IMG/VR virus record: IMGVR_UViG_3300032265_001314
Coordinates: 27,272 to 91,271 of that record
DNA from: a virus
Reading direction: 5' to 3' (one strand)
Length of the DNA: 64,000 nucleotides
The translations under genes and the position numbers were made by a program. Under the pieces are notes generated by a model, which made no database searches, was not told the origin of the DNA, and saw only the letters and a list, made by a program, of their open reading frames with translations. Shown here in pieces: positions 1 through 64,000 of the stretch; within the stretch, counting starts at the first letter, position 1; the number at the start of each line of letters is the position of its first letter.

Positions 1-360
1 CAACATAGTTTTTGGCGTAGGTATATTGTTTTGTGCTAATATCTGGTGTGCTAAGAGCTTATCACCTACATTAGTGATAGCTTCGCTATTATTGATAGTA
101 GGTACTGAAAACTTTTCTAGCTGTCGCATAACAGCAGATCGAAAATAATTAGTACCAGACCCTACTCTAGTTAGCACCAACTTAGGCATGCTGATACTAT
201 CGCCTTTGTATCTAATGCTTTTAGTCCTGCTGCGGTTGACTATGATATCAAACTCATCAGGATGCATCAATCTTGCATCGATAGAATTGTTAGAGAATGT
301 CTCTAACAACCTACGATTCTCATAGCTATCGTTATGCTGGCTTAGTATCCAAACACTCAT
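1..360 (-). CDS. rimK: RimK-type ATP-grasp ligase, N-terminal part (cut by window edge)
   Basis: The 120 visible residues match the start of the RimK family, which adds glutamate or similar residues to a protein or peptide C-terminus using ATP. Seen: an opening MSVWILSQH strand, a central PKLVLTRVGSGTNYFRSAVMRQLE block that corresponds to the family's PRIGAS..YG.AVLRQFE region, then a serine-Glu-Ala stretch and DKLLAHQILAQNNIPTPKT, which matches the D-K-x-x-x-x-Q-x-L-x-x-x-x-I-P-x-P linker before the ATP-grasp domain. The catalytic domain lies outside the window. It starts one base after the stop of the small upstream gene, so it is the last visible gene of that leftward operon. Confidence 0.8.
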   Translation of the reverse strand, partial: MSVWILSQHNDSYENRRLLETFSNNSIDARLMHPDEFDIIVNRSRTKSIRYKGDSISMPKLVLTRVGSGTNYFRSAVMRQLEKFSVPTINNSEAITNVGDKLLAHQILAQNNIPTPKTML

Positions 361-361
361 A

Positions 362-562
362 TCACCAACTCTGGTAATCTGTTAGGTCTACCCAGACACC
401 GCGGCCTTCTTGGGTTTCAATAGAAGCTTCGACAGCTAAACCGATGCCTGAGCTGTGAGAAGTAGTGATCTCAACTTCAAAGTCCTTGTCCTCTAAAGTT
501 GAGATCCACTCCATCAGTCTCTTTAGGTCAGTAACCCTAAGTTTGACGGAGTTATTGCTCAT
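362..562 (-). CDS. Small acidic protein, tandem paralogue of the next gene
   Basis: 66 residues, no recognised family. A central GIGLAVEASIE block and an EGRGVWVDLT block line up with GIGQAITAYVE and EGYFKLLT in the gene just upstream (562-825), so the two are paralogues from a tandem duplication. Start and upstream stop overlap as TAATG, implying coupled translation. It is followed directly by the RimK-like gene. Confidence 0.65.
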   Translation of the reverse strand: MSNNSVKLRVTDLKRLMEWISTLEDKDFEVEITTSHSSGIGLAVEASIETQEGRGVWVDLTDYQSW

Positions 563-825
563 TAGTCTGCCTTTGAAACTGCTGAAGTTAGTGCAGTCTC
601 GAGAGCCTTGAGATTCACAGTAGCGGTAGGTGGAGCAGTGAGAAGCTTAAAATAACCTTCGTCATCGTGCAACTCTACATAAGCTGTGATCGCCTGGCCA
701 ATGCCTGGCTCTGAGCTCGTACGGAACTCGATGCAGTCTGCATCATAGTTTAAACGTGTGAGCCAATCATTTAGATTAGCTAATTCTGTCTTGGTAATAA
801 CAAATCGACTGTCTACGCTCGCCAT
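562..825 (-). CDS. Small protein, tandem paralogue
   Basis: 87 residues. Shares the GIG-x-A-x-x-A-x-x-E pattern and the helix-like N-terminus with the 66-residue neighbour, then adds an Ala/Thr/Val-rich C-terminal tail of about 25 residues. Function not recognised. Lies one base after the gene upstream in the same leftward operon. Confidence 0.65.
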   Translation of the reverse strand: MASVDSRFVITKTELANLNDWLTRLNYDADCIEFRTSSEPGIGQAITAYVELHDDEGYFKLLTAPPTATVNLKALETALTSAVSKAD

Positions 826-826
826 C

Positions 827-1060
827 TTATTTCTCCTTTTCTGCTAAGATTTTGACTACTTGGTACTGCTCCCAGGCATTCTTAACTGCTTGGGAATTTT
901 CTCTCAAATGCTTTTCTTGTTCTTGCTCCTGCTTGAACTTTACTAACCAATCGAGTGATTCTCTATACATAGGAGACATACTTACGGTGAGATCTATCCC
1001 GCCATACGTTTCCATCTTTGATGCTATTATGGCACTGTCACCATAAAAGTTTTTAATCAT
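827..1060 (-). CDS. Small phage protein with AVKxAWEQY tail motif
   Basis: 77 residues. The C-terminal part QAVKNAWEQYQVVKILAE resembles PAVKKAWENYKMLLRLAAE in the gene at 16463-16822, a motif I know from many small phage proteins of unknown role. A sigma70-like promoter sits just upstream, making this the first gene of the leftward operon ending in the RimK-like gene. Confidence 0.65.
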   Translation of the reverse strand: MIKNFYGDSAIIASKMETYGGIDLTVSMSPMYRESLDWLVKFKQEQEQEKHLRENSQAVKNAWEQYQVVKILAEKEK

Positions 1061-1079
1061 AACTACCTCTTATTTTTTA

Positions 1080-1108
1080 ACTATACTATCTTTATTGACG
1101 TCTGTCAA
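1080..1108 (-). promoter_or_regulatory. Sigma70-type promoter
   Basis: On the minus strand TTGACA, 17 bp, TATAGT, ending about 20 bp before the start of the 77-residue gene at 1060. Confidence 0.65.
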
Positions 1109-1110
1109 CA

Positions 1111-1671
1111 TTAATCCATCTTTGTAACGTTCAATGCTTTAAGTGCTTCCTGTAGCTTTACAGTCTGTAACCAGCAGTCATCGAGTGCATTATGATTGTT
1201 AGGCTTAGGGTCTCTTCCGGGAACCATGCGGAACACTGTACGGCAATCTCGTGCTTGCCAGAAATTCCAAGGCCATTTCTTACCTAGTCTACGAGCAGCA
1301 GTTTCAAGGATGATAATATCGAAGGCAGGGCCGTTTGCCCAAACCCTGTCGCATGGTCTGCAAAAATCAAAGAGGCTATCAAGAGCATCGCGAATATCCA
1401 GACGGGCAACTCCCTCACCAAATGCTTCGTGCTGTGCTTCAGGGCTTTGTTTAGCCCACCAGGCCATTGTGTCATCGTTTATCTCCGCTTCGGGATAGTC
1501 AAAGCTACCCGGGTCAATACGACAGTAAAAGTGTTCCATGTCGCGGGCGTCACGTCCACGATCGTTAGCATATGGATCAAAGCGCAGTGCGCCAATGGTG
1601 ATGATTACACTATCTGGGCTAGTAGCCAGCGTTTCCAGATCGATCATTATATCACGTTCTTTTAATATCAT
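1111..1671 (-). CDS. DEDDh 3'-5' exonuclease (DexA / Rv2179c-like)
   Basis: 186 residues from the ATG chosen here. The opening DIMIDLETLATSP is exonuclease motif I (Asp and Glu bind the catalytic metals), and HNALDDCWLQT near the C-terminus supplies the His and Asp of motif III in the DEDDh order. The family trims single-stranded DNA or RNA from the 3' end; T4 DexA is the phage example. Two residues upstream another ATG is possible. The -10 box of its promoter ends only six or so bases before this ATG, so the message would be leaderless or translation would start at the internal ATG eight codons on, which has no clear Shine-Dalgarno. Confidence 0.8.
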   Translation of the reverse strand: MILKERDIMIDLETLATSPDSVIITIGALRFDPYANDRGRDARDMEHFYCRIDPGSFDYPEAEINDDTMAWWAKQSPEAQHEAFGEGVARLDIRDALDSLFDFCRPCDRVWANGPAFDIIILETAARRLGKKWPWNFWQARDCRTVFRMVPGRDPKPNNHNALDDCWLQTVKLQEALKALNVTKMD

Positions 1672-1677
1672 ACACAC

Positions 1678-1705
1678 ATAATAACATCGTGTAGATATTT
1701 GTCAA
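1678..1705 (-). promoter_or_regulatory. Sigma70-type promoter for the exonuclease
   Basis: Minus strand TTGACA, 16 bp, TATTAT, the same layout as the rightward early promoters. The predicted transcription start falls at or within a few bases of the gene's ATG. Confidence 0.65.
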
Positions 1706-1810
1706 CTAGATACTGTGATTAAGTAGTCCATAAAGCATACAAGCCGATAGTGTTACATATACGGTTATAAAGAAATATATGCTGTATGTTATAAACTTGT
1801 CCCAACTCAT
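1706..1810 (-). CDS. 34-residue single-pass membrane peptide
   Basis: Too short for usual gene calls but supported by a TAATG overlap with the stop of the upstream DUF4337-like gene. The peptide has a hydrophobic span (ITYSIYFFITVYVTLSACML) covering most of its length. Role unknown; coupling to a membrane protein gene suggests a membrane partner. Confidence 0.5.
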   Translation of the reverse strand: MSWDKFITYSIYFFITVYVTLSACMLYGLLNHSI

Positions 1811-2382
1811 TAAAACCATAAGAATAACCCCTGTCCCATTAGAGCCAAAGCTCCTACCATAGCTCCTAATCCTGCCCAAAACATCAGCATTCCACTACTT
1901 AAAATACTAGCAGTGATTAATACTATGGCTATCTGCATTATAGATCCTGCTAGACCAATCCAAGGACTCTGACGTTTAAGATGATCTATTTCTGCATCAA
2001 TAGCACTAGCTTGTGCTAGTAATTCACGTTTTCCCTCGTTGGTTTTTGGATCACTTTCGTAACGAGCGATTGCAGCTTCTAGCTCTTCTGCCTTCTTTGT
2101 ATCCTTGTCTCTGATGGCGGTATCTCTAGCATATTCGGCTATATTCTGTTTAATACTCTTAGCTTGATAAAAATTGTAAACATCGTTAACATGTATAGTT
2201 TGATTCAATATTGTACTAGATATCCTTGATCCAATGAAAGCATCTATGCTGTAGATAGCTGCGAATATACTAATTACTAGTGCAGCTCTGCTCTTTAGTT
2301 TGCTGGTAAAAGTTTGAGCTTCGGATGTGATTTTGTCTGCATCTTTTGAAACCTGTTTAAGTAATGAGTCACCCAAAGCCAT
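1810..2382 (-). CDS. DUF4337-like membrane protein
   Basis: 190 residues: a soluble helical N-terminus, one membrane span near residues 32-52 (RAALVISIFAAIYSIDAFIG), a soluble middle, and two hydrophobic spans at the C-terminus. The block VYNFYQAKSIKQNIAEYARD resembles the N-x-W-x-Y-Y-Q-A-K-S-I-K signature of DUF4337 proteins, whose function is unknown. The middle segment is rich in Lys, Glu and Ala and probably coiled coil. A good Shine-Dalgarno (AAAGGAGA) precedes the ATG. Confidence 0.65.
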   Translation of the reverse strand: MALGDSLLKQVSKDADKITSEAQTFTSKLKSRAALVISIFAAIYSIDAFIGSRISSTILNQTIHVNDVYNFYQAKSIKQNIAEYARDTAIRDKDTKKAEELEAAIARYESDPKTNEGKRELLAQASAIDAEIDHLKRQSPWIGLAGSIMQIAIVLITASILSSGMLMFWAGLGAMVGALALMGQGLFLWF

Positions 2383-2402
2383 GCTTTTCTCCTTTGTTTA
2401 GT

Positions 2403-2410
2403 GTATTTAA
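2403..2410 (-). promoter_or_regulatory. Candidate late-type octamer
   Basis: TTAAATAC on the minus strand, followed by a 20-base leader with a Shine-Dalgarno for the DUF4337-like gene. Resembles the T4 late element TATAAATA. Confidence 0.35.
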
Positions 2411-2439
2411 GTGCGTATATTTTAATATAAAACTAGCAG

Positions 2440-2447
2440 TTAAATAC
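2440..2447 (+). promoter_or_regulatory. Candidate late-type octamer
   Basis: TTAAATAC on the plus strand, three bases before the GTG start at 2451. It is divergent to the octamer at 2403-2410. Confidence 0.3.
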
Positions 2448-2450
2448 CTA

Positions 2451-2732
2451 GTGGAAAGCTTTTTTAAACTAGTAGCAGATGTTGGATTTCCTATCGCCGC
2501 AGCCTGTGCGATGGGTTACTTCATCTTCTTAACAATCAAATTCATCTTAGCAGGAGTTATGGGGTCGGTTAAAGGATTAAGCGGTATCATAACCGCCCTA
2601 GATAATAGGGTCAAGACTATGAATCACGATGTTATACGTATTGATACTCTAATGAGTAATGCTTTAGGTGTTAAGCCAGATGTAGATCGTATAGCTAGAG
2701 CAGATGGTAAAAACGATGCAAGGAGAGACTAA
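2451..2732 (+). CDS. YvrJ/holin-like small membrane protein
   Basis: 93 residues from a GTG start, chosen because VESFFKLVADVGFPIAAACA then aligns with the start of the paralogue at 4008 (MESNVADLISKYGFPIVAAG). One membrane span follows the GFP motif, then a predicted coiled coil (LDNRVKTMNHDVIRIDTLM). The GFPI motif before a membrane span recalls the YvrJ holin-like family, so a role in lysis or membrane remodelling is possible but not shown. Its stop overlaps the next start (TAATG). Confidence 0.55.
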   Translation: MESFFKLVADVGFPIAAACAMGYFIFLTIKFILAGVMGSVKGLSGIITALDNRVKTMNHDVIRIDTLMSNALGVKPDVDRIARADGKNDARRD

Positions 2733-2842
2733 TGGATATGGATTTTGAAACAATCGGAAGAATTTTTGGTGCTTGTATGGTTTTGTTCGTAATCTATCTT
2801 TTAATAGAAGAACAGGTTAGAGTTCGTCGGACTAAAAATTAA
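2732..2842 (+). CDS. 36-residue membrane peptide
   Basis: A short peptide with one hydrophobic span (IFGACMVLFVIYLLI) and a basic tail. Start overlaps the upstream stop as TAATG and a Shine-Dalgarno (AGGAGA) precedes it. The same arrangement, a coiled-coil membrane protein followed by a membrane peptide, recurs at 4008-4545. Confidence 0.5.
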   Translation: MDMDFETIGRIFGACMVLFVIYLLIEEQVRVRRTKN

Positions 2843-2897
2843 CCCTGTCTTGAATTATTTCTTGGCAAACAAAATCTAAGGCAATAAAGTAAAAAAT

Positions 2898-3065
2898 GTG
2901 GAAAAGTATAGAATCACAGAACGTTTTTTAAACAAAGGTGATCGATATTATACCATCTATCTCGGCTTAAAATTAGTCATTATAACACGCAATAAAAAAA
3001 TTGTAGATGAATATAAAGAAATAAACGAGAAATTATCAGTAAAGACAGATCCTAGTTCCGTTTGA
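2898..3065 (+). CDS. Possible 55-residue basic protein
   Basis: Open from a GTG codon; the product is Lys/Glu/Ile-rich with no recognised domain. The last 30 bases overlap the 3' end of the convergent gene at 3036-3410. No strong ribosome site is visible, so this is tentative. Confidence 0.35.
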   Translation: MEKYRITERFLNKGDRYYTIYLGLKLVIITRNKKIVDEYKEINEKLSVKTDPSSV

Positions 3066-3410
3066 GAAATCCCAACTATTAGTAGATATTTTTCTGTCTC
3101 TGCATGGACTAGCTGATTGTTTAGCGGTACCTTGCCATAGTATTCGGTCTTCATTAGTATCTCGGAACCAATTGTTTCCATTCCAAACAAACCCGGGTTC
3201 TATCTGTCTTACTACGACCCCTATTACTTGCCAGATCTCATTTCCTTTACCGGACCAGATCTCTGTCAATGGTCCTGATTTATTAGTTGTACAATAACTA
3301 CTATGGGCATAGCTTCTACCAGTCCAATCAGGAGCAGCCCAATCACAACTTTGTCCGGCCGATAAAGGCAAGCTAACTATCAAAAATAATAAAGTTAAAA
3401 CATATCTCAC
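3036..3410 (-). CDS. Secreted Cys-containing protein
   Basis: 124 residues from a GTG start. The first 19 residues (VLTLLFLIVSLPLSAG core) form a typical Sec signal peptide with cleavage near Ala-18/Gly-19. The mature part has four cysteines, enough for two disulfides, and many Trp and Asn residues. No family recognised. Probably periplasmic in the infected cell. Confidence 0.6.
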   Translation of the reverse strand: MRYVLTLLFLIVSLPLSAGQSCDWAAPDWTGRSYAHSSYCTTNKSGPLTEIWSGKGNEIWQVIGVVVRQIEPGFVWNGNNWFRDTNEDRILWQGTAKQSASPCRDRKISTNSWDFSNGTRICLY

Positions 3411-3413
3411 CGT

Positions 3414-3421
3414 CTATTTAG
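3414..3421 (-). promoter_or_regulatory. Candidate late-type octamer
   Basis: CTAAATAG on the minus strand, three bases before the GTG start of the secreted-protein gene. Confidence 0.25.
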
Positions 3422-3504
3422 GCGCAATTTGGTAATTATAATCTACTGCTTTAACTGTTCTTTTCTTATATCTAAATAATACTAGCATAAAAAGGAGAGA
3501 CATC

Positions 3505-4008
3505 GTGATCCCAATGGACCCAAAAAAAGCGCAGAAGCTAGGAGAGGCATGGGGCGGAGTCATCACCGACAGTGTTTTTGGTATAGTTGATGTTGTTAAG
3601 AATGCGCCGGCACAACGGGCTGCAAATAATCAAAAAATACAAAATAAAAATAAAATTACAGAGATTAATAATCAAATAACACGACAGAATAATCTGTTGC
3701 GCGAACAAGCAATGCGTGAAATAGCTAAAGAAGCCGAAATGGATGCGATAGCTAGAATGAGCCCTAAGCAAAGAGAAGAATATAAACAAGCAAAGTTGGC
3801 TTCTGAAAAAGCTAGAGCCAGAGCAGAAAGAGAAGCACAAGAACGTAAAGAAGAAATGGGGCAATATTTTTTAGCCTTTATATTGATATTTGTAGTAATA
3901 CCGTTTATGATTTGGATAGGTTTGATTATCTATGCTTTAGTAGATCCTATGGCATATTACTCTATGAAGAGCTGGGTGCCTTTACTTAAAACGATAGTGG
4001 GAAGATAA
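3505..4008 (+). CDS. Coiled-coil protein with C-terminal membrane anchor
   Basis: 167 residues. Residues about 40-115 are rich in Gln, Asn, Lys, Glu and Arg and look like a long coiled coil; residues about 118-145 form a hydrophobic span or hairpin (FLAFILIFVVIPFMIWIGLI). Start is GTG preceded by AAGGAGAGAC; an in-frame ATG lies three codons later. Overlaps the next gene as TAATG, forming a three-gene rightward operon of membrane proteins. Confidence 0.65.
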   Translation: MIPMDPKKAQKLGEAWGGVITDSVFGIVDVVKNAPAQRAANNQKIQNKNKITEINNQITRQNNLLREQAMREIAKEAEMDAIARMSPKQREEYKQAKLASEKARARAEREAQERKEEMGQYFLAFILIFVVIPFMIWIGLIIYALVDPMAYYSMKSWVPLLKTIVGR

Positions 4009-4421
4009 TGGAATCTAATGTAGCCGACTTAATCTCAAAATATGGTTTTCCAATCGTCGCAGCAGGCGGTATGGGATATATGATATATTATATATGGATA
4101 TGGGCAACTACTGAAGTTAAACCAGTACTAAGCGAAGCTAATACTGTTCTTATCGCATTGATTGATCGTATACGTATGTTAGATAACGATCTTATTCGCC
4201 TAAATCAGAAACTAAACATCGTGCTGCAACTACGTGGTAAAGAGATTGAAAGTGAACGCCACTTAGAAGATGTTAAGACTGCTGCTGCTGCTCAGAAACG
4301 CGAAATGGAAGCTGCCGAACAACAGCGCAAGGCTGCCGAACAATTGGCGCACCAAGCTCCGGATCCAGGCAACGCTAAGATATACATACAACCAACAGCA
4401 CCTGTAAAGAATGATCAGTAA
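4008..4421 (+). CDS. YvrJ/holin-like membrane protein with coiled-coil tail
   Basis: 137 residues: KYGFPIVAAGGMGYMIYYIW forms the membrane span, followed by an amphipathic helix (LIALIDRIRMLDNDLIRLNQ) and a Gln/Ala/Glu-rich tail. Paralogous to the product of 2451-2732 through the GFPI motif and the D-N-D-x-I-R-L pattern. Holin-like by analogy only. Confidence 0.6.
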   Translation: MESNVADLISKYGFPIVAAGGMGYMIYYIWIWATTEVKPVLSEANTVLIALIDRIRMLDNDLIRLNQKLNIVLQLRGKEIESERHLEDVKTAAAAQKREMEAAEQQRKAAEQLAHQAPDPGNAKIYIQPTAPVKNDQ

Positions 4422-4545
4422 TTTTGAAAATATATACGATATATGGATGTTTGGATATAGGTTACCTATAGACGCTGCTATTTTTCTCGGAACTATGTTT
4501 GCTTTGCTCTGCGTAGCAGCTGTCTGCCAATCATTTAAGTTATAA
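4411..4545 (+). CDS. 44-residue membrane peptide
   Basis: One hydrophobic span (AAIFLGTMFALLCVAAVC) after a soluble N-terminus. It overlaps the upstream gene by 11 bases and the convergent hydrolase gene by a few bases. Matches the layout of the peptide at 2732-2842. Confidence 0.5.
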   Translation: MISNFENIYDIWMFGYRLPIDAAIFLGTMFALLCVAAVCQSFKL

Positions 4546-5103
4546 TTTTAAGAAGTTTTTTACTGCTGCTACTGTGGCATCGCTTTGCAGTATCTCATAA
4601 TGGTTAGCAGCTATCTCCGCAACATTACCGCAAGTCCATCCTGTCTGTACTTTAATAGGCAATACTCCGTCGTTGCTTTCATATATAAAAGGATTAAATC
4701 CTTTATTAGCTATTAAATGTAGAACAGGTAAGTGATCATAACGCATTTCGTGTATCTCTTGGACTTGCCTGCTGCTATTCGCTATCTTGCCTATGAGACT
4801 TGCTCTGCTCATATAGAGCTGTATAAGATTTAGATCCAGACCAGCTAATGGGCTAGCGAGAGTTATAATACCTTTACATAATGTGTCTTGGCTCATATGT
4901 AAAGCGATCATACCACCCAGGCTATGTCCAATAGCAACATATGGTTCACGCATCACACCTATGCTCATAGCTAGGATATCTTCGTAAGCATTAACACGAT
5001 GATCGTAATCAACGCAATGCCAATCTTTGATTTTGGTCTTGTGCTTTAGATAGTTAAAACTGATGCTACTGCTCCAAGCACCGTGGATACCGAGTATCTT
5101 CAT
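4540..5103 (-). CDS. Alpha/beta hydrolase
   Basis: 187 residues. GHSLGGMIALH is the nucleophile elbow (G-x-S-x-G) with the catalytic Ser; HGAWSSS near the N-terminus is the oxyanion region; SNDGVLP and NHYEILQS near the C-terminus offer the acid and catalytic His. Size fits a small esterase or lipase-like enzyme. Starts 3 bases from the stop of the glycosyltransferase gene, so it is the last of a three-gene cassette with that enzyme and an LpxH-like phosphatase. Substrate unknown; a lipid or glycolipid is an inference from the neighbours. Confidence 0.75.
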   Translation of the reverse strand: MKILGIHGAWSSSISFNYLKHKTKIKDWHCVDYDHRVNAYEDILAMSIGVMREPYVAIGHSLGGMIALHMSQDTLCKGIITLASPLAGLDLNLIQLYMSRASLIGKIANSSRQVQEIHEMRYDHLPVLHLIANKGFNPFIYESNDGVLPIKVQTGWTCGNVAEIAANHYEILQSDATVAAVKNFLKL

Positions 5104-5106
5104 AAC

Positions 5107-6105
5107 CTATTTAATCTCCGTTAAGTTGTCTAGGAATGTCTTAGTACATATAGCCCAATCATATTTTTTACTGCTTGCTTCAACAATGGCACGATCACAT
5201 TCCAGAGCATATGCTATAGCTACTTCTAAATCATCATCCATATAACCATTGATTCCGTTCTCTACTACATCGACAGGTCCAGTGACTGGATAAGCTGCTA
5301 TAGGAGTACCACAAGCTATAGATTCTAACATAACCACACCAAATGTATCGCTCTTGCTTGGAAAAACAAACACATCAGAATTAGCATAATATTCTGCTAG
5401 TTCTTTACCTTTCTTATATCCTGCATAGTTTACATAAGGGTACTTTTGCTTCAATTCATCTAGGTAAGGACCATCCCCGACCAGTATCTTAGTTCCCTCT
5501 ATCTTTACGCTACAGAACTCGTCTAATCCTTTTTCTTTGCTAGCACGACTAACACAAAGTATTATAGGTCTTTTTACTTCTAACTTTTCTCTTAACTTAC
5601 TAGTAAATAGATCTCCGTCAACTCCTCTATTCCAAACTTCTAACCTTTGGAAGTCTCGATTGCTAAGTTCTGTTTTCATAGTGTTTGTAGTTACTAATAC
5701 TTTTGTTGAAAACTTATGGAACCATCGGACTAACCAGTAGCCCCAATCAACTGGCAACTTAAAATAGGTGTTTAGATATTCCGGAAACTTAGTATGATAG
5801 CTGGTGTTGTGTGGTATGCTACGTTTGTCTACTTTACAATACCAACGTGCAGCTAATCCTAATGTACCTTCGGTGGCTATATGTATAGCATCAGGTTTAA
5901 AGTTTTCTATCATAGGACCAACACGCCATATGTCTAAACTAAGCCTAACTTCAGGATAGCCTGGAGCACCTATGGTTTTAAATTGACTAGGTTCGATCAC
6001 CTGTACAATGTGTCCCCAAGACTCTAACTGTTTAACTGTGGCTCTTAGTGTAGTGACCACACCATTTATATTAGCCCAAGTATCAGTTACTAGCGTTATC
6101 CTCAT
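5107..6105 (-). CDS. GT4-family glycosyltransferase
   Basis: 332 residues with GT-B layout. The N-terminus VTDTWANINGVVTTLRATV matches the start of MgtA/PimB-like mannosyl- or glucosyltransferases; IILCVSRASKEKGLDEF is the donor-domain hinge; FPSKSDTFGVVMLESIACG holds the E-x7-E sugar-nucleotide motif, followed by PVTGPVDVV. These enzymes transfer a sugar from a nucleotide donor to a lipid or glycan acceptor at the membrane. It overlaps the LpxH-like gene by 23 bases. Confidence 0.85.
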   Translation of the reverse strand: MRITLVTDTWANINGVVTTLRATVKQLESWGHIVQVIEPSQFKTIGAPGYPEVRLSLDIWRVGPMIENFKPDAIHIATEGTLGLAARWYCKVDKRSIPHNTSYHTKFPEYLNTYFKLPVDWGYWLVRWFHKFSTKVLVTTNTMKTELSNRDFQRLEVWNRGVDGDLFTSKLREKLEVKRPIILCVSRASKEKGLDEFCSVKIEGTKILVGDGPYLDELKQKYPYVNYAGYKKGKELAEYYANSDVFVFPSKSDTFGVVMLESIACGTPIAAYPVTGPVDVVENGINGYMDDDLEVAIAYALECDRAIVEASSKKYDWAICTKTFLDNLTEIK

Positions 6106-6823
6106 TTCGGATTATCTCCCAAGTACCATCATAGTTTTCTACTAGTGCCGTACAACTCTCGCACCAGTCACCACAGTTCATATATTCAATATCATTTATC
6201 TTACGTATGTTAGCGTGATGTATGTGCCCACATACTATACCTACGCACTCTTCTGCCTTAGCATATCCACTCAGTTTATCTTCGTAGCTTCCCATAAAAT
6301 TGACAGCAGATTTAACTTTGTATTTGGCCCATTGGCTCAATGACCAGTAAGGCAGTTTGAATAAACGTCTGATCTTATTAACAATAACATTAAGCCTCAT
6401 ACTAAAATCATAGGCTATAGTTCCAAAATGGGCAAGCCAAGCTGCATTTTTCATTACCACATCAAATTGATCTCCGTGTATGATTAATATAGGTCTATTC
6501 TTTGTATCAATATAAATGGTCTTTTCACGTATCTCTACATTACCAAAGAACTGATCGTCAAAGTTGCGTAATACTTCGTCGTGATTACCGCTTATATAAA
6601 CAACATCAGTTCCTTTACGTGCCTTACGTAATATCTTTTGTACCACATCGTTGTGTGCTTGAGGCCAATATATACTTTTACTCATAGCCCAGCAGTCTAT
6701 AATATCACCTACTAGGAATAGCTTTTCACTTTCTGTGTCTCTCAAAAAATTTAATAGCTTGTCTGCTTGGCACATCTTTGTCCCGAGATGCACATCTGAT
6801 ATGAAAATGCTTTTATATTTCAC
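6083..6823 (-). CDS. LpxH-like metallophosphoesterase
   Basis: 246 residues with the full calcineurin-like motif set: SDVHLGTK, FLVGDIIDCW, ISGNHDE, HGDQFD and CGHIHHA. This pattern is that of UDP-2,3-diacylglucosamine diphosphatase-like enzymes, which cut a pyrophosphate in lipid A synthesis. Homologues often sit next to GT4 glycosyltransferases in bacterial genomes, as here, so the trio may remodel a glycolipid of the host envelope; the exact substrate is inferred. The start lies 6 bases from the stop of the upstream cyclase gene. Confidence 0.8.
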   Translation of the reverse strand: MKYKSIFISDVHLGTKMCQADKLLNFLRDTESEKLFLVGDIIDCWAMSKSIYWPQAHNDVVQKILRKARKGTDVVYISGNHDEVLRNFDDQFFGNVEIREKTIYIDTKNRPILIIHGDQFDVVMKNAAWLAHFGTIAYDFSMRLNVIVNKIRRLFKLPYWSLSQWAKYKVKSAVNFMGSYEDKLSGYAKAEECVGIVCGHIHHANIRKINDIEYMNCGDWCESCTALVENYDGTWEIIRNEDNASN

Positions 6824-6829
6824 TTTACC

Positions 6830-8881
6830 TCACTTCGTATTTGTACGGTATACTCCATCCCACCCTTCGCCTGGTGGATTCTTAGCATATTCATCACAGC
6901 GGTCTGCCCACATATCGTAATAGCCGTCCATCTTACCATCAAACTTTCCTTTGAGACTTAGTGCTATGCTTTTAGCAATAATAAATCTCTGAGCATTATA
7001 TGCGTTCATCATAGTATTGTGTTCATTCTTAGCATTTTTATATCCAATAGGAACTTTTGAAAGCTCACCTAATACTGTGAATATATTCACACCTTCTTTT
7101 TTACCCTTGACTGCTAGACAATCTAGAGGTAGAGTAAAGTATGCATCTTTCACGTATTCGTTTGTCTTAGGACCTATTACCATTGCGACGTGATATGGCT
7201 TGCTCTGTCCTTCAAGTCTGCTCGCCAAGTTGACGCCGTCCCCGAGACAAGTATAATCGAAACGTTGGCTACTACCCATGTTACCCACAACAACAGTATC
7301 AGTGTTAATGCCCAATCCCATACCAAATGGTGGAACACCTTCAAGCGCAACTTCTCTGTTAAATTCATCTAGGCTTCCTAACATTTCCAATGCTGTCTTT
7401 ACAGCATCCTTTGCGTGTTTTTCATTGCTAAGTGGAGCGTTCCAAAAAGCCATCTGTGCATCGCCGATGTACTTGTCCAGTGTTCCGTGATTCTCCAGTA
7501 TCTTCTTAGTCATCGCTGTCATGTAGCGATTCATTATCTTGGTTAATCCCTGAACATCGCTTCCGTAATGCTCACTAATAGTAGTAAACCCACGAACATC
7601 AGTAAACATGATTGATAGCTCAACTGAGTCTCCTCCCAATGCGAGCAGTTCGGGATTCTTCTGTAACCTAGCTACTAAGTCTGGGCTTAGGTAAGTTCCA
7701 AACTGTTTCTTTATCTGTTGCTTCTGAAGGAACTCGGATACGAATTTAACTCCGTAGGCATGCAGAGCGACCAAGATGATTCCAGATACAAAAATGGTTG
7801 CGTCGCATAACCATAGAGAGCTAGTAAAGAGATACTGACTAAGTAGCACACTCCCGCCGACCAATACAATAACTGAGGCAAGTCCAACATACATCCACCT
7901 TGTTAAAACTAGAAGTAAGATACCAGCAACAACCAATGCGATAGTTTCTGCGCCTTCTGCCCATCCGGGTCTCTGGATATTTACCCCATTTATCATAGTT
8001 CCTAGCACCGCTGCCTGTAGATCTTGTGGCCATATAGCACCCTTTGCTGTTGGTACAGGATTAGCTATACCAGCTGCGGTAGTGCCTACTATAACAACAG
8101 CACCTCCTAGATCATCTGGTAAGTTTATAGCACTGTAGCTCTTGTTAGTCTGGCTCCAGTCTATCCATATGCGTCCTAGATTGTCTGTAGTTATTGCACC
8201 AAACTTAGGTATGCGCATCTTATCAACACCGTCTTCGTTCAGTTTAATCTGCACGGTGCTATCACCTGCCATAACACGGAGAGTTTCTAGAGATAGGTTA
8301 GGATATAGCTTACCACCGCTAGTGATCAATAAGGGTATCCTGCGATTAACACCATCTATCTCAGGTAGTGTATTGATAGTTCCTACACCGACTGCTGCTG
8401 ATTCTAGCTCAGGGATGTTAGCTATGATACCCGGATAGGGTATGATAGTATCCATATATTTTGCGTTAATGACCGCGGCACCCGGATTCTTGGGAGTGTT
8501 TTTTCCCTTGATGCTAGGCACGTTGCTGAGCAAGATGGGGTAGTTTTTCATAGTATTAGCCAATATACTATCACCGCCCATACGATCGGCTTCAGGCATC
8601 ATTATGTTCCAAACGACCAAACCTGCTTTATGTTTATAGAGATCTTCTATTATACCAGCATATACATCGCGTTTAAACGGCCACTGTCCGTACTTGTCTA
8701 GTGTAGCTTCATCTATGTTAACAGTTATTATGTTGTTAGCTGTAGGAGCTTTATTAGTGATGAGAGTATCAAAATAGCGTAGCTTTACGCTTTCTACAAA
8801 GGTAGGGTTAGATAGTTTTATAGCCACTACTAATAATAAAGTTATTAGAGCGGTCCAGGGGCTCAATAATATTCTTTTCAT
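6830..8881 (-). CDS. CHASE2-domain class III adenylate/guanylate cyclase
   Basis: 683 residues. Order: membrane span 8-21, periplasmic CHASE2 sensor about 30-300, three spans about 311-376, linker, then a class III cyclase catalytic domain from about 420. The metal-binding Asp is in MFTDVRGFTTISEHYG (Asp 428) and the second in KYIGDAQMAFW; FDYTCLGDGVNLASRLEG carries the substrate Asp and the transition-state Asn/Arg. All key residues seem present, so an active enzyme making cAMP is likely. It starts 8 bases after the curlin-like gene and is the distal gene of the curli-like operon. CHASE2 cyclases and FecR genes are typical bacterial signalling genes; finding one here is unusual for a phage. 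Confidence 0.9.
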   Translation of the reverse strand: MKRILLSPWTALITLLLVVAIKLSNPTFVESVKLRYFDTLITNKAPTANNIITVNIDEATLDKYGQWPFKRDVYAGIIEDLYKHKAGLVVWNIMMPEADRMGGDSILANTMKNYPILLSNVPSIKGKNTPKNPGAAVINAKYMDTIIPYPGIIANIPELESAAVGVGTINTLPEIDGVNRRIPLLITSGGKLYPNLSLETLRVMAGDSTVQIKLNEDGVDKMRIPKFGAITTDNLGRIWIDWSQTNKSYSAINLPDDLGGAVVIVGTTAAGIANPVPTAKGAIWPQDLQAAVLGTMINGVNIQRPGWAEGAETIALVVAGILLLVLTRWMYVGLASVIVLVGGSVLLSQYLFTSSLWLCDATIFVSGIILVALHAYGVKFVSEFLQKQQIKKQFGTYLSPDLVARLQKNPELLALGGDSVELSIMFTDVRGFTTISEHYGSDVQGLTKIMNRYMTAMTKKILENHGTLDKYIGDAQMAFWNAPLSNEKHAKDAVKTALEMLGSLDEFNREVALEGVPPFGMGLGINTDTVVVGNMGSSQRFDYTCLGDGVNLASRLEGQSKPYHVAMVIGPKTNEYVKDAYFTLPLDCLAVKGKKEGVNIFTVLGELSKVPIGYKNAKNEHNTMMNAYNAQRFIIAKSIALSLKGKFDGKMDGYYDMWADRCDEYAKNPPGEGWDGVYRTNTK

Positions 8882-8889
8882 ACCACTAT

Positions 8890-9426
8890 TTAGTGTTTGG
8901 TATAACTGTAACCACTACAAGGTGGTGTTAGGCATTGGATGCTTAATGATGCTGCATCAGGCACGGTAGCACTATCCTGTATTACATTTGCAGTTATGTT
9001 ATTGCCACTTAGGCTGAGATGGAAAGATTTGTTAGCAGCTCCAGTCTGTGTGATATTAGCAGTGTTATTACTAGTAGGTATATTGGGATCTAAGTTTATT
9101 GCTGCATTATAACTGCCAGTACCTGTTTGTGTTATGTTTAGTGTATTATTGCTGTTGCTATTTGTAACAGGATATGTAAGCGGAGCATTTGGTCCGGTAG
9201 GTAAATTGGGTGGGACACCAATAAATGCTGTATTATTTCCGGTACCCTCTTGTGTTATAGTGACAGCATTATTATCGCCTTTGTTAAGCACGATAGCAGA
9301 ACTATTAGTAGTATTGATTTGATCTATAGCGATGCTATTATTGTTACCGATCTGATCGATATAGACAGTATTTTGTGCATACGCATTTGATATCATTGTC
9401 AGTAGTATCACTATTGTATATCTCAT
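8890..9426 (-). CDS. Curlin-repeat fibre protein 1
   Basis: 178 residues. A signal peptide (VILLTMISNAYA) precedes repeats rich in Asn, Ile, Gln, Thr and Gly of the curlin type: VYIDQIGNNNSIAIDQ, AVTITQEGTGNNTA, TLNITQTGTGSYNA, TANITQTGAANKS. Such repeats fold into stacked beta strands and form amyloid fibres after export through CsgG. The repeats are irregular compared with CsgA, and the C-terminus has two Cys (CLTPPC). Lies 3 bases from the FecR gene. Confidence 0.8.
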   Translation of the reverse strand: MRYTIVILLTMISNAYAQNTVYIDQIGNNNSIAIDQINTTNSSAIVLNKGDNNAVTITQEGTGNNTAFIGVPPNLPTGPNAPLTYPVTNSNSNNTLNITQTGTGSYNAAINLDPNIPTSNNTANITQTGAANKSFHLSLSGNNITANVIQDSATVPDAASLSIQCLTPPCSGYSYTKH

Positions 9427-9429
9427 TTT

Positions 9430-10548
9430 TTACTTACTTTGATTTATGGTTATCTTGGTTCCATTTTGGTTATTAACATTCTGCACTATCGTCACTCCAT
9501 CTTGTACGAGAGTGAGGGTGCTGGGAGAATCCTTATCTAGATTCACAGAAGCAACGTGTCCAGGAGCGATCCTATATAGAGTCAGATTAGTATCTACGAG
9601 CATATACTTTAATCCTGCTGCTTTATTAGGCGGGTACTTAGGCAACATCGTATTGAATGAACTAAGTTGATCGTCTAATAACTGGCTGTTTAATAAATCT
9701 AGCATATTTATTAAGAAGCTAGAGTTGTCCAAATAAGCCATATCTAGCATACTCTGTTGTGTAACGAATGCATCGTCTAGCATACCTGCTGTGTCTAAGA
9801 ATTTTTGATCTAGGAAATTGATATCCAGTGCATTTTTATTATTATCTGCTCCTTTTGCTACTTGCTTTACCTGTTTAGGAGGAGTAACAATTAATAGGTT
9901 ATTGATCTGATCGGGATTGAGATCTAATATAACAGGTTTACTGGGTTTGCTTTCTCTGCTAGCCACTGTAGTAGATTGAAAAGCTTTGTTGAGTATTATC
10001 GTGCCCATACCCGTGTTTACACTAATCTCTCCGACCTTACAGTCTTTTTCTATATCTTTAAACCCAGTAGGGCAGCTTGGAAGAAGTATGGCTAAGGTCC
10101 TGCCTAGCTCATCTACCGTGAGAGTAAAGTCTGTCCCACGAACACCGATAGTCGCGCTAGGTGTATCTATCTTTATGCTTTCAGGAGTATGTTTGGCTAT
10201 CTGACCGCTAGCAAAACGGGCAGTTCCCATCGCTACTTTCATACCAAGCTTACCAGCATCGCTTGTGGTATCATCGTAGACAAAACTATCTATTAAGAGT
10301 CTGCTCTGTTCGGTTATCTCTACTAGGCTATCATCTTTAAAAGTTATCCTAGTTTTGCTTTTAGCTGTAACGATAGTATCGTCCATTTCAACTTCTGTAT
10401 TGATATTAGTCGGGGTGCTCTTCTTGTCTCTCTGTAGTTCAGTGAGACCTGTTTGCTCTGTGATTTTACCTACAGATGTTGCTAAAGACTCAGTTTCCGC
10501 TATGAACAGAAATAGTATTGTTAGAGCCGTTGCTCTTAATTTGTACAT
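9430..10548 (-). CDS. FecR-domain secreted protein
   Basis: 372 residues. Signal peptide of about 23 residues, then a FecR domain (VEMDDTIVTAKSKTRITFKDDS, GTARFASGQIAKHTPESIKI, TPSATIGVRGTDF). The C-terminal third has Leu/Asp-rich helices and a final Asn-rich segment, VTIVQNVNNQNGTKITINQ, that itself resembles a curlin repeat. FecR domains in such proteins sit in the periplasm and are often beside CHASE2 or fibre genes. The first 59 bases overlap the end of the upstream curlin gene. Confidence 0.8.
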   Translation of the reverse strand: MYKLRATALTILFLFIAETESLATSVGKITEQTGLTELQRDKKSTPTNINTEVEMDDTIVTAKSKTRITFKDDSLVEITEQSRLLIDSFVYDDTTSDAGKLGMKVAMGTARFASGQIAKHTPESIKIDTPSATIGVRGTDFTLTVDELGRTLAILLPSCPTGFKDIEKDCKVGEISVNTGMGTIILNKAFQSTTVASRESKPSKPVILDLNPDQINNLLIVTPPKQVKQVAKGADNNKNALDINFLDQKFLDTAGMLDDAFVTQQSMLDMAYLDNSSFLINMLDLLNSQLLDDQLSSFNTMLPKYPPNKAAGLKYMLVDTNLTLYRIAPGHVASVNLDKDSPSTLTLVQDGVTIVQNVNNQNGTKITINQSK

Positions 10549-11176
10549 TGCTGTCTACCGATCCCGATTGGACTACACCTATCGTGTTAGTACTACCTGT
10601 AACACTTACACTTGCTACAAATCCGTTGGCACCAGCTGGACCATCTTGGCTTATATTAACGGCGTTGTACCCACCCACTATGCTGATATTGCTAACCGCA
10701 CCTAAGAGATTATTGCTAGTATTATTGATAAGGGTGCTGTTGTGATCACCCTGTATAGTTGTGCTGCTTTTGCTTTTTGCACCAGTAGTAGTATTAATAG
10801 AGTTGTTTCCACCTTCTGCATTGGCGACTATGATAGCATCAGTACAGGAAGATCCAGCACCGCCGCCTGCACCTGTTCCGCAGTTTACAGTTACAGTATT
10901 AACACTACCGTTTACGTTTGAAGTTAGGCTAGCGCCATCGCCTTGTATAGTAAAGTCACCTACGTTTCCACTGCCTATCTGTGAGATATTAATGATTTGG
11001 TTGTTACCGTGGAACACATTGTTTTTGAGTTCTGTACCAGCAGCATTGTTTGAGCCCGATTGCGTAATCGTGATCGTGCTGTTGCTTCCATTTTGATCCA
11101 TATAGACGCTGTTCACGGTTTGAGCGAAAGCGTTTGTAGATAAGAAAATTAATGCTGCTGCTACTAGGTATTTCAT
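10490..11176 (-). CDS. Curlin-repeat fibre protein 2
   Basis: 228 residues. Signal peptide (VAAALIFLSTNAFA), then about eight curlin-like repeats, e.g. VYMDQNGSNSTITITQSGSNN, IINISQIGSGN, AVNISQDGPAG, TIGVVQSGS. Composition is dominated by Asn, Gly, Ser, Thr, Val and Ile. One repeat contains a Cys pair (VNCGTGAGGGAGSSC). Likely the second fibre subunit or nucleator of the module. Start overlaps the csgG stop. Confidence 0.8.
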   Translation of the reverse strand: MKYLVAAALIFLSTNAFAQTVNSVYMDQNGSNSTITITQSGSNNAAGTELKNNVFHGNNQIINISQIGSGNVGDFTIQGDGASLTSNVNGSVNTVTVNCGTGAGGGAGSSCTDAIIVANAEGGNNSINTTTGAKSKSSTTIQGDHNSTLINNTSNNLLGAVSNISIVGGYNAVNISQDGPAGANGFVASVSVTGSTNTIGVVQSGSVDSNVQIKSNGSNNTISVHSGN

Positions 11177-12033
11177 TTTTTAGCTCCGTCGGGCTTAGTA
11201 CTCTTAGGGACGGCAAATGCCCATAATTTTTTCGCCGCGCCCTGTTTTATCAGATCTGCTACAGCTTCTTCAGTAGCAAGACGAACAGCATAGGTACTCT
11301 GTTCGTTCATGTTGTAACCAGACTCAAGCTGTATGCTCATTGTGTTCTGATCAATAAACTTCATCACGTTTCCGCTCACGCCTGCACTAAGTATGGTTTT
11401 AGTAGCACCTGAAGTAACTAATACTTCACCAGTGGATACGCTTATTAATCGCATAACAACAGTAACCACGTCTGTCCTATACTGTGCAGAAGCACCGATA
11501 CCAAGCATAGCAGCTCCAGCGCCACCGGAAGCTATATTACTATCGTATCCAATTATGCCACCTTCGATCATAACACCCGCGACTAGTAGGGGGCTAAGTG
11601 GTTTAGCTTCTTTACCTTCGTAAGTTTCACGTTGGCTACGTATAAGCTGTCTTTCTTTAACTAGGTTGTCTAATCCTACCCTTTCAATAACTTGGAACCA
11701 TTTTCCCTTGCCAGCGTCCTGTAGTGCTTTGATAAGGAATACTTCAGCACCTTGTGTTACTGCGCTGCTCAATACGGCTACAGTGTCGTTTGGTTTCCTC
11801 TGCCCTGTCTTGTCACTAAAATTATAAACTGCGATAGTTATAGGATCTCCTGCTAATGCAGGAATATCTGCTAGCGGACTTCGTCGAAGCTTTGTTATAG
11901 GTTGGGCAGTTGGTGAAGGGACTCCACTATCGTTATCATTTATAGTATCAGCGATCCTGTCTAAGGTCTTGTTGCTGACACACCCTGCTAATAGCATCGC
12001 TACCAACGGTATCAAGAGGAAAGATTTTTTCAT
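11173..12033 (-). CDS. csgG: CsgG curli secretion channel
   Basis: 286 residues. Lipobox LLAGC puts the lipidated Cys at residue 18. ITIAVYNFSDKTGQRKPND is the diagnostic CsgG N-terminal strand; QVIERVGLDNLVKERQLIR is the conserved helix; GYDSNIASGGAGAAMLGIGAS followed by YRTDVVTVVMRLISVSTGEVL supplies the transmembrane hairpin and next strand. CsgG forms a nonameric outer-membrane pore that exports curlin subunits. It is coupled to csgF upstream (TAATG overlap). Confidence 0.93.
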   Translation of the reverse strand: MKKSFLLIPLVAMLLAGCVSNKTLDRIADTINDNDSGVPSPTAQPITKLRRSPLADIPALAGDPITIAVYNFSDKTGQRKPNDTVAVLSSAVTQGAEVFLIKALQDAGKGKWFQVIERVGLDNLVKERQLIRSQRETYEGKEAKPLSPLLVAGVMIEGGIIGYDSNIASGGAGAAMLGIGASAQYRTDVVTVVMRLISVSTGEVLVTSGATKTILSAGVSGNVMKFIDQNTMSIQLESGYNMNEQSTYAVRLATEEAVADLIKQGAAKKLWAFAVPKSTKPDGAKK

Positions 12034-12488
12034 TAGAATTTAAATCCTCCCATCGGAACTGATAGATTTGTTTGATTACCGCTTTGATCTGTTATGGTAA
12101 GATTAATAGTATTAGTAGACAGATCCTGCACCCAACTAATAGTGCTACCTTGGAAATCCATAGATCCTGATGTACTAGTTCCGCTAAACATAGCATTGCT
12201 TAACTGCAAACTCAGCTGTGCATATATGCGAGATTCTAAGTTGTTGAGAAACTTCTGTAGGTTGGTATTTTGCAATGCGGCTTTAACAGCGTCTGCATCG
12301 GCTTTGCGCTGCGCATCACGGGCCTGCTGTCGAGTATACTCTTCGTTCTCAATCGTGAGCACTTGTGATCCCCAACCTATGCCAGAAAATGTTGGATTCT
12401 TAAACTGGAATACCATTTCACTAGAAAACGCAGGTGCAGGAGAAATAAACACAAGGCAGGCTATTATATATGAATAGTATTTGACCAT
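12033..12488 (-). CDS. csgF: CsgF-like curli assembly factor
   Basis: 151 residues with a signal peptide (IIACLVFISPAPAFSS). The mature N-terminus EMVFQFKNPTFSGIGWGSQ matches the CsgF pattern (LVYQ-x-x-NPNFGG-N), the segment that plugs into the CsgG pore. A helix rich in Gln, Ala and Lys and a C-terminal beta region follow. First gene of the module; Shine-Dalgarno AGAGGAG. No CsgE-like or CsgC-like gene is seen nearby. Confidence 0.88.
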   Translation of the reverse strand: MVKYYSYIIACLVFISPAPAFSSEMVFQFKNPTFSGIGWGSQVLTIENEEYTRQQARDAQRKADADAVKAALQNTNLQKFLNNLESRIYAQLSLQLSNAMFSGTSTSGSMDFQGSTISWVQDLSTNTINLTITDQSGNQTNLSVPMGGFKF

Positions 12489-12501
12489 AACAACTCCTCT
12501 G

Positions 12502-12528
12502 TTATTTAAACATTATACACGTATTTAA
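12502..12528 (-). promoter_or_regulatory. Candidate promoter region of the curli-like operon
   Basis: Minus strand carries two late-type octamers, TTAAATAC (12521-12528) and TTAAATAA (12502-12509), with an extended -10-like TGTATAAT between them. Followed by a Shine-Dalgarno and the csgF start. Which element is used cannot be told from sequence. Confidence 0.4.
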
Positions 12529-12544
12529 TCAGATAATATAATGA

Positions 12545-13846
12545 TTAGGATGCTTTACAGACGAATTCCTCAAACTTTCCGTTGGGAGGGAGTGGCCATT
12601 CCTTTTCATAACGTGTAACCGTATAGGTAAATGCATCACCTAGTGCCTTACGAGCGATAGCTATTAGAGCTTCTCTCTGTGTCTCCGTTATAGGATCGTC
12701 TGTTACTATCTTATATTCGATCATTTCTCTGCTGTGCTGTATGACCTGATACTTGCGTATGATAAAGTCTAGCTCGTCAAAGTTATACATACCAACCATG
12801 GGCCAATAGCGCCTACCATCCGGCTGTATGATTAGATTGCGTTCTCTACCTACTACACGCTTTAGTGTTAGCAATCCTCTACCACAACTGCATTCCGGTC
12901 CACGTTCAGCATAGTCGCCTATAGAATAGCGTATCATTGGACTAGCATAATTGTGTAGATCAGTAACTACTACCCTGCCAATAGACCCCGCTGTGACTGG
13001 AGCACCTCGATCGTCTACAACTTCTACTACGAGATTTTGATCCATAGTATGATAGAGATCGCTGTCTGGGCATTTAGCTGCGATAGAACCCATCTCTTGG
13101 CTGCTATATGAATCTTCGATATCTAATCCAAATAGCTGCTTAGTCCTAACTCTGAGGCTATCGCTAACAGTCTCGCCTATAGTTTTGATATGTTTAAGTT
13201 TGAACTGGGGAATATCCTTCTCCCATATATCTAGCAGGGCCTTTAGATTGTTGGGATATACGATGAGGATGTTAGGATTAAAGCCGCGCAATAGCCTATC
13301 TTGTTCTTTGATATCAGTCCATATATTGATAGACAGCATAGGTCCAGTTTCGTGCATTAGCGCATAAGGAGCACCCCAGTTAGATATTTCTTTATTTTCA
13401 TGGTGTCCTGCTCGTATAGAAGCTAACCTTGACTTAAAGTCTCTCTTGTGCCAAAGTATCTCTTGATAGTTGAATGCGTAGAAGAACTGTGCTACTGTAT
13501 CTGTAGCTTTGATTACTACAGGTTCGCCTGTTGACCCTGAGGTCTTGACTACGCCCGGCTTGCCGTGATCCTTTGGTACTTCTCTAGCAAAGAAACTTTC
13601 ACCTGCCGATTGTATATCTCTACGAGAAAGCAAAGGTAGGGCAGTGATATTATCTACCGATATACCTTTAGGCTGTAATCCGGACACTCTTATGCGTTCT
13701 AGGAACCATTCACTGTTCTTCACGTGATGATTTACTAATGACTTGAGCTTTACGGTCTGTATATCCCTAAGAGCCTTGGGAGTATACCACTGAAGCTGTG
13801 ATAGAGTAGCCGTTAATGTCTTGAGTGCTTCTATCTTACTTGCCAT
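12545..13846 (-). CDS. CapK/phenylacetate-CoA ligase-like adenylating enzyme
   Basis: 433 residues. VVKTSGSTGEPVVIKATD is the AMP-binding P-loop; YSSQEMGSIAAKCP and SPMIRYSIGDYAERG are the A5/A7-like motifs of the PaaK/CapK branch of the ANL superfamily. These enzymes activate a carboxylate as acyl-AMP. It is the last gene of an eight-gene overlapping operon and starts inside the 3' end of a methyltransferase gene. Contains one copy of the AGACCCCGCTGT repeat (12983), read antisense to the gene. Substrate unknown. Confidence 0.8.
   Translation of the reverse strand: MASKIEALKTLTATLSQLQWYTPKALRDIQTVKLKSLVNHHVKNSEWFLERIRVSGLQPKGISVDNITALPLLSRRDIQSAGESFFAREVPKDHGKPGVVKTSGSTGEPVVIKATDTVAQFFYAFNYQEILWHKRDFKSRLASIRAGHHENKEISNWGAPYALMHETGPMLSINIWTDIKEQDRLLRGFNPNILIVYPNNLKALLDIWEKDIPQFKLKHIKTIGETVSDSLRVRTKQLFGLDIEDSYSSQEMGSIAAKCPDSDLYHTMDQNLVVEVVDDRGAPVTAGSIGRVVVTDLHNYASPMIRYSIGDYAERGPECSCGRGLLTLKRVVGRERNLIIQPDGRRYWPMVGMYNFDELDFIIRKYQVIQHSREMIEYKIVTDDPITETQREALIAIARKALGDAFTYTVTRYEKEWPLPPNGKFEEFVCKAS
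12983..12994 (+). repeat. AGACCCCGCTGT repeat, copy 1
   Basis: Exact 12-mer inside the CapK-like gene, + strand. See the finding on this repeat. Confidence 0.85.
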
Positions 13847-14606
13847 CTTTTTTCCAAACTATGATAGGGCAAGTGTCTGCTAGATCATATCCTGTAGTTT
13901 CTACAAAATCTGCAATATCAAATACACACACCCACTGCTGCCTGTCTGGCACAAAAGTCACTGTGTCTATGTTTTCATATAGATCTATCGTATTGATATC
14001 ATCTATATTCCATCCCGTGCTCATGGCAACATATTTTCGATCCAGTGCTATCTCATTAAATAGATCTCTAACTTTTGCTAGCTCAACTGGTCCGTTATTT
14101 TTTGCTGCTATATAATAGACCATCTTCCATTTGAATCCGTTCCATCCTAACCCAGTGCGGGCTTGTAGGTCGTATTTTAATTCTTCTATCGTAACTGGTA
14201 TCCTTGGGCGTTCAAACACACGCTGTATCAATCGACCATTTGGTTTTAACCAAAGCTTACACTTGTTTGCAAAGTTAACCATATTGTCTAATTTACCTAA
14301 CAGTCCCAAAGCACCGTCACTTATGATATTTCCAAACTGTCCTGGAGACCAAGTCATTGTTTTCCAATCAGCTAGAATGGCTTTTTTGGATTCGGTATCT
14401 CCGGGCCAAACAGTATCTATCATGTGTTGATTAACATCTACTGCTAGCAGGTTATCAAATAGCGGATGGAATTCCGGTGTTACACCTAGCAATAGAGTCT
14501 CACCCGTAACACAGAGATCTCGCATCTGCTGTGCTACTTGAGTAGTAGGACGCAATGGTGGTGCTAGTCTATTCCAGCTAGCACTATGCTTGGGTAATGG
14601 ATTCAT
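13836..14606 (-). CDS. SAM-dependent methyltransferase-like protein
   Basis: 256 residues. ETLLLGVTPEF corresponds to motif I of a Rossmann methyltransferase (glycine-poor variant), LLAVDVNQHMID to motif II and GQFGNIISDGALGLL to motif IV; the fold therefore looks right although the usual G-x-G is reduced. Overlaps both neighbours in the operon. Substrate not recognised. Confidence 0.65.
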   Translation of the reverse strand: MNPLPKHSASWNRLAPPLRPTTQVAQQMRDLCVTGETLLLGVTPEFHPLFDNLLAVDVNQHMIDTVWPGDTESKKAILADWKTMTWSPGQFGNIISDGALGLLGKLDNMVNFANKCKLWLKPNGRLIQRVFERPRIPVTIEELKYDLQARTGLGWNGFKWKMVYYIAAKNNGPVELAKVRDLFNEIALDRKYVAMSTGWNIDDINTIDLYENIDTVTFVPDRQQWVCVFDIADFVETTGYDLADTCPIIVWKKDGK

Positions 14607-15195
14607 TTTGTTTCCCTAATAGATAGTTAAGAACCATTCCATATAGTGGAACGATGATCGCCGATGCAAATATCAGCTTGCCAAGCACACCGTTAGTGGC
14701 TACTTCAAACCAATGCTCTGCCATAAATGCGTTTGCACTTCCAATAAATGCTGCTGCGAAGAACAAGTATGTTGATAGCGCCATCATAACATTGCCACTA
14801 ATTAATGGAGCGATCCACCACTGTGTATACTTTTCGCGTAGAAACTGGAATACATATACATCTAGTAACTGTGCTACAATGTAGCTAAATCCACTAGCAA
14901 GGGCTACTCGTACAGCGACCGATTCCGGAGCACCACTAGCCATTATAACTAGTATGCTAGCGAGGATACCTGGGATAAAACTTACTGCCACTACTAGCCT
15001 AGCCGTGTTCTTGCCTATCAATCTTACCGTTAGATCAGTTAGCAAGAATACCAATGGGTAGACTAACGTACTGTAGGCAATCGGACTATCAAACACCGTA
15101 AATTTGAAGTTAACTAAAAAGTTGCTAAATGCAATCACTGCTGTATGTAATAGCATTAATCGTAATAAAATATTCTTATCTATGTTGTTAAACAT
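14584..15195 (-). CDS. VUT-family (YhhQ-like) transporter
   Basis: 203 residues with about six membrane spans. The FDSPIAYSTLVYPLVFLLTD segment continued by LTVRLIGKNTAR is the hallmark of the VUT family (x-L-x-T-D-x-x-x-R-x-x-G-x-x-x-A-R). YhhQ imports queuosine precursors such as preQ0 into cells. In phages, such transporters have been linked to 7-deazaguanine modification of tRNA or DNA; no such modifying enzyme is visible in this window. Overlaps both flanking methyltransferase genes. Confidence 0.85.
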   Translation of the reverse strand: MFNNIDKNILLRLMLLHTAVIAFSNFLVNFKFTVFDSPIAYSTLVYPLVFLLTDLTVRLIGKNTARLVVAVSFIPGILASILVIMASGAPESVAVRVALASGFSYIVAQLLDVYVFQFLREKYTQWWIAPLISGNVMMALSTYLFFAAAFIGSANAFMAEHWFEVATNGVLGKLIFASAIIVPLYGMVLNYLLGKQNESITQA

Positions 15196-16067
15196 TAAAT
15201 GGTTCCTTTCGCATTATCGTCTCGCCATTCCATTATTTCTTTGTGCTCGCTATCTATTAGCTCGCTATAGCTCATTGGTTTAGCTTTGCTATCACGCACG
15301 AATGCTAATAGAAATCTCTTGCCGAAACCGTAATGTTCTGGATATTCTTTCTTAAGCGTATTGTATCCTCGTATATCTTCCTTGTAACCCAAACGATTCA
15401 TTATAATCTTGAGTGCGCCCATGCTGGGTAAGATCCCTAGTATGTTGCTGACTGCTTCGTGATTGTCATGATGCATCATCTTACCATTATCATTGTAGCT
15501 AACAAATGGGTAACCGTATTCAACACCGAGCATTAGCTTATGTAAGCTCTCATATGATTCTTCTCCCTTTAGTTTTCCTATCTCATTAATCAAAGGTAAT
15601 AAAAAAGGGATAGGTGGATGTATGCTTTCGATCACTATAGTATTAGCACAAGTTGCCATAGCAGTTAGGACAGGAAGGAAATTGGTGATAGCGTGTAGCA
15701 CTCCACCAATGATTATATAATCGTATTCTTCCAAATTGTTCTCAAGGAAGGTTTCACAGCTATCTGTTACGATATCCCAGTTATCTAAGTACCCATAATA
15801 TTTGGTGAGATTTTGATCAGCGATAGCTGCCAATGGTTTGCTTATTTCCACACCTACATATTTCTTAGCTCCGTTGCTTAAAGCATATGCTCCAAATGCT
15901 CCTAGACAGCAACCTAAATCCAGCACTGATTTATCTTTTAAAAACTGTGGGGGTATCCAAGCTTCATATCTTGCTAGCTGCGTTTCTGCAGTGAATTCCC
16001 GTTCGATAGCTTGATCAGTGCGTGGATCTCTAGTGATAAAGTCTGTCTGTGTTTCAAATATGTTCAA
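15195..16067 (-). CDS. SAM-dependent methyltransferase
   Basis: 290 residues. KSVLDLGCCLGAFGAYALSN is a clear motif I, KKYVGVEISKPLAAIADQN motif II, EYDYIIIGGVLHAI motif IV. A long C-terminal region follows. Starts 14 bases inside the DNA-glycosylase gene and abuts the VUT transporter gene. Acceptor substrate unknown; its operon suggests nucleoside or small-molecule modification, which is an inference. Confidence 0.8.
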   Translation of the reverse strand: MNIFETQTDFITRDPRTDQAIEREFTAETQLARYEAWIPPQFLKDKSVLDLGCCLGAFGAYALSNGAKKYVGVEISKPLAAIADQNLTKYYGYLDNWDIVTDSCETFLENNLEEYDYIIIGGVLHAITNFLPVLTAMATCANTIVIESIHPPIPFLLPLINEIGKLKGEESYESLHKLMLGVEYGYPFVSYNDNGKMMHHDNHEAVSNILGILPSMGALKIIMNRLGYKEDIRGYNTLKKEYPEHYGFGKRFLLAFVRDSKAKPMSYSELIDSEHKEIMEWRDDNAKGTI

Positions 16068-16470
16068 TGTTTATCTCTTCTTTCAAATAGCGTATGAGTT
16101 CCTTATCTGTGGGCTGTACTGAATAGTTTTGTTTAAAGAAGATCTCATAGCTATCGCTGCCATACTTACCGATACCGTAGAGGTCAGCAGCATTATTTCT
16201 ATCCCAAGTTAAGAAATCTTGTGTCATCCTACGCAAACGTTTTTCGCGCACATTAACCATACCCAATGGTCTGATTACATCCTTAACAACATCTGGATCT
16301 GCGAGAAAATAGAAATGCATCTCCGTGGGCCAACGGGAAAGGAATTCCGGTAGCACAGTTTTTACAGGCTTCCGGCCCGTTTGGTTGAGCATAATTACAC
16401 CAACCATATGCTGCCAAGCCCCATTGATCTGTTGCTGTACCATAAGATCATCGCGTAAAGGTTTAATCAA
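16054..16470 (-). CDS. MBD4-like HhH-GPD DNA glycosylase
   Basis: 138 residues, a minimal glycosylase domain. WQHMVGVIMLNQTGRKPV matches the first helices of the MBD4 catalytic domain, DLYGIGKYGSDSYEIFF is the helix-hairpin-helix motif (residues about 97-112; MBD4 has GIGKYGNDSY), and Asp 122 in QPTDKELIRYL aligns with the catalytic Asp. MBD4 removes T or U from mismatches with G. A phage copy could protect modified or deaminated genome bases. No Fe-S cluster cysteines, as in MBD4. Confidence 0.75.
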   Translation of the reverse strand: MIKPLRDDLMVQQQINGAWQHMVGVIMLNQTGRKPVKTVLPEFLSRWPTEMHFYFLADPDVVKDVIRPLGMVNVREKRLRRMTQDFLTWDRNNAADLYGIGKYGSDSYEIFFKQNYSVQPTDKELIRYLKEEINIEHI

Positions 16471-16822
16471 GTGTGCGGCCCTCTGCTGCTAGACGTAGTA
16501 ACATCTTATAGTTTTCCCAAGCTTTCTTTACTGCTGGAACATTCTTACGAGTCCAATCTTCGTGCTCTCGCATCTCACGATAATCTCCTGGATCTCGACA
16601 ATACTCTCGGAAGTGTTTCATATCTGTATTCAACCTATCGAGATTGCTTTCAGTTATTTCGATAGTATACAGCCTTTCACTGTGATACTTTTCCATTTGC
16701 ATTGCTTCCACAGCAGTCATGTCTATCCGATATGATAACGGCAAACGCATCACAGGAGCTCGGCGGTGGCTATCTACGATCCTCAGTTGATAGTGATTAT
16801 ATAAGTCGTCCATATCATTCAT
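16463..16822 (-). CDS. Small phage protein with AVKKAWENY tail motif
   Basis: 119 residues. Ends in NVPAVKKAWENYKMLLRLAAE, the motif shared with the product of 827-1060. The middle is rich in Tyr, Arg and Glu. Function unknown. Overlaps both neighbours in the 12.5-17.0 kb operon. Confidence 0.65.
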   Translation of the reverse strand: MNDMDDLYNHYQLRIVDSHRRAPVMRLPLSYRIDMTAVEAMQMEKYHSERLYTIEITESNLDRLNTDMKHFREYCRDPGDYREMREHEDWTRKNVPAVKKAWENYKMLLRLAAEGRTLD

Positions 16823-17040
16823 TTAGGCACTCTATATCCAGTTTGAACGTTTTCGTCGTCGTATACTCTGGGACAGACATCTCCCCAGCGCAATAAAAAT
16901 TCAGTAAGCAACGGACCTTTAGGCATCCAAAACCTAGTCCTGTTGATGTGTGATTCTCGATTGATATTGTTTTCTCTCAACCAAGTAAGTACTTCTACGA
17001 AATGTTCATCTCTAGAATATACAGCAAACTGTCTGAACAT
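16819..17040 (-). CDS. Small FLLRW-family protein
   Basis: 73 residues; the pattern PKGPLLTEFLLRWGD puts it in the paralogous family of small proteins with a hydrophobic-x-F-x-L-R-W motif found at 19.7-21.1, 25.1-27.3 and 56.6-58.4 kb. Here the motif is followed by a 20-residue extension. Overlaps the next gene as ATGA. First gene of the operon that ends with the CapK-like gene. Confidence 0.6.
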   Translation of the reverse strand: MFRQFAVYSRDEHFVEVLTWLRENNINRESHINRTRFWMPKGPLLTEFLLRWGDVCPRVYDDENVQTGYRVPK

Positions 17041-17041
17041 T

Positions 17042-17269
17042 TCATTCTTTATCCTTCCGCCATTCTGGATCTATCTTGCGTATCACATCGTGTATCTTCT
17101 TAGGACTAACACTAGCATATCTGTTGCCGTTAGTGCAAGCAATGACATCATATTTTTCTGTCAAAGATTTTACTTCTTTAACAAACTCGCGCAGCTGTTC
17201 GATCTCTGTGTTAGCATTATCTAACTTAGCCTGTGTGCTACACGCTTCGTTAAGCCAGTAATTGTCCAT
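17042..17269 (-). CDS. Small coiled-coil protein
   Basis: 75 residues, start chosen at MDNYWLNEACST because it falls one base after the upstream stop. Residues 12-45 (LDNANTEIEQLREFVKEVKS) look coiled coil; the C-terminus is PKKIHDVIRKIDPEW. No family recognised. Confidence 0.6.
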   Translation of the reverse strand: MDNYWLNEACSTQAKLDNANTEIEQLREFVKEVKSLTEKYDVIACTNGNRYASVSPKKIHDVIRKIDPEWRKDKE

Positions 17270-17270
17270 T

Positions 17271-18092
17271 TTATATCTCCACAATAAGGTTAGGATTAAA
17301 TCCATTCGTCTCTCCTGGATATCCTCTAGGGTTACAAACGATACGGGTGTCGCCGATCATATAGTCCCAACAGTCGTGTACGTGTCCGTGGACCCATAAT
17401 TTGATCTGAGGATGATCAACAATATACTCATCAAGTCTATTAACAAATGCGTGATTCATTACATCTTGATTCTTGTACTTTGGATGTATGCTGCTATGTG
17501 ATGGAGCGTGATGCCCAAGCACTACCACTTTGCCGTCCCAGCCGCGCACACCTTCCTTAATAAATTCTACTGCATATCTATTAGCTTTAACTGTATCGAT
17601 AGGCCGCAGCTTATGATAGACCCCGCTGTTCTCGATAGTGATAGCACGGTAGTCAGTCATCATAAATCTAACACCCTCCATCGTCAATGGATCGGCATTG
17701 TTAATATCAGTCCATAGGCTAGTGCCAATGATACGGGTATCACCTATATTGAGCCAAGTGTTATCCATCATAGTGATGTTTGGCCAAGGCTCAAGCGCAT
17801 CCCTTAATCTTTCGGCTGTGTTATTCCATCTACCGTGATAGTATTCGTGATTACCCATGATATAATAGACAGTATCAAACTCTAAGCTGATATGATTGAA
17901 AAACTCGCGATAACGTTCGGCATCTTTAGCATAGAATCCATTGTTAGGTAACCCATATGTTGCTGGATTTTTATAAAGATGATCTACCACGCAGATATCG
18001 CCAGCGAGCACAAGTGCATCTGCTCCAGCATTAACGATTGTAGGCGGATCGCGGAATTCTAGATGTAAATCACTAATTATCTGCAGTTTCAT
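17271..18092 (-). CDS. Calcineurin-like metallophosphoesterase
   Basis: 273 residues with all motifs: ISDLHLEF, LVLAGDICV, IMGNHEYYHG, LGHHAPSHSS and WVHGHVHDCWDY. A complete two-metal phosphoesterase; such phage enzymes have varied nucleotide or phosphate-ester substrates. Overlaps the upstream gene as ATGA. Contains one AGACCCCGCTGT repeat (17618) read antisense to the gene. Confidence 0.85.
   Translation of the reverse strand: MKLQIISDLHLEFRDPPTIVNAGADALVLAGDICVVDHLYKNPATYGLPNNGFYAKDAERYREFFNHISLEFDTVYYIMGNHEYYHGRWNNTAERLRDALEPWPNITMMDNTWLNIGDTRIIGTSLWTDINNADPLTMEGVRFMMTDYRAITIENSGVYHKLRPIDTVKANRYAVEFIKEGVRGWDGKVVVLGHHAPSHSSIHPKYKNQDVMNHAFVNRLDEYIVDHPQIKLWVHGHVHDCWDYMIGDTRIVCNPRGYPGETNGFNPNLIVEI
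17618..17629 (+). repeat. AGACCCCGCTGT repeat, copy 2
   Basis: Exact 12-mer on the + strand inside the phosphoesterase gene, which runs the other way. Confidence 0.85.
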
Positions 18093-18376
18093 TTCTTTTT
18101 CCTCGGATTCCGATAGTATCCATAGTAGATTTTTTTTAGTTTTTCAAGCTCAGGATGATCATGTATCCACTGCCCTGTATGAGGCGCAAACTTTTCTCGG
18201 AAGAAATCATCTAACAGCTCGTTATCGGTACTTATCTGTACGTTGATAGCTTCAGCTAGAGAATCGAAATCACCATCACTTATAATGCTATCGTTTTCAA
18301 ATTCATACGCATACGCCGCAACAGAAAGACGGATCCTGTTGCGGCGCTCTACTTCAATAGGAGATCCCCACATCAA
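18089..18376 (-). CDS. Conserved phage protein with SDGDFDSLA motif
   Basis: 95 residues. The pattern RNRIRLSVAAYAYEF, then IISDGDFDSLAEAI, then TGQWIHDHPELEKL is one I recognise from small proteins of many large phages, where the function is unknown. Coupled by ATGA overlaps to both neighbours. Confidence 0.65.
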   Translation of the reverse strand: MMWGSPIEVERRNRIRLSVAAYAYEFENDSIISDGDFDSLAEAINVQISTDNELLDDFFREKFAPHTGQWIHDHPELEKLKKIYYGYYRNPRKKK

Positions 18377-18858
18377 AAATCTCCAGGTGCAACCTGCAGA
18401 ACACGAACACCTGCCTCACGAACGGCATCCACAACCTGCTTGCGATCATCTACCCACAGCCAAGGCCAACCCCAATCACATTGGATATCGTGCAGCAGCT
18501 CAACCTTAACGATTGAGTCTTTGCGGTTGTCCTTCTCCGCTCTCATGTACAGATCATCGTAGTAGACATTGTTATCCTTCAGCCACTTCTCAGTGACTGC
18601 ACGGGTCTCGCTACCACGTCCACTGCACAGAATGATACGGGTCGTGCCCTCAGCTTCAAACTGATTCAGCATCCATAAGATATCCTCATAGACAGTATCC
18701 AGATGCATTGCAGCATTCCAAGCAGCCCAGTTTTTAGGTTTGCTTGCGACCCAGTGGCGACGATGGTCTACGTTAGCTAACGTGCCATCGATATCAAATA
18801 CGATTACCTTACCTACAAACATTGGTGGTTTCATTGAGGAGTTGCTGCGCTGCATCAT
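18373..18858 (-). CDS. HAD-type polynucleotide 3'-phosphatase
   Basis: 161 residues. VIVFDIDGTLANVDHRRHW is the HAD motif I with the nucleophile Asp; IILCSGRGSETRAVTEKWL motif II; WVDDRKQVVDAVREAG motif IV. This matches the C-terminal phosphatase domain of T4 Pnk, but stands alone; the kinase half is a separate gene at 24252-24710. Removes 3' or 2',3'-cyclic phosphate before ligation by the RNA ligase at 21849-23090. Later in-frame ATGs at 18834 and 18822 would cut the overlap with the upstream gene and may be the true start. Confidence 0.8.
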   Translation of the reverse strand: MMQRSNSSMKPPMFVGKVIVFDIDGTLANVDHRRHWVASKPKNWAAWNAAMHLDTVYEDILWMLNQFEAEGTTRIILCSGRGSETRAVTEKWLKDNNVYYDDLYMRAEKDNRKDSIVKVELLHDIQCDWGWPWLWVDDRKQVVDAVREAGVRVLQVAPGDF

Positions 18859-19060
18859 AGGTGAGATAGTATTCCATTAGTGTTTCTATAGCAGCAACCC
18901 AGCGGCGATCAGCAGTTAAATCTTCAGATTCAAAAGGTTTAATATCATCCCCTTTGGCTTCTAAAGCTGCTATCTCGCTTTTCAACCCTCGCCAATCCTG
19001 GATAAGGATATCACGGAATAGTGCTTCGGCTGTTTCGTTTTCAATCGTTATATTAAACAT
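18809..19060 (-). CDS. Small acidic protein
   Basis: 83 residues, Glu/Asp/Ala-rich and largely helical, no family recognised. Ends inside the start region of the phosphatase gene, with which it is probably coupled. Confidence 0.55.
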   Translation of the reverse strand: MFNITIENETAEALFRDILIQDWRGLKSEIAALEAKGDDIKPFESEDLTADRRWVAAIETLMEYYLTYDAAQQLLNETTNVCR

Positions 19061-19071
19061 TCCATCCTCTA

Positions 19072-19404
19072 TTAGTTTATAACCCCGTACAGATCTACTG
19101 CTATGTTAGTAGTCCAAAATTCTATCTTTAAAGCCTGACCCTCGTGATGATAGCCACTTAGGCTCAACATCATAGTGATCTCTTTCCAAACCTTATCACG
19201 CTGTTCACGATCATCAAATTCCATATGGAAATGTATCTTGCGTAATGTACCACCATACTCATAAGACTTAAAGTTTGGTGGTGTGTTCCAAGAACCCCAA
19301 CGCGGCAGCTGCCTTGTTTTAGCTTTGGCTTTGTCTAAACCGTGTTTGATGAGGATAGAATTAACTATCTTCCTCAGCTTTTTGGTGCTCAGAGGTTGGG
19401 ACAC
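19072..19404 (-). CDS. Hypothetical phage protein
   Basis: 110 residues. Basic N-terminal helix (STKKLRKIVNSILIKHGLDK), then beta-rich part with KIHFHMEFDDREQRDKVWKEI and an end ALKIEFWTTNIAVDLYG. No known domain. Overlaps the upstream gene by 16 bases. Confidence 0.55.
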   Translation of the reverse strand: MSQPLSTKKLRKIVNSILIKHGLDKAKAKTRQLPRWGSWNTPPNFKSYEYGGTLRKIHFHMEFDDREQRDKVWKEITMMLSLSGYHHEGQALKIEFWTTNIAVDLYGVIN

Positions 19405-19619
19405 TTGATGCCTATGTTTTCTAGCATGGTTTTAGCTAACGCACAACCACTGTTTTTTACATCTTTTTCTTTAAGATCCTGATGATCCATCACAGTTTTA
19501 GTGGTCAAATCTGTTAGCAATCGAACGAGAGCATCATCATTCCAATCTTCTACCCAATTGCGCTTTGTCCAACTGTAAGTGTACTTGTAGCTGTAGTTCC
19601 AAGGTTGTTCGTTATCCAT
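19389..19619 (-). CDS. Small protein, function unknown
   Basis: 76 residues from MDNEQPWNYSYKYTYSW; this start is chosen because it has a Shine-Dalgarno (AAGGAGAG) and lies downstream of a clear promoter, while the longer reading frame would begin inside that promoter. Trp/Tyr-rich N-terminus. Confidence 0.6.
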   Translation of the reverse strand: MDNEQPWNYSYKYTYSWTKRNWVEDWNDDALVRLLTDLTTKTVMDHQDLKEKDVKNSGCALAKTMLENIGIKCPNL

Positions 19620-19644
19620 GATTGCTCTCCTTACTTTATAATAT

Positions 19645-19672
19645 ATTATAACATAAAACAGAGGATTGTCAA
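19645..19672 (-). promoter_or_regulatory. Sigma70-type promoter
   Basis: Minus strand TTGACA, 16 bp, TATAAT: a full consensus match, directing the 76-residue gene at 19619 and the genes after it. Confidence 0.8.
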
Positions 19673-19893
19673 GCGATAATGCCACTCCATCTAAGCAAGA
19701 ACAATAATTTTATATTTTCATTAGGGAATTGGAAGAAGTATTCTTGTCCTCTGCGCAACACATTCCAATCTTTATAATATTTCAATCCTTGATCTTCCAT
19801 CCAGGAATGTATATAGGGAATAGGATGCAGCTGTTCAAATCCGGTTTCATAGTAGAGCCACTTTTGATCTGCTTTTAGTTCTACCCAATCCAT
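19669..19893 (-). CDS. Small FLLRW-family protein
   Basis: 74 residues ending FPNENIKLLFLLRWSGIIA. Trp, Tyr and charged residues alternate as in the paralogues of the next few kilobases. Its stop overlaps the promoter of the next gene downstream. Function unknown. Confidence 0.6.
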   Translation of the reverse strand: MDWVELKADQKWLYYETGFEQLHPIPYIHSWMEDQGLKYYKDWNVLRRGQEYFFQFPNENIKLLFLLRWSGIIA

Positions 19894-20180
19894 TGCAACA
19901 ATACCTTTATAAATCCCACGCTATCCATGCTGGCTATCATTAAAAACGTAGCCAACATACCAAAACTATCTCTGCTATAAGCACACCAAGCATAGGCCAA
20001 TGTACCACCGATCCAAAGCGGATAAAGAAGCAAGAAAGGTAAGTTAGGTACTGTGCTGTTAACTATAATTGCACAAACTAAACTATCTACCCAACAGAGC
20101 GTTTCCACTACGAATCTAACAGGATGGCTGCGCCAGTCCTGTTTAATCCATTCCCATATTTCTCTGATAGGTTCTATCAT
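19881..20180 (-). CDS. Membrane protein with about three spans
   Basis: 99 residues from MIEPIREIWEWIKQDWRSHP; this ATG forms an ATGA overlap with the stop of the upstream paralogue, which decides the start. Hydrophobic segments TLCWVDSLVCAIIV, LPFLLLYPLWIGGTLAYAW and LATFLMIASMDSVGFI. Inner-membrane location likely. I recall similar proteins from cyanophage-like genomes, without known function. Confidence 0.65.
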   Translation of the reverse strand: MIEPIREIWEWIKQDWRSHPVRFVVETLCWVDSLVCAIIVNSTVPNLPFLLLYPLWIGGTLAYAWCAYSRDSFGMLATFLMIASMDSVGFIKVLLQWIG

Positions 20181-20398
20181 TTGTACCTCAATAAAAACAT
20201 GGTCTTGTATTTTTCTTCCCAAAAATCGAGATAGTAACCACTGCCCCATGTTGGGCTTTTAGATCGAACAACGAATCCAAGTTTAGTTCGTTGCACCCTA
20301 GGAATCATGATAGTGATTCCGTATTGTTCGATTAGTTTATGCCTTAAATCGTTCCATTGATCGTCATTTAATTCGATAGGTGGTAGACTCATAACCAT
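20177..20398 (-). CDS. Small FLLRW-family protein (FLLRY variant)
   Basis: 73 residues ending FWEEKYKTMFLLRYK, with Tyr in place of the final Trp. One of six family members packed between 19.7 and 21.1 kb, each overlapping or nearly touching the next. Confidence 0.6.
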   Translation of the reverse strand: MVMSLPPIELNDDQWNDLRHKLIEQYGITIMIPRVQRTKLGFVVRSKSPTWGSGYYLDFWEEKYKTMFLLRYK

Positions 20399-20598
20399 TT
20401 CAGCGCAAATATAACAGCTGCCTTCTTATCATAAATCCGTATCCAAACATCGTCATCTAGAGAATATAGATCCCATAGCTGTGGTTCGTCCGTTGGAGGG
20501 TTAGGTAGTTCCTTCTCTAGCCAATCGGCTGCTTCTCGGGCTTTGATTATTCCTTCCATCCCCTCACCCATCTTATAATCAACATAAGTTTCAGTCAC
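20389..20598 (-). CDS. Small FLLRW-family protein (FALKW variant)
   Basis: 69 residues ending RIYDKKAAVIFALKWL. GTG start chosen for its spacing to the GAGG Shine-Dalgarno; the identical GAGGTGGTCGTG context recurs before the next paralogue upstream, showing the duplication included the ribosome site. Confidence 0.6.
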   Translation of the reverse strand: MTETYVDYKMGEGMEGIIKAREAADWLEKELPNPPTDEPQLWDLYSLDDDVWIRIYDKKAAVIFALKWL

Positions 20599-20840
20599 GA
20601 CCACCTCAGGAGGAATAGGCTCGCAGTCTTTTCATCAGGAAGCTCAACCCAAGTCTCGTGAACATTACAGTCGTGCTGCCAGCACCATTCAACAAAATCG
20701 TCGTCGTCTTCTAGCTTGCGATTGACTAGGTGATCAGATGTAGTACGCTCCCAGAAGAACGTGCGGATGGCTGGACTGTATTCCCATTTGCGTTTCATCA
20801 AATGTTTCCTCTTGACCCATTTCTCGTATATTAATTTCAC
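20595..20840 (-). CDS. Small FLLRW-family protein
   Basis: 81 residues ending ELPDEKTASLFLLRWS. GTG start with the same GAGGTGGTCGTG context as its neighbour. Trp-rich; function unknown. Confidence 0.6.
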   Translation of the reverse strand: MKLIYEKWVKRKHLMKRKWEYSPAIRTFFWERTTSDHLVNRKLEDDDDFVEWCWQHDCNVHETWVELPDEKTASLFLLRWS

Positions 20841-21082
20841 GACCACCTCAGCAGAAATAGAGACATCTCTTTTTCATTCTTAAAACGGAACTCACTAAAA
20901 CTCATGCGCTTACCACAGCTATTAGCTTTACACCATTCCTGTACAGTTTTCATCTGTAGTTCAGTCGGAGTATGGAATATGTTTTCATTATATTCAGTAT
21001 CTTTGGCTTTTAGCCAATAGCGGTCGCCTACACGTTCCCACAATACCTTCTTGGTAGGCATGGGCTGTACATAGTTAATCAT
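20837..21082 (-). CDS. Small FLLRW-family protein
   Basis: 81 residues ending FRFKNEKEMSLFLLRWS, followed immediately by a TGAGG context that serves the next paralogue. Start overlaps the stop of the upstream gene (TAATG). Confidence 0.6.
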   Translation of the reverse strand: MINYVQPMPTKKVLWERVGDRYWLKAKDTEYNENIFHTPTELQMKTVQEWCKANSCGKRMSFSEFRFKNEKEMSLFLLRWS

Positions 21083-21849
21083 TATGCATCATCCTTGTGT
21101 CTACGGAAGGTCCATTTGTCAAACCCGTGTTTGGCTATCTTAACAACATCGTTGGTGATCTCTACCATTGGATTAGGATTGCAGGGAATCACACCTCCAA
21201 CAAACATACTGATCTCTTGGAACAGAGTGTAGGGATCGATCGCTTTAGGGAAGCCGTAATCCTTGAGAGACTTGCCGTTTTCTGCAGAGTTGCATTGCCA
21301 CATTATAGGATTTCTCCTATAGTAGCCTCGATCTCTGCGCTCGCACCAAACTGCTGTAACTACCCTGTTATCAATCAACCATTCTAGCTGTTGTGCTGTA
21401 GCTGCTATAGGGATAAAGAAGGTTTTAAGATCGGGAAATATATCTTTCTCCGTCTCTAACTTCTCCCACTTGTATCTTTTAGAAGAAGGCTTAGCTACTT
21501 CTCTATCAAACCCTGCTAGCCAGGCAACAAAGTCATCATAGCGCCAGAATACGTTAAGTATCTCACTACCAAACTCTTTTACTACACGTATTCCGCCATA
21601 GTGTTTTCCTGCTACATAGATGCTGATAGGCAACAGCACCAAAACAGTCATACCTAATGCAGGATCTTTATACTTAAGAGTGTTGTTGTCACTCCAAGAT
21701 TTGCCTTTAATGATGCTATGGGGATAGCCCGCATAAAGCGGACAATCTCTGTCAGAGATCTCTTTGTGCTCACGCACAAAGACAACTTCGCTATCTTGCC
21801 CATATGCTAGGGCAGAATCATAATAATCGTGCCCACCTATGATACGCAT
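21082..21849 (-). CDS. Conserved phage protein (IGGHDYYD family)
   Basis: 255 residues opening MRIIGGHDYYDSALAYGQD, a start I recognise from uncharacterised proteins in large phages. Two Cys near residues 36 and 183 and a C-terminal CNPNPMVEITND. No catalytic motif identified. Coupled to the RNA-ligase gene, so a role in RNA or tRNA processing is possible but unproven. Confidence 0.65.
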   Translation of the reverse strand: MRIIGGHDYYDSALAYGQDSEVVFVREHKEISDRDCPLYAGYPHSIIKGKSWSDNNTLKYKDPALGMTVLVLLPISIYVAGKHYGGIRVVKEFGSEILNVFWRYDDFVAWLAGFDREVAKPSSKRYKWEKLETEKDIFPDLKTFFIPIAATAQQLEWLIDNRVVTAVWCERRDRGYYRRNPIMWQCNSAENGKSLKDYGFPKAIDPYTLFQEISMFVGGVIPCNPNPMVEITNDVVKIAKHGFDKWTFRRHKDDA

Positions 21850-23090
21850 TAGCTATCTCCATCAAACTGATAATTCCAATGTGCTCCTTCCCAAAGGCCG
21901 CGCACACTATCTATCCTAGTCTGTGTTCCGCAGTTCTTCTTGATAGCATCGATGATCATATTGCGGGTATTCTTACCATCAAACTTACCAAAGATAAACT
22001 GCGGAGCGAAAGGATCCTGGTCCTTGATAGTAGGCATCCACTGTAGGGCATAGGTCTTGCGATCCAATCCGGCATTCTGTACCATCAACCAATACTTATC
22101 GTACTTGTCAACACTGCTAGCGATACCTCCCCAGAACTCAGATTCAAAAGCTTCTAGACGCTTGCGATCGTCATCTAGCATAAAGCTCTTGATATCATCG
22201 ATACCTGCAGAAGTTATCATTTCAACCACATTCTTCTCTTGGCTCAGATGATCCTTAGTCTTATGGATGCGAAGGTACCATTCGCCTTTGACCTTGAGCA
22301 TATGCCCATCGTCAAAGCGCACGATCCATCCTTCGATTCCTTGTGAGGAACGAGTTTCATCCATTAGTAAAGCCAAGTCCTCCGAATCACCATCGTATGC
22401 CTTGACTACGTCGATGCCAAACTGATCTCCCAAAGCACACATTTCACCGTAGCTCTTATATTCTCCAGTGACAGTGTGACGCAGAGCGATGAGAACCAGA
22501 CGATCCTCAGGATAATCAATCACGATACGCTGCTTGCGGCTGCACCATTCAAATACAGGAGTTATACCTAGTGTCATGACAAACATAGCAAATCGAGCAT
22601 AATCGGGATTGCGAGCCACAAATTCCTCTGCACCCATACCTACATCAGTAAGACCCATCTTGGTGCCCCAACGCACATATCCACCCGATATGATACCATC
22701 AGGTCCTGTGGTAGTACCTACAATCACAGGAGTGATCATAGATCCATCAAGCTTCTCAAGCACGACGTGAGGTTGTGAAAAATCGATCTTGCTGAACTGC
22801 GTCTCATCACGCTCGTTCACATTGAAAAACTTGTGCAGGCGGCGGCTCATTATAGTGCCATCCTTGTTAAACAATAGACCACGACACTCACGACGGATGG
22901 CGTTACGCTCTGCGATCAGATCGTGCTCAAGTTCGGGAGATTCATCTACAGGCGGAAAGGTATCAGCCATTGCGACCATGTAGTTAACCACATAGCCCCA
23001 TTCACGCTCTGCGATGATGAACTCATCACACCCCTCGATAGCAGGACGCACATCATCTAGATGCTGTATAGACGGAAACTGATAACGCAT
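21849..23090 (-). CDS. T4 RNA ligase 1-like enzyme
   Basis: 413 residues, close to T4 Rnl1 (374). HVVLEKLDGSMITPVIV is nucleotidyltransferase motif I with the AMP-accepting Lys at about 113; CRGLLFNKDG, PVFEWCSRKQRIVIDY, SQGIEGWIVRFDDG (motif IV) and MLKVKGEWYLRIHK (motif V) follow in order. Seals 5'-phosphate and 3'-hydroxyl RNA ends, repairing tRNAs cut by host anticodon nucleases. The kinase and phosphatase that prepare the ends are encoded nearby. Confidence 0.9.
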   Translation of the reverse strand: MRYQFPSIQHLDDVRPAIEGCDEFIIAEREWGYVVNYMVAMADTFPPVDESPELEHDLIAERNAIRRECRGLLFNKDGTIMSRRLHKFFNVNERDETQFSKIDFSQPHVVLEKLDGSMITPVIVGTTTGPDGIISGGYVRWGTKMGLTDVGMGAEEFVARNPDYARFAMFVMTLGITPVFEWCSRKQRIVIDYPEDRLVLIALRHTVTGEYKSYGEMCALGDQFGIDVVKAYDGDSEDLALLMDETRSSQGIEGWIVRFDDGHMLKVKGEWYLRIHKTKDHLSQEKNVVEMITSAGIDDIKSFMLDDDRKRLEAFESEFWGGIASSVDKYDKYWLMVQNAGLDRKTYALQWMPTIKDQDPFAPQFIFGKFDGKNTRNMIIDAIKKNCGTQTRIDSVRGLWEGAHWNYQFDGDS

Positions 23091-23110
23091 TTTGCTCTCC
23101 TATTTTTATT

Positions 23111-23138
23111 ATTATAGCAGATTTTGTGCGCAAGTCAA
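23111..23138 (-). promoter_or_regulatory. Sigma70-type promoter for the RNA ligase gene
   Basis: Minus strand TTGACT, 16 bp with TGC before the -10, TATAAT. Matches the extended -10 form of the early promoters. Confidence 0.75.
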
Positions 23139-23143
23139 GCTGA

Positions 23144-24193
23144 TCAAAACGCATTAAAATAATTAAACTCTGGAACCCTTTCGCGGGTTAGCTTGATAAA
23201 TCCGTTTTCAAAACTAAACATAAACACTCCGCTATTGCTGTCAATGTTCTTGAGATCATTCGGACTAACACGGATAGTCTGCCAGTTTTCGTCGCCGGCT
23301 TCGTCAGTTCCATCTACGTAGTCAAACATTAAATTGCCTGTCAGCGGATTTCCGTGCCAATTCTCTTCAACCTTAACAGGAAGATTATCCTTGATCATTT
23401 CCACCTTGTAGTTGATCTTGTTACTGTGCTCTGGCTTAGCATTAAGCATACGCATAGATTCTTGAGGAGTTTCGTTGTAGCGGTTCATTTCTTCAACTAG
23501 AGCCTTGAGCATATCAAAATTGAAAGCATCGTATAGTGTAGAGATCTTGCAGATACTATCAATATGTGTCTTGTTATTGAGATTATCTTCACAATACTCA
23601 CGGATAAACTCAACAGCTAGTCCTTTAAAGTCTAGCATATAGAAGATGCGTCCTGGACGATTGCGCATATGGCTGTCAATGCGCCACTTGTCGTTACAAG
23701 TAAGCACGAACAGCTTCTTGCTAGGAAACACACCATCCAACAGCGTTAGGATGCTTTCCTGTTCGCTGGAATCGTATACCTTCTCAAACTCATCAAACAG
23801 CACGATGCAGGGCTGCTCGATGCTCTGGATCAGCTTGTTAAAGGCATCGCCCTTCCATGCTGAGTTAATGAGGATCGTTGGATAGCCCTTTTCGGCTCCG
23901 CGCATACTAAGTGTCTTGGCCAGTAGCGTCTTGCCGCTGCCTTTCTCTCCGTTTAGCAACACACCTGTGCTAGCAGTGCGAGAATCAAAGGTATTCAAGA
24001 TTCGATCTGCATTGCGTCCGGTATCTCCGTAGAGCTTGCCTTTGTATTCAAAATCACCAGTCTGTTCCAAGAATAGGTTGCCAAACATATCCTGCTTGAT
24101 AATGTAATTGCCCGGAGGCAGCAGCTTGTGTAGGTCAAGGGCTGCTTCATCGGACACGCGGAATGTATTACCATTACGTAGGAAGTAAGTCAC
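23144..24193 (-). CDS. AAA+ ATPase
   Basis: 349 residues. Walker A GEKGSGKTLLAK at about 82-93, Walker B CIVLFDEFEK at about 129-138, sensor 1 LFVLTCNDKW and the arginine region NRPGRIFYML. N-terminal and C-terminal parts are unlike known replication clamps loaders. The second AAA gene at 53628-54644 is of a different type. Role unknown; Lon/ClpX-like remodelling or phage assembly are possibilities. Confidence 0.8.
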   Translation of the reverse strand: MTYFLRNGNTFRVSDEAALDLHKLLPPGNYIIKQDMFGNLFLEQTGDFEYKGKLYGDTGRNADRILNTFDSRTASTGVLLNGEKGSGKTLLAKTLSMRGAEKGYPTILINSAWKGDAFNKLIQSIEQPCIVLFDEFEKVYDSSEQESILTLLDGVFPSKKLFVLTCNDKWRIDSHMRNRPGRIFYMLDFKGLAVEFIREYCEDNLNNKTHIDSICKISTLYDAFNFDMLKALVEEMNRYNETPQESMRMLNAKPEHSNKINYKVEMIKDNLPVKVEENWHGNPLTGNLMFDYVDGTDEAGDENWQTIRVSPNDLKNIDSNSGVFMFSFENGFIKLTRERVPEFNYFNAF

Positions 24194-24226
24194 TGTATGA
24201 TCCTTCTGTTTTTTCAGTGTTATGAT

Positions 24227-24255
24227 AATATAGCAGAGTTGTTTTATTGTGTCAA
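24227..24255 (-). promoter_or_regulatory. Sigma70-type promoter for the AAA+ gene
   Basis: Minus strand TTGACA, 17 bp, TATATT. Confidence 0.7.
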
Positions 24256-24710
24256 GCGGTAATTATCTCGTCAAAGCCCTCATCGTATGAAGGCTCTTCC
24301 AAACTGCGGATCATGCCGTTGAGCACGTTCCACGGGATGCTCTTGCCTGGACGGCTATCTAAACGCCGCTGATGCTCATCCCACTCTGGAGTAGGAAAGA
24401 ACACTGCAATCTTCTCGTAGTCCTTTGGAACTGACTGTAGCTTGCCAGCACGACTCTTCTTAGAGATATTAGTCTGATCTAGTATCACATCCTGTCCTGC
24501 CGCAAAAGCGATTTTCATTTCTTGCTGCACGGCTGCGGTAGCAATCTTAATCATATCAGCAAACTCAGCGTTATATGAGGTTCCGTTCTCTTCTGCTCGC
24601 TTTTCAATATGATAATCGCTGCTTACGATTAGTTCACCATTTTGGTAATGCTTGAGCCAAGTGCTCTTACCTGCGCCCGGCACACCTATTAACATATAAA
24701 ACTTAGGCAT
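24252..24710 (-). CDS. Polynucleotide 5'-kinase (T4 Pnk kinase-domain type)
   Basis: 152 residues. LIGVPGAGKSTWLKHY is the P-loop; VSSDYHIEKRAEENG matches the Asp of the T4 kinase active site; VILDQTNISKKSRAGKL corresponds to SDTNLNPERR in T4 Pnk. The phosphatase half is separate (18373-18858). Phosphorylates 5' ends for sealing by the RNA ligase. Confidence 0.85.
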   Translation of the reverse strand: MPKFYMLIGVPGAGKSTWLKHYQNGELIVSSDYHIEKRAEENGTSYNAEFADMIKIATAAVQQEMKIAFAAGQDVILDQTNISKKSRAGKLQSVPKDYEKIAVFFPTPEWDEHQRRLDSRPGKSIPWNVLNGMIRSLEEPSYDEGFDEIITA

Positions 24711-24730
24711 TTTTAATCTCCTGTTATTCT

Positions 24731-24758
24731 ATTATACATAATACAAGAGATTTGTCAA
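24731..24758 (-). promoter_or_regulatory. Sigma70-type promoter for the kinase gene
   Basis: Minus strand TTGACA, 16 bp, TATAAT, consensus match. Confidence 0.8.
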
Positions 24759-24762
24759 GTAA

Positions 24763-25098
24763 TTAAACCAATGCTTCAGGAAATTTCAATTTATAAAAAG
24801 TCAGATCTTTACCTTCTAATGTAGCTGTAATCCGTATGCGTGTCTGCATTGTATGTGGTTCTCGGATGCAAAAGAACTCAGGTTGATCTAGTGCGTGTTC
24901 CATTATAAATTTACCTGCTTCGGTCTGCTGCCATTTATATATTGGTTCGGCAGCCGTAACATAAGGATCATCGCTATATTCATCCATACAAAAAGAAGAT
25001 ACAACGATAGTATATGTTTCGCATACTTTATCATCTTTCATAAAATATCGTTTGCCTAATTTAGGGTAGTCCATCTTAGCAAGATGAGCGATTGCCAT
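24763..25098 (-). CDS. Hypothetical protein
   Basis: 111 residues, beta-rich with Thr/Tyr/Glu, no recognised domain. Shine-Dalgarno CGGAG precedes the ATG. Overlaps the end of the upstream FLLRW-family gene by 43 bases in another frame. Its stop overlaps the kinase gene's -35 region. Confidence 0.55.
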   Translation of the reverse strand: MAIAHLAKMDYPKLGKRYFMKDDKVCETYTIVVSSFCMDEYSDDPYVTAAEPIYKWQQTEAGKFIMEHALDQPEFFCIREPHTMQTRIRITATLEGKDLTFYKLKFPEALV

Positions 25099-25280
25099 TT
25101 CTTATCTCCGCCGCGAATCTCCCAGTAGGGATCGCCATTGTTAAACCTAAGGATATACATACAGTCAGGACAGTGCTTATCCATCCATTCTCTAAATGCT
25201 TTGTCTTCTTCTTGAGTTTTAGTACGACCTATCATATACCATCGGCCTTCGCCGGGATGCAATTGGTTCCTAAACTTCAT
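25056..25280 (-). CDS. Small FLLRW-family protein (ILLRW variant)
   Basis: 74 residues. EIRGGDKKWQSLILLRWTTLN at the end puts it in the family; it carries a Cys pair (HCPDCMYIL) in the middle. Has its own promoter. Confidence 0.6.
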   Translation of the reverse strand: MKFRNQLHPGEGRWYMIGRTKTQEEDKAFREWMDKHCPDCMYILRFNNGDPYWEIRGGDKKWQSLILLRWTTLN

Positions 25281-25286
25281 ACTCTT

Positions 25287-25315
25287 ATTATAGAGATTAG
25301 CCTGTCAGATGTCAA
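25287..25315 (-). promoter_or_regulatory. Sigma70-type promoter
   Basis: Minus strand TTGACA, 17 bp, TATAAT, just upstream of the 74-residue gene. The -35 overlaps the subtilase gene's stop region. Confidence 0.75.
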
Positions 25316-26919
25316 TCAGTAAATCCACCGTGATAAGGATTGTAAACATAATTGTTAGCCTGTGTCATTAATGCACGACTATTCAACCAATCGTTATCAG
25401 TTGTAGTAGTGTTGACTACACCCTTCTTGCTATTAGCAGTCACCCAAGTTAACATCTGTGCAGGAGTAGTTTCCGGATGGCGTGCTAGATGCAAAGCGCA
25501 TATTCCAGTAACCTGTGGAGTAGCCATACTGGTTCCGCTTATCTTGCAGGCTTTGAATGTGTTCTGTGCTTGTGTACCGAAATCATATGCGAATGGACTG
25601 AAAGTACTTAGAGCGCTAGTTGAGCTAGTTATATAGGTTCCTGGACTTATGATATCAACACCCGGTCCACGCTCGCTATAGGTAGCTAGCTGCTCTTTGA
25701 GCACGTTCTGTACAGTGATGGTAGCATAGTCGCCGGCTGCTACATCTATAGTTCCCCTTGGACTAGAACCCCGATGATAATATGTAGCGACTCCCGGAGG
25801 ATTGACTCCATAGACGTTGCTCTTATAGAAATTACCGTAATCTGGGCCTGTAGATAAATCTACCTTATGGCTATAGTTTCCTGCTGCCGCGATATATATG
25901 ATGCCTGCTGCCATGCCCTGTTGTATCTGTGTATCTATACTTGGTACACGGAATCCATGCTCTGGACCGACTTGTCCGTAAGCTGATTGATAGCTAACCT
26001 TAGTAGAATAGTTATGTGCTGAACCTCTATAGGTAATGTTAGTGATTACCTTAGCATTTAGGTTTGCTGGATTGCCGCTATAATACCAAGCAAATCCCCA
26101 GCTCATATTAACGATAGTTGGACGCTTGCGTCCAGTAGCGGGATCGTTTGGTTTAGCCAGATGCCAGTAGCGTATGAGATCAAATGCTGTGCCTATACCG
26201 TTAGTAAAGCTCTTAGTACCATTGGCAGTATTATCGAATATCCTCATACTGTAGATCTTAGCACCCTTGGCGTAACCATAAGTCTTACCTGCTGCTATGC
26301 CTGTTACGTGGGTACCGTGTTCACCTTCGCCTTGTATGCTGAGATCATAAAACCCCACAGGCATTGGAGTAGTTGGAGTAGGGCTAGTAGTATACCAATT
26401 GATCTGTTGCACCCTGCTATTGCCCTGGCTATCTAGGAATTCGGGATGGTTGGGTTGTATACCATCATCCATTATCACTATGTCAACACCGCTGCCGTCT
26501 TCGTCATAAGCATACGTAGCACCTGGACTAGCTTCAGGTGCTGCTAATCCCGTGCGCCTCAGGCCCCAATTGACATTATAAACATCTGGATTAGTTGATG
26601 TGCGAGTAAAGGTTCCGTGCGTGTTATTGTAAGCTGTAGGAGTTTCTGTAGCATTGAGCATTTTTCCGTAAGTAGTAAAATGCTTAGCCATCTCTCTGAG
26701 AGGATTGAGATGTACGTGCTGGACTCTTGGATCGTTTGCTAATGCTGCTGCTTCGTGATCTTCGAGATAGTAATGTGTCATTACTTCGTTTAGTTCTCGA
26801 GGATCAGCAACTTCGACTATCCTATTAGGAACATTAGGCTTGTTTGTTGCTGTTGTTAAATCAGCGTGTAGGCTATCAATACTAGCTTCATCTGGTGCTA
26901 CTACTACGAACTCTCTCAT
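25312..26919 (-). CDS. Subtilisin-like serine protease (S8)
   Basis: 535 residues. Catalytic triad: Asp 151 in VDIVIMDDGIQPNHPEF, His 201 in GEHGTHVTGIAAG, Ser 464 in SGTSMATPQVTG; oxyanion Asn 348 in IYIAAAGNYS. The first 100 residues look like an I9-type propeptide rather than a signal peptide, so there is no Sec export signal. That suits an intracellular or virion-carried protease acting on phage or host proteins. A CATAAATA octamer and AGGAG Shine-Dalgarno precede it, hinting at late expression. Confidence 0.9.
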   Translation of the reverse strand: MREFVVVAPDEASIDSLHADLTTATNKPNVPNRIVEVADPRELNEVMTHYYLEDHEAAALANDPRVQHVHLNPLREMAKHFTTYGKMLNATETPTAYNNTHGTFTRTSTNPDVYNVNWGLRRTGLAAPEASPGATYAYDEDGSGVDIVIMDDGIQPNHPEFLDSQGNSRVQQINWYTTSPTPTTPMPVGFYDLSIQGEGEHGTHVTGIAAGKTYGYAKGAKIYSMRIFDNTANGTKSFTNGIGTAFDLIRYWHLAKPNDPATGRKRPTIVNMSWGFAWYYSGNPANLNAKVITNITYRGSAHNYSTKVSYQSAYGQVGPEHGFRVPSIDTQIQQGMAAGIIYIAAAGNYSHKVDLSTGPDYGNFYKSNVYGVNPPGVATYYHRGSSPRGTIDVAAGDYATITVQNVLKEQLATYSERGPGVDIISPGTYITSSTSALSTFSPFAYDFGTQAQNTFKACKISGTSMATPQVTGICALHLARHPETTPAQMLTWVTANSKKGVVNTTTTDNDWLNSRALMTQANNYVYNPYHGGFTD

Positions 26920-26940
26920 GGTTTAAATCTCCTGCTGGAG

Positions 26941-26948
26941 TATTTATG
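26941..26948 (-). promoter_or_regulatory. Candidate late-type octamer for the subtilase
   Basis: CATAAATA on the minus strand with a 21-base leader containing AGGAG before the start codon. Confidence 0.4.
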
Positions 26949-27261
26949 CCCACTTCAGCTGAAACCACGCTAGCTCTACATCGCTTTTTAGATAGATACG
27001 CATCTGATGATTGTCTGTATCCCAAGCCCACTTATCATTTATACAGGAATTAGTATCAAAATACATTCCTAACTCAACTGTAGGTCCATATGTCTCCCAA
27101 CACCATTGCCTAACCTTGCTAAAAGCTTCTGCTTTTTCTTGCCAAGTAGGTTTAGGGATAGATATTCCATATTTAAGGACATATTTCTCAGGTTCCACGA
27201 TGTAATTAAACCAAGTATATCCATTATATCGCCTATCCAATTTCTTTGCTTTGAACTTCAT
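26944..27261 (-). CDS. FLLRW-family protein (FQLKW variant)
   Basis: 105 residues ending YLKSDVELAWFQLKWA. The longest family member; the Trp-rich body (WFNYIVEPEKYVL, QWCWETYGPTVELGMYF) helps define the domain. Overlaps the phosphoesterase gene as ATGA. Confidence 0.6.
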   Translation of the reverse strand: MKFKAKKLDRRYNGYTWFNYIVEPEKYVLKYGISIPKPTWQEKAEAFSKVRQWCWETYGPTVELGMYFDTNSCINDKWAWDTDNHQMRIYLKSDVELAWFQLKWA

Positions 27262-27758
27262 CTAGGTACTAGTTCCTCTATAGCCTTTGGTGTATAGTCT
27301 TGCACTTCAACAGAGCAGTTGATATAACGCTCTCCTGGACTAGGGTTCTGATGGATATGCCCGTGTAGGTTGTACTGTACCTTGAACATCCCACTCTCGT
27401 GGATAGGAACGTGTGTTAGAACACAATTAAACTCCGGAAACATACGCCACATCAAGACCTTCTGGAAGTTGACCTGTATGTAAGATGCTTTACCATTGTC
27501 GTGATTGCCTAAGATCAAACGCTTGCGCCCCTTGAGTCTGGGCAAGACCTTATGCCCGTGCTCAAAGTAAACGTCACCGAGGTGATAGACGATATCGCTA
27601 TCACCTACTACACTGTTCCAACGTTCTACCATATGCTCATCCATCTCTTCAACAGATGCGAACTGTGGCCGGATAAGCTCGCCACTAGTACTGTCAGTGA
27701 ACTTTAGTATGTTACTATGACCAAAGTGTGTATCGCTCACTATGAATATATTACTCAT
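27258..27758 (-). CDS. Small metallophosphoesterase
   Basis: 166 residues. SDTHFGHSNILKF, YHLGDVYFEHG, LILGNHDNG, LTHVPIHESG and NLHGHIHQNPS give the complete two-metal calcineurin-like site. The compact form with DTHFGH is common in phages, where the substrate is unknown. Third phosphoesterase in the window. Confidence 0.85.
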   Translation of the reverse strand: MSNIFIVSDTHFGHSNILKFTDSTSGELIRPQFASVEEMDEHMVERWNSVVGDSDIVYHLGDVYFEHGHKVLPRLKGRKRLILGNHDNGKASYIQVNFQKVLMWRMFPEFNCVLTHVPIHESGMFKVQYNLHGHIHQNPSPGERYINCSVEVQDYTPKAIEELVPR

Positions 27759-27987
27759 CTTCGTCCTCTATAGTTAGAGTGGCATTCCTTAAACGATAAC
27801 CACGATCTATCCAGCGATTAACTTTTAAGCTATCCCATTCTGTAGTTTGCATATGTCGTAACCATGCCTCGGTGGGAGTTTGACTAAAGGATCTGTATGA
27901 CATAGCCGGGATAACTAGTTCCTTTTTGTCCCAAGGAGAGGCCGGAGGTACCACGACATACCCGTTGATAGAATATGTTGTCACCAC
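27751..27987 (-). CDS. Hypothetical protein
   Basis: 78 residues, no recognised domain; contains a Pro/Trp segment (VVPPASPWDKKELVIPAMSY) and an acidic end. Overlaps both flanking genes by 7-8 bases in a leftward operon. Confidence 0.55.
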   Translation of the reverse strand: MVTTYSINGYVVVPPASPWDKKELVIPAMSYRSFSQTPTEAWLRHMQTTEWDSLKVNRWIDRGYRLRNATLTIEDEDE

Positions 27988-28295
27988 TCTGGTCCAGTTG
28001 TTTTATCTGTGCGTTGATAGATGTAACTGAAGTCTACGCCATAAGCAGGCACTACCATCAAACGCTCTGGCATACCGTTAGCATCAGTCTCACCTAGTCC
28101 ACTGTGGATGAAATATGTGCCTGGAAACTTCTCAGCATCCAACCGACGCAGCATCATCGTCTGTAGATCACACTTCTTCTGGAGTCGTTCGATCTCTTCG
28201 ATAGCTTTGCCGATGGCCGGATCCATTAAGAATGAATAAGCATCTTTTAGGTAGGTTAGTGTGTCTGTCATCGATTCATAGTTCCTAGTTTGCAA
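27981..28295 (-). CDS. Hypothetical protein with helical N-terminus
   Basis: 104 residues: an N-terminal helix (DTLTYLKDAYSFLMDPAIGK) and coiled-coil-like EEIERLQKKCDLQTMMLRRL, then a beta-rich end. Start could be the ATG at MTDTLTYLKD (eight codons on), which would reduce the overlap with the upstream gene. Confidence 0.5.
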   Translation of the reverse strand: MQTRNYESMTDTLTYLKDAYSFLMDPAIGKAIEEIERLQKKCDLQTMMLRRLDAEKFPGTYFIHSGLGETDANGMPERLMVVPAYGVDFSYIYQRTDKTTGPEW

Positions 28296-28600
28296 GACAA
28301 ATTACCTTCCGAGTGTCGGCCATTATCAAAGTCAGTGACATAATAACCACGACCATTATTGAGATTAACAACCATTGTTAGGTTACCGTGTGATCCAATG
28401 TGTGTAATGATTCCTAAGTCATTTTCTTTCTTAGAAAACATAGCTTCGGGTGTGCTGTTATCATAAGAAATAAAACCATTGCCGTCGTGCAAGATATATT
28501 CGATACGATCACCGTATTGGCTAGTGCATTTGCCAGTAGCCCACACTTCTGCGGCTGCTGGTGTTGATATCAATGATACCAATATCAATAGTTTCTTCAT
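28268..28600 (-). CDS. Secreted small protein
   Basis: 110 residues with a clear signal peptide (KKLLILVSLISTPAAAE, cleavage after Ala-17 or so). Mature part is beta-rich with two cysteines (GKCTSQ, LSCKLG), probably one disulfide. Periplasmic location likely. Overlaps the tilS-like gene as ATGA. Confidence 0.6.
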   Translation of the reverse strand: MKKLLILVSLISTPAAAEVWATGKCTSQYGDRIEYILHDGNGFISYDNSTPEAMFSKKENDLGIITHIGSHGNLTMVVNLNNGRGYYVTDFDNGRHSEGNLSCKLGTMNR

Positions 28601-29208
28601 AGTTCTTCTCCTTGGGTCAGCATAGACTTCTTAACTACCTTGTGTAGACCAGGATTGACCTTCAACATATTAGGTACTAAGAACAAACGGATGAAAGTGC
28701 GAGTAAACTTGGTGTTGGGATCGCTGTTGCTTGGATCTTCTAACCAAGGTACATCGTGCTGTGTAGCCCATTTAACTAGCTCTTCCTTTCGATTCAATCT
28801 AAAAGGACGGATTACATTGCTATGTCTATAGGGTATTGGTCTAGGATGTTCTCCATTGCAAGCTGTAAATGCCCATTGCTCAACACAATCATCTAGATGA
28901 TGTGACATCACGATCTGCTGTTCTTGCGACTTAAAAAACGCATAGCGTTCGTCACGCCAATACTCTTCCCAGCTCTTGTTTTTGGGCTTTTGGGATTGTA
29001 GGAAATGTATATCATAAGGGAGCTGGTGTTTATGACAATAGTCAACAACTAGAGACATGGCTTCGTTGCCGTATGCTGTGCCGTGGTTGACATGATATAC
29101 ACGAACCTTGTGCCTACGCCGTAGAAAATCGAGAGCTGCCATGCTATCAACCCCTCCACTTACTGCTACGCCTACTTCTTGCGGGATAGTGCCTTGTACT
29201 TTGATCAT
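28597..29208 (-). CDS. tilS: TilS-like tRNA(Ile)-lysidine synthetase
   Basis: 203 residues, the N-terminal catalytic domain only. VAVSGGVDSMAALDFL is the PP-loop (residues about 15-30); MSHHLDDCVEQWAF and PFRLNRKEELVKWA match TilS motifs; WLEDPSNSDPNTKFTRTFIR is the TilS-specific D-P-x-N-x-x-x-x-F-x-R-x-x-I-R signature. Converts C34 of CAU-anticodon tRNA-Ile to lysidine so that it reads AUA. The bacterial C-terminal domains are absent. A tRNA with a CAU anticodon is encoded at 61003, giving it a possible phage substrate. Confidence 0.85.
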   Translation of the reverse strand: MIKVQGTIPQEVGVAVSGGVDSMAALDFLRRRHKVRVYHVNHGTAYGNEAMSLVVDYCHKHQLPYDIHFLQSQKPKNKSWEEYWRDERYAFFKSQEQQIVMSHHLDDCVEQWAFTACNGEHPRPIPYRHSNVIRPFRLNRKEELVKWATQHDVPWLEDPSNSDPNTKFTRTFIRLFLVPNMLKVNPGLHKVVKKSMLTQGEEL

Positions 29209-29229
29209 TATCTCACCTTATTATATTAT

Positions 29230-29258
29230 ATATTAACATAAAAAATTTAATGCGTCAA
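29230..29258 (-). promoter_or_regulatory. Possible sigma70-type promoter for tilS
   Basis: Minus strand TTGACG followed after 17 bp by TAATAT, with more AT-rich sequence behind. The -10 match is weak. Confidence 0.35.
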
Positions 29259-29264
29259 GTGGTA

Positions 29265-29272
29265 TATAAATA
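29265..29272 (+). promoter_or_regulatory. Candidate late-type octamer
   Basis: TATAAATA, an exact T4 late-promoter octamer, four bases before the ATG of the radical SAM gene. Confidence 0.4.
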
Positions 29273-29276
29273 TCAA

Positions 29277-30338
29277 ATGCAAAACAAGTTCTGTAGAGTG
29301 TTATCTAACGCATTAAGTTTCAGGGTACCGGGAGATACAGGAAAATTATCCTTTAATCCCTGTTGTCTATATGATGATTACATCGAATTCAATTATGAAA
29401 ATTTTAAGGATGAAAGACTCAAATATACAACTGCTACTGATTTCCTCCCAGGTTGTAGTAAATGTAAATTGAAAGAAATTACGCACGGAAGCAGTATGAG
29501 AACAGATGCTTTTGAACGTATACCCGGAGATATCGGTAATGACATCTATAAATTAGAAGTAGTATTAGATACTACCTGCAATGCTGCTTGTATACAATGT
29601 GGACCTATACAAAGTTCTCTATGGAGGAAAGAATTAAAACTACTTGATTTTCCGGAATCTAATGTCAAAAAAGAATTAGATAGATTGAAAGTATTAATCG
29701 ATATAGATAAAGTAAAAGATTTTCATTTTTGGGGAGGAGAACCATTAGCAACCAATACACACTTAGATATGATAAGAGAAATAAAAGATCCTAGCACAGT
29801 GACACTGAGATATGCTACTAATGGCAGTATCTTTCCAGATGAAGAGCTATGGAATCTTTACTCTAAGTTCCATAAGGTAACTTTTAATATCAGCATAGAC
29901 GGTATAGGTGATCAGTTCCACTATATGAGATGGCCATTAGAATGGAAAAAAGTATCTAAGAATCTTCTTAGGTTTAAGAATGAATGCTCTGACAACACCC
30001 GATTGTTTATAAATTACTGTGTGGTTCCGCTGAACAGCTTTTACGTTTTAGAAATGGAAGAATGGTTAGATGCGAATGCTAAGATATCGCATAATAATAA
30101 ACCTATAGAATTAAGCTACATACGAGGAGAAGGTACTCTAAATATTTCAAACACACCGATGGCTCTTAGAGAAAAGGTTTGGTCAACCCTAGGAGAAAAT
30201 CATACAGTAAGTAATATATTAAGAGAAGTTCCAGTCAATGATCATAGACATATGGTTAACTATCTAGATCATTGGGATAAGGTCAGGAAGTTAGAATGGC
30301 GATCGATATTTCCAGAAGTTGGAAAATTTTATGATTGA
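29277..30338 (+). CDS. Radical SAM protein (twitch-domain type), copy 1
   Basis: 353 residues. TTCNAACIQCG is the C-x3-C-x2-C iron-sulfur motif (Cys 101, 105, 108), preceded by GCSKCKLKE, a possible auxiliary-cluster (twitch/SPASM-like) cysteine pair; FHFWGGEPLATNTHLD is the GGE SAM-binding motif. The start is set at MQNKFCRVLSN, which aligns with the paralogue (MKNTFCVFLSN); the longer frame would begin inside the opposite promoter. Similar proteins occur in marine phage genomes next to sugar- and peptide-modifying genes; reaction unknown. Confidence 0.85.
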   Translation: MQNKFCRVLSNALSFRVPGDTGKLSFNPCCLYDDYIEFNYENFKDERLKYTTATDFLPGCSKCKLKEITHGSSMRTDAFERIPGDIGNDIYKLEVVLDTTCNAACIQCGPIQSSLWRKELKLLDFPESNVKKELDRLKVLIDIDKVKDFHFWGGEPLATNTHLDMIREIKDPSTVTLRYATNGSIFPDEELWNLYSKFHKVTFNISIDGIGDQFHYMRWPLEWKKVSKNLLRFKNECSDNTRLFINYCVVPLNSFYVLEMEEWLDANAKISHNNKPIELSYIRGEGTLNISNTPMALREKVWSTLGENHTVSNILREVPVNDHRHMVNYLDHWDKVRKLEWRSIFPEVGKFYD

Positions 30339-30340
30339 AC

Positions 30341-31465
30341 TTACAGTTTATAAAATCTCGTTGTGCTTATGCTTTTGAAACCTTTGGCTATGTTGCCACC
30401 TATTAAAGATCTCTCATTAATGTTTTTTCCTAGATAGTCTATCATTTCTATATATTTTCCTTTGTTCCTCTCATCTATATTTTCCCAAAACCAAGATTCT
30501 TTTTCTCTTATCAGCTTAACACCTCCCTTTTTAGTTTGGAATATAGGGTGTGTATGTGAGGGGTATATGATAGGATGAAGCACATCTCTAAAATTCTCTA
30601 TATGAGAACTTCTTATCTTTGATAACATAGTCCTAGTATAAACATCTAATTGTGCTACTCGCTTTACTTCTTGGGCTTGTTTGACAACGATCTCTGGCAG
30701 ATCGGGAGTCCAATAAAAGAATTCAGTATCATACGATCCCTGCATATTCTTCCTAGTAAACTCAGGCATGGGTTGATGATAGGCATTACTATCAGTAAAG
30801 AAACTGTAATAATCAGTTCCGTCAAAATGAACTAACGGCTTGTCTACTCCTAGTATATGAGCTACCTTTTTACCTTTATCTACTAGTTCCTGAGTGTCGC
30901 GATCATTGTAATATGCCGACTTGCATACCATCCTGACATTTGGCTCTAGACCTAGAGATATATCTTCTGGAGTTTGTGCCTTATTGACGATATCAAATGT
31001 AGGTGTTGAGATATCAACAAACCTTATCTTGGTATTTGGATGTAATAGATTTTTATATTTCTGTAGATGCGGCACTGCTTCGAAATCAATTTCTCCATAT
31101 TGATTCCTGGGATCTCTGTCAGTACCGTTTAGATTCTTTCTGTCTAATCCAGGCACACTCATAGATATCTCGTCTAGGAATATATCATTATCAATAAAAC
31201 TATGCAATACGTTTGTGCTATCAGCACCGCCGCTAAATTGTAAGAGGAGATAATCATATTTCTCTCTCAGCTGTTTAGCCCGCAACCTGTATAATTCCTT
31301 TAAGGGAACCTCGATAGGTACGGTCCAATCTATAGCACCATATAATTTATCATTAAATATCCATTCTAGACTGTATCCAGTACGTTTCTCTTCTAGCATA
31401 GCTTCGATAGTATTATGGAATCTACGGAAACCAGTTTGATAATATCCTATTTTTTCGTTAATCAT
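30341..31465 (-). CDS. PP-loop ATP-pyrophosphatase (asparagine synthetase-like)
   Basis: 374 residues. YLLLQFSGGADSTNVLHSF is the PP-loop (S-G-G-x-D-S) that activates a substrate by adenylation; the surrounding region resembles the synthetase half of asparagine synthetase B without its glutaminase domain. Converges on the radical SAM gene and overlaps the next gene as ATGA. Amidation or thiolation of an unknown substrate is the family expectation. Confidence 0.75.
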   Translation of the reverse strand: MINEKIGYYQTGFRRFHNTIEAMLEEKRTGYSLEWIFNDKLYGAIDWTVPIEVPLKELYRLRAKQLREKYDYLLLQFSGGADSTNVLHSFIDNDIFLDEISMSVPGLDRKNLNGTDRDPRNQYGEIDFEAVPHLQKYKNLLHPNTKIRFVDISTPTFDIVNKAQTPEDISLGLEPNVRMVCKSAYYNDRDTQELVDKGKKVAHILGVDKPLVHFDGTDYYSFFTDSNAYHQPMPEFTRKNMQGSYDTEFFYWTPDLPEIVVKQAQEVKRVAQLDVYTRTMLSKIRSSHIENFRDVLHPIIYPSHTHPIFQTKKGGVKLIREKESWFWENIDERNKGKYIEMIDYLGKNINERSLIGGNIAKGFKSISTTRFYKL

Positions 31466-32688
31466 TTGTCCTCAATCTTTTGAAGTGTTTCTGCAAATCT
31501 AGTTTCTGCTCTAGATATATAAAAATCATACAGATTTTTCTTAGCAAAAGCTAAATTATAATCAAACCTGTGCCTGCTATTAATCCATAATTGTTTTGTT
31601 CTTTCAACGTCTGTTAACAATAAAAGATTATCAGTTATCGCTTTATACATACGATCTATGGGGTTTTTTATTAAATCATAGCTGTGATCTATTATATCAT
31701 CAAATACGTCTATACCTATGTCTCTTAGGAATTTAACAGATCCATTGCTAGAAATCATTATTGGAAAGTTGTATGCGTAGATGCTGTTCAGCGTTTTTTC
31801 AGTTATGTTAAAAGCAGGTTCGGTATACGAAGTCTCGCCTATCAATTCAACAAATGATTGCTTATAATATGCAGACAAGCTGTTCTTAAAATTACTCACA
31901 TTATCATTGTGTGATAATCCGTATATATCTTTACTATCATTTATAAAAAGTTTACTGCGTTTGAATCTCTTAAATCCATTCTCAAATAAATCTCTTATTT
32001 CTGTTTGATCCTCAGTAAATTGCCAATTTGTTGTTTTAAGTAGATTTTTAATCTCTTTTTGGAACATACAAGATATCATTCCATTTTTCTCTAATCTTAA
32101 TCCATATAGTAGAGAAACCAACATAGCCCTCGGATGTCTTAATCCTCTGTTCAAACAGACAAAGCTGTATGGGCTATTCATATCTTTTTCTGTTATGGGA
32201 TCTAATGCTTTATATTCTAGCATCTGATTTGTTATATCGCCACCCCACGGAATTATATGTAGATTGGGATAGTCATCGTAGTATTGTTCGATATTTTCTA
32301 GACTCGTAAAGAAAATAAATTGTTTATCATCAAACATTTTAAAAAGATATCCTAAATTTTTTGCCATATCAGGAATCTTATCAACCCAAGGATTAAACTG
32401 TGACGAAGTTAAATGATCTTTGATTCCAACCATCACTAAATCATTTTTAATTTCATTTAAAATTTGATTTCGAAATTCCATTTCAGGATGCTCAATAATA
32501 TGTTGATTGTATCTTTCTTGACCATATTCGTCTATATCATACCAATTATTGGGTTCGTAATGAATAAAATTAGGATTAAGTATTGCACTCCAAATATATA
32601 ATTTATCGTGTGGAATCTTTATTTGACTAGCAAATTTAAGAAATAACCTCATGGTAAAATTGTCATTTGGTGGTCGATGTACAAACAT
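31462..32688 (-). CDS. Putative glycosyltransferase-like protein
   Basis: 408 residues. The C-terminal part has GETSYTEPAFNITEKTLNSI, then SNGSVKFLRDIGIDVFDDII and a DHSYD...R element. This T-E-K-T plus L-R-x-x-G-x-x-x-F-D-D-x-I-D-x-S-Y-D pattern is seen in a group of viral proteins resembling fucosyltransferase-fold glycosyltransferases. The N-terminal half is not recognised. Its partner genes are a PP-loop enzyme and radical SAM proteins. Confidence 0.55.
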   Translation of the reverse strand: MFVHRPPNDNFTMRLFLKFASQIKIPHDKLYIWSAILNPNFIHYEPNNWYDIDEYGQERYNQHIIEHPEMEFRNQILNEIKNDLVMVGIKDHLTSSQFNPWVDKIPDMAKNLGYLFKMFDDKQFIFFTSLENIEQYYDDYPNLHIIPWGGDITNQMLEYKALDPITEKDMNSPYSFVCLNRGLRHPRAMLVSLLYGLRLEKNGMISCMFQKEIKNLLKTTNWQFTEDQTEIRDLFENGFKRFKRSKLFINDSKDIYGLSHNDNVSNFKNSLSAYYKQSFVELIGETSYTEPAFNITEKTLNSIYAYNFPIMISSNGSVKFLRDIGIDVFDDIIDHSYDLIKNPIDRMYKAITDNLLLLTDVERTKQLWINSRHRFDYNLAFAKKNLYDFYISRAETRFAETLQKIEDK

Positions 32689-32698
32689 TAATAGTGCT

Positions 32699-32953
32699 TC
32701 ACCCAGGATTTTGATTTATATAATCATTTACCTCTTCGTCTAATCGATCAAAACAAGAAGTGGCAAAATGTCCAATAATAATTGCCGATGGAATGAGTAT
32801 TGATTTATCTTCTAATCCTAAAGACCATAGTATATAATATACAGAAAAGATGAATGGAATTTTGTGAAAGATAAAAATACCTATAAGCCATAATAAGAAA
32901 TTTGGTTTAGTATCAGCATCCGCTCTCTTCTGTATCTTTTTTTCTTTTTCCAT
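32699..32953 (-). CDS. Small membrane protein
   Basis: 84 residues: charged N-terminus, then two spans (FLLWLIGIFIFHKIPFIFSV and ILIPSAIIIGHFATSCF), then an acidic tail. No family recognised. Overlaps the upstream gene by 41 bases in another frame. Confidence 0.6.
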   Translation of the reverse strand: MEKEKKIQKRADADTKPNFLLWLIGIFIFHKIPFIFSVYYILWSLGLEDKSILIPSAIIIGHFATSCFDRLDEEVNDYINQNPG

Positions 32954-33266
32954 ATTTGATAAGCTCCGTTAATTTCTTATTGCGATAGTCTTGCTCTGCT
33001 CTAGCGATTTTTTTATCATCCACTAAACGAAGCATTGAAAAGTACTCTTTGGCTTTGGACCAACCCAAAAGGAAACTTCTTAGCTCTTCTGCTGTACCGC
33101 GGGCTAATTCTATATTGCGTGTGTATACAGGTAAGGAATCATCTTTTGCTATCAATGCTAATGAGGGTGTACCAAATACTTCACTAGACTGTAGCTCAAA
33201 ACCTTGATGGAGACAGAATGTTTCGAGCTCTTTTAAAACCCGGTAGTGGACGGCTGTAGTAGTCAT
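32913..33266 (-). CDS. Conserved phage protein, function unknown
   Basis: 117 residues. GTAEELRSFLLGWSKAKEYF and MLRLVDDKKIARAEQDYRN are blocks I associate with uncharacterised cyanophage-type proteins. Basic C-terminus. Has its own promoter. Confidence 0.6.
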   Translation of the reverse strand: MTTTAVHYRVLKELETFCLHQGFELQSSEVFGTPSLALIAKDDSLPVYTRNIELARGTAEELRSFLLGWSKAKEYFSMLRLVDDKKIARAEQDYRNKKLTELIKYGKRKKDTEESGC

Positions 33267-33289
33267 ACTAGTGCTCCTCTGTATTATTT

Positions 33290-33317
33290 AATATAACACA
33301 TTACTAAATAGTGTCAA
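33290..33317 (-). promoter_or_regulatory. Sigma70-type promoter
   Basis: Minus strand TTGACA, 16 bp with TGT before the -10, TATATT, upstream of the 117-residue gene. Its -35 box contains the TGA stop of the tiny gene at 33314-33412, the same device seen in the rightward early region. Confidence 0.7.
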
Positions 33318-33412
33318 TACAAATAAGGGATAAGGCATAGCATAATACCCACTGTAACTGCCATCCAGTTGATGGCCAATAGCACGAATAGAGTCTTTAT
33401 AAAATTTATCAT
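33314..33412 (-). CDS. 32-residue membrane peptide
   Basis: A single hydrophobic span (TLFVLLAINWMAVTVGIMLC). Supported by a promoter whose -10 ends 8 bases before the ATG and by the stop codon lying in the next -35 box. The message would be nearly leaderless. Role unknown. Confidence 0.45.
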   Translation of the reverse strand: MINFIKTLFVLLAINWMAVTVGIMLCLIPYLY

Positions 33413-33419
33413 ATTTTAG

Positions 33420-33447
33420 TTATAACACTAATCAGATCAGCAGTCAA
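33420..33447 (-). promoter_or_regulatory. Possible sigma70-type promoter
   Basis: Minus strand TTGACT, 16 bp, TTATAA, before the 32-residue peptide gene. Confidence 0.5.
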
Positions 33448-33452
33448 GCAAA

Positions 33453-33464
33453 AGACCCCGCTGT
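33453..33464 (+). repeat. AGACCCCGCTGT repeat, copy 3
   Basis: Exact 12-mer in the gap just 3' of the leftward gene at 33469-33789. Confidence 0.85.
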
Positions 33465-33468
33465 AGTA

Positions 33469-33789
33469 TTATCTAGATCCCGACACTTTAGAATTGGCAG
33501 CAACGGCACCTTGATAAATCCTTTGCGCTTTTGACATCAGCTTGTCGGTTAGTGTTGGTGGTTTATATTCTGGATCAGTTAGCTGTTGGACGAACGCATT
33601 TCCGAATGTAGCAAGAGGATTTGGAGTCTTGGGGTCGTCTACATCATCAGGACTATTTGGATTCTTCAGAGGTTTTTTATTTTGGTAGCGAGAGTTATAT
33701 TTGTCCACGGCACGTTGCAGATAAGCGGCTTTATGCAGCTTATCTGGATCAATATCGTAATACTCTTCTGTAAACTCTTTAGCTCTCAT
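33469..33789 (-). CDS. Small protein with MRAKEFTEE N-terminal tag
   Basis: 106 residues, Pro/Asn/Lys-rich and probably extended, with a C-terminal helix (LTDKLMSKAQRIYQGAV). The N-terminus MRAKEFTEE resembles the MKFHEIISE start of the ADP-ribosyltransferase at 35726-36574; such tags recur on proteins thought to be packaged in T4-like virions, an inference here. Preceded by a GATAAATA octamer. Confidence 0.55.
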   Translation of the reverse strand: MRAKEFTEEYYDIDPDKLHKAAYLQRAVDKYNSRYQNKKPLKNPNSPDDVDDPKTPNPLATFGNAFVQQLTDPEYKPPTLTDKLMSKAQRIYQGAVAANSKVSGSR

Positions 33790-33794
33790 AGCTG

Positions 33795-33802
33795 TATTTA
33801 TC
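33795..33802 (-). promoter_or_regulatory. Candidate late-type octamer
   Basis: GATAAATA on the minus strand, five bases before the ATG. Confidence 0.3.
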
Positions 33803-33807
33803 CTGCT

Positions 33808-34896
33808 TTAAATTTTAAAGTGTTCTACTATCTCTGGGAATATCTTCTTCCAGTCCAGCTTACGGGCTGCATCGTGATATTCTATATACTGCATAAATTT
33901 AGCATATTCCGTTGGATCAAATTTATCCATTAATCTCGATTCATAAGATTCAATTCCATATTTTTCTATTATCGCTTGCTGTAGTGTAGGAGGAATGCAT
34001 CTTAGATTCATTATTCCAGTCGCCGCATGACCTTTCTTAAACCAAAATTTAGGTTTTACAGAAGGTATATCTTTTAGGAAATCGCAAACCCATTCGTTAT
34101 ATTCTTTTATATAGAATATATTAAATGGATTCACTGTGAAACTGATACTGAAATTTTTGTTATCAGTTTTTAAATTTGTAAATTTCCATAAATTTTCCTT
34201 TACTTGATTCCATTGGAGAGGCCATCTTATATAATTAAAATGATCACCTGTACCATCTATACTAAAATTTATTTTGATGCCTTTGAAAGAAAGCAAAAGA
34301 TCCAGGGTAGGTTGATCAGGAAATATACTACCATTAGTGATATAATTTATTATTATATCTTGTGGGTTCTTGATGTTCTTAAGTATCTCTGTATGTGTAT
34401 TAGTCTTGAAAGGTTCTCCACCAAAGAAATTTATAATTTTAACTTTATCAAAATCAATGAGATCATTGATAGCAGCAATAGCATTGGTCAAATTAACACG
34501 AGGCGGGGCCGCTGTTAAACCACCCAAGGTCTTTTGATTATACTCTCGCCAAGTAGTACTTGTCCAAGGGCCACACATTATACAAGCTGCATTACAAGTA
34601 TCATCTATCTGTATTTCTATTTTAGTAGGATCTCCAGATTGGATATCAGGATCATTAAATTCAACAAGATCAAATCCTTTTTGCCTTGGAGATATAATAC
34701 CTTTCTTTTCGACATTATAACAGTAAGAACACTCAGGTATCCAATCAGTTACTTCAGCTAGCCGAGCCTTTTGCTCTTGTACAGCCTGTTTATCAAACAC
34801 GCTAATATCTGTGTTTTTAATCCAACAGCATGATTTGACCTTATCAAAGTTGAAGTTGTATTGATTGGATAAAAAGACGCAAAAAGTATTTTTCAT
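33808..34896 (-). CDS. Radical SAM protein (twitch-domain type), copy 2
   Basis: 362 residues, paralogous to the product of 29277-30338 with the same motif spacing: DDTCNAACIMCGPW (Cys 101, 105, 108), CSYCYNVEKKG as the extra Cys pair, FFGGEPFKTNTHTEIL as the GGE motif and KINFSIDGTGDHFNYIRWPL shared nearly word for word. Reaction unknown; two diverged copies suggest different substrates. Confidence 0.85.
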   Translation of the reverse strand: MKNTFCVFLSNQYNFNFDKVKSCCWIKNTDISVFDKQAVQEQKARLAEVTDWIPECSYCYNVEKKGIISPRQKGFDLVEFNDPDIQSGDPTKIEIQIDDTCNAACIMCGPWTSTTWREYNQKTLGGLTAAPPRVNLTNAIAAINDLIDFDKVKIINFFGGEPFKTNTHTEILKNIKNPQDIIINYITNGSIFPDQPTLDLLLSFKGIKINFSIDGTGDHFNYIRWPLQWNQVKENLWKFTNLKTDNKNFSISFTVNPFNIFYIKEYNEWVCDFLKDIPSVKPKFWFKKGHAATGIMNLRCIPPTLQQAIIEKYGIESYESRLMDKFDPTEYAKFMQYIEYHDAARKLDWKKIFPEIVEHFKI

Positions 34897-34901
34897 ACGG
34901 A

Positions 34902-34909
34902 TATTTATT
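34902..34909 (-). promoter_or_regulatory. Candidate late-type octamer
   Basis: AATAAATA on the minus strand, five bases before the ATG of the radical SAM gene. Confidence 0.3.
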
Positions 34910-34917
34910 GATAAAAA

Positions 34918-34994
34918 TGGCGACCTCGGAGCGATTCGAACGCCCGACCCAGGGAGTAGAAATCCCTTGCTCTATCCTGCTGAGCTACGAGGCC
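34918..34994 (-). tRNA. tRNA-Arg (UCU)
   Basis: 77 nt, CCA encoded. Acceptor GGCCTCG/CGAGGTC (one G-U), D-arm GCTC/GAGC, anticodon stem AGGGA/TCCCT with loop TTTCTAC (anticodon TCT, reads AGA/AGG), T-arm GGGCG-TTCGAAT-CGCTC. A dedicated sigma70-type promoter lies just upstream. Confidence 0.95.
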
Positions 34995-35002
34995 ATAATA
35001 TA

Positions 35003-35030
35003 ATAATAACTAATAAATTAAAAATGTCAA
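35003..35030 (-). promoter_or_regulatory. Sigma70-type promoter for tRNA-Arg
   Basis: Minus strand TTGACA, 16 bp, TATTAT, ending nine bases before the tRNA. The -35 overlaps the last codons of the nuclease gene. Confidence 0.8.
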
Positions 35031-35602
35031 TGGAAATTGAAAAGATAATTTACTCTACTTTTTGCCATATTTTTAAGTTTTTTCATTCCACCAGCAGAGA
35101 TTCTAAATTGCCAAGAATCATCTCTATCAATTATTCGTTCTAGATTTCCAAAAATAGATCCCTTGATATAAGTTGATCTATTTCCTGCTTTGTACTGCTG
35201 CCTTATTTTTTCGTAAGCATCTTCGAATTTTTGTTGGATAAAAGGGTCAGAAAAATCATATATCTCAGTATTTGTAACTACAGCAAAATCATCATTATAA
35301 TCAATATGATATTGTGTTTGTAATTTTTGATACAAATGCGTATCTCTGTAAGCTAAACTAATTAATTCCTCTCCATGGATAACACCTACCGTATGGGGAC
35401 TTGTTGATCCGTTCTTTCTAGATTTGATTTCGACTTTGAGTGCCGGTATATCAACCCCTTTTCCGTTTGATATTCCAAAACCTTTATTCCTCATTTCTTT
35501 TTCAAAATAGCGACCATTATTACCATTAGATTGAGAATAGGGGACTTGGTCGCCTACATTTATTGCATTCCTAAGTTTTTTTAGTTTGATTTTTGTGCTC
35601 AT
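35027..35602 (-). CDS. PD-(D/E)XK nuclease-like protein
   Basis: 191 residues. GRYFEKEMRNKGFGISNGKG followed by VDIPALKVEIKSRKNG gives Glu 34, Asp 51, Glu 58 and Lys 60: the metal-binding site of the PD-(D/E)XK fold used by restriction and homing endonucleases. No HNH or GIY motif. Sits beside a tRNA gene, a frequent place for phage mobile endonucleases. Restriction-like or homing role not distinguishable. Confidence 0.65.
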   Translation of the reverse strand: MSTKIKLKKLRNAINVGDQVPYSQSNGNNGRYFEKEMRNKGFGISNGKGVDIPALKVEIKSRKNGSTSPHTVGVIHGEELISLAYRDTHLYQKLQTQYHIDYNDDFAVVTNTEIYDFSDPFIQQKFEDAYEKIRQQYKAGNRSTYIKGSIFGNLERIIDRDDSWQFRISAGGMKKLKNMAKSRVNYLFNFH

Positions 35603-35677
35603 TTATAATACTCCGTAGGTATTTTTTAATAATAGCATATTATTTATATTGCTCAAATCTTTTTATTATCGCGGAGT

Positions 35678-35689
35678 AGACCCCGCTGT
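35678..35689 (+). repeat. AGACCCCGCTGT repeat, copy 4 (hairpin form)
   Basis: Exact 12-mer in a 123-bp gap without a gene, followed after two bases by CTTATTCTATAAG, a small perfect hairpin also found beside copy 5. Confidence 0.85.
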
Positions 35690-35725
35690 GGCTTATTCTA
35701 TAAGATAGCATCTATCGTGCTAATG

Positions 35726-36574
35726 TCAAGCTTTTTTCATTTTAACAGCAGGACTCTTAGCAACAGGTGCTGTTACTGGAGCCGGAGGTGCTAGGACTAT
35801 CTTATATCCGCGTGGGAAGTCAATACCCCAGCTTCTCATTTCTCTTATCTCAGCCTTCACACCTTCTATATCCTTCGCCGAGATCTCCCACTCAACATTA
35901 CCTCTATCCATTATATAGAAAATCTGTTCACCTGGTTTAGGTTTCTCTGTAGGTAACGGTAAACTTGGTTTGGTATATTTCTCTTTTGTTGCTACGCCTG
36001 CAGGTGGAGTTAGTGCTACAGGTTTCGCGCGACCTACTATCCTCACATTCTCAGGACGGAAACTAATATAACTTAGCTGGCCTTTGTTTTCAACTGCATT
36101 CTTATAAACAAATCCATCTATCCCCATCTTTTCTAATAGATTGATAAATTCACCTATGAATTCTTCTGGACGCATCCATTCTCGCCAATAACCCCTGATG
36201 GCATTATTAGCAAACCAATCTAGTGTCCTCTCATTTTTTTGATATCGATAAGCTGTTGCCCTAGGATCTTTCTTTATGTCCTTTATCCAACTAGCTATCT
36301 TTATCATATTTCCTGTGCTGGGATCCTGTTGATCCACATAGTCTTTAACTGTCACTGGATTGTTTATACCTAGATCTAGTTTATATAGGTAGCCTGTAGT
36401 GATACCTTTAAAGCGTGGATCTTCTGCTGTTAGATAATCTAATCGCTCTTTTGCTGCTTGCTCAGATCCAAAATGGCTGAAAGGTTTAAACTTGCCAATA
36501 CGTGGGCGGAAACTGCCGTGGAAAGCTGCTACTTCATCTAATACTGATTCGGATATGATCTCATGGAATTTCAT
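35726..36574 (-). CDS. ADP-ribosyltransferase-like protein (ART-PolyVal type)
   Basis: 282 residues. AFHGSFRPRIGKFKPFSHFG (His 19) is the first ART strand with the F-x-x-F...HFG pattern; YLYKLDLGINNPVTVKDY the second; GIDGFVYKNAVENKGQLSYI then SFRPENVRI the last, as in ADP-ribosyltransferase domains of polyvalent phage proteins. The C-terminal 90 residues are Pro/Ala/Lys-rich. N-terminal MKFHEIISE may be a virion-packaging tag. If carried in the particle it could modify host proteins at injection, as T4 Alt does; this is inference. Confidence 0.7.
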   Translation of the reverse strand: MKFHEIISESVLDEVAAFHGSFRPRIGKFKPFSHFGSEQAAKERLDYLTAEDPRFKGITTGYLYKLDLGINNPVTVKDYVDQQDPSTGNMIKIASWIKDIKKDPRATAYRYQKNERTLDWFANNAIRGYWREWMRPEEFIGEFINLLEKMGIDGFVYKNAVENKGQLSYISFRPENVRIVGRAKPVALTPPAGVATKEKYTKPSLPLPTEKPKPGEQIFYIMDRGNVEWEISAKDIEGVKAEIREMRSWGIDFPRGYKIVLAPPAPVTAPVAKSPAVKMKKA

Positions 36575-36578
36575 ACAG

Positions 36579-36586
36579 TATTTATA
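36579..36586 (-). promoter_or_regulatory. Candidate late-type octamer
   Basis: TATAAATA on the minus strand, exact T4 late consensus, four bases before the ATG of the ART gene. Confidence 0.4.
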
Positions 36587-36599
36587 GTTGGTGTTTTAA

Positions 36600-37211
36600 T
36601 TAGCGATATAGTTTATTATAGACCTCGACTATAGATCTCCGTATATCTTCGATATTGTTAGGCATAGTAGTTTTTACATAATCTCTAGGTGGTATGAGTC
36701 CCAGAGATTCATAGGAAACTACTAAATCATAATCATAATCTAGCTTATCTAAAAGGAAATTATTGCGTGTGATAGCTTCTATCGAACCTAATATCGTTTT
36801 TTCTTTGATCTCCAAGCTGTAGTCCTCTATCACTTCTCCAGGATAAGTCCACCACTTTTTCCTCTCTTGTGCCACATAGTGACTCACGATAGAATCTATT
36901 TCATTATCTCGATAAAGTTTGATTTTAAATCCCTGGCCTTCTAGCAGTTGTCTATATGGAGTAACTCTGCTTATCTGATCGGGCATAAACTTTATGATAA
37001 AATCGCTCCTACCACTTTTGTAAAAGTGATAAAAATTTTCCTTAAGGCCATAGACATGATCACCATATCTGTCGTGTCTATTTTTAGCTTCTGCCCAAGG
37101 TTCTAGGAAATACGGTACATTATTTTCTTTCCCTAGATGTGTGGCTAATACTGTAGAACCACTTCGGTAATTTCCTAATACTATTACCGGCCATTTTGTT
37201 ATAGATATCAT
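36600..37211 (-). CDS. Sulfotransferase-like protein
   Basis: 203 residues. VIVLGNYRSGSTVLATHLGK is the 5'-phosphosulfate (PAPS) loop (Arg-Ser-Gly-Ser-Thr at about 16-20); EIDSIVSHYVAQERKKWW is the 3'-phosphate-binding region, and DLVVSYESLG a downstream family block. Transfers sulfate from PAPS to a sugar or protein. Sulfotransferases are common near sugar-modifying genes in marine phages. Confidence 0.75.
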   Translation of the reverse strand: MISITKWPVIVLGNYRSGSTVLATHLGKENNVPYFLEPWAEAKNRHDRYGDHVYGLKENFYHFYKSGRSDFIIKFMPDQISRVTPYRQLLEGQGFKIKLYRDNEIDSIVSHYVAQERKKWWTYPGEVIEDYSLEIKEKTILGSIEAITRNNFLLDKLDYDYDLVVSYESLGLIPPRDYVKTTMPNNIEDIRRSIVEVYNKLYR

Positions 37212-37235
37212 CGTATATTCCTTATCAAAATTAAA

Positions 37236-37247
37236 AGACCCCGCTGT
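37236..37247 (+). repeat. AGACCCCGCTGT repeat, copy 5 (hairpin form)
   Basis: Exact 12-mer followed after two bases by CTTATTTTATAAG (37250-37262), whose hairpin overlaps the stop codon of the leftward gene at 37256-37465. Confidence 0.85.
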
Positions 37248-37255
37248 GACTTATT

Positions 37256-37465
37256 TTATAAGCCAACCTTGATCTTTTGAGATCTAACAAATCCACAAGA
37301 ATCGCAGCTTTGGAACTGTATATAGTCACCGTAGAGATTCTTTTGTAGTTTATGATCCCACTTGCGCCAAACGTGTATGTTCCATCGGCACTTCCACGAA
37401 GATACTAACAACGGTCTGTCTGCTAGAGTTCTTACGAGATTTTCTTTATCGACCGAGCTTGCCAT
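37256..37465 (-). CDS. Small zinc-ribbon-like protein (paralogue of 57291-57530)
   Basis: 69 residues from MASSVDKENLVRTLADRPLL. Shares with the rightward gene at 57.3 kb the start MAS-x5-ENLVR-x-L, a central C-R, a W-x-x-W and the end IQ-x3-C-x2-CGF-x-R. The CDSC plus the upstream Cys could bind zinc. Flanked by AGACCCCGCTGT repeats on both sides. Confidence 0.6.
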   Translation of the reverse strand: MASSVDKENLVRTLADRPLLVSSWKCRWNIHVWRKWDHKLQKNLYGDYIQFQSCDSCGFVRSQKIKVGL

Positions 37466-37474
37466 ATAAAACAA

Positions 37475-37486
37475 AGACCCCGCTGT
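37475..37486 (+). repeat. AGACCCCGCTGT repeat, copy 6
   Basis: Exact 12-mer between the small zinc-ribbon gene and the candidate structured RNA. Confidence 0.85.
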
Positions 37487-37497
37487 TGGTAGATAAA

Positions 37498-37664
37498 GTA
37501 TTGGGAGGTACGAGTGTCGACCCTCTTTTCAGTGCCCGGGTTTCCAAGGTTACGATCGTTGTGCGCCCTTAAAGCCACCATCCATCTCCCGACCTCGACA
37601 TAGCAGGCTTACTAAGTAAGCAAAATCCACTATATCCGTGCAATCTGCACTGCCTCCCAAATAG
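37498..37664 (-). ncRNA. Candidate structured RNA, about 165 nt
   Basis: A 197-bp gene-free stretch. On the minus strand TTGGGAGG pairs with CCTCCCAA to close the whole element; inside are GTGCA-GAT-TGCAC, a compound stem TAGTGG...CTGCTA enclosing GCTTAC-TTA-GTAAGC, and further G/C-rich segments. It lies between the parvulin gene and the small zinc-ribbon gene and starts right after the parvulin stop. It lacks the hallmarks of tmRNA, RNase P, SRP and tRNA. It could also act on the + strand, where the pairing is equally possible. Confidence 0.45.
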
Positions 37665-37666
37665 TA

Positions 37667-37936
37667 TTAAGCATACCTCTTGATCAGATGGTAACCAAAC
37701 TGTGTCTGCACAGGCTGGCTCAATCCATCCACAGGTAATGCTGCTGTAGCATCTTCAAATGGCTTAACCATCTGCCCTGTACCGAACATACCCAAATCAC
37801 CGCCATTGGCCTTGCTTGGGCAGAGGCTATTCTGCATCGCAGCACTTTCAAAAGGTGTGCCGTCTAGGATAAGCTGACGTAGACTGACAGCTTCATTTAA
37901 TGTCTTAACCAATATATGTTTGGCTCCAAATGCCAT
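37667..37936 (-). CDS. Parvulin-type peptidyl-prolyl isomerase
   Basis: 89 residues, exactly one PpiC/parvulin domain. AKHILVKTLNEAVSLRQLIL is the first strand and helix, GGDLGMFGTGQMVKPFEDA the signature G-G-D-L-G-x-F, and QTQFGYHLIKRY the last strand with its His. No signal peptide, so cytoplasmic. Shine-Dalgarno GGAGACG. Likely assists folding of a phage protein. Confidence 0.9.
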   Translation of the reverse strand: MAFGAKHILVKTLNEAVSLRQLILDGTPFESAAMQNSLCPSKANGGDLGMFGTGQMVKPFEDATAALPVDGLSQPVQTQFGYHLIKRYA

Positions 37937-37957
37937 TATCGTCTCCTGTTAAAAAAA

Positions 37958-38040
37958 TGGTGCCTGGGGAGGGACTCGAACCCCCGTTGTTTGTATTCCG
38001 CCTTACAAAAGCGGTGCTGTCGCCGCTGAGCCACCCAGGC
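37958..38040 (-). tRNA. tRNA-Thr (UGU) with long variable loop
   Basis: 83 nt with CCA encoded. Acceptor GCCTGGG/CCCAGGC, anticodon stem CCGCT/GGCGG with loop TTTGTAA (anticodon TGT), T-arm GGGGG-TTCGAGT-CCCTC. The variable region AATACAAACAAC is 12 nt, unusual for tRNA-Thr, and the D-stem is only three pairs. A second tRNA-Thr (UGU) of normal shape is at 62582. Confidence 0.85.
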
Positions 38041-38047
38041 TATTCCA

Positions 38048-38236
38048 TTAATGCTTATTCATATCCTTCTGCTTGCGGCGCCGTTCTGCGACCCCATGCA
38101 GCATATATATAGCATCTCGTATGGTATCACACTTGCTAAAAGCGAGTTGTATATCACCACCCGATACCTTATCTACAGGAAAACCTACAGCCTTTAGTTC
38201 GTTAACAAAAAGCTGGAACAAACGTCCTTCAGTCAT
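38048..38236 (-). CDS. Small helical protein
   Basis: 62 residues from MTEGRLFQLFVNELKAVGF; this ATG has a GGAGAG Shine-Dalgarno while the longer frame needs TTG. Basic C-terminus (ERRRKQKDMNKH). Function unknown. Cotranscribed with tRNA-Thr. Confidence 0.6.
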   Translation of the reverse strand: MTEGRLFQLFVNELKAVGFPVDKVSGGDIQLAFSKCDTIRDAIYMLHGVAERRRKQKDMNKH

Positions 38237-38268
38237 GTTACTCTCCAAGGTTAAGAAGAAGATAAGGT

Positions 38269-38293
38269 GCGGTAGAGGACGATCCTCTACCGC
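38269..38293 (-). terminator. Strong hairpin, possible terminator
   Basis: GCGGTAGAGGA and TCCTCTACCGC form a perfect 11-bp stem with a three-base loop between the HTH gene and the small helical gene. On the minus strand it is followed by ACCTTATCTTCTTCTT, U-rich but interrupted. Confidence 0.55.
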
Positions 38294-38329
38294 AGTATTT
38301 ACTTAGCTTTGATAGCGTTTCCGCTAGTA

Positions 38330-38596
38330 TTAAGCGAAAACCTTAGCGCGGCTGCCGGTAACATCACGAGCAACCATACGATAGGCCGTATTGCCCTTTG
38401 AGTTCTTCAAAGTGCGGATATCCAAACCAGCAGCACGCATCTCAGCGATACGAGCGCGAAGATTCTGGATGCCATAGGTAGCAACAGCCTGAGCTTCGGA
38501 GATAGTGCGCTCAGTACCACGGAGGTGCTGTTCCAAGAAAGTCTTCTGCGGAACGGTGAGCGTAGTGAAAGAAGTTGTGAAAGAATAGTTAGTCAT
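38330..38596 (-). CDS. Helix-turn-helix DNA-binding protein
   Basis: 88 residues. TVPQKTFLEQHLRGTERTIS-type N-terminus, then EAQAVATYGIQNLRARIAEM and RAAGLDIRTL: the helix-turn-helix plus wing pattern (A-x-x-x-Y-G-I-x-x-L-x-x-R-I-x-x-L-R-x-x-G-x-x-I) of small phage HTH_39-like proteins. Probable regulator. Has its own strong promoter and is followed by a hairpin, so it is a single-gene unit. Confidence 0.75.
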   Translation of the reverse strand: MTNYSFTTSFTTLTVPQKTFLEQHLRGTERTISEAQAVATYGIQNLRARIAEMRAAGLDIRTLKNSKGNTAYRMVARDVTGSRAKVFA

Positions 38597-38644
38597 TTGC
38601 CTTTTTCCCTTTAGTGTTTCACTGCACTATTGCAGTATTTTTGT

Positions 38645-38673
38645 ATAATAGCAGCATTCTTACGGATTGTCAA
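38645..38673 (-). promoter_or_regulatory. Sigma70-type promoter for the HTH gene
   Basis: Minus strand TTGACA, 17 bp with TGC before the -10, TATTAT; same family as the rightward early promoters. Confidence 0.8.
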
Positions 38674-38694
38674 TGAGTAATGTGTCCAAACCGT

Positions 38695-39051
38695 TTATGC
38701 TGCTATAGCAAGGTGTTTGCAGCTCTTGCGGAACTGGAAACCTGAGCAGTCACAGGTGATGCTGTTAGGACCCGCCGTGACAGTATATGTATTGCCTTTG
38801 CTGCCTGCGACAGTGTAGATCTTAATGTTGCTAGGTCGCTCTTCTGCCACAACATCATCTATGCTAACAATCATGCTAGGATGGATCATACGCACAGGAA
38901 ACTGCGGATCACCAGTAGTGAGACAGATTGTGCCGGGTTCTGCCCATTTGGGTGTAGGAACTACTTCACCTTCACGCACATAGGTTTCAGGAAACCAATA
39001 GCCGTATGCATCTCTGCGGGCCCATCGTGGATCTCTAACTACGATTCTCAT
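38695..39051 (-). CDS. SWIM-type zinc-finger protein
   Basis: 118 residues. The C-terminus SITCDCSGFQFRKSCKHLAI has C-x-C-x8-C-x-H (Cys 100, Cys 102, Cys 111, His 113), the SWIM zinc-binding pattern used in DNA- or protein-binding modules. The N-terminal 90 residues are beta-rich without a known domain. Coupled to the SprT-like gene (ATGA). Confidence 0.75.
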   Translation of the reverse strand: MRIVVRDPRWARRDAYGYWFPETYVREGEVVPTPKWAEPGTICLTTGDPQFPVRMIHPSMIVSIDDVVAEERPSNIKIYTVAGSKGNTYTVTAGPNSITCDCSGFQFRKSCKHLAIAA

Positions 39052-39518
39052 AATAGTTTTCCCATTTGGTTCATCTGTTTCTTAAAGGACTTCCACTGCA
39101 TATAGAGACCAATCTCTCTACCCAGTGCTTCAATCTCCCAAGGATAGTCATAATAGTTGAGACTGTCACTATCTATGTTTTCGCCCATCCATCGGGTACC
39201 TTTACCTGCATCTCGCAACTCGCCTTTGGCATACTGCTTGATGTGAGTAAACTCGTGAGCCAGCGTCATTAGTGTGCGCCTGTGGCTCAGTTTATCAGTG
39301 ATCCTCATATCAAAGGATCTTGGATATCTCGCTGGGCCTTTTACGCCCACATCTGCGAAGATATCTTCCTTTTTAATCAAACTGGGTACAAACCGTATGT
39401 TTACGGTTATGTTGGCACTGAGCCTAGCTTTGAGCAGCTTCTCAGCCCAAAAGTTCATAGCATTGCGTATCTCTTTACGCAAAGCTGGGTCTTTACAGTT
39501 TGAAATGTTGATTTTCAT
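39048..39518 (-). CDS. SprT-like zinc metallopeptidase
   Basis: 156 residues. LMTLAHEFTHIKQYAKGEL gives the H-E-x-x-H zinc site (His 88, Glu 89, His 92). SprT-like enzymes degrade DNA-protein crosslinks in some systems; whether that applies here is unknown. Followed by the SWIM gene, which could supply DNA or protein binding. Confidence 0.75.
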   Translation of the reverse strand: MKINISNCKDPALRKEIRNAMNFWAEKLLKARLSANITVNIRFVPSLIKKEDIFADVGVKGPARYPRSFDMRITDKLSHRRTLMTLAHEFTHIKQYAKGELRDAGKGTRWMGENIDSDSLNYYDYPWEIEALGREIGLYMQWKSFKKQMNQMGKLL

Positions 39519-39524
39519 ACTGTT

Positions 39525-39552
39525 ATTGTAGCAGATTGCGTAGGAATGTCAA
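39525..39552 (-). promoter_or_regulatory. Sigma70-type promoter for the SprT/SWIM pair
   Basis: Minus strand TTGACA, 16 bp with TGC before the -10, TACAAT. The -35 holds the stop (TGA) end of the next upstream gene. Confidence 0.75.
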
Positions 39553-39905
39553 CTGAACTTTTTGGTTAATATAGCCCAACCAAATGGACTGTATCCGCTA
39601 GGGCCATCCATTGGAGCTATATGCAGGATGTCATCTATCATCTGTAGGTCCCAATTTTTATACCTTGGATCATACACTGCCTTGTCCTGCATCCAGGCTT
39701 GTAACTTGCTAATCATAACGAAGTTACCTTGGGGGTATTTTCCCTTGAGCATGAGTATCAACATATCGTTGCTAGTAATCGGTCGCCATTCACAAGTATC
39801 ATATAGCTTGCGATTACCGTGTTGGCTCTTTATTAAAGCGCGGTGACGTAGGGTCTTGAACTCACGCTCACGTATCAATACCTTGCGAACTAGATCTTGT
39901 TTCAT
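39549..39905 (-). CDS. Hypothetical protein
   Basis: 118 residues, basic N-terminus (VRKVLIREREFKTLRHRALI), Trp/Met-rich middle, no recognised domain. Its ATG overlaps the stop of a 38-residue membrane peptide gene. Confidence 0.55.
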   Translation of the reverse strand: MKQDLVRKVLIREREFKTLRHRALIKSQHGNRKLYDTCEWRPITSNDMLILMLKGKYPQGNFVMISKLQAWMQDKAVYDPRYKNWDLQMIDDILHIAPMDGPSGYSPFGWAILTKKFS

Positions 39906-40018
39906 ACAAGCAGTATAATGAAGGTAGCAGTTAATGTCAAGGCTAATAGCAGCAGTTTGATATCCAATTCACCCTGAGGTAAATCATAATCATATTTACT
40001 GCTGCTGGGCTGTTTCAC
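39902..40018 (-). CDS. 38-residue membrane peptide
   Basis: GTG start two bases after the upstream stop and an ATGA overlap with the next gene support it. A soluble head (KQPSSSKYDYDLPQGELDI) is followed by one membrane span (LLLLALTLTATFIILLV). Confidence 0.5.
   Translation of the reverse strand: MKQPSSSKYDYDLPQGELDIKLLLLALTLTATFIILLV
39912..39940 (-). promoter_or_regulatory. Sigma70-type promoter
   Basis: Minus strand TTGACA, 17 bp, TATACT, inside the membrane-peptide gene and driving the 118-residue gene at 39905. Confidence 0.65.
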
Positions 40019-40020
40019 GT

Positions 40021-40653
40021 TTAGAATATAAATCCAAATGCATCAATATCAGTTTGGAATAATCCATCTATTGTGTTTTTCATGCTGTCAGTATATGCTT
40101 CTCTGTAGGTAACGAGCCAAGGAAACGACACTTCTGTATCAGTTCCAAAATAATCCATTATTGGATTAAAATCAGCTCCGCGCTGTTCTTGTTTGAAAAC
40201 ATAGTCAGCAGTTACTGGAGTTGCTATTCCATTGATAGTAGCTGTTCCTGAAACCCAAGCTGTCTGTGGTGCCCTAGGACCCCATGAAAACTGCCAAGTA
40301 TTATCTGTGACTAGATTTGGCAATTGATTAACAAATGCTTCAAAACTAGTTAGATTAATTTGATCAATCATAGGAAAAGAATGACCTGCAGCTTTCATTA
40401 GCTTTAGCTCATTATAGCTATCGTGGATCCTTCTCCAAGGTTTAGTAACAACAGCAATGAACTTATGCGAAGGATTAGCTGTCTTTCTCTCGCCTATTCC
40501 TAAGAAATGTGCATCAGCAGTTGGATTTTTGAATAACCTACCTTGGGGAGCGTGTGCATCAAACCAATTATCAATTTCTCTTACTCCAGAAACTACTCCA
40601 GGAACAGGAATTAACTCAAAAACAGAGCTATCATTTTGATATGTTACAGTCAT
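40021..40653 (-). CDS. Hypothetical protein, weakly sulfotransferase-like
   Basis: 210 residues from MTVTYQNDSSVFELIPVPG, chosen for its GGAG Shine-Dalgarno. The block HKFIAVVTKPWRRIHDSYNE recalls the R-x-P-x-x-R-x-x-S-x-Y segment of family-2 sulfotransferases, but no PAPS P-loop is seen, so the likeness may be superficial. Preceded by a CTAAATAC octamer. Confidence 0.5.
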   Translation of the reverse strand: MTVTYQNDSSVFELIPVPGVVSGVREIDNWFDAHAPQGRLFKNPTADAHFLGIGERKTANPSHKFIAVVTKPWRRIHDSYNELKLMKAAGHSFPMIDQINLTSFEAFVNQLPNLVTDNTWQFSWGPRAPQTAWVSGTATINGIATPVTADYVFKQEQRGADFNPIMDYFGTDTEVSFPWLVTYREAYTDSMKNTIDGLFQTDIDAFGFIF

Positions 40654-40677
40654 TTTAATCTCCAATTGATTCTTTAT

Positions 40678-40685
40678 GTATTTAG
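40678..40685 (-). promoter_or_regulatory. Candidate late-type octamer
   Basis: CTAAATAC on the minus strand with a 24-base leader and Shine-Dalgarno before the gene at 40653. Confidence 0.3.
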
Positions 40686-40867
40686 TTCTTCTTAGGCATA
40701 ATAGACCAATTTCCATTAATATGGTGATTGTTTGGAAGAACTTTCCAAGAACCAACATTAGGATGTGTTCTGCGGTAAACTAGTTGTTTGAGTTTATCAG
40801 GATTATGTGATCGCCCGTGTATTTCTGGTTTACCCATCGAACCTTGCTTTACTAATATATACTCCAT
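40682..40867 (-). CDS. Small basic protein
   Basis: 61 residues rich in Lys, His, Asn and Pro, with WKVLPNNHHINGNWSIMPKKN at the end. No domain recognised. Preceded by GGAGAC and a TATAAATA octamer. First leftward gene at the divergence point. Confidence 0.55.
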   Translation of the reverse strand: MEYILVKQGSMGKPEIHGRSHNPDKLKQLVYRRTHPNVGSWKVLPNNHHINGNWSIMPKKN

Positions 40868-40883
40868 CTAGTGTCTCCGCATT

Positions 40884-40891
40884 TATTTATA
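40884..40891 (-). promoter_or_regulatory. Candidate late-type octamer
   Basis: TATAAATA on the minus strand, 16 bases before the start of the 61-residue gene. Confidence 0.45.
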
Positions 40892-40899
40892 GTATTCCA

Positions 40900-40928
40900 T
40901 TGACAAAAATCTAACATTGTTATATTAT
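40900..40928 (+). promoter_or_regulatory. Sigma70-type early promoter at the divergence point
   Basis: TTGACA, 17 bp, TATTAT, then AAGCATACG and an AGGAG ribosome site. Marks the switch from leftward to rightward transcription. Confidence 0.75.
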
Positions 40929-40951
40929 AAAGCATACGTTAGGAGAATAAG

Positions 40952-41221
40952 ATGCGCTATTCTTTGCAAAAAGTAGATGGCTATAATGGCGATAGCGGCC
41001 CTATGAGTATGGCTATCTGGACCGACGGAAACGAAGTAATCCACGAGGATAATGCTCGCCCAAGGGTTGGAGTTGTTATGCGGGTTGGCTCTATGTTCTC
41101 TAGAAGTTATGCCCCACAGGATTGGTGGCAGACCAGCTATATCGAAGAGATACTTGAAGAGCGGCCCGACTATGTAAAGTTTCGCACTAAGAACAGCATC
41201 TACGAATGGCGTACATTCTGA
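40952..41221 (+). CDS. Hypothetical protein
   Basis: 89 residues, Trp/Tyr/Asp-rich and beta-like (MRVGSMFSRSYAPQDWWQTS), no known domain. First gene of the rightward arm, in an operon with a possible nuclease and a DNA methyltransferase. Confidence 0.6.
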   Translation: MRYSLQKVDGYNGDSGPMSMAIWTDGNEVIHEDNARPRVGVVMRVGSMFSRSYAPQDWWQTSYIEEILEERPDYVKFRTKNSIYEWRTF

Positions 41222-41230
41222 GGAGATGAC

Positions 41231-42433
41231 GTGCATAAAAATCTAAAAGACCTCATCATTAAACAGAATCCAACGCTAGTTGAGGATAGGATTATAATCA
41301 AACGTAGCAGCAAGAAAGCCAAATACATACGCTTTATGAATGGCTGCGGTGTTGAGGACTTTGATCAGTTCCTCGCTATCCTAGATGCTACACAGCTTGA
41401 GCGCACACCTACAGATGAATACACTAGAGCTCCTAGATTCTTTGGTAAAGGCTTTAACCTAAAGTTTAAGGATCACGACATTGGCGTGCTGTTCTCTAAA
41501 CGCGGTGCTGGACACATTGAACAGAAGAAGCTGAGTCCAATGACACTGGGACTTAGTGGTTATAGGACTAGAGATGCCGCTGAGTTCAAACAGAAGATCA
41601 TTGATGGACTTAATGCTGTAGAGCACGACGCAGACATTCGAAACTGTTTGATCTCTACATTATATAATATAGAGGACGGTACACCAATAAGCGACCCAAC
41701 AGGCTTCCTTGCTACAGGTTCAAATGTCAGTATGGTTACTAGCGATTTTGGTGAAGTGCTGGCTGCATATAAAAGTTGTTTGGACGGCAAAGAGATTTAT
41801 TTTCCAACTGCCAGCAACAATCAGATCGCAGACTATTACGAGAATGGTAGACCTATTAGCGCAAAAGGACGCAAAGGCGGTGCGGGTGTTAATCTAGTCA
41901 AATACCGCGACCTAATCGTCTTAGATAATGATGTGAGCAAGTTCCTCTATTCGTTAGCTACACACGATAGAGATATGTTTTTTGAGTATGGTACTAAGAT
42001 CTGCCCGCAAGCAAGGCTTTTAGCCGATTGGGTTGGAGGTACTACCCAAGACGCCATTAGAGAATACGTTAAGACTATTTCATATGATGATTTCTACGCT
42101 AAGGTAGCAGAAGAGATTGGCACACTAGGTATTCCAAGTGGTGATCAACCTAGAGTTATTTGGCTAGATGGTGACATCAATCCCTTTAACTTCACACTCA
42201 ATACAGTCATCGATAGATATTGGGGTAGACATAATAGTGCAGACATTACCGCAGTCGTTGGATCATTGTTAAACAGTGCTACCTTCCTAAAGGTTGACAT
42301 ACAGGGCTCAACTGTTATATTCAATGAGCTAAAGTTTGAAGACGTTAAGCAATGGCAGACCAAGTATTGGGGCAATGCAGTCAATGCTTGGAATAATTAT
42401 ATGAGCGTATCAGCAGCAGAGGACACAGAATGA
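41231..42433 (+). CDS. Unknown protein coupled to a DNA methyltransferase (restriction-enzyme candidate)
   Basis: 400 residues from a GTG with GAGGAG upstream. No catalytic motif I can name with confidence. IADYYENGRPISAKGRKGGA resembles the D-x(n)-[I/V]-S-x-K segment of some nuclease folds, which would make it the endonuclease of a restriction-modification pair with the next gene (ATGA overlap). That is inference from context. Confidence 0.55.
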   Translation: MHKNLKDLIIKQNPTLVEDRIIIKRSSKKAKYIRFMNGCGVEDFDQFLAILDATQLERTPTDEYTRAPRFFGKGFNLKFKDHDIGVLFSKRGAGHIEQKKLSPMTLGLSGYRTRDAAEFKQKIIDGLNAVEHDADIRNCLISTLYNIEDGTPISDPTGFLATGSNVSMVTSDFGEVLAAYKSCLDGKEIYFPTASNNQIADYYENGRPISAKGRKGGAGVNLVKYRDLIVLDNDVSKFLYSLATHDRDMFFEYGTKICPQARLLADWVGGTTQDAIREYVKTISYDDFYAKVAEEIGTLGIPSGDQPRVIWLDGDINPFNFTLNTVIDRYWGRHNSADITAVVGSLLNSATFLKVDIQGSTVIFNELKFEDVKQWQTKYWGNAVNAWNNYMSVSAAEDTE

Positions 42434-43347
42434 TCACTACCATACAAGGCGATATGTTAGCACAAGACCCCGCTGTTAAAGACGGATCTATTGATCTGCT
42501 ATTGACAGATCCTCCCTATAATATCAGCGGCGATGGCGCAAAGCCTGTATGGATCGATAAGACCACAGGAGAAAACAAAAGCACTATCCACAACCAAAAG
42601 TTCAGCGAAGAGTTTGAACAAGATTGGGACGATGTAAGTCATGATGAGTTTATCCAACAGATGACAAACTGGAGCCGTTTCTGGTTCAAGAAGCTGCGTA
42701 AGGGTGGTGCGTTCGCTGTGTTCATTAGCGATCAATATATCAGTTATCTATGGAAGATAATGGAAGCGGAAGGTTTTGAACCTAAGCGTGTATGGACTTG
42801 GAAGAAGCCCGCTGCGGTTCCATTTAATCGCAAGGTCAATCCGGTCAGTGCTTGCGAGTATATCCTATTTGGTATCAAACCAAAGGGCAAGCGCACATTC
42901 AACAGCGATGCTGTAGAAGGCGGCATCGTCGAGCGTTATGCTTCTGCAGACAAAGTAAGCAGCATCGTTTATAAGATGATGAAAGATAACCCGAGAGCAA
43001 ACCTAGACACTGTGTTCGCTATGGCAAAAGTAGAAGCCACACGTATGTTGGCTGATAGGAAACGCAACGGTAATGTCATAGAGTGCGTGATTCCAAACAC
43101 TATCACCTATAGTGGCGGACTTGGCAAGGACAAGATCCATCCTACACAGAAGCCCACAGAGATATTGGAATATTTCATCGAGCTGCTCAGCAATCCGGGA
43201 GATACGGTATTGGATACGTTTGCTGGTAGTGGTTCTACAGGAAAAGCCTGTGAAAAGCTGGGCAGGAACTGCGTATTGATTGAGCGCGATCCGGCTATGT
43301 ATGAAAAAATGGCAGCGAGGTTTTCCGCTGCCAATCTGTTTAGTTAG
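42430..43347 (+). CDS. DNA adenine/cytosine-N4 methyltransferase (beta class)
   Basis: 305 residues. LLLTDPPYNISG (DPPY at 27-30) is catalytic motif IV and comes first; VLDTFAGSGSTGKACEKLGR near the C-terminus is SAM motif I; IHPTQKPTEILEYFI is motif X. This order is that of beta-class amino-methyltransferases. Methylates exocyclic amino groups, protecting phage DNA or marking it. An AGACCCCGCTGT repeat lies within codons 12-16. Confidence 0.9.
   Translation: MITTIQGDMLAQDPAVKDGSIDLLLTDPPYNISGDGAKPVWIDKTTGENKSTIHNQKFSEEFEQDWDDVSHDEFIQQMTNWSRFWFKKLRKGGAFAVFISDQYISYLWKIMEAEGFEPKRVWTWKKPAAVPFNRKVNPVSACEYILFGIKPKGKRTFNSDAVEGGIVERYASADKVSSIVYKMMKDNPRANLDTVFAMAKVEATRMLADRKRNGNVIECVIPNTITYSGGLGKDKIHPTQKPTEILEYFIELLSNPGDTVLDTFAGSGSTGKACEKLGRNCVLIERDPAMYEKMAARFSAANLFS
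42465..42476 (+). repeat. AGACCCCGCTGT repeat, copy 7
   Basis: Exact 12-mer near the start of the methyltransferase gene, in the same direction as the gene. Confidence 0.85.
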
Positions 43348-43996
43348 ACACTAGCCTATCCACAAACTCTCTTAGCAGCTTGTGGTGGCGACCTTGATGC
43401 CAGTGATCCTTTATGTATGTATAAGGCTTCTCATACCAGCTCTCTTCACTCTCAGGATGGCATCCTATTAGTCCAACCCTTCCCTGTATGATAGCCATAG
43501 GATCACCATTAGCATAACGACCAACGGTATCAAATTTAGTTTCATCTCCTAGTATGCTGCAACCATCATAGAAGAACATATTCTCCTCGTGCCCGTTCCA
43601 AAGCACAGGAGCAACTGTTCCATATGAGCGACGGATATCTGCGTTGGGTCGCTTTATATATTGTTCAGTGTCTGCCGAATCCAATATATCAAACCAATTG
43701 GTTCCAGCCCAATAAGCGCCCATACAGATACCCAAATAGTGTCCGCCGCCTGCTACATAATCAGCGACGGCATTTTGGGCTTTCCTGCGGAAGAATTTGT
43801 CATAGCTGCTATAATCCCCAATACCGCCCGGAAAGGCGATAACATCGTATTTGTCAAATGCTCCAGCACGGACATCATCTTTTCCAAAAATGTCGATGGA
43901 GTATTTGGGACTAAGTGAACGGATCATACCATCGCAGCACTGTCTTGAGCACTCCGGATGGTTTTGGAATATGGCTATCTTGTGTTTGGGCACCAT
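43340..43996 (-). CDS. BPL_N-type glutamine amidotransferase-like protein
   Basis: 218 residues. VIAFPGGIGDYSSYDKFFRR and HYLGICMGAYWAGTNWFDIL give a class I glutamine amidotransferase-like nucleophile elbow (Cys in GICMG), and IGCHPESEESWYEK the His-Pro-Glu of the triad. The Cys-His-Glu set is complete, and the form resembles BPL_N domains. The only leftward gene in the right arm, convergent with and overlapping the methyltransferase gene. Confidence 0.75.
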   Translation of the reverse strand: MVPKHKIAIFQNHPECSRQCCDGMIRSLSPKYSIDIFGKDDVRAGAFDKYDVIAFPGGIGDYSSYDKFFRRKAQNAVADYVAGGGHYLGICMGAYWAGTNWFDILDSADTEQYIKRPNADIRRSYGTVAPVLWNGHEENMFFYDGCSILGDETKFDTVGRYANGDPMAIIQGRVGLIGCHPESEESWYEKPYTYIKDHWHQGRHHKLLREFVDRLVSN

Positions 43997-44027
43997 GTAT
44001 TTAACCTCTCAGCTTGAACGATAAGTG

Positions 44028-44056
44028 ATTATATGCTAGTATTTGGATTAAATCAA
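44028..44056 (-). promoter_or_regulatory. Sigma70-type promoter
   Basis: Minus strand TTGATT, 17 bp, TATAAT, then a 24-base leader with GAGAGG before the amidotransferase-like gene. Confidence 0.6.
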
Positions 44057-44100
44057 GCACCAATACAGCAATAATCCAAAATAAAATCCTTGACAATCCG

Positions 44101-44128
44101 TTGACAAACCTTGCAGACGTGCTATTAT
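44101..44128 (+). promoter_or_regulatory. Early promoter with doubled -35 box
   Basis: TTGACA, 16 bp, TATTAT with TGC before the -10. A second TTGACA lies 11 bp upstream (44090-44095). Confidence 0.85.
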
Positions 44129-44158
44129 AAAGCATAGATTAACACAAAGGAGCTGGTA

Positions 44159-44383
44159 ATGAAGTCCAAGCACGAAACCAATGAACAGTTTGTAAAGCGG
44201 CTCATGAACCACTGCCCAACAGGTGCTTTGGGTCAGGCGTTTATTATCACAGCCATCGAATGGTATGCTAGGGAAGTAATTGATGCGGATCTCAAAGATG
44301 AAGGTGCCAGCTTTATCAATCCAGAAGCTTGGACCGCTACTGCTGAATACGTCTTGGGCGAGCTCAATCGGCAGTATGCTTGA
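44159..44383 (+). CDS. Conserved small phage protein
   Basis: 74 residues, helical: NEQFVKRLMNHCPTGALGQA followed by FIITAIEWYAREVIDAD. I recognise the CPTGAL-x-QAF-I core from many phages, function unknown. The stop TGA is inside the -35 of the next promoter. Confidence 0.7.
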   Translation: MKSKHETNEQFVKRLMNHCPTGALGQAFIITAIEWYAREVIDADLKDEGASFINPEAWTATAEYVLGELNRQYA

Positions 44384-44407
44384 CAGCCCACTGTGATATG
44401 CTATTAT
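44380..44407 (+). promoter_or_regulatory. Early promoter
   Basis: TTGACA, 16 bp, TATTAT, then ATAAACATAAGC and GGAG before the next gene. Confidence 0.85.
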
Positions 44408-44438
44408 ATAAACATAAGCTGAAACAAAGGAGAACACA

Positions 44439-44843
44439 ATGGCTACTCGTTCGCGCATTGGTATTGCTAATGAAGATGGTACTGTTACTAGCGTCTATTG
44501 TCACTTTGATGGGTATCCAGAAAACAACGGCAAGATCCTTGTTAAGCACTGGACTGATATCGCAAAGCTGAAGCAGCTAATGGCACTTGGTGATGTGAGC
44601 GTCCTGGGTAAGGAGATTGGAGAAAAGCAAGACTTTGATAACCGCACTAGCAAGGATTGGTGCCTAGCTTATGGGCGCGATCGTGGCGAGGATGGTGTAG
44701 ATGCTATGGAGCATCACTCAGTACCTTACTTCCTCTACAATGGTGAGGAATACAATTATCTCTTCCAAGACGGCAAGTGGATTTGCTTTGCCGGCAAGCG
44801 CATTAAAGATCAAATTAATCTCAACGAATATGTAGGAGCCTAA
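44439..44843 (+). CDS. Conserved phage protein (MATRSRIGI family)
   Basis: 134 residues. The opening ATRSRIGIANEDGTVTSVYC continues HFDGYPENNGKIL, a sequence recognisable from uncharacterised proteins of many phages. Tyr/Asp/Gly-rich C-terminus. No enzyme motif known. Confidence 0.75.
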   Translation: MATRSRIGIANEDGTVTSVYCHFDGYPENNGKILVKHWTDIAKLKQLMALGDVSVLGKEIGEKQDFDNRTSKDWCLAYGRDRGEDGVDAMEHHSVPYFLYNGEEYNYLFQDGKWICFAGKRIKDQINLNEYVGA

Positions 44844-44844
44844 C

Positions 44845-45000
44845 ATGGATACCAAAGCCACACGTACCATTGAAGTAATAGTGCGACTCACTGTCCTAGA
44901 AGATGCTGACATCCAGGAAGTGATCAGCGAGATGGATTATGATTTCAACCACGAAGCTATCCAGTTGACAGAAATCGTTGATGTGAACACGGAGCTCTAA
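44845..45000 (+). CDS. 51-residue acidic protein
   Basis: Begins one base after the upstream stop with GGAG nearby. The sequence DTKATRTIEVIVRLTVLEDA and EVISEMDYDF suggests a small alpha/beta fold. Function unknown. Confidence 0.6.
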   Translation: MDTKATRTIEVIVRLTVLEDADIQEVISEMDYDFNHEAIQLTEIVDVNTEL

Positions 45001-45001
45001 A

Positions 45002-45289
45002 ATGTTTGACTTCTTTAATACTAAATTAAAGAGCTACAATATATTGCCGCTGTGGACTACCGAAGTTACATCTGAACCTAGCTCTATTGGGTCGTATGTT
45101 GTGTCTATGACATCCGATGGTGACACTACTCTAACACTCATAAACGGTGGAACGAGGATGACACTGCATATGACTACCGCAGGTACTAAAGAACTAATCC
45201 GCACACTCTCTGCTACTCTGCTAGAAGAGACAAAGACCCCGCTGTCCGCTGTAAGCCACTTGACAGCCCGTGTAGATATGCTATTATAA
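45002..45289 (+). CDS. Small protein whose C-terminus is encoded by the next promoter
   Basis: 95 residues, Thr/Ser/Leu-rich. The last twelve codons run through a repeat copy and the whole -35 to -10 of the next promoter, giving the end SHLTARVDMLL and a stop inside the -10. Function unknown. Confidence 0.55.
   Translation: MFDFFNTKLKSYNILPLWTTEVTSEPSSIGSYVVSMTSDGDTTLTLINGGTRMTLHMTTAGTKELIRTLSATLLEETKTPLSAVSHLTARVDMLL
45234..45245 (+). repeat. AGACCCCGCTGT repeat, copy 8
   Basis: Exact 12-mer inside the small gene, 14 bp before the -35 of the next promoter. Confidence 0.85.
45260..45287 (+). promoter_or_regulatory. Early promoter
   Basis: TTGACA, 16 bp, TATTAT. Confidence 0.8.
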
Positions 45290-45315
45290 AGCATAAACAC
45301 AAACAGGAGCACACG

Positions 45316-45591
45316 ATGAAGTTCACACTCGAGATTTACAAGATGGATCGTCGCACTAAAGAGGGTATGCGGATCGTTGGCAAGTATGATTACGACCGCC
45401 CAGATCGTGCTGCGATGGAACGTGAGATCGCAGAACTGTTCCCTACTTACCGCAAGCGCGATGGCTACATCTTCAACGTGGTTGAGACCTACGTGAAGCG
45501 TGTCAATGCGATGAGCGGACAAGAGTTTGAAGAGCGTTACGACACGCCCTACTACGCATCAGCTAGTTCAGAAACCTATTGGAGCGCATAA
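45316..45591 (+). CDS. Hypothetical early protein
   Basis: 91 residues with a basic, Arg/Tyr-rich body (KFTLEIYKMDRRTKEGMRI, AELFPTYRKRDGYIFNV). No known domain. Strong AGGAG site. Confidence 0.6.
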   Translation: MKFTLEIYKMDRRTKEGMRIVGKYDYDRPDRAAMEREIAELFPTYRKRDGYIFNVVETYVKRVNAMSGQEFEERYDTPYYASASSETYWSA

Positions 45592-45592
45592 A

Positions 45593-45880
45593 ATGAAGAT
45601 TGATTTCCTTAATGGTCCTAAAGTTACTATCTCTGCAACCCCAGACGAATGGGAACTGTATGGTGCTGATACACCTGAACAGGAACAGGATCGAGACTTT
45701 GTTGCCGATGCATTGAACCGAGGTGTTGAGACACTCATCGCCCACGCACCTACCCGCAGAGATATCAATTATAAAGATATCAATCTGCTGTTAAGTGGGT
45801 ATAGTGCTTGGGGAGCAGCCGATACTGAAGGTCACTATATGGTCGAGCGTATCTTAGAAAAGGTATATGGCGATGAATGA
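45593..45880 (+). CDS. Hypothetical early protein
   Basis: 95 residues from MKIDFLNGPKVTISATPDEW; this ATG lies one base after the upstream stop. Contains ELYGADTPEQEQDRDFVADA and a final VERILEKVYGDE. Function unknown. Confidence 0.6.
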   Translation: MKIDFLNGPKVTISATPDEWELYGADTPEQEQDRDFVADALNRGVETLIAHAPTRRDINYKDINLLLSGYSAWGAADTEGHYMVERILEKVYGDE

Positions 45881-46079
45881 TATTGCGATAATGGCAGCGA
45901 TGCGTATCGAACGAGCGATCTCCAACGATAATACTGGAATCTGGGAAACACCGGCCGATGTTATCACAGACATCATGTATTGGGCAGAGCAAAACGGCAA
46001 GACGTTTGCAGATCTGCTGAATACCGCCCAAAGCTATTACGACTCAGATAAGGTGGAAGAACTAGAAGAAAACCTTTGA
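45873..46079 (+). CDS. Hypothetical early protein
   Basis: 68 residues, helical and acidic at the end. The ATG used gives a better distance to AAAGG than the one two codons upstream. The stop TGA lies in the next -35 box. Confidence 0.6.
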   Translation: MNDIAIMAAMRIERAISNDNTGIWETPADVITDIMYWAEQNGKTFADLLNTAQSYYDSDKVEELEENL

Positions 46080-46103
46080 CAATCCAAAGGTATGTGCTAT
46101 ACT
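46076..46103 (+). promoter_or_regulatory. Early promoter
   Basis: TTGACA, 16 bp with TGTGC, TATACT; the -10 departs from the usual TATTAT. Confidence 0.7.
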
Positions 46104-46133
46104 TAAATTATAAACAAAACAGGAGACTTACGG

Positions 46134-46430
46134 ATGGCAGCGAAAACAACGGCTAATTGGTCTCAAGGCAATAGCAATAATGAGACAGTCCGCAGGGTCG
46201 TCCATACCTGTGCAAATACTCCTCTTCCCCAGTGGAAAGAAATGGTAAAAACAGAGCTCGAAGGTAGCGAAGTTATTTTTGAATCTCTCACGGTACTATC
46301 ATTGCTACACGCTTGGGAAAACGGTGATACACCATATAGCTATGCCTACACTCTAAAGGATAGGTTAAAGCGCCAACGCAATAAGGCCAGTTTCGTTTCT
46401 ACACCTTACCCCTCTAGCAATAACAAGTGA
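46134..46430 (+). CDS. Hypothetical early protein
   Basis: 98 residues; hydrophilic ends, a helix KEMVKTELEGSEVIFESLTV in the middle and a Ser/Asn-rich tail. No domain recognised. Confidence 0.55.
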   Translation: MAAKTTANWSQGNSNNETVRRVVHTCANTPLPQWKEMVKTELEGSEVIFESLTVLSLLHAWENGDTPYSYAYTLKDRLKRQRNKASFVSTPYPSSNNK

Positions 46431-46436
46431 GGTCCT

Positions 46437-46643
46437 ATGGGCTACAAAGTTCTTAGTGAAATGGACAAGAAGTGGCAACCTCGCAAGGATCTCGAGGGGC
46501 CATTCTATTACGCCAATGGGCGTGTGCTCTATTATGATCCCAAAGCTGGTGACTATTGGGATCCTACTACGGACTTCTATGTTCCCCGCGATGAGATCTG
46601 GGAACTGCAAAAAGATACCATCAAGGTCCTAAGAGGAGACTAG
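46437..46643 (+). CDS. Small aromatic-rich protein
   Basis: 68 residues with many Tyr, Trp and Asp (FYYANGRVLYYDPKAGDYWD). Function unknown. GAGG site; the next gene starts three bases later. Confidence 0.55.
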   Translation: MGYKVLSEMDKKWQPRKDLEGPFYYANGRVLYYDPKAGDYWDPTTDFYVPRDEIWELQKDTIKVLRGD

Positions 46644-46645
46644 CT

Positions 46646-47146
46646 ATGTGCCTTACCACAACAAAATACGGTGTCAATCCTAAAATACCGCATAAGGACG
46701 ATCGTCCAAGGTGCTCAGTAAGAGAATGTAAGTCTCCAAAAGCAATTAAGGGCGTTCTTAAAGATGGTAGTCCAAGCTATCGAAAAATATGTGAGACGCA
46801 TCACCAAAAAGTTACTGCCGGTAAATATGGTTTCAAAAATATAGCAGAAATTACTGCCCAAAGGCAAGGATTTGAAAGTGTTACTGAGTATACAAATTCT
46901 CGTCATCCATATCGTAAACATAGAAAAGATTTTTGTGAAAACATTGACGGACGACTTGGATTTGTTTGCACTGCAACCATTGTTCATATGGTTCAATTAG
47001 ATGTAGATCATAAGAATGGAAATCATTTAGATAACAGGAAACGTAATCTCCAAACTCTTTGTAAATGCTGCCATTCCTACAAGGGATTAATCAATAAAGA
47101 TTATAAGACTCCCGGCCGGAAGACACGCCCAAAGAAAACCGCTTGA
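46646..47146 (+). CDS. HNH endonuclease
   Basis: 166 residues. LDVDHKNGNHLDNRKRNLQT then LCKCCHSYKG is the HNH site with a C-x-x-C...C-x-x-C zinc frame (first pair near CSVRECKSPK/CETHH, second CKCCH). Typical free-standing homing-type phage nuclease. Codon use is more AT-rich than its neighbours, consistent with transfer. Stop TGA lies in the next -35 box. Confidence 0.85.
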   Translation: MCLTTTKYGVNPKIPHKDDRPRCSVRECKSPKAIKGVLKDGSPSYRKICETHHQKVTAGKYGFKNIAEITAQRQGFESVTEYTNSRHPYRKHRKDFCENIDGRLGFVCTATIVHMVQLDVDHKNGNHLDNRKRNLQTLCKCCHSYKGLINKDYKTPGRKTRPKKTA

Positions 47147-47170
47147 CAATCCGCACAGGTGTGCTATTAT
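47143..47170 (+). promoter_or_regulatory. Early promoter
   Basis: TTGACA, 16 bp with GTGTGC, TATTAT, then ATAAACATAAGC. Confidence 0.85.
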
Positions 47171-47201
47171 ATAAACATAAGCTAACACAACGGAGAACAC
47201 A

Positions 47202-47435
47202 ATGTCGTTCAAACCACGTGAATACACTAACAAGGTGCTCGAAGCAGTAGCAGAGGGCTTGCTGGATAAGGATATGGTTATCTTGGCTTGCCTCAACTGG
47301 ATGAGCGAGCAGTCTGTAGAACAGATGTGTGATGCTAACTTGTTCTTTGAGCACGAGGAGGATGAGGATGAGGAAGAAGAGTGGACACCATATAACGCAG
47401 ACTTCAACGACAAGGGTTCAATCCATCACTACTGA
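47202..47435 (+). CDS. Small acidic protein
   Basis: 77 residues with a helical N-terminus (NKVLEAVAEGLLDKDMVILA) and a run of Asp/Glu (EHEEDEDEEEEW). Function unknown; acidic phage proteins often mimic DNA or bind host enzymes, which is only a possibility here. Confidence 0.6.
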   Translation: MSFKPREYTNKVLEAVAEGLLDKDMVILACLNWMSEQSVEQMCDANLFFEHEEDEDEEEEWTPYNADFNDKGSIHHY

Positions 47436-47443
47436 GGTGCGCT

Positions 47444-47710
47444 ATGAGCAACGTCCGTTTAGGTAAGAGAACTAAAATCACTGCCGTTATGAAGAACAAA
47501 TACTTTGCAATGGGTGTGAAGGATTTCCTCCAAGGCAAAGGGTTTGCTCGTGGATATGATTTTGACCCCGACTTCCAACAGTGGCATTATGAGCGTGGTA
47601 GGCAATTTGCCGCCGCTACCAACGGTATGGTCTATAGGTTAGGTACCAAAGTTAACGACAAAGCCGCCGATGAGTTTATGTCTCTCTACAGCCAAAAGGT
47701 GATCCTATGA
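47444..47710 (+). CDS. Hypothetical early protein
   Basis: 88 residues. YFAMGVKDFLQGKGFARGYD and WHYERGRQFAAATNGMV resemble small phage proteins with a GR-x-F-A motif. Coupled to the next gene (ATGA). Confidence 0.6.
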   Translation: MSNVRLGKRTKITAVMKNKYFAMGVKDFLQGKGFARGYDFDPDFQQWHYERGRQFAAATNGMVYRLGTKVNDKAADEFMSLYSQKVIL

Positions 47711-47886
47711 AGTATGACACTTGGAAGTTCGCTGACTTTATCGAAGAGATTGTCTATATCTGTGAGATTATTGAAGTCCCAGGCATGAAGGCAAAGCGTG
47801 AGATCATGCTCAGCGAAACTTGGAAACGATTCCCAAAGGAGTCTGAGGAATTGGGATTGACCCGTCCGCAGGCAGAGTGTGTCTGA
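47707..47886 (+). CDS. 59-residue helical protein
   Basis: Starts at an ATGA overlap and ends in a TGATG overlap with the next gene. Mostly helical, Glu/Lys-rich (WKFADFIEEIVYICEIIEVP). Function unknown. Confidence 0.55.
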   Translation: MKYDTWKFADFIEEIVYICEIIEVPGMKAKREIMLSETWKRFPKESEELGLTRPQAECV

Positions 47887-48011
47887 TGGATTTTTGGGAA
47901 GAAAGCCTGAGATATTTCGCTATCTTTGCTTTCTGTCTTGCCCTCGGAATCACTTGTCCACAGCTGACGGTCCGGACTGCCTGCTTAGAAAATATTGAGC
48001 AGTCCAGTTGA
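47886..48011 (+). CDS. 41-residue membrane peptide
   Basis: Hydrophobic stretch YFAIFAFCLALGITC after a short acidic head. Supported by the TGATG overlap and by its stop falling in the next -35 box. Confidence 0.5.
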   Translation: MDFWEESLRYFAIFAFCLALGITCPQLTVRTACLENIEQSS

Positions 48012-48035
48012 CTATCCGCTAGTCTGTGCTATTAT
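48008..48035 (+). promoter_or_regulatory. Early promoter
   Basis: TTGACT, 16 bp with TGTGC, TATTAT, then ATAAACATAAGC. Confidence 0.8.
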
Positions 48036-48067
48036 ATAAACATAAGCTAACACAACGGAGAACGCAA

Positions 48068-48412
48068 ATGACCGACATTGAAGCTATCCGCATTGAAATG
48101 CTCAACGAAGCTGCCACTGCCGCTAAGGAACTGTTCAACACCAAGGGCACGGACCATTGGGGTGCTTGTGGCTTTGCTTGGACTACTATCTATCCTGAGC
48201 ACAAGGGCAATACTAAGGCTGGCAAAGCTGAACGCAAGATTATTGAGCAGCTGGGCTTCAGCAAGGACTGGACTGGTAAGGCTTACCAGCTGTGGGACCC
48301 TGCGAACTACGGTGGGCAGAACGTTGACATTAAGGAAGCTGGTGCTATTGCCGCTGCCGATGTGCTCAAGCGTTATGGTTTCAAGGCATATGCCAGTTCA
48401 AGGCTTGACTAA
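48068..48412 (+). CDS. Conserved phage protein
   Basis: 114 residues from MTDIEAIRIEMLNEAATAAK; the upstream frame belongs to the promoter and leader. GACGFAWTTIYPEHKGNTKAG then KAYQLWDPANYGGQNVDIKE are blocks common to uncharacterised phage proteins. Overlaps the next gene as TAATG. Confidence 0.7.
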   Translation: MTDIEAIRIEMLNEAATAAKELFNTKGTDHWGACGFAWTTIYPEHKGNTKAGKAERKIIEQLGFSKDWTGKAYQLWDPANYGGQNVDIKEAGAIAAADVLKRYGFKAYASSRLD

Positions 48413-48633
48413 TGGATAAGGTTTATTTGCTCGAAGGTCGAGGCTTTGGCGAAGACGGCAATGATGATGCCTATGGTACCATTGGGATTTATGCCAGTCT
48501 CAATGCTGCCATTGATGGACAGAAAAGTTGGGAGAAACGTATGGGTCTCGTAACTTGGGAACCCGAGGACGATGAAGAAGCCGAAGCTATCAATACTTGG
48601 TTCCGTATACGGGAAATGGATCTACTTTATTAG
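48412..48633 (+). CDS. Hypothetical early protein
   Basis: 73 residues, acidic (EDGNDDAYGTIGIYASLNAA, EPEDDEEAEAINTWFRI). Function unknown. Confidence 0.6.
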   Translation: MDKVYLLEGRGFGEDGNDDAYGTIGIYASLNAAIDGQKSWEKRMGLVTWEPEDDEEAEAINTWFRIREMDLLY

Positions 48634-48644
48634 GAGGTACTGCA

Positions 48645-48830
48645 ATGAAAGAACTGTTCATCCAACATCACGAGAATCTCATAGCTCGTTATTTGGATCT
48701 CTATCCTGATAAGGACTATTCAGATGCCTATGAAGCTACTAGCCAAGAAGCATATGATACCCTTGCTGATTATGTAGCTGATATGAATGACTATTACGAA
48801 GACGCTTACAAAGAAGCCCAATATTCCTAA
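48645..48830 (+). CDS. Small acidic helical protein
   Basis: 61 residues from MKELFIQHHENLIARYLDLYPDK's first Met, which has AGGAGG upstream. Tyr/Asp/Glu-rich. Function unknown. Confidence 0.6.
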   Translation: MKELFIQHHENLIARYLDLYPDKDYSDAYEATSQEAYDTLADYVADMNDYYEDAYKEAQYS

Positions 48831-48842
48831 TAGGAGACTCAA

Positions 48843-49172
48843 ATGAAACTGTCAATCGCAATGTATGCTGATCCGGGACACGCTTGGCTCCGGGTTACGC
48901 CCGAAGATGTCTACAGCGTCGGTCTCACCCGTGCTGACTTTACCCCCTACTCTTACCGCGATGGTGCTGACAAATATTGGTACCTCGAAGAGGACTGCGA
49001 TGCGGGTATCTTCGTCCGTGCTTGGGAGAAGGTCAAGGGCACGAAGCTAACTTATCGTAACTTCCATACCAACGGACAAAGCTCAATCCGTAAGCGTCCG
49101 CCATTACTGGACTATCGCACTTGGGACCGTGCTGCTTGGGAGAAGCGCACAAAAGCCTACGAACCTGCTTGA
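48843..49172 (+). CDS. Hypothetical early protein
   Basis: 109 residues, Tyr/Trp/Arg-rich (YWYLEEDCDAGIFVRAWEKV). No domain recognised. Stop TGA lies in the next -35 box. Confidence 0.6.
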   Translation: MKLSIAMYADPGHAWLRVTPEDVYSVGLTRADFTPYSYRDGADKYWYLEEDCDAGIFVRAWEKVKGTKLTYRNFHTNGQSSIRKRPPLLDYRTWDRAAWEKRTKAYEPA

Positions 49173-49196
49173 CAAGCCACGTAGATGTGCTATTAT
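49169..49196 (+). promoter_or_regulatory. Early promoter
   Basis: TTGACA, 16 bp with TGTGC, TATTAT, then GTATTATAGACACTAGC, the second type of initial transcribed sequence. Confidence 0.85.
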
Positions 49197-49228
49197 GTAT
49201 TATAGACACTAGCACACAGGAGAACAAC

Positions 49229-49474
49229 ATGGTTGCCAAGCATTGGACTGAGGAAGGTCTCCGCTTTGCCCTCGATTGCCAAGAGCGTCGTTATGCCGCT
49301 GCTATGGACTGTAAGGACTACGAACTGGCTGAGCGACTGTTAATTGAGCGTAACAAGACTTGGGCTGAACTGTTGGATCTAATCGAAGAGCAGCGTGAGG
49401 AGCGTGAGTTTGAATGGCACAACACGCCCAATTGGACTAGCGCCTGGTATGATACATCCGCTGAGTTGTCTTAA
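49229..49474 (+). CDS. Small coiled-coil protein
   Basis: 81 residues from MVAKHWTEEGLRFALDCQER. Long charged helix through LIERNKTWAELLDLIEEQRE, then a Trp-rich tail. Function unknown. Confidence 0.6.
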   Translation: MVAKHWTEEGLRFALDCQERRYAAAMDCKDYELAERLLIERNKTWAELLDLIEEQREEREFEWHNTPNWTSAWYDTSAELS

Positions 49475-49495
49475 CAAGCCATGTGGGAGGCTGCT

Positions 49496-49636
49496 ATGGG
49501 TGTCAGCGCCAAGAGGGGTATGAGCAGGCATTACTTCGACGTTGATCCCAAAGCATACGATTATGTGGGCATGGTCATTGAGATCGTCTACGATGGCTAC
49601 ACCAGTTGGGTCACACAGGTCCTGATCGTTCTTTAG
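49496..49636 (+). CDS. 46-residue protein
   Basis: Short frame with a good ribosome site (GGGAGG) and no overlap with other genes. DPKAYDYVGMVIEIVYDGYT suggests a beta hairpin. Function unknown. Confidence 0.5.
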   Translation: MGVSAKRGMSRHYFDVDPKAYDYVGMVIEIVYDGYTSWVTQVLIVL

Positions 49637-49645
49637 GAGGATGTA

Positions 49646-49858
49646 ATGGAATACGCTAAAACCGATATGTGCCGCACTATCGAAACCTATGCTAAACGCA
49701 AAGGGTTTCCTGAGATCCGCTGCTATGTCGTCACCCAAGAGAACGGTACTAAAGAATACGCTATCTGTGATGATGATACGTGGCTGTATGGTAGCCAGAG
49801 TTCAGAGGCTATCGCAGTCCATATCGACATGATGAAACTGGCTAAGAAGCAGACTTGA
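49646..49858 (+). CDS. Hypothetical early protein
   Basis: 70 residues after an AGGAGG site. CRTIETYAKRKGFPEIRCYV then VTQENGTKEYAICDDDTW. Function unknown. Stop TGA lies in the next -35 box. Confidence 0.6.
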   Translation: MEYAKTDMCRTIETYAKRKGFPEIRCYVVTQENGTKEYAICDDDTWLYGSQSSEAIAVHIDMMKLAKKQT

Positions 49859-49882
49859 CAATCCACTGTGATGTGCTATTAT
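49855..49882 (+). promoter_or_regulatory. Early promoter
   Basis: TTGACA, 16 bp with TGTGC, TATTAT; nearly identical to the one at 49169 through GACACTAGC. Confidence 0.85.
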
Positions 49883-49913
49883 GTATTATAGACACTAGCA
49901 AATGAGGTACACG

Positions 49914-50105
49914 ATGTCAAAGGTTGCTCAGTTTTTAGGTAAGCATCCAGGAGTTGATGGCTACACGCTCATCTTCGTATTGGAAGAGATCAGCCGCAGG
50001 GTCAAGGTTAGCCCAGACACGCTACTGAGTGTGGCGCTTGTTGACTCCAAGGCGGCGAACTTCCTCATCCGCACCGTTGCTAAACTCGAACCCAAGGCTA
50101 ACTGA
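49914..50105 (+). CDS. Hypothetical early protein
   Basis: 63 residues from MSKVAQFLGKHPGVDGYTLI with GAGG upstream. Helical, no domain recognised. Confidence 0.55.
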   Translation: MSKVAQFLGKHPGVDGYTLIFVLEEISRRVKVSPDTLLSVALVDSKAANFLIRTVAKLEPKAN

Positions 50106-50106
50106 T

Positions 50107-50244
50107 ATGTTCACTGTTACCTATTCCTATTATGGCACTTACCAGCACGAGAAGACGTTTGCCAGTGAGACTGCCGCCAAAAAGTTCTTCTGGTTCATAC
50201 AGAAGAAGACGGGTGTGACTAAGGTAGAATGGAGGGCTGCATAA
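50107..50244 (+). CDS. 45-residue protein
   Basis: FTVTYSYYGTYQHEKTFASE then AAKKFFWFIQKKTGVTKVEW: beta strands followed by a helix and strand, a compact fold. Starts one base after the upstream stop; TAATG overlap with the next. Confidence 0.55.
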   Translation: MFTVTYSYYGTYQHEKTFASETAAKKFFWFIQKKTGVTKVEWRAA

Positions 50245-50402
50245 TGAATAATGATGATGATTTTCTGAAAGCACTGGGCGCTATCGCATTGTCGCTAGGT
50301 AGCCTAGTCGCTGGCATCACACTCATTGGTATAGGTACCAATATCTATATCGCATTGGGTGTATTCTTCCTTATCATCTATCACAATAGCAAAGAAGGAT
50401 GA
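50244..50402 (+). CDS. 52-residue two-span membrane protein
   Basis: Acidic head (NNDDDFLK), then IALSLGSLVAGITLIGIG and IYIALGVFFLIIYH spans. Inner-membrane peptide; role unknown. Confidence 0.6.
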   Translation: MNNDDDFLKALGAIALSLGSLVAGITLIGIGTNIYIALGVFFLIIYHNSKEG

Positions 50403-50417
50403 AATAGCTAAACCCGC

Positions 50418-50445
50418 TTGACACGCCACGCAGGTGTGCTATTAT
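50418..50445 (+). promoter_or_regulatory. Early promoter
   Basis: TTGACA, 16 bp with TGTGC, TATTAT, then ATAAACATAAGC. Confidence 0.85.
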
Positions 50446-50476
50446 ATAAACATAAGCTAACACACAGGAGAGCAAT

Positions 50477-50713
50477 ATGGGTGAAGTTATTGCTATTGAT
50501 TTCCGTCACCGTTGCAAGATTCCCCCAAAGTATCCTATTGAAGATACTTTTATGTCACGATTCTGTGATATCCTACGCAATCGTGGGCTAGTCGAAGATG
50601 ACATCCTAGATGTGCTCGAAGCTATCGAAGATGTCCGCAAATACCAAGAGCTTGATTCTGATCTCAAATACGTCGTAGATGTGTTCAACAACTGCACCGC
50701 AGGAGTATTCTAA
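50477..50713 (+). CDS. Hypothetical early protein
   Basis: 78 residues. RFCDILRNRGLVEDDILDVL and EAIEDVRKYQELDSDLKYVV form helices. Function unknown. TAATG overlap with the next gene. Confidence 0.6.
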   Translation: MGEVIAIDFRHRCKIPPKYPIEDTFMSRFCDILRNRGLVEDDILDVLEAIEDVRKYQELDSDLKYVVDVFNNCTAGVF

Positions 50714-50973
50714 TGTCCAAATTTGATCGTTTTGAAGACGCTCTCCGTGTTCGTGCAAGTCTGCACTCACCGGAGTATGCAACTGACTTTATGGTTGGTT
50801 ATCTACTGTCTATGGTCCAAACAGGAAAATCTTATCAGTTTGCCACTGAGGAACTTGAACGCACTATCATCAATTTCGTTCCTTATCATCAGGATGAGCA
50901 GCCGCTGGTAGATCTAATGTGGCAAAATGTCAAGACACCAATTGACAATCCACGCAGACGTGCTATTATATAA
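50713..50973 (+). CDS. Early protein with promoter-encoded tail
   Basis: 86 residues, helical. The last codons read through the next promoter's -35 and -10, giving DNPRRRAII before a stop in the initial transcribed region. Function unknown. Confidence 0.55.
   Translation: MSKFDRFEDALRVRASLHSPEYATDFMVGYLLSMVQTGKSYQFATEELERTIINFVPYHQDEQPLVDLMWQNVKTPIDNPRRRAII
50942..50969 (+). promoter_or_regulatory. Early promoter
   Basis: TTGACA, 16 bp with CGTGC, TATTAT. Confidence 0.85.
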
Positions 50974-50999
50974 CATAAGCTGAAACAGAGGAGAGTGCT

Positions 51000-51389
51000 A
51001 TGGGATTGGATATGTATGCTTGGCAAGTGAAACCAGAATATGCCCTCGGTGACTTTGAAGTCAGCCGCGGCGAGGATGACGAGAACTTCCTTGATGAGCT
51101 GCATTATTGGCGCAAGCATCACGACCTCCACGGTTGGATGGAGCGCCTCTATCGTGCCAAAGGCGGTACTAACCCAGACTTCAACTGCGTAAAGGTGCGC
51201 CTCACCTCAGAAGATCTGGATCGATTGGAAAAGGACGTGCGAGACAACCAACTTCCGCAGACCAAAGGATTCTTCTTTGGTGATAATCCTCCCAACGAGG
51301 ACAGCATCCAAAGGGATATGCTGTTCATTAACAAGGCTCGTGCAGCTATCGCTGGTGGTATGGCGGTCTATTACGACAGCTGGTGGTGA
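51000..51389 (+). CDS. Conserved phage protein (MGLDMYAW family)
   Basis: 129 residues. The start GLDMYAWQVKPEYALGDFEV, the ELHYWRKHHDLHGWMERLYR helix and GFFFGDNPPNEDSIQRDMLF are typical of a widespread phage/prophage family of unknown function. Confidence 0.8.
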   Translation: MGLDMYAWQVKPEYALGDFEVSRGEDDENFLDELHYWRKHHDLHGWMERLYRAKGGTNPDFNCVKVRLTSEDLDRLEKDVRDNQLPQTKGFFFGDNPPNEDSIQRDMLFINKARAAIAGGMAVYYDSWW

Positions 51390-51634
51390 TCGTGGAAATC
51401 GTGATGTGGACATTCGTGGGGCTATGCGGAGTTGGACTCTGCGTAGCCTTTGTGGTACTTTGGGAAAATCTCATAGACCTCAACCAACAGGTGCAGAGAC
51501 TAGAAGCAGATGCTAGGCGAGAACTAGCCGAACGCAAGAGGCAAGAGCGTAGCGAATCGGTATTAAAAGCGCAAGAAGCGGTAGCAAAGCCGAAGATCAT
51601 TAAGCCAATCTCTATGAAAATGATGGTGAGATAA
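51386..51634 (+). CDS. Single-span membrane protein with coiled-coil tail
   Basis: 82 residues from a GTG in a GTGA overlap. Span VMWTFVGLCGVGLCVAFVVL, then LIDLNQQVQRLEADARRELA and further charged helix. Start codon uncertain among three GTG and one ATG. Confidence 0.55.
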   Translation: MIVEIVMWTFVGLCGVGLCVAFVVLWENLIDLNQQVQRLEADARRELAERKRQERSESVLKAQEAVAKPKIIKPISMKMMVR

Positions 51635-51945
51635 TGGCGGAAGCCAGACAAGCTATCACAGCCGTAATCTATGACAGGCGCGGTCGAAAGATCAGTGAAG
51701 GTCGCAATCACTATACCAAGAGCCATCCTTATCAAGCTCGTATGGCTAGAGAAGCGGGCCTGCATCACAAGATCTTCCTCCACGCTGAGATCGAAGCATT
51801 GGTGCGTCTGCGCGATTGGAGCCGGGCTCATAGGATCGTAGTGGAACGCTATGCTAAGAGTGGCGAACCTGCCCTAGCAAAACCCTGTCCTGTCTGCCAA
51901 CGGGCCCTTAGGTTAGCGGGCATTAAACACGTTGAACATACTTGA
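51634..51945 (+). CDS. Small deaminase-superfamily protein
   Basis: 103 residues. HAEIEALVRLRDW (His 50, Ala 51, Glu 52) and KPCPVCQRALRLAGI (Cys 85, Cys 88) form the zinc site and proton-shuttle Glu of nucleic-acid/nucleoside deaminases. The minimal length and lack of a dCMP-specific core leave the substrate open: nucleoside, nucleotide or DNA/RNA base. Overlaps its neighbours tightly; stop TGA lies in the next -35 box. Confidence 0.75.
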   Translation: MAEARQAITAVIYDRRGRKISEGRNHYTKSHPYQARMAREAGLHHKIFLHAEIEALVRLRDWSRAHRIVVERYAKSGEPALAKPCPVCQRALRLAGIKHVEHT

Positions 51946-51969
51946 CGATCCACTAAGATGTGTTATTGT
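51942..51969 (+). promoter_or_regulatory. Early promoter
   Basis: TTGACG, 16 bp with TGT, TATTGT; a weaker member. Confidence 0.7.
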
Positions 51970-52000
51970 AAAGCATAAACAAAAACGCAAGAGGTACAGT

Positions 52001-52198
52001 ATGTCAAAAGAACAAATGGTACTCGAAGGGATCAAAAGCTATCTGCGGGCCGCAGGAACTCCCGTCTTTGACGATGAGTTTGAAAGCGAGCCTACTATGC
52101 AGGGCTATATGAAAGCCTGCCATAACGCACTGGAATATATCCAAACACTCGAAACAATCTTTGGAGGTAAAAATGCAGCCGTGGCCAGCCGGGACTGA
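52001..52198 (+). CDS. Hypothetical early protein
   Basis: 65 residues from MSKEQMVLEGIKSYLRAAG with GAGG upstream. Helical, acidic middle. Overlaps the next gene by 26 bases. Confidence 0.55.
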   Translation: MSKEQMVLEGIKSYLRAAGTPVFDDEFESEPTMQGYMKACHNALEYIQTLETIFGGKNAAVASRD

Positions 52199-52448
52199 AT
52201 GTCCTTTTGAGTTTTATCCGGAGTTCAAAGCTCTCCTCAACCAAGCCAGCTATCACTACGCAGATGATAGTGGTAATGAATGGCAGAAAGGTAGCCTCTG
52301 CCTAGAGGATGCTGCCAACATGGCAGCTGATCTCGAACTACCGTTCTGGGTTATCGATCGCTTGGTCCGAGAAACCAAGAGCTTGGTCACACTAGAAACG
52401 TTCATGAGCAAGATGCTCGATTATCTCTACAGGCAAAAAGGAGTTTAA
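52173..52448 (+). CDS. Hypothetical early protein
   Basis: 91 residues; GGAGG precedes MQPWPAGTECPFEFYPEF, which decides the start. Helices through EDAANMAADLELPFWVIDRL. Function unknown. Confidence 0.6.
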   Translation: MQPWPAGTECPFEFYPEFKALLNQASYHYADDSGNEWQKGSLCLEDAANMAADLELPFWVIDRLVRETKSLVTLETFMSKMLDYLYRQKGV

Positions 52449-52449
52449 T

Positions 52450-52791
52450 ATGGGATTTTTCAGCTGGGAATGTGCTAAGACCGGATTGCCTATCCTCAAC
52501 GAATACACGGCAATCGGCGACTATGCGTTCGCTAACAGGGTAGTGGTCCTGTTCAAGGACGGCGGCGTTGCCAAGGGTAGCTATGATGGTTATGGCCGTG
52601 TGCGGAGCGAATTAGGCGTCATTGAGCTCGTTGAAATGAACGAGAAGGATTGGCGCATGGTGATCGAGCGCTTCTACGAGGGCGAGCCTTGGTCGGCGTT
52701 CCCCGTCAATCATAACGATCCCGGGCAGGGCCACTTCTATGACGAGGATGACCTGCATGAAATCTTTGAACTAGCTATGATAGACGCTTGA
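52450..52791 (+). CDS. Conserved phage protein (MGFFSWECAKT family)
   Basis: 113 residues. The opening GFFSWECAKTGLPILNEYTA is shared by many phage proteins of unknown role. Stop TGA lies in the next -35 box. Confidence 0.75.
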   Translation: MGFFSWECAKTGLPILNEYTAIGDYAFANRVVVLFKDGGVAKGSYDGYGRVRSELGVIELVEMNEKDWRMVIERFYEGEPWSAFPVNHNDPGQGHFYDEDDLHEIFELAMIDA

Positions 52792-52815
52792 CAAACCACT
52801 AAGCTGTGCTATTAT
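52788..52815 (+). promoter_or_regulatory. Early promoter
   Basis: TTGACA, 16 bp with TGTGC, TATTAT, then ACATTATAAACACTA. Confidence 0.85.
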
Positions 52816-52849
52816 ACATTATAAACACTAACACACAACGGAGAACACG

Positions 52850-53194
52850 ATGATGAACACTTGGGATTTCCTCGATAGCATCGATGATCGCATTACCTCT
52901 TATGTAGCCAAGATGGAAGAGGTACTAGCTGAGGATCTAGGATTGGATCGTCGTAGTGCTTACCGCTTGTATGTGGATGCCGATCGTACCTGTATCGCAG
53001 TGAGTGAGAGCTATGATCGCACACTCCAATATTACGGCGGGTTCGAGTATGTAGATAGAGAGTATCGCCGTGAGGTAGGTAACTGGGTGTTTTACTTTGC
53101 CGAAAGCGATCGTGTGCAGGGTCATCTGGAAAACCTCAACGATCTGCCCGAGCCTGAGACTGCGGATGATAATGCTCTCGCCGAGGAGTTTTGA
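52850..53194 (+). CDS. Hypothetical early protein
   Basis: 114 residues, Asp/Glu/Tyr-rich (RRSAYRLYVDADRTCIAVSE; FEYVDREYRREVGNWVFYFA). Acidic tail. Function unknown. Confidence 0.6.
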   Translation: MMNTWDFLDSIDDRITSYVAKMEEVLAEDLGLDRRSAYRLYVDADRTCIAVSESYDRTLQYYGGFEYVDREYRREVGNWVFYFAESDRVQGHLENLNDLPEPETADDNALAEEF

Positions 53195-53195
53195 T

Positions 53196-53456
53196 ATGAC
53201 GGGTTTCGCGAGCAAGCGCCTCATGGTACAGGATAAGATGGAGGGTGATGTGAGCACAGATTCACGCAAGCTGCTGTTGGAGCAGTTGGAAGAGATCGTG
53301 AGCCAAGCGCTCGAGCTGCTGGAGACTAGCGAGGATCTGCCCGACACCGCAGATGCTATTTGGAGCTCAATCAATGATGCTTGGCAAGCTATCAATGACG
53401 AACTCTTTGACATAGAAACCCAAAAAACCGCGACGATTGAACGTGCAACCCATTGA
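53196..53456 (+). CDS. Acidic coiled-coil protein
   Basis: 86 residues; LLLEQLEEIVSQALELLETS and IWSSINDAWQAINDELFDIE are heptad-like helices. Start one base after the upstream stop, with CGAGGAG in place. Stop TGA lies in the next -35 box. Confidence 0.6.
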   Translation: MTGFASKRLMVQDKMEGDVSTDSRKLLLEQLEEIVSQALELLETSEDLPDTADAIWSSINDAWQAINDELFDIETQKTATIERATH

Positions 53457-53480
53457 CAAAGCCTGCGACTGTGCTATTAT
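53453..53480 (+). promoter_or_regulatory. Early promoter before arfA
   Basis: TTGACA, 16 bp with TGTGC, TATTAT. Confidence 0.85.
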
Positions 53481-53511
53481 AAACTGTAAGCACAAAACAG
53501 AGGAGAGCGCA

Positions 53512-53640
53512 ATGCAAAAACAACGTAGTCCATATGCTAAAGCATTAGCGGATCCTCTGTTCCGCAAGCGCATCGTCGCGGCCCGCAAGGGCAAGGGTTC
53601 ATATAACCGTAAAAAGAAAGGCACTAAATGTCAGAACTGA
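53512..53640 (+). CDS. arfA: ArfA-like alternative ribosome-rescue factor
   Basis: 42 residues: YAKALADPLFRKRIVAARKG then KGSYNRKKKG. This matches the E. coli ArfA core A-x-x-x-DPLFR-x-R-x(5)-KGKGSY-x-RK. ArfA enters the empty mRNA channel of stalled ribosomes and recruits RF2. The phage form lacks the long C-terminal tail that limits E. coli ArfA, so it may be constitutively active. Overlaps the AAA+ gene. Confidence 0.8.
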   Translation: MQKQRSPYAKALADPLFRKRIVAARKGKGSYNRKKKGTKCQN

Positions 53641-54644
53641 TTTTCTTTAAAGAAGGCACCTACACCCTGCAGGGTCGTCCGGCTAGCGTAGCCAACATGG
53701 TTTTTCCTCTCGTAGAGGGTCTGCGTGAGGACAGTGAAGGCGCTTATGTTACCGTCGATGCACGGGGCATCAAGCGTTTTCCGGATCGCAATATCCGTGT
53801 GCGTGTCGTTGGTAAGGACAGCTTTATTCCGCATAGCGGAACTGTGGTCCAGCATCTCGCAGAAGCTGTGAAGAATGAAACGGATCTAGAGATCAAAGAG
53901 CGGTTGCGTAAGCGTTTCGGTATCCTTAGCGATATGACCCGTGCTGCTAAAAGCGGTGATGTCCGTGCTGTTATCGTCAGCGGTCCTCCAGGTGTCGGCA
54001 AGAGCTACGGTGTTGAGCAAGAGCTTTCTAAGAATGATCTGTTTACCACTATCGCTAACAAGAAGCCCAAGTATGAAGTCGTCAAGGGTGCTATGAGCGC
54101 ACTGGGTCTTTATATCAAACTGCACGAATATAAGGACAAGGGCAATGTCATCGTATTTGATGATTGTGATAGCGTTCTGTTTGATGATCTTAGCCTTAAT
54201 ATTCTAAAGGCTGCGTTGGACACTAGCAAGCGGCGCACTATCAGTTGGAACACTGACAGCCGCATCTTGCGTGAAGAGAACATCCCCAACCGCTTTGACT
54301 TTGAAGCTAGTGCTATGTTCATCAGTAACATCAAGTTCGACAATGTCAAGAGCAAGAAGCTCAAGGATCATCTAGAAGCGCTCGAGAGCCGCTGCCATTA
54401 CGTGGATCTCACGATTAACAGTGAGCGCGACAAGATGCTGCGTATCCGACAGATCGTTGAAGACGGTATGCTGCGTGAGTATGGCCTCGAGTATGAGGAA
54501 GTAGAGCAGATCCTCAACTTCATCGACGCCAACAAGAAGCGGCTGCGTGAGCTCAGCTTGCGGACCGTGCTAAAGCTGGCAGATCTCAAGAAGAGCTTTG
54601 GTGATCGTTTCGAAGATTACGCCACGGTGACGCTGCTGCGCTAA
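53628..54644 (+). CDS. AAA ATPase (P-loop)
   Basis: 338 residues. Walker A SGPPGVGKSYGVEQ (about 118-131), Walker B VIVFDDCDSVLFD, sensor MFISNIKFDNV. N-terminal 100 residues form a separate beta-rich domain. Similar phage ATPases of unknown target occur in early regions. The paralogue-like AAA gene at 23144-24193 differs in every flanking domain. Confidence 0.8.
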   Translation: MSELIFFKEGTYTLQGRPASVANMVFPLVEGLREDSEGAYVTVDARGIKRFPDRNIRVRVVGKDSFIPHSGTVVQHLAEAVKNETDLEIKERLRKRFGILSDMTRAAKSGDVRAVIVSGPPGVGKSYGVEQELSKNDLFTTIANKKPKYEVVKGAMSALGLYIKLHEYKDKGNVIVFDDCDSVLFDDLSLNILKAALDTSKRRTISWNTDSRILREENIPNRFDFEASAMFISNIKFDNVKSKKLKDHLEALESRCHYVDLTINSERDKMLRIRQIVEDGMLREYGLEYEEVEQILNFIDANKKRLRELSLRTVLKLADLKKSFGDRFEDYATVTLLR

Positions 54645-54657
54645 CTATACACGTGGT

Positions 54658-54699
54658 GGTCCTCGTGCTATGTGCTGTGTATGCTGTAGCACGAGGACC
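54658..54699 (+). terminator. 13-bp hairpin after the AAA gene
   Basis: GGTCCTCGTGCTA and TAGCACGAGGACC form a perfect 13-bp stem with a 16-base loop, followed by a smaller CCGC/GCGG hairpin at 54709-54723. No U tract follows, so it may be an attenuator, RNA-processing site or protein operator instead of a terminator. Confidence 0.5.
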
Positions 54700-54776
54700 C
54701 AGCTGTAGCCGCGTTTATAGCGGTTCTAGACGGTGTTTATAATGAGCAAAATGTGCTGCTGCACGAGGAGAGAACG

Positions 54777-54989
54777 ATGACTAGAGACAGAGCAGGTGAG
54801 CGAGTGACTATAGATTCGATGGTATCTGATTGGTTGTCTAAAGGCAACACGATCACCAAGATAGAAGAGGGTCGCAAGACTGATCCAGCAGAGCTTAAGA
54901 ACCAGTGGGGGCGTCCACGTGCCAAGAAGCCAGTGTTGGACGAGCAGCCCGTTGACAAACCTAAAAAAGCTGCTAAAATTAAAAAGTAA
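54777..54989 (+). CDS. Small basic protein
   Basis: 70 residues from MTRDRAGERVTIDSMVSDWL with GAGGAGAG upstream. The C-terminal Lys-rich part (KPKKAAKIKK) is encoded by the next promoter. Looks DNA- or RNA-binding by charge alone. Confidence 0.6.
   Translation: MTRDRAGERVTIDSMVSDWLSKGNTITKIEEGRKTDPAELKNQWGRPRAKKPVLDEQPVDKPKKAAKIKK
54952..54979 (+). promoter_or_regulatory. Early promoter
   Basis: TTGACA, 16 bp with TGC, TAAAAT, lying inside the end of the upstream gene. Confidence 0.7.
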
Positions 54990-55015
54990 GCTAAACACTA
55001 ACAGAGAGAACAGCT

Positions 55016-55621
55016 ATGCCAAATTGGTGCGATAATTCGGTTACTTTCACACACGAAGATCCCCTGCAGATCCAGCGTTTGATCGCTGCTTATAACGAAG
55101 GCACACTACTCAATGAGTTCATGCCTCTCCCAGAAGAGCTGCGTGAGACTACTAGCCCTATGAGTGCTGATGACAGTGATGAGGGCAGTCGACTGATTGA
55201 AAAGTATGGTTTTGCTAACTGGTATGATTGGTGCGTGAACACTTGGGGTACCAAGTGGGATATCGACAACAACGGTAACGGAGAAACCCTAGCAGAAGGT
55301 GCGACAGAAGTCACTATCAGCTTCCAGACCGCTTGGAGCTTCCCAGGTGGGTTTTATCAGCACATGGTAGACGAGCTGGGCTTTGGCGTCCGTGCTTTCT
55401 ACTACGAGCCCGGTATGTCGTTCTGTGGTCTGTGGGAAGATGGTGACGATGACTACTACGAGATCGAAGGCGACAGCAAGTGGGTCGAAGATCACATCCC
55501 CCGCACTATCGATGACTGTTTCGCTATCAGCGAGAACATGAGCCAATGGGAAGAAGAAGCTACGGCAGAAGAGATCCTCGCACCTTTCATCGCTGCTAAC
55601 ACTGACATGGAGACTGAATAA
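55016..55621 (+). CDS. Api92/DUF1281 ferredoxin-like protein
   Basis: 201 residues. PNWCDNSVTFTHEDPLQIQR and NWYDWCVNTWGTKWDIDNNG are the hallmark blocks of the phage Api92-like family, with a ferredoxin-like fold and no known activity. Acidic C-terminus. TAATG overlap with the next gene. Confidence 0.85.
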   Translation: MPNWCDNSVTFTHEDPLQIQRLIAAYNEGTLLNEFMPLPEELRETTSPMSADDSDEGSRLIEKYGFANWYDWCVNTWGTKWDIDNNGNGETLAEGATEVTISFQTAWSFPGGFYQHMVDELGFGVRAFYYEPGMSFCGLWEDGDDDYYEIEGDSKWVEDHIPRTIDDCFAISENMSQWEEEATAEEILAPFIAANTDMETE

Positions 55622-55779
55622 TGTATCAGGTGACCTGCTATGACGATCGAGCCAATTTCTCTACACTTTCAGAAGCTAAGGCCTATGCCGAAAAGGCCAG
55701 CTGGATCGCTAACCAAACAGCGGAGATCCGCTGTCCAGATGGCAAGCGCATCACTGTTGATGTCAATAAGCGATCATAA
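55621..55779 (+). CDS. 52-residue protein
   Basis: MYQVTCYDDRANFSTLSEAK, then KASWIANQTAEIRCPDGKRI: strand-helix-strand with two Cys. TAATG overlap with the Api92-like gene. Its end overlaps the lytic-enzyme gene. Confidence 0.55.
   Translation: MYQVTCYDDRANFSTLSEAKAYAEKASWIANQTAEIRCPDGKRITVDVNKRS

Positions 55780-64000: not shown

Follow-up and report, generated by a model that had tools for sequence, protein, structure and literature searches.

The window analysed here, a stretch of 64,000 nucleotides, spans positions 27,272 to 91,271 of the IMG/VR virus record IMGVR_UViG_3300032265_001314. The element of interest lies in it between two minus-strand genes: it begins 6 nt past the stop codon of a gene for a rotamase-like protein (Pfam Rotamase), and next on the same strand come a 12-bp repeat copy and a 72-aa ORF, with the nearest tRNA of the window, a tRNA-Thr (37958-38040), situated one gene upstream. 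The arms which the preliminary description had seen as closing a multi-hairpin element are present, TTGGGAGG at 37501-37508 and CCTCCCAA at 37653-37660 enclosing 160 nt. The adjoining repeat copy (ACAGCGGGGTCT, 37473-37486, minus strand) is likewise real and lies outside the RNA. The 12-bp motif has 13 matches in the window versus 0.9 expected; in the form [AG]CAGCGGGGTCT it is present 12 times over 12983-60474, on the minus strand only (e.g. 37475-37486, 37236-37247 and 60435-60474). Two pairs of copies have a spacing of 26 bp, one copy lies within the ORF at 12545-13846 and several are just upstream of starts, so that the motif may be a promoter of the phage or an element for processing. Elsewhere in the window, a gene for a CHASE2-domain adenylate/guanylate cyclase (6830-8881, minus strand) adjoins genes with curlin repeats and a FecR domain (9430-11176), a combination unusual in a phage. 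Two radical SAM proteins are encoded at 29250-30338 (plus strand) and 33808-34896 (minus strand), with an ORF between them (30341-31465) whose product by eye resembles a PP-loop-type protein, and the ORF at 36600-37211 (minus strand) has the look of a small sulfotransferase from its N-terminal GNYRSGST motif, with no Pfam match at E<=0.01.

The arms of the element can be read on both strands, and the covariance-model match (37501-37660; 113.8 bits with model R1 and 101.5 bits with R2) is on the minus strand; on the basis of this conservation the RNA gene is assigned to the minus strand, running from 37660 to 37501. An RNA from the plus strand was rejected, its fold being the weaker and the conserved core lying on the minus strand. 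The minus-strand fold has an energy of -56.1 kcal/mol (z -2.43; equally good folds in 3 of 200 shuffles) versus -44.2 kcal/mol (z -1.95) on the plus strand. The claim that pairing is far denser here than in the other gaps thus receives modest support from energy; the single-sequence fold is unusual only to a modest degree, and the proof is comparative. The sister copy in a 115,969-base record from a relative of the same virus (L002) is 86% identical and 162 nt long versus 160 nt in the window; the 2-nt difference falls in helix P5 and inside the one ORF that crosses the element (49 aa, 37432-37581, minus strand), in agreement with the earlier view that the element carries no reading frame. An apparent local hairpin, GUGC-AGAUU-GCAC, was discarded since it is broken in this sister sequence, the true partner of CAGUGC being GCACUG.

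Scans of IMG/VR and GTDB with the core sequence, followed by covariance models, recovered a family of at least 97 viral or prophage members, 93 of them distinct, of which 76 are left once close copies from redundant metagenome contigs are removed; most are ~125-175 nt long. In IMG/VR, exact-pattern scans on the core strands GGUCGG...CGUAACC...GGNAACC contributed further members, and a relaxed scan gave loci most of which, among the matches listed, are members. A scan with the 3' core strand alone yielded three new contigs, among them a member whose other core strand differs by one base (L157); nearly all contigs so returned carry the other conserved strand too, which indicates that the two core strands go together. 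The exact pattern has two matches in 84,980 species genomes, one in a Planctomycetota MAG (L154) and one in Rhizobium (L155), and a covariance-model search of 199 Rhizobiaceae added three members, so that a few genomes of this family, one of them from a named strain, carry the element. Covariance-model searches under stricter filters of samples of Pseudomonadota, Planctomycetota and Alphaproteobacteria found no members beyond the starting genomes, and none was found in E. coli genomes and plasmids. Searches of cultured phages by blastn, a weak tool for diverged RNAs, produced no match better than chance for the window element, L116, L139, L190, L188, L219 or the core. The family is almost confined to viruses and prophages, and exactly one copy is present in each of the 24 viral or host records checked.

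Before any covariance model was built, 26 members were segmented by hand. Model R1, built from 10 sequences and with E-values from a short calibration, finds all 26, 16 of which lie outside its build. It rejects chance pattern matches and T4 RNA C/D, and it found no further members at the loci of 86 contigs that carry relatives of two neighbour genes of the window; its single match elsewhere in the window (E=0.82) is noise. In an alignment of 10 sequences made with MAFFT only, 98.3% of the cells pair versus 81.4% after shuffling, and there are 55 cells with double changes versus 15.6 expected from shuffling; covariation is also seen in the 26-member alignment. In the 97-member covariance-model alignment, a kind that leans towards the model, 96.8% of the cells pair versus 69% on shuffling, double-sided changes number 746 versus 205, and pairing falls to 35-45% when the partner is slid by 1-3 columns. 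As members were selected on the core alone, the covariation of P1, P2, P3 and P6 is independent of selection. In these alignments P1, P2, P3, P5 and P6 covary, and P4 and the surrounding loops are nearly invariant. The suggestion of a new phage RNA, for which covariation among metagenomic homologues had been named as a test, is thereby strongly supported by homologues that do covary.

The comparison shows a predicted fold with an acceptor-like P1, a P2 leading to a three-way junction with P3 and an arm formed by P4, an internal loop and P5, and a separate P6; all coordinates that follow are on the minus strand. P1, the closing stem, pairs UUGGGAGG (37653-37660) with CCUCCCAA (37501-37508), and 8 of its 8 pairs change on both sides across members. 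P2a joins CAGUGC (37647-37652) to GCACUG (37530-37535) and covaries, appearing as CAGCGC/GCGCUG in L002 and as CAGUAUC/GAUACUG in L116 and L111. At the three-way junction a conserved CACG (37637-37640) pairs through its CG with the CG at 37537-37538, and this helix (helix 3 of alignment A5) is 96.2% paired and almost invariant. The outer pairs of the P3 hairpin, GAUAUAGUGG...CUGCUAUGUC (37597-37636), covary across members, and its upper stem is GCUUAC/GUAAGC in the window versus GCCUAC/GUGGGC in L002. The 5' strand of P4, GAGGU (37592-37596), is nearly invariant; P4 reads GAGGU/ACCUU in 85 of the 93 distinct members and, with compensatory changes, GUGGU/ACCAU in 8. It is followed by the highly conserved internal loop CGGGA (37587-37591; alignments A4 and A5), by the P5 hairpin GAU...AUC (37554-37586), variable in sequence and length, and by the strand GUA-ACCUU-GGAAACC-CG (37537-37553), which includes the ACCUU of P4 and is highly conserved in the 97 members. 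The P6 hairpin, GAG[GGUCGACA]CUC (37512-37525), covaries in 3 of its 3 stem pairs. An earlier pseudoknot model derived from two sequences (CGAG/CUCG versus CAGUGC/GCACUG) was abandoned when distant members proved nested with P6 as a hairpin of its own, and a parallel to the topology of RNase P was dropped along with it. Two Rhizobiaceae members, L174 and L175, dispense with P5 (GUGGU-CGGGAUA-ACCAU) and carry the compensatory P4 change, making them useful minimal versions for structure work. In L189 (4108-4223) P1 and P2 are fused and P6 is apparently absent, and it may be a monomeric variant.

The loop of P6 in the window has the 6-nt palindrome GUCGAC (37516-37521, minus strand), the proposed site of a kissing dimer. 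In the covariance-model alignment a central Watson-Crick 6-nt palindrome is present in 71 of 76 members with a 3-bp P6 stem and an 8-nt loop, versus 1.35% of the six-mers across the elements as a whole. These palindromes, which are partly shared by descent, come in 12 different forms (AUGCAU, GUCGAC, AGCGCU, UGGCCA, UGCGCA, CUGCAG, ACGCGU, GUGCAC, CGGCCG, GGGCCC, UCUAGA and GGCGCC), and two further loops have the G-U wobble palindromes AGUGCU and GCGCGU. In several members the palindrome is only 4 nt long or P6 is poorly defined. A structure-blind search for P6, which picked the wrong hairpin in some members, found 39 of 67 loops palindromic versus 1.8 expected. Vienna duplex energies for three of the bare loop sequences range from -4.7 to -8.3 kcal/mol. 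No 6-nt complement of the loop is present elsewhere in the RNA save for partial overlaps in 4 of 26 elements (window, L002, L118 and L142): in L118 and L142 the loops of P6 and P3 are able to pair, as are the P6 loop and UGUCGA of P3 in the window and L002, so that some members may have an intramolecular contact.

Such a palindrome could be accounted for without any dimer contact, as an extension of the P6 stem or a site in the DNA, the RNA itself being real. The flanking G and A are able to form a sheared pair, and the first pair of the palindrome can stack on P6; however, the complementarity of the two inner pairs is unusable inside a single hairpin, and the variety of 12 palindromes argues against a sequence-specific DNA-binding protein, leaving this alternative improbable. 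Selection for these two inner pairs would imply a second molecule, and the palindromes make homodimerisation of the RNA through a P6 kissing loop likely.

The genomic setting varies across the family. In 32 of the 97 members the element has a same-strand tRNA no more than 30 nt away, mostly 2-5 nt upstream; the element in L002 sits between tRNA-Thr and tRNA-Arg, and in arrays of up to 26 tRNAs it takes the place of one tRNA. Other members stand alone, some of them near late phage genes, as judged by eye from the ORFs. No conserved neighbour protein was detected beyond close pairs, and the neighbours do not otherwise cluster. This bears on the riboswitch-like leader entertained in the preliminary description, according to which the element would act in cis on the downstream gene, in the window that of the 72-aa protein. 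The position of the window element between two same-strand genes fits such a role, and the conserved junction could serve as a ligand-binding site, but the members lack a common downstream gene, lie within tRNA arrays or ahead of unrelated genes, and are in many cases followed by a tRNA rather than an mRNA. The nearest terminator-like site is upstream, none overlapping or following P1; a leader is disfavoured and appears highly unlikely.

In at least five members (L099, L112, L125, L192 and L153) stems resembling the acceptor, D and T arms of a tRNA surround the core, which suggests that these members descend from a tRNA or have converged on the way in which tRNAs are processed. The core of these members occupies the place of the anticodon loop, which, together with its small size and high conservation, would be in keeping with a self-cleaving ribozyme, also entertained in the preliminary description, or an insert that removes itself from a tRNA. 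Most members, however, lack a tRNA frame from which an insert could be spliced. The conserved positions lie in the interior, the possible cleavage sites near either end showing no conservation, and no ribozyme or intron of Rfam matches, so that little probability attaches to this reading. The long tRNA arrays also bring to mind an antitermination RNA like put of HK022, which would load RNA polymerase near the beginning of transcripts for late genes or tRNAs, given that read-through would be of help in such arrays and that several members are close to lysis- or terminase-like genes when neighbours are read by eye. The put RNAs, however, are two simple hairpins near the start of a transcript, whereas in the arrays the new element is in mid-transcript with tRNAs on both sides, and the palindromic loop would be left unexplained; there is thus only a slight chance that it is put-like. 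A packaging RNA comparable to phi29 pRNA is the least probable of all, as the similar size, the proposed oligomerisation by loop pairing and the terminase-like genes seen by eye near some members (e.g. L119) are set against a position away from terminase genes in most members, the lack of an Rfam match and, in phi29 pRNA, two different complementary loops and a gp16-type motor.

We instead favour a stand-alone gene for a stable phage RNA that acts in trans and dimerises, which we consider probable from the comparative evidence. The element would be transcribed together with the flanking genes or tRNAs and the RNA cut out like a tRNA, giving a free stable molecule that acts in trans; processing by tRNA enzymes cannot be general, because most members lie away from tRNAs. 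Two copies would then pair loop-to-loop via P6, giving a symmetric dimer in which the conserved P4 region is displayed twice. As a guess, this region might bind a partner constant across hosts, as would be implied by a core so constant across different phages. The tRNA-like features and the location in tRNA islands point to host translation or the tRNA-processing machinery as the target, a further guess that we regard as doubtful. The small size, clear consensus helices, nearly invariant core and a palindrome that mutation can disrupt and re-create render both dimerisation and target binding directly testable, and the single copy per genome in many phages and a few Rhizobiaceae genomes makes genetics possible.

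Comparison with known RNA families placed the element in none of them. Searches with Rfam 15 of the window and 14 loci at the gathering score recovered tRNAs only, and at E<=5 the window region, L099 and L111 gave only tRNAs and chance matches below the gathering score, with none inside the element; this bears out the earlier statement that it is not a tmRNA, 6S RNA, RNase P RNA, SRP RNA or tRNA. In the absence of a match in Rfam 15, tmRNA, RNase P, 6S, SRP, group I and II introns and known ribozymes were set aside. Among the open-access papers retrieved, covered mostly at the level of titles and abstracts, none was seen to describe the family. Judged from these sequence comparisons, the family is new, being absent from Rfam 15 and widespread in phages. 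It resembles tRNAs in the acceptor-, D- and T-arm-like stems of a subset and in its placement inside tRNA arrays, but differs in the conserved core that replaces the anticodon loop, the lack of an encoded CCA and the 8-nt T-loops of L099, L125 and L192. In a search for a complete cloverleaf with a normal anticodon loop, ARAGORN and Rfam called the neighbouring tRNAs only, and L099, L112, L125 and L153 were not called as tRNAs by ARAGORN.

With regard to loop-mediated association, the dimerisation initiation site (DIS) of the HIV-1 retrovirus drives homodimerisation through a 6-nt palindrome in a purine-flanked hairpin loop, the same arrangement as in P6, but belongs to the leader of an RNA genome and is otherwise unlike the new RNA. 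phi29 pRNA, also small and encoded by a phage, forms multimers through paired loops; however, it has another fold and a role dedicated to packaging, serving the gp16-type motor of phi29-like phages, and its two complementary, non-identical interlocking loops have no equivalent in the new RNA with its one self-complementary loop.

T4 RNA C and RNA D, the species 1 and 2 small stable RNAs (AF158101, 70908-71171), offer a closer parallel, being encoded where a tRNA cluster of the phage ends, and the fold of RNA C combines a T-arm with a variable-arm-like hairpin and an elongated arm resembling that of the anticodon. Unlike the new family, they lack the GAGGUCGGGA...GUAACCUUGG core and the RNA C loop is not palindromic; as homologues they were rejected, the T4 locus (L159) having no R1 match up to E=1. 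Within T4 RNA C (L159, 1409-1547, minus strand) the variable-hairpin loop CGUCAA and the UUGACG of the long arm are complementary, and an internal loop-loop contact is possible there. ROOL and GOLLD, as described in PMC12286853, are phage or prophage RNAs of unknown function near tRNA islands, homo-oligomers with kissing-loop contacts that form nanocages; many GOLLD members exceed 800 nt, and GOLLD is reported to bind ribosomes in pull-downs (PMC12286853). The new RNA shares with them a phage origin and a frequent location near tRNA islands, and its palindromic loops suggest that it may likewise self-associate, but at ~125-175 nt with one palindromic loop it could by that contact form a dimer at most. 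ROOL and GOLLD gave no covariance-model match to the 160-nt element; together with T4 RNA C/D they are its nearest counterparts in kind, unrelated by sequence or model. ROOL, GOLLD and T4 RNA C/D are structured RNAs without a known job held in phage tRNA islands. We tentatively propose, as possible rather than probable in its entirety, that the new family is an undescribed class of phage RNA, in part derived from tRNA, which forms a kissing-loop homodimer and acts through its nearly invariant core on a universally conserved host component, and of which T4 RNA C may be a functional counterpart.
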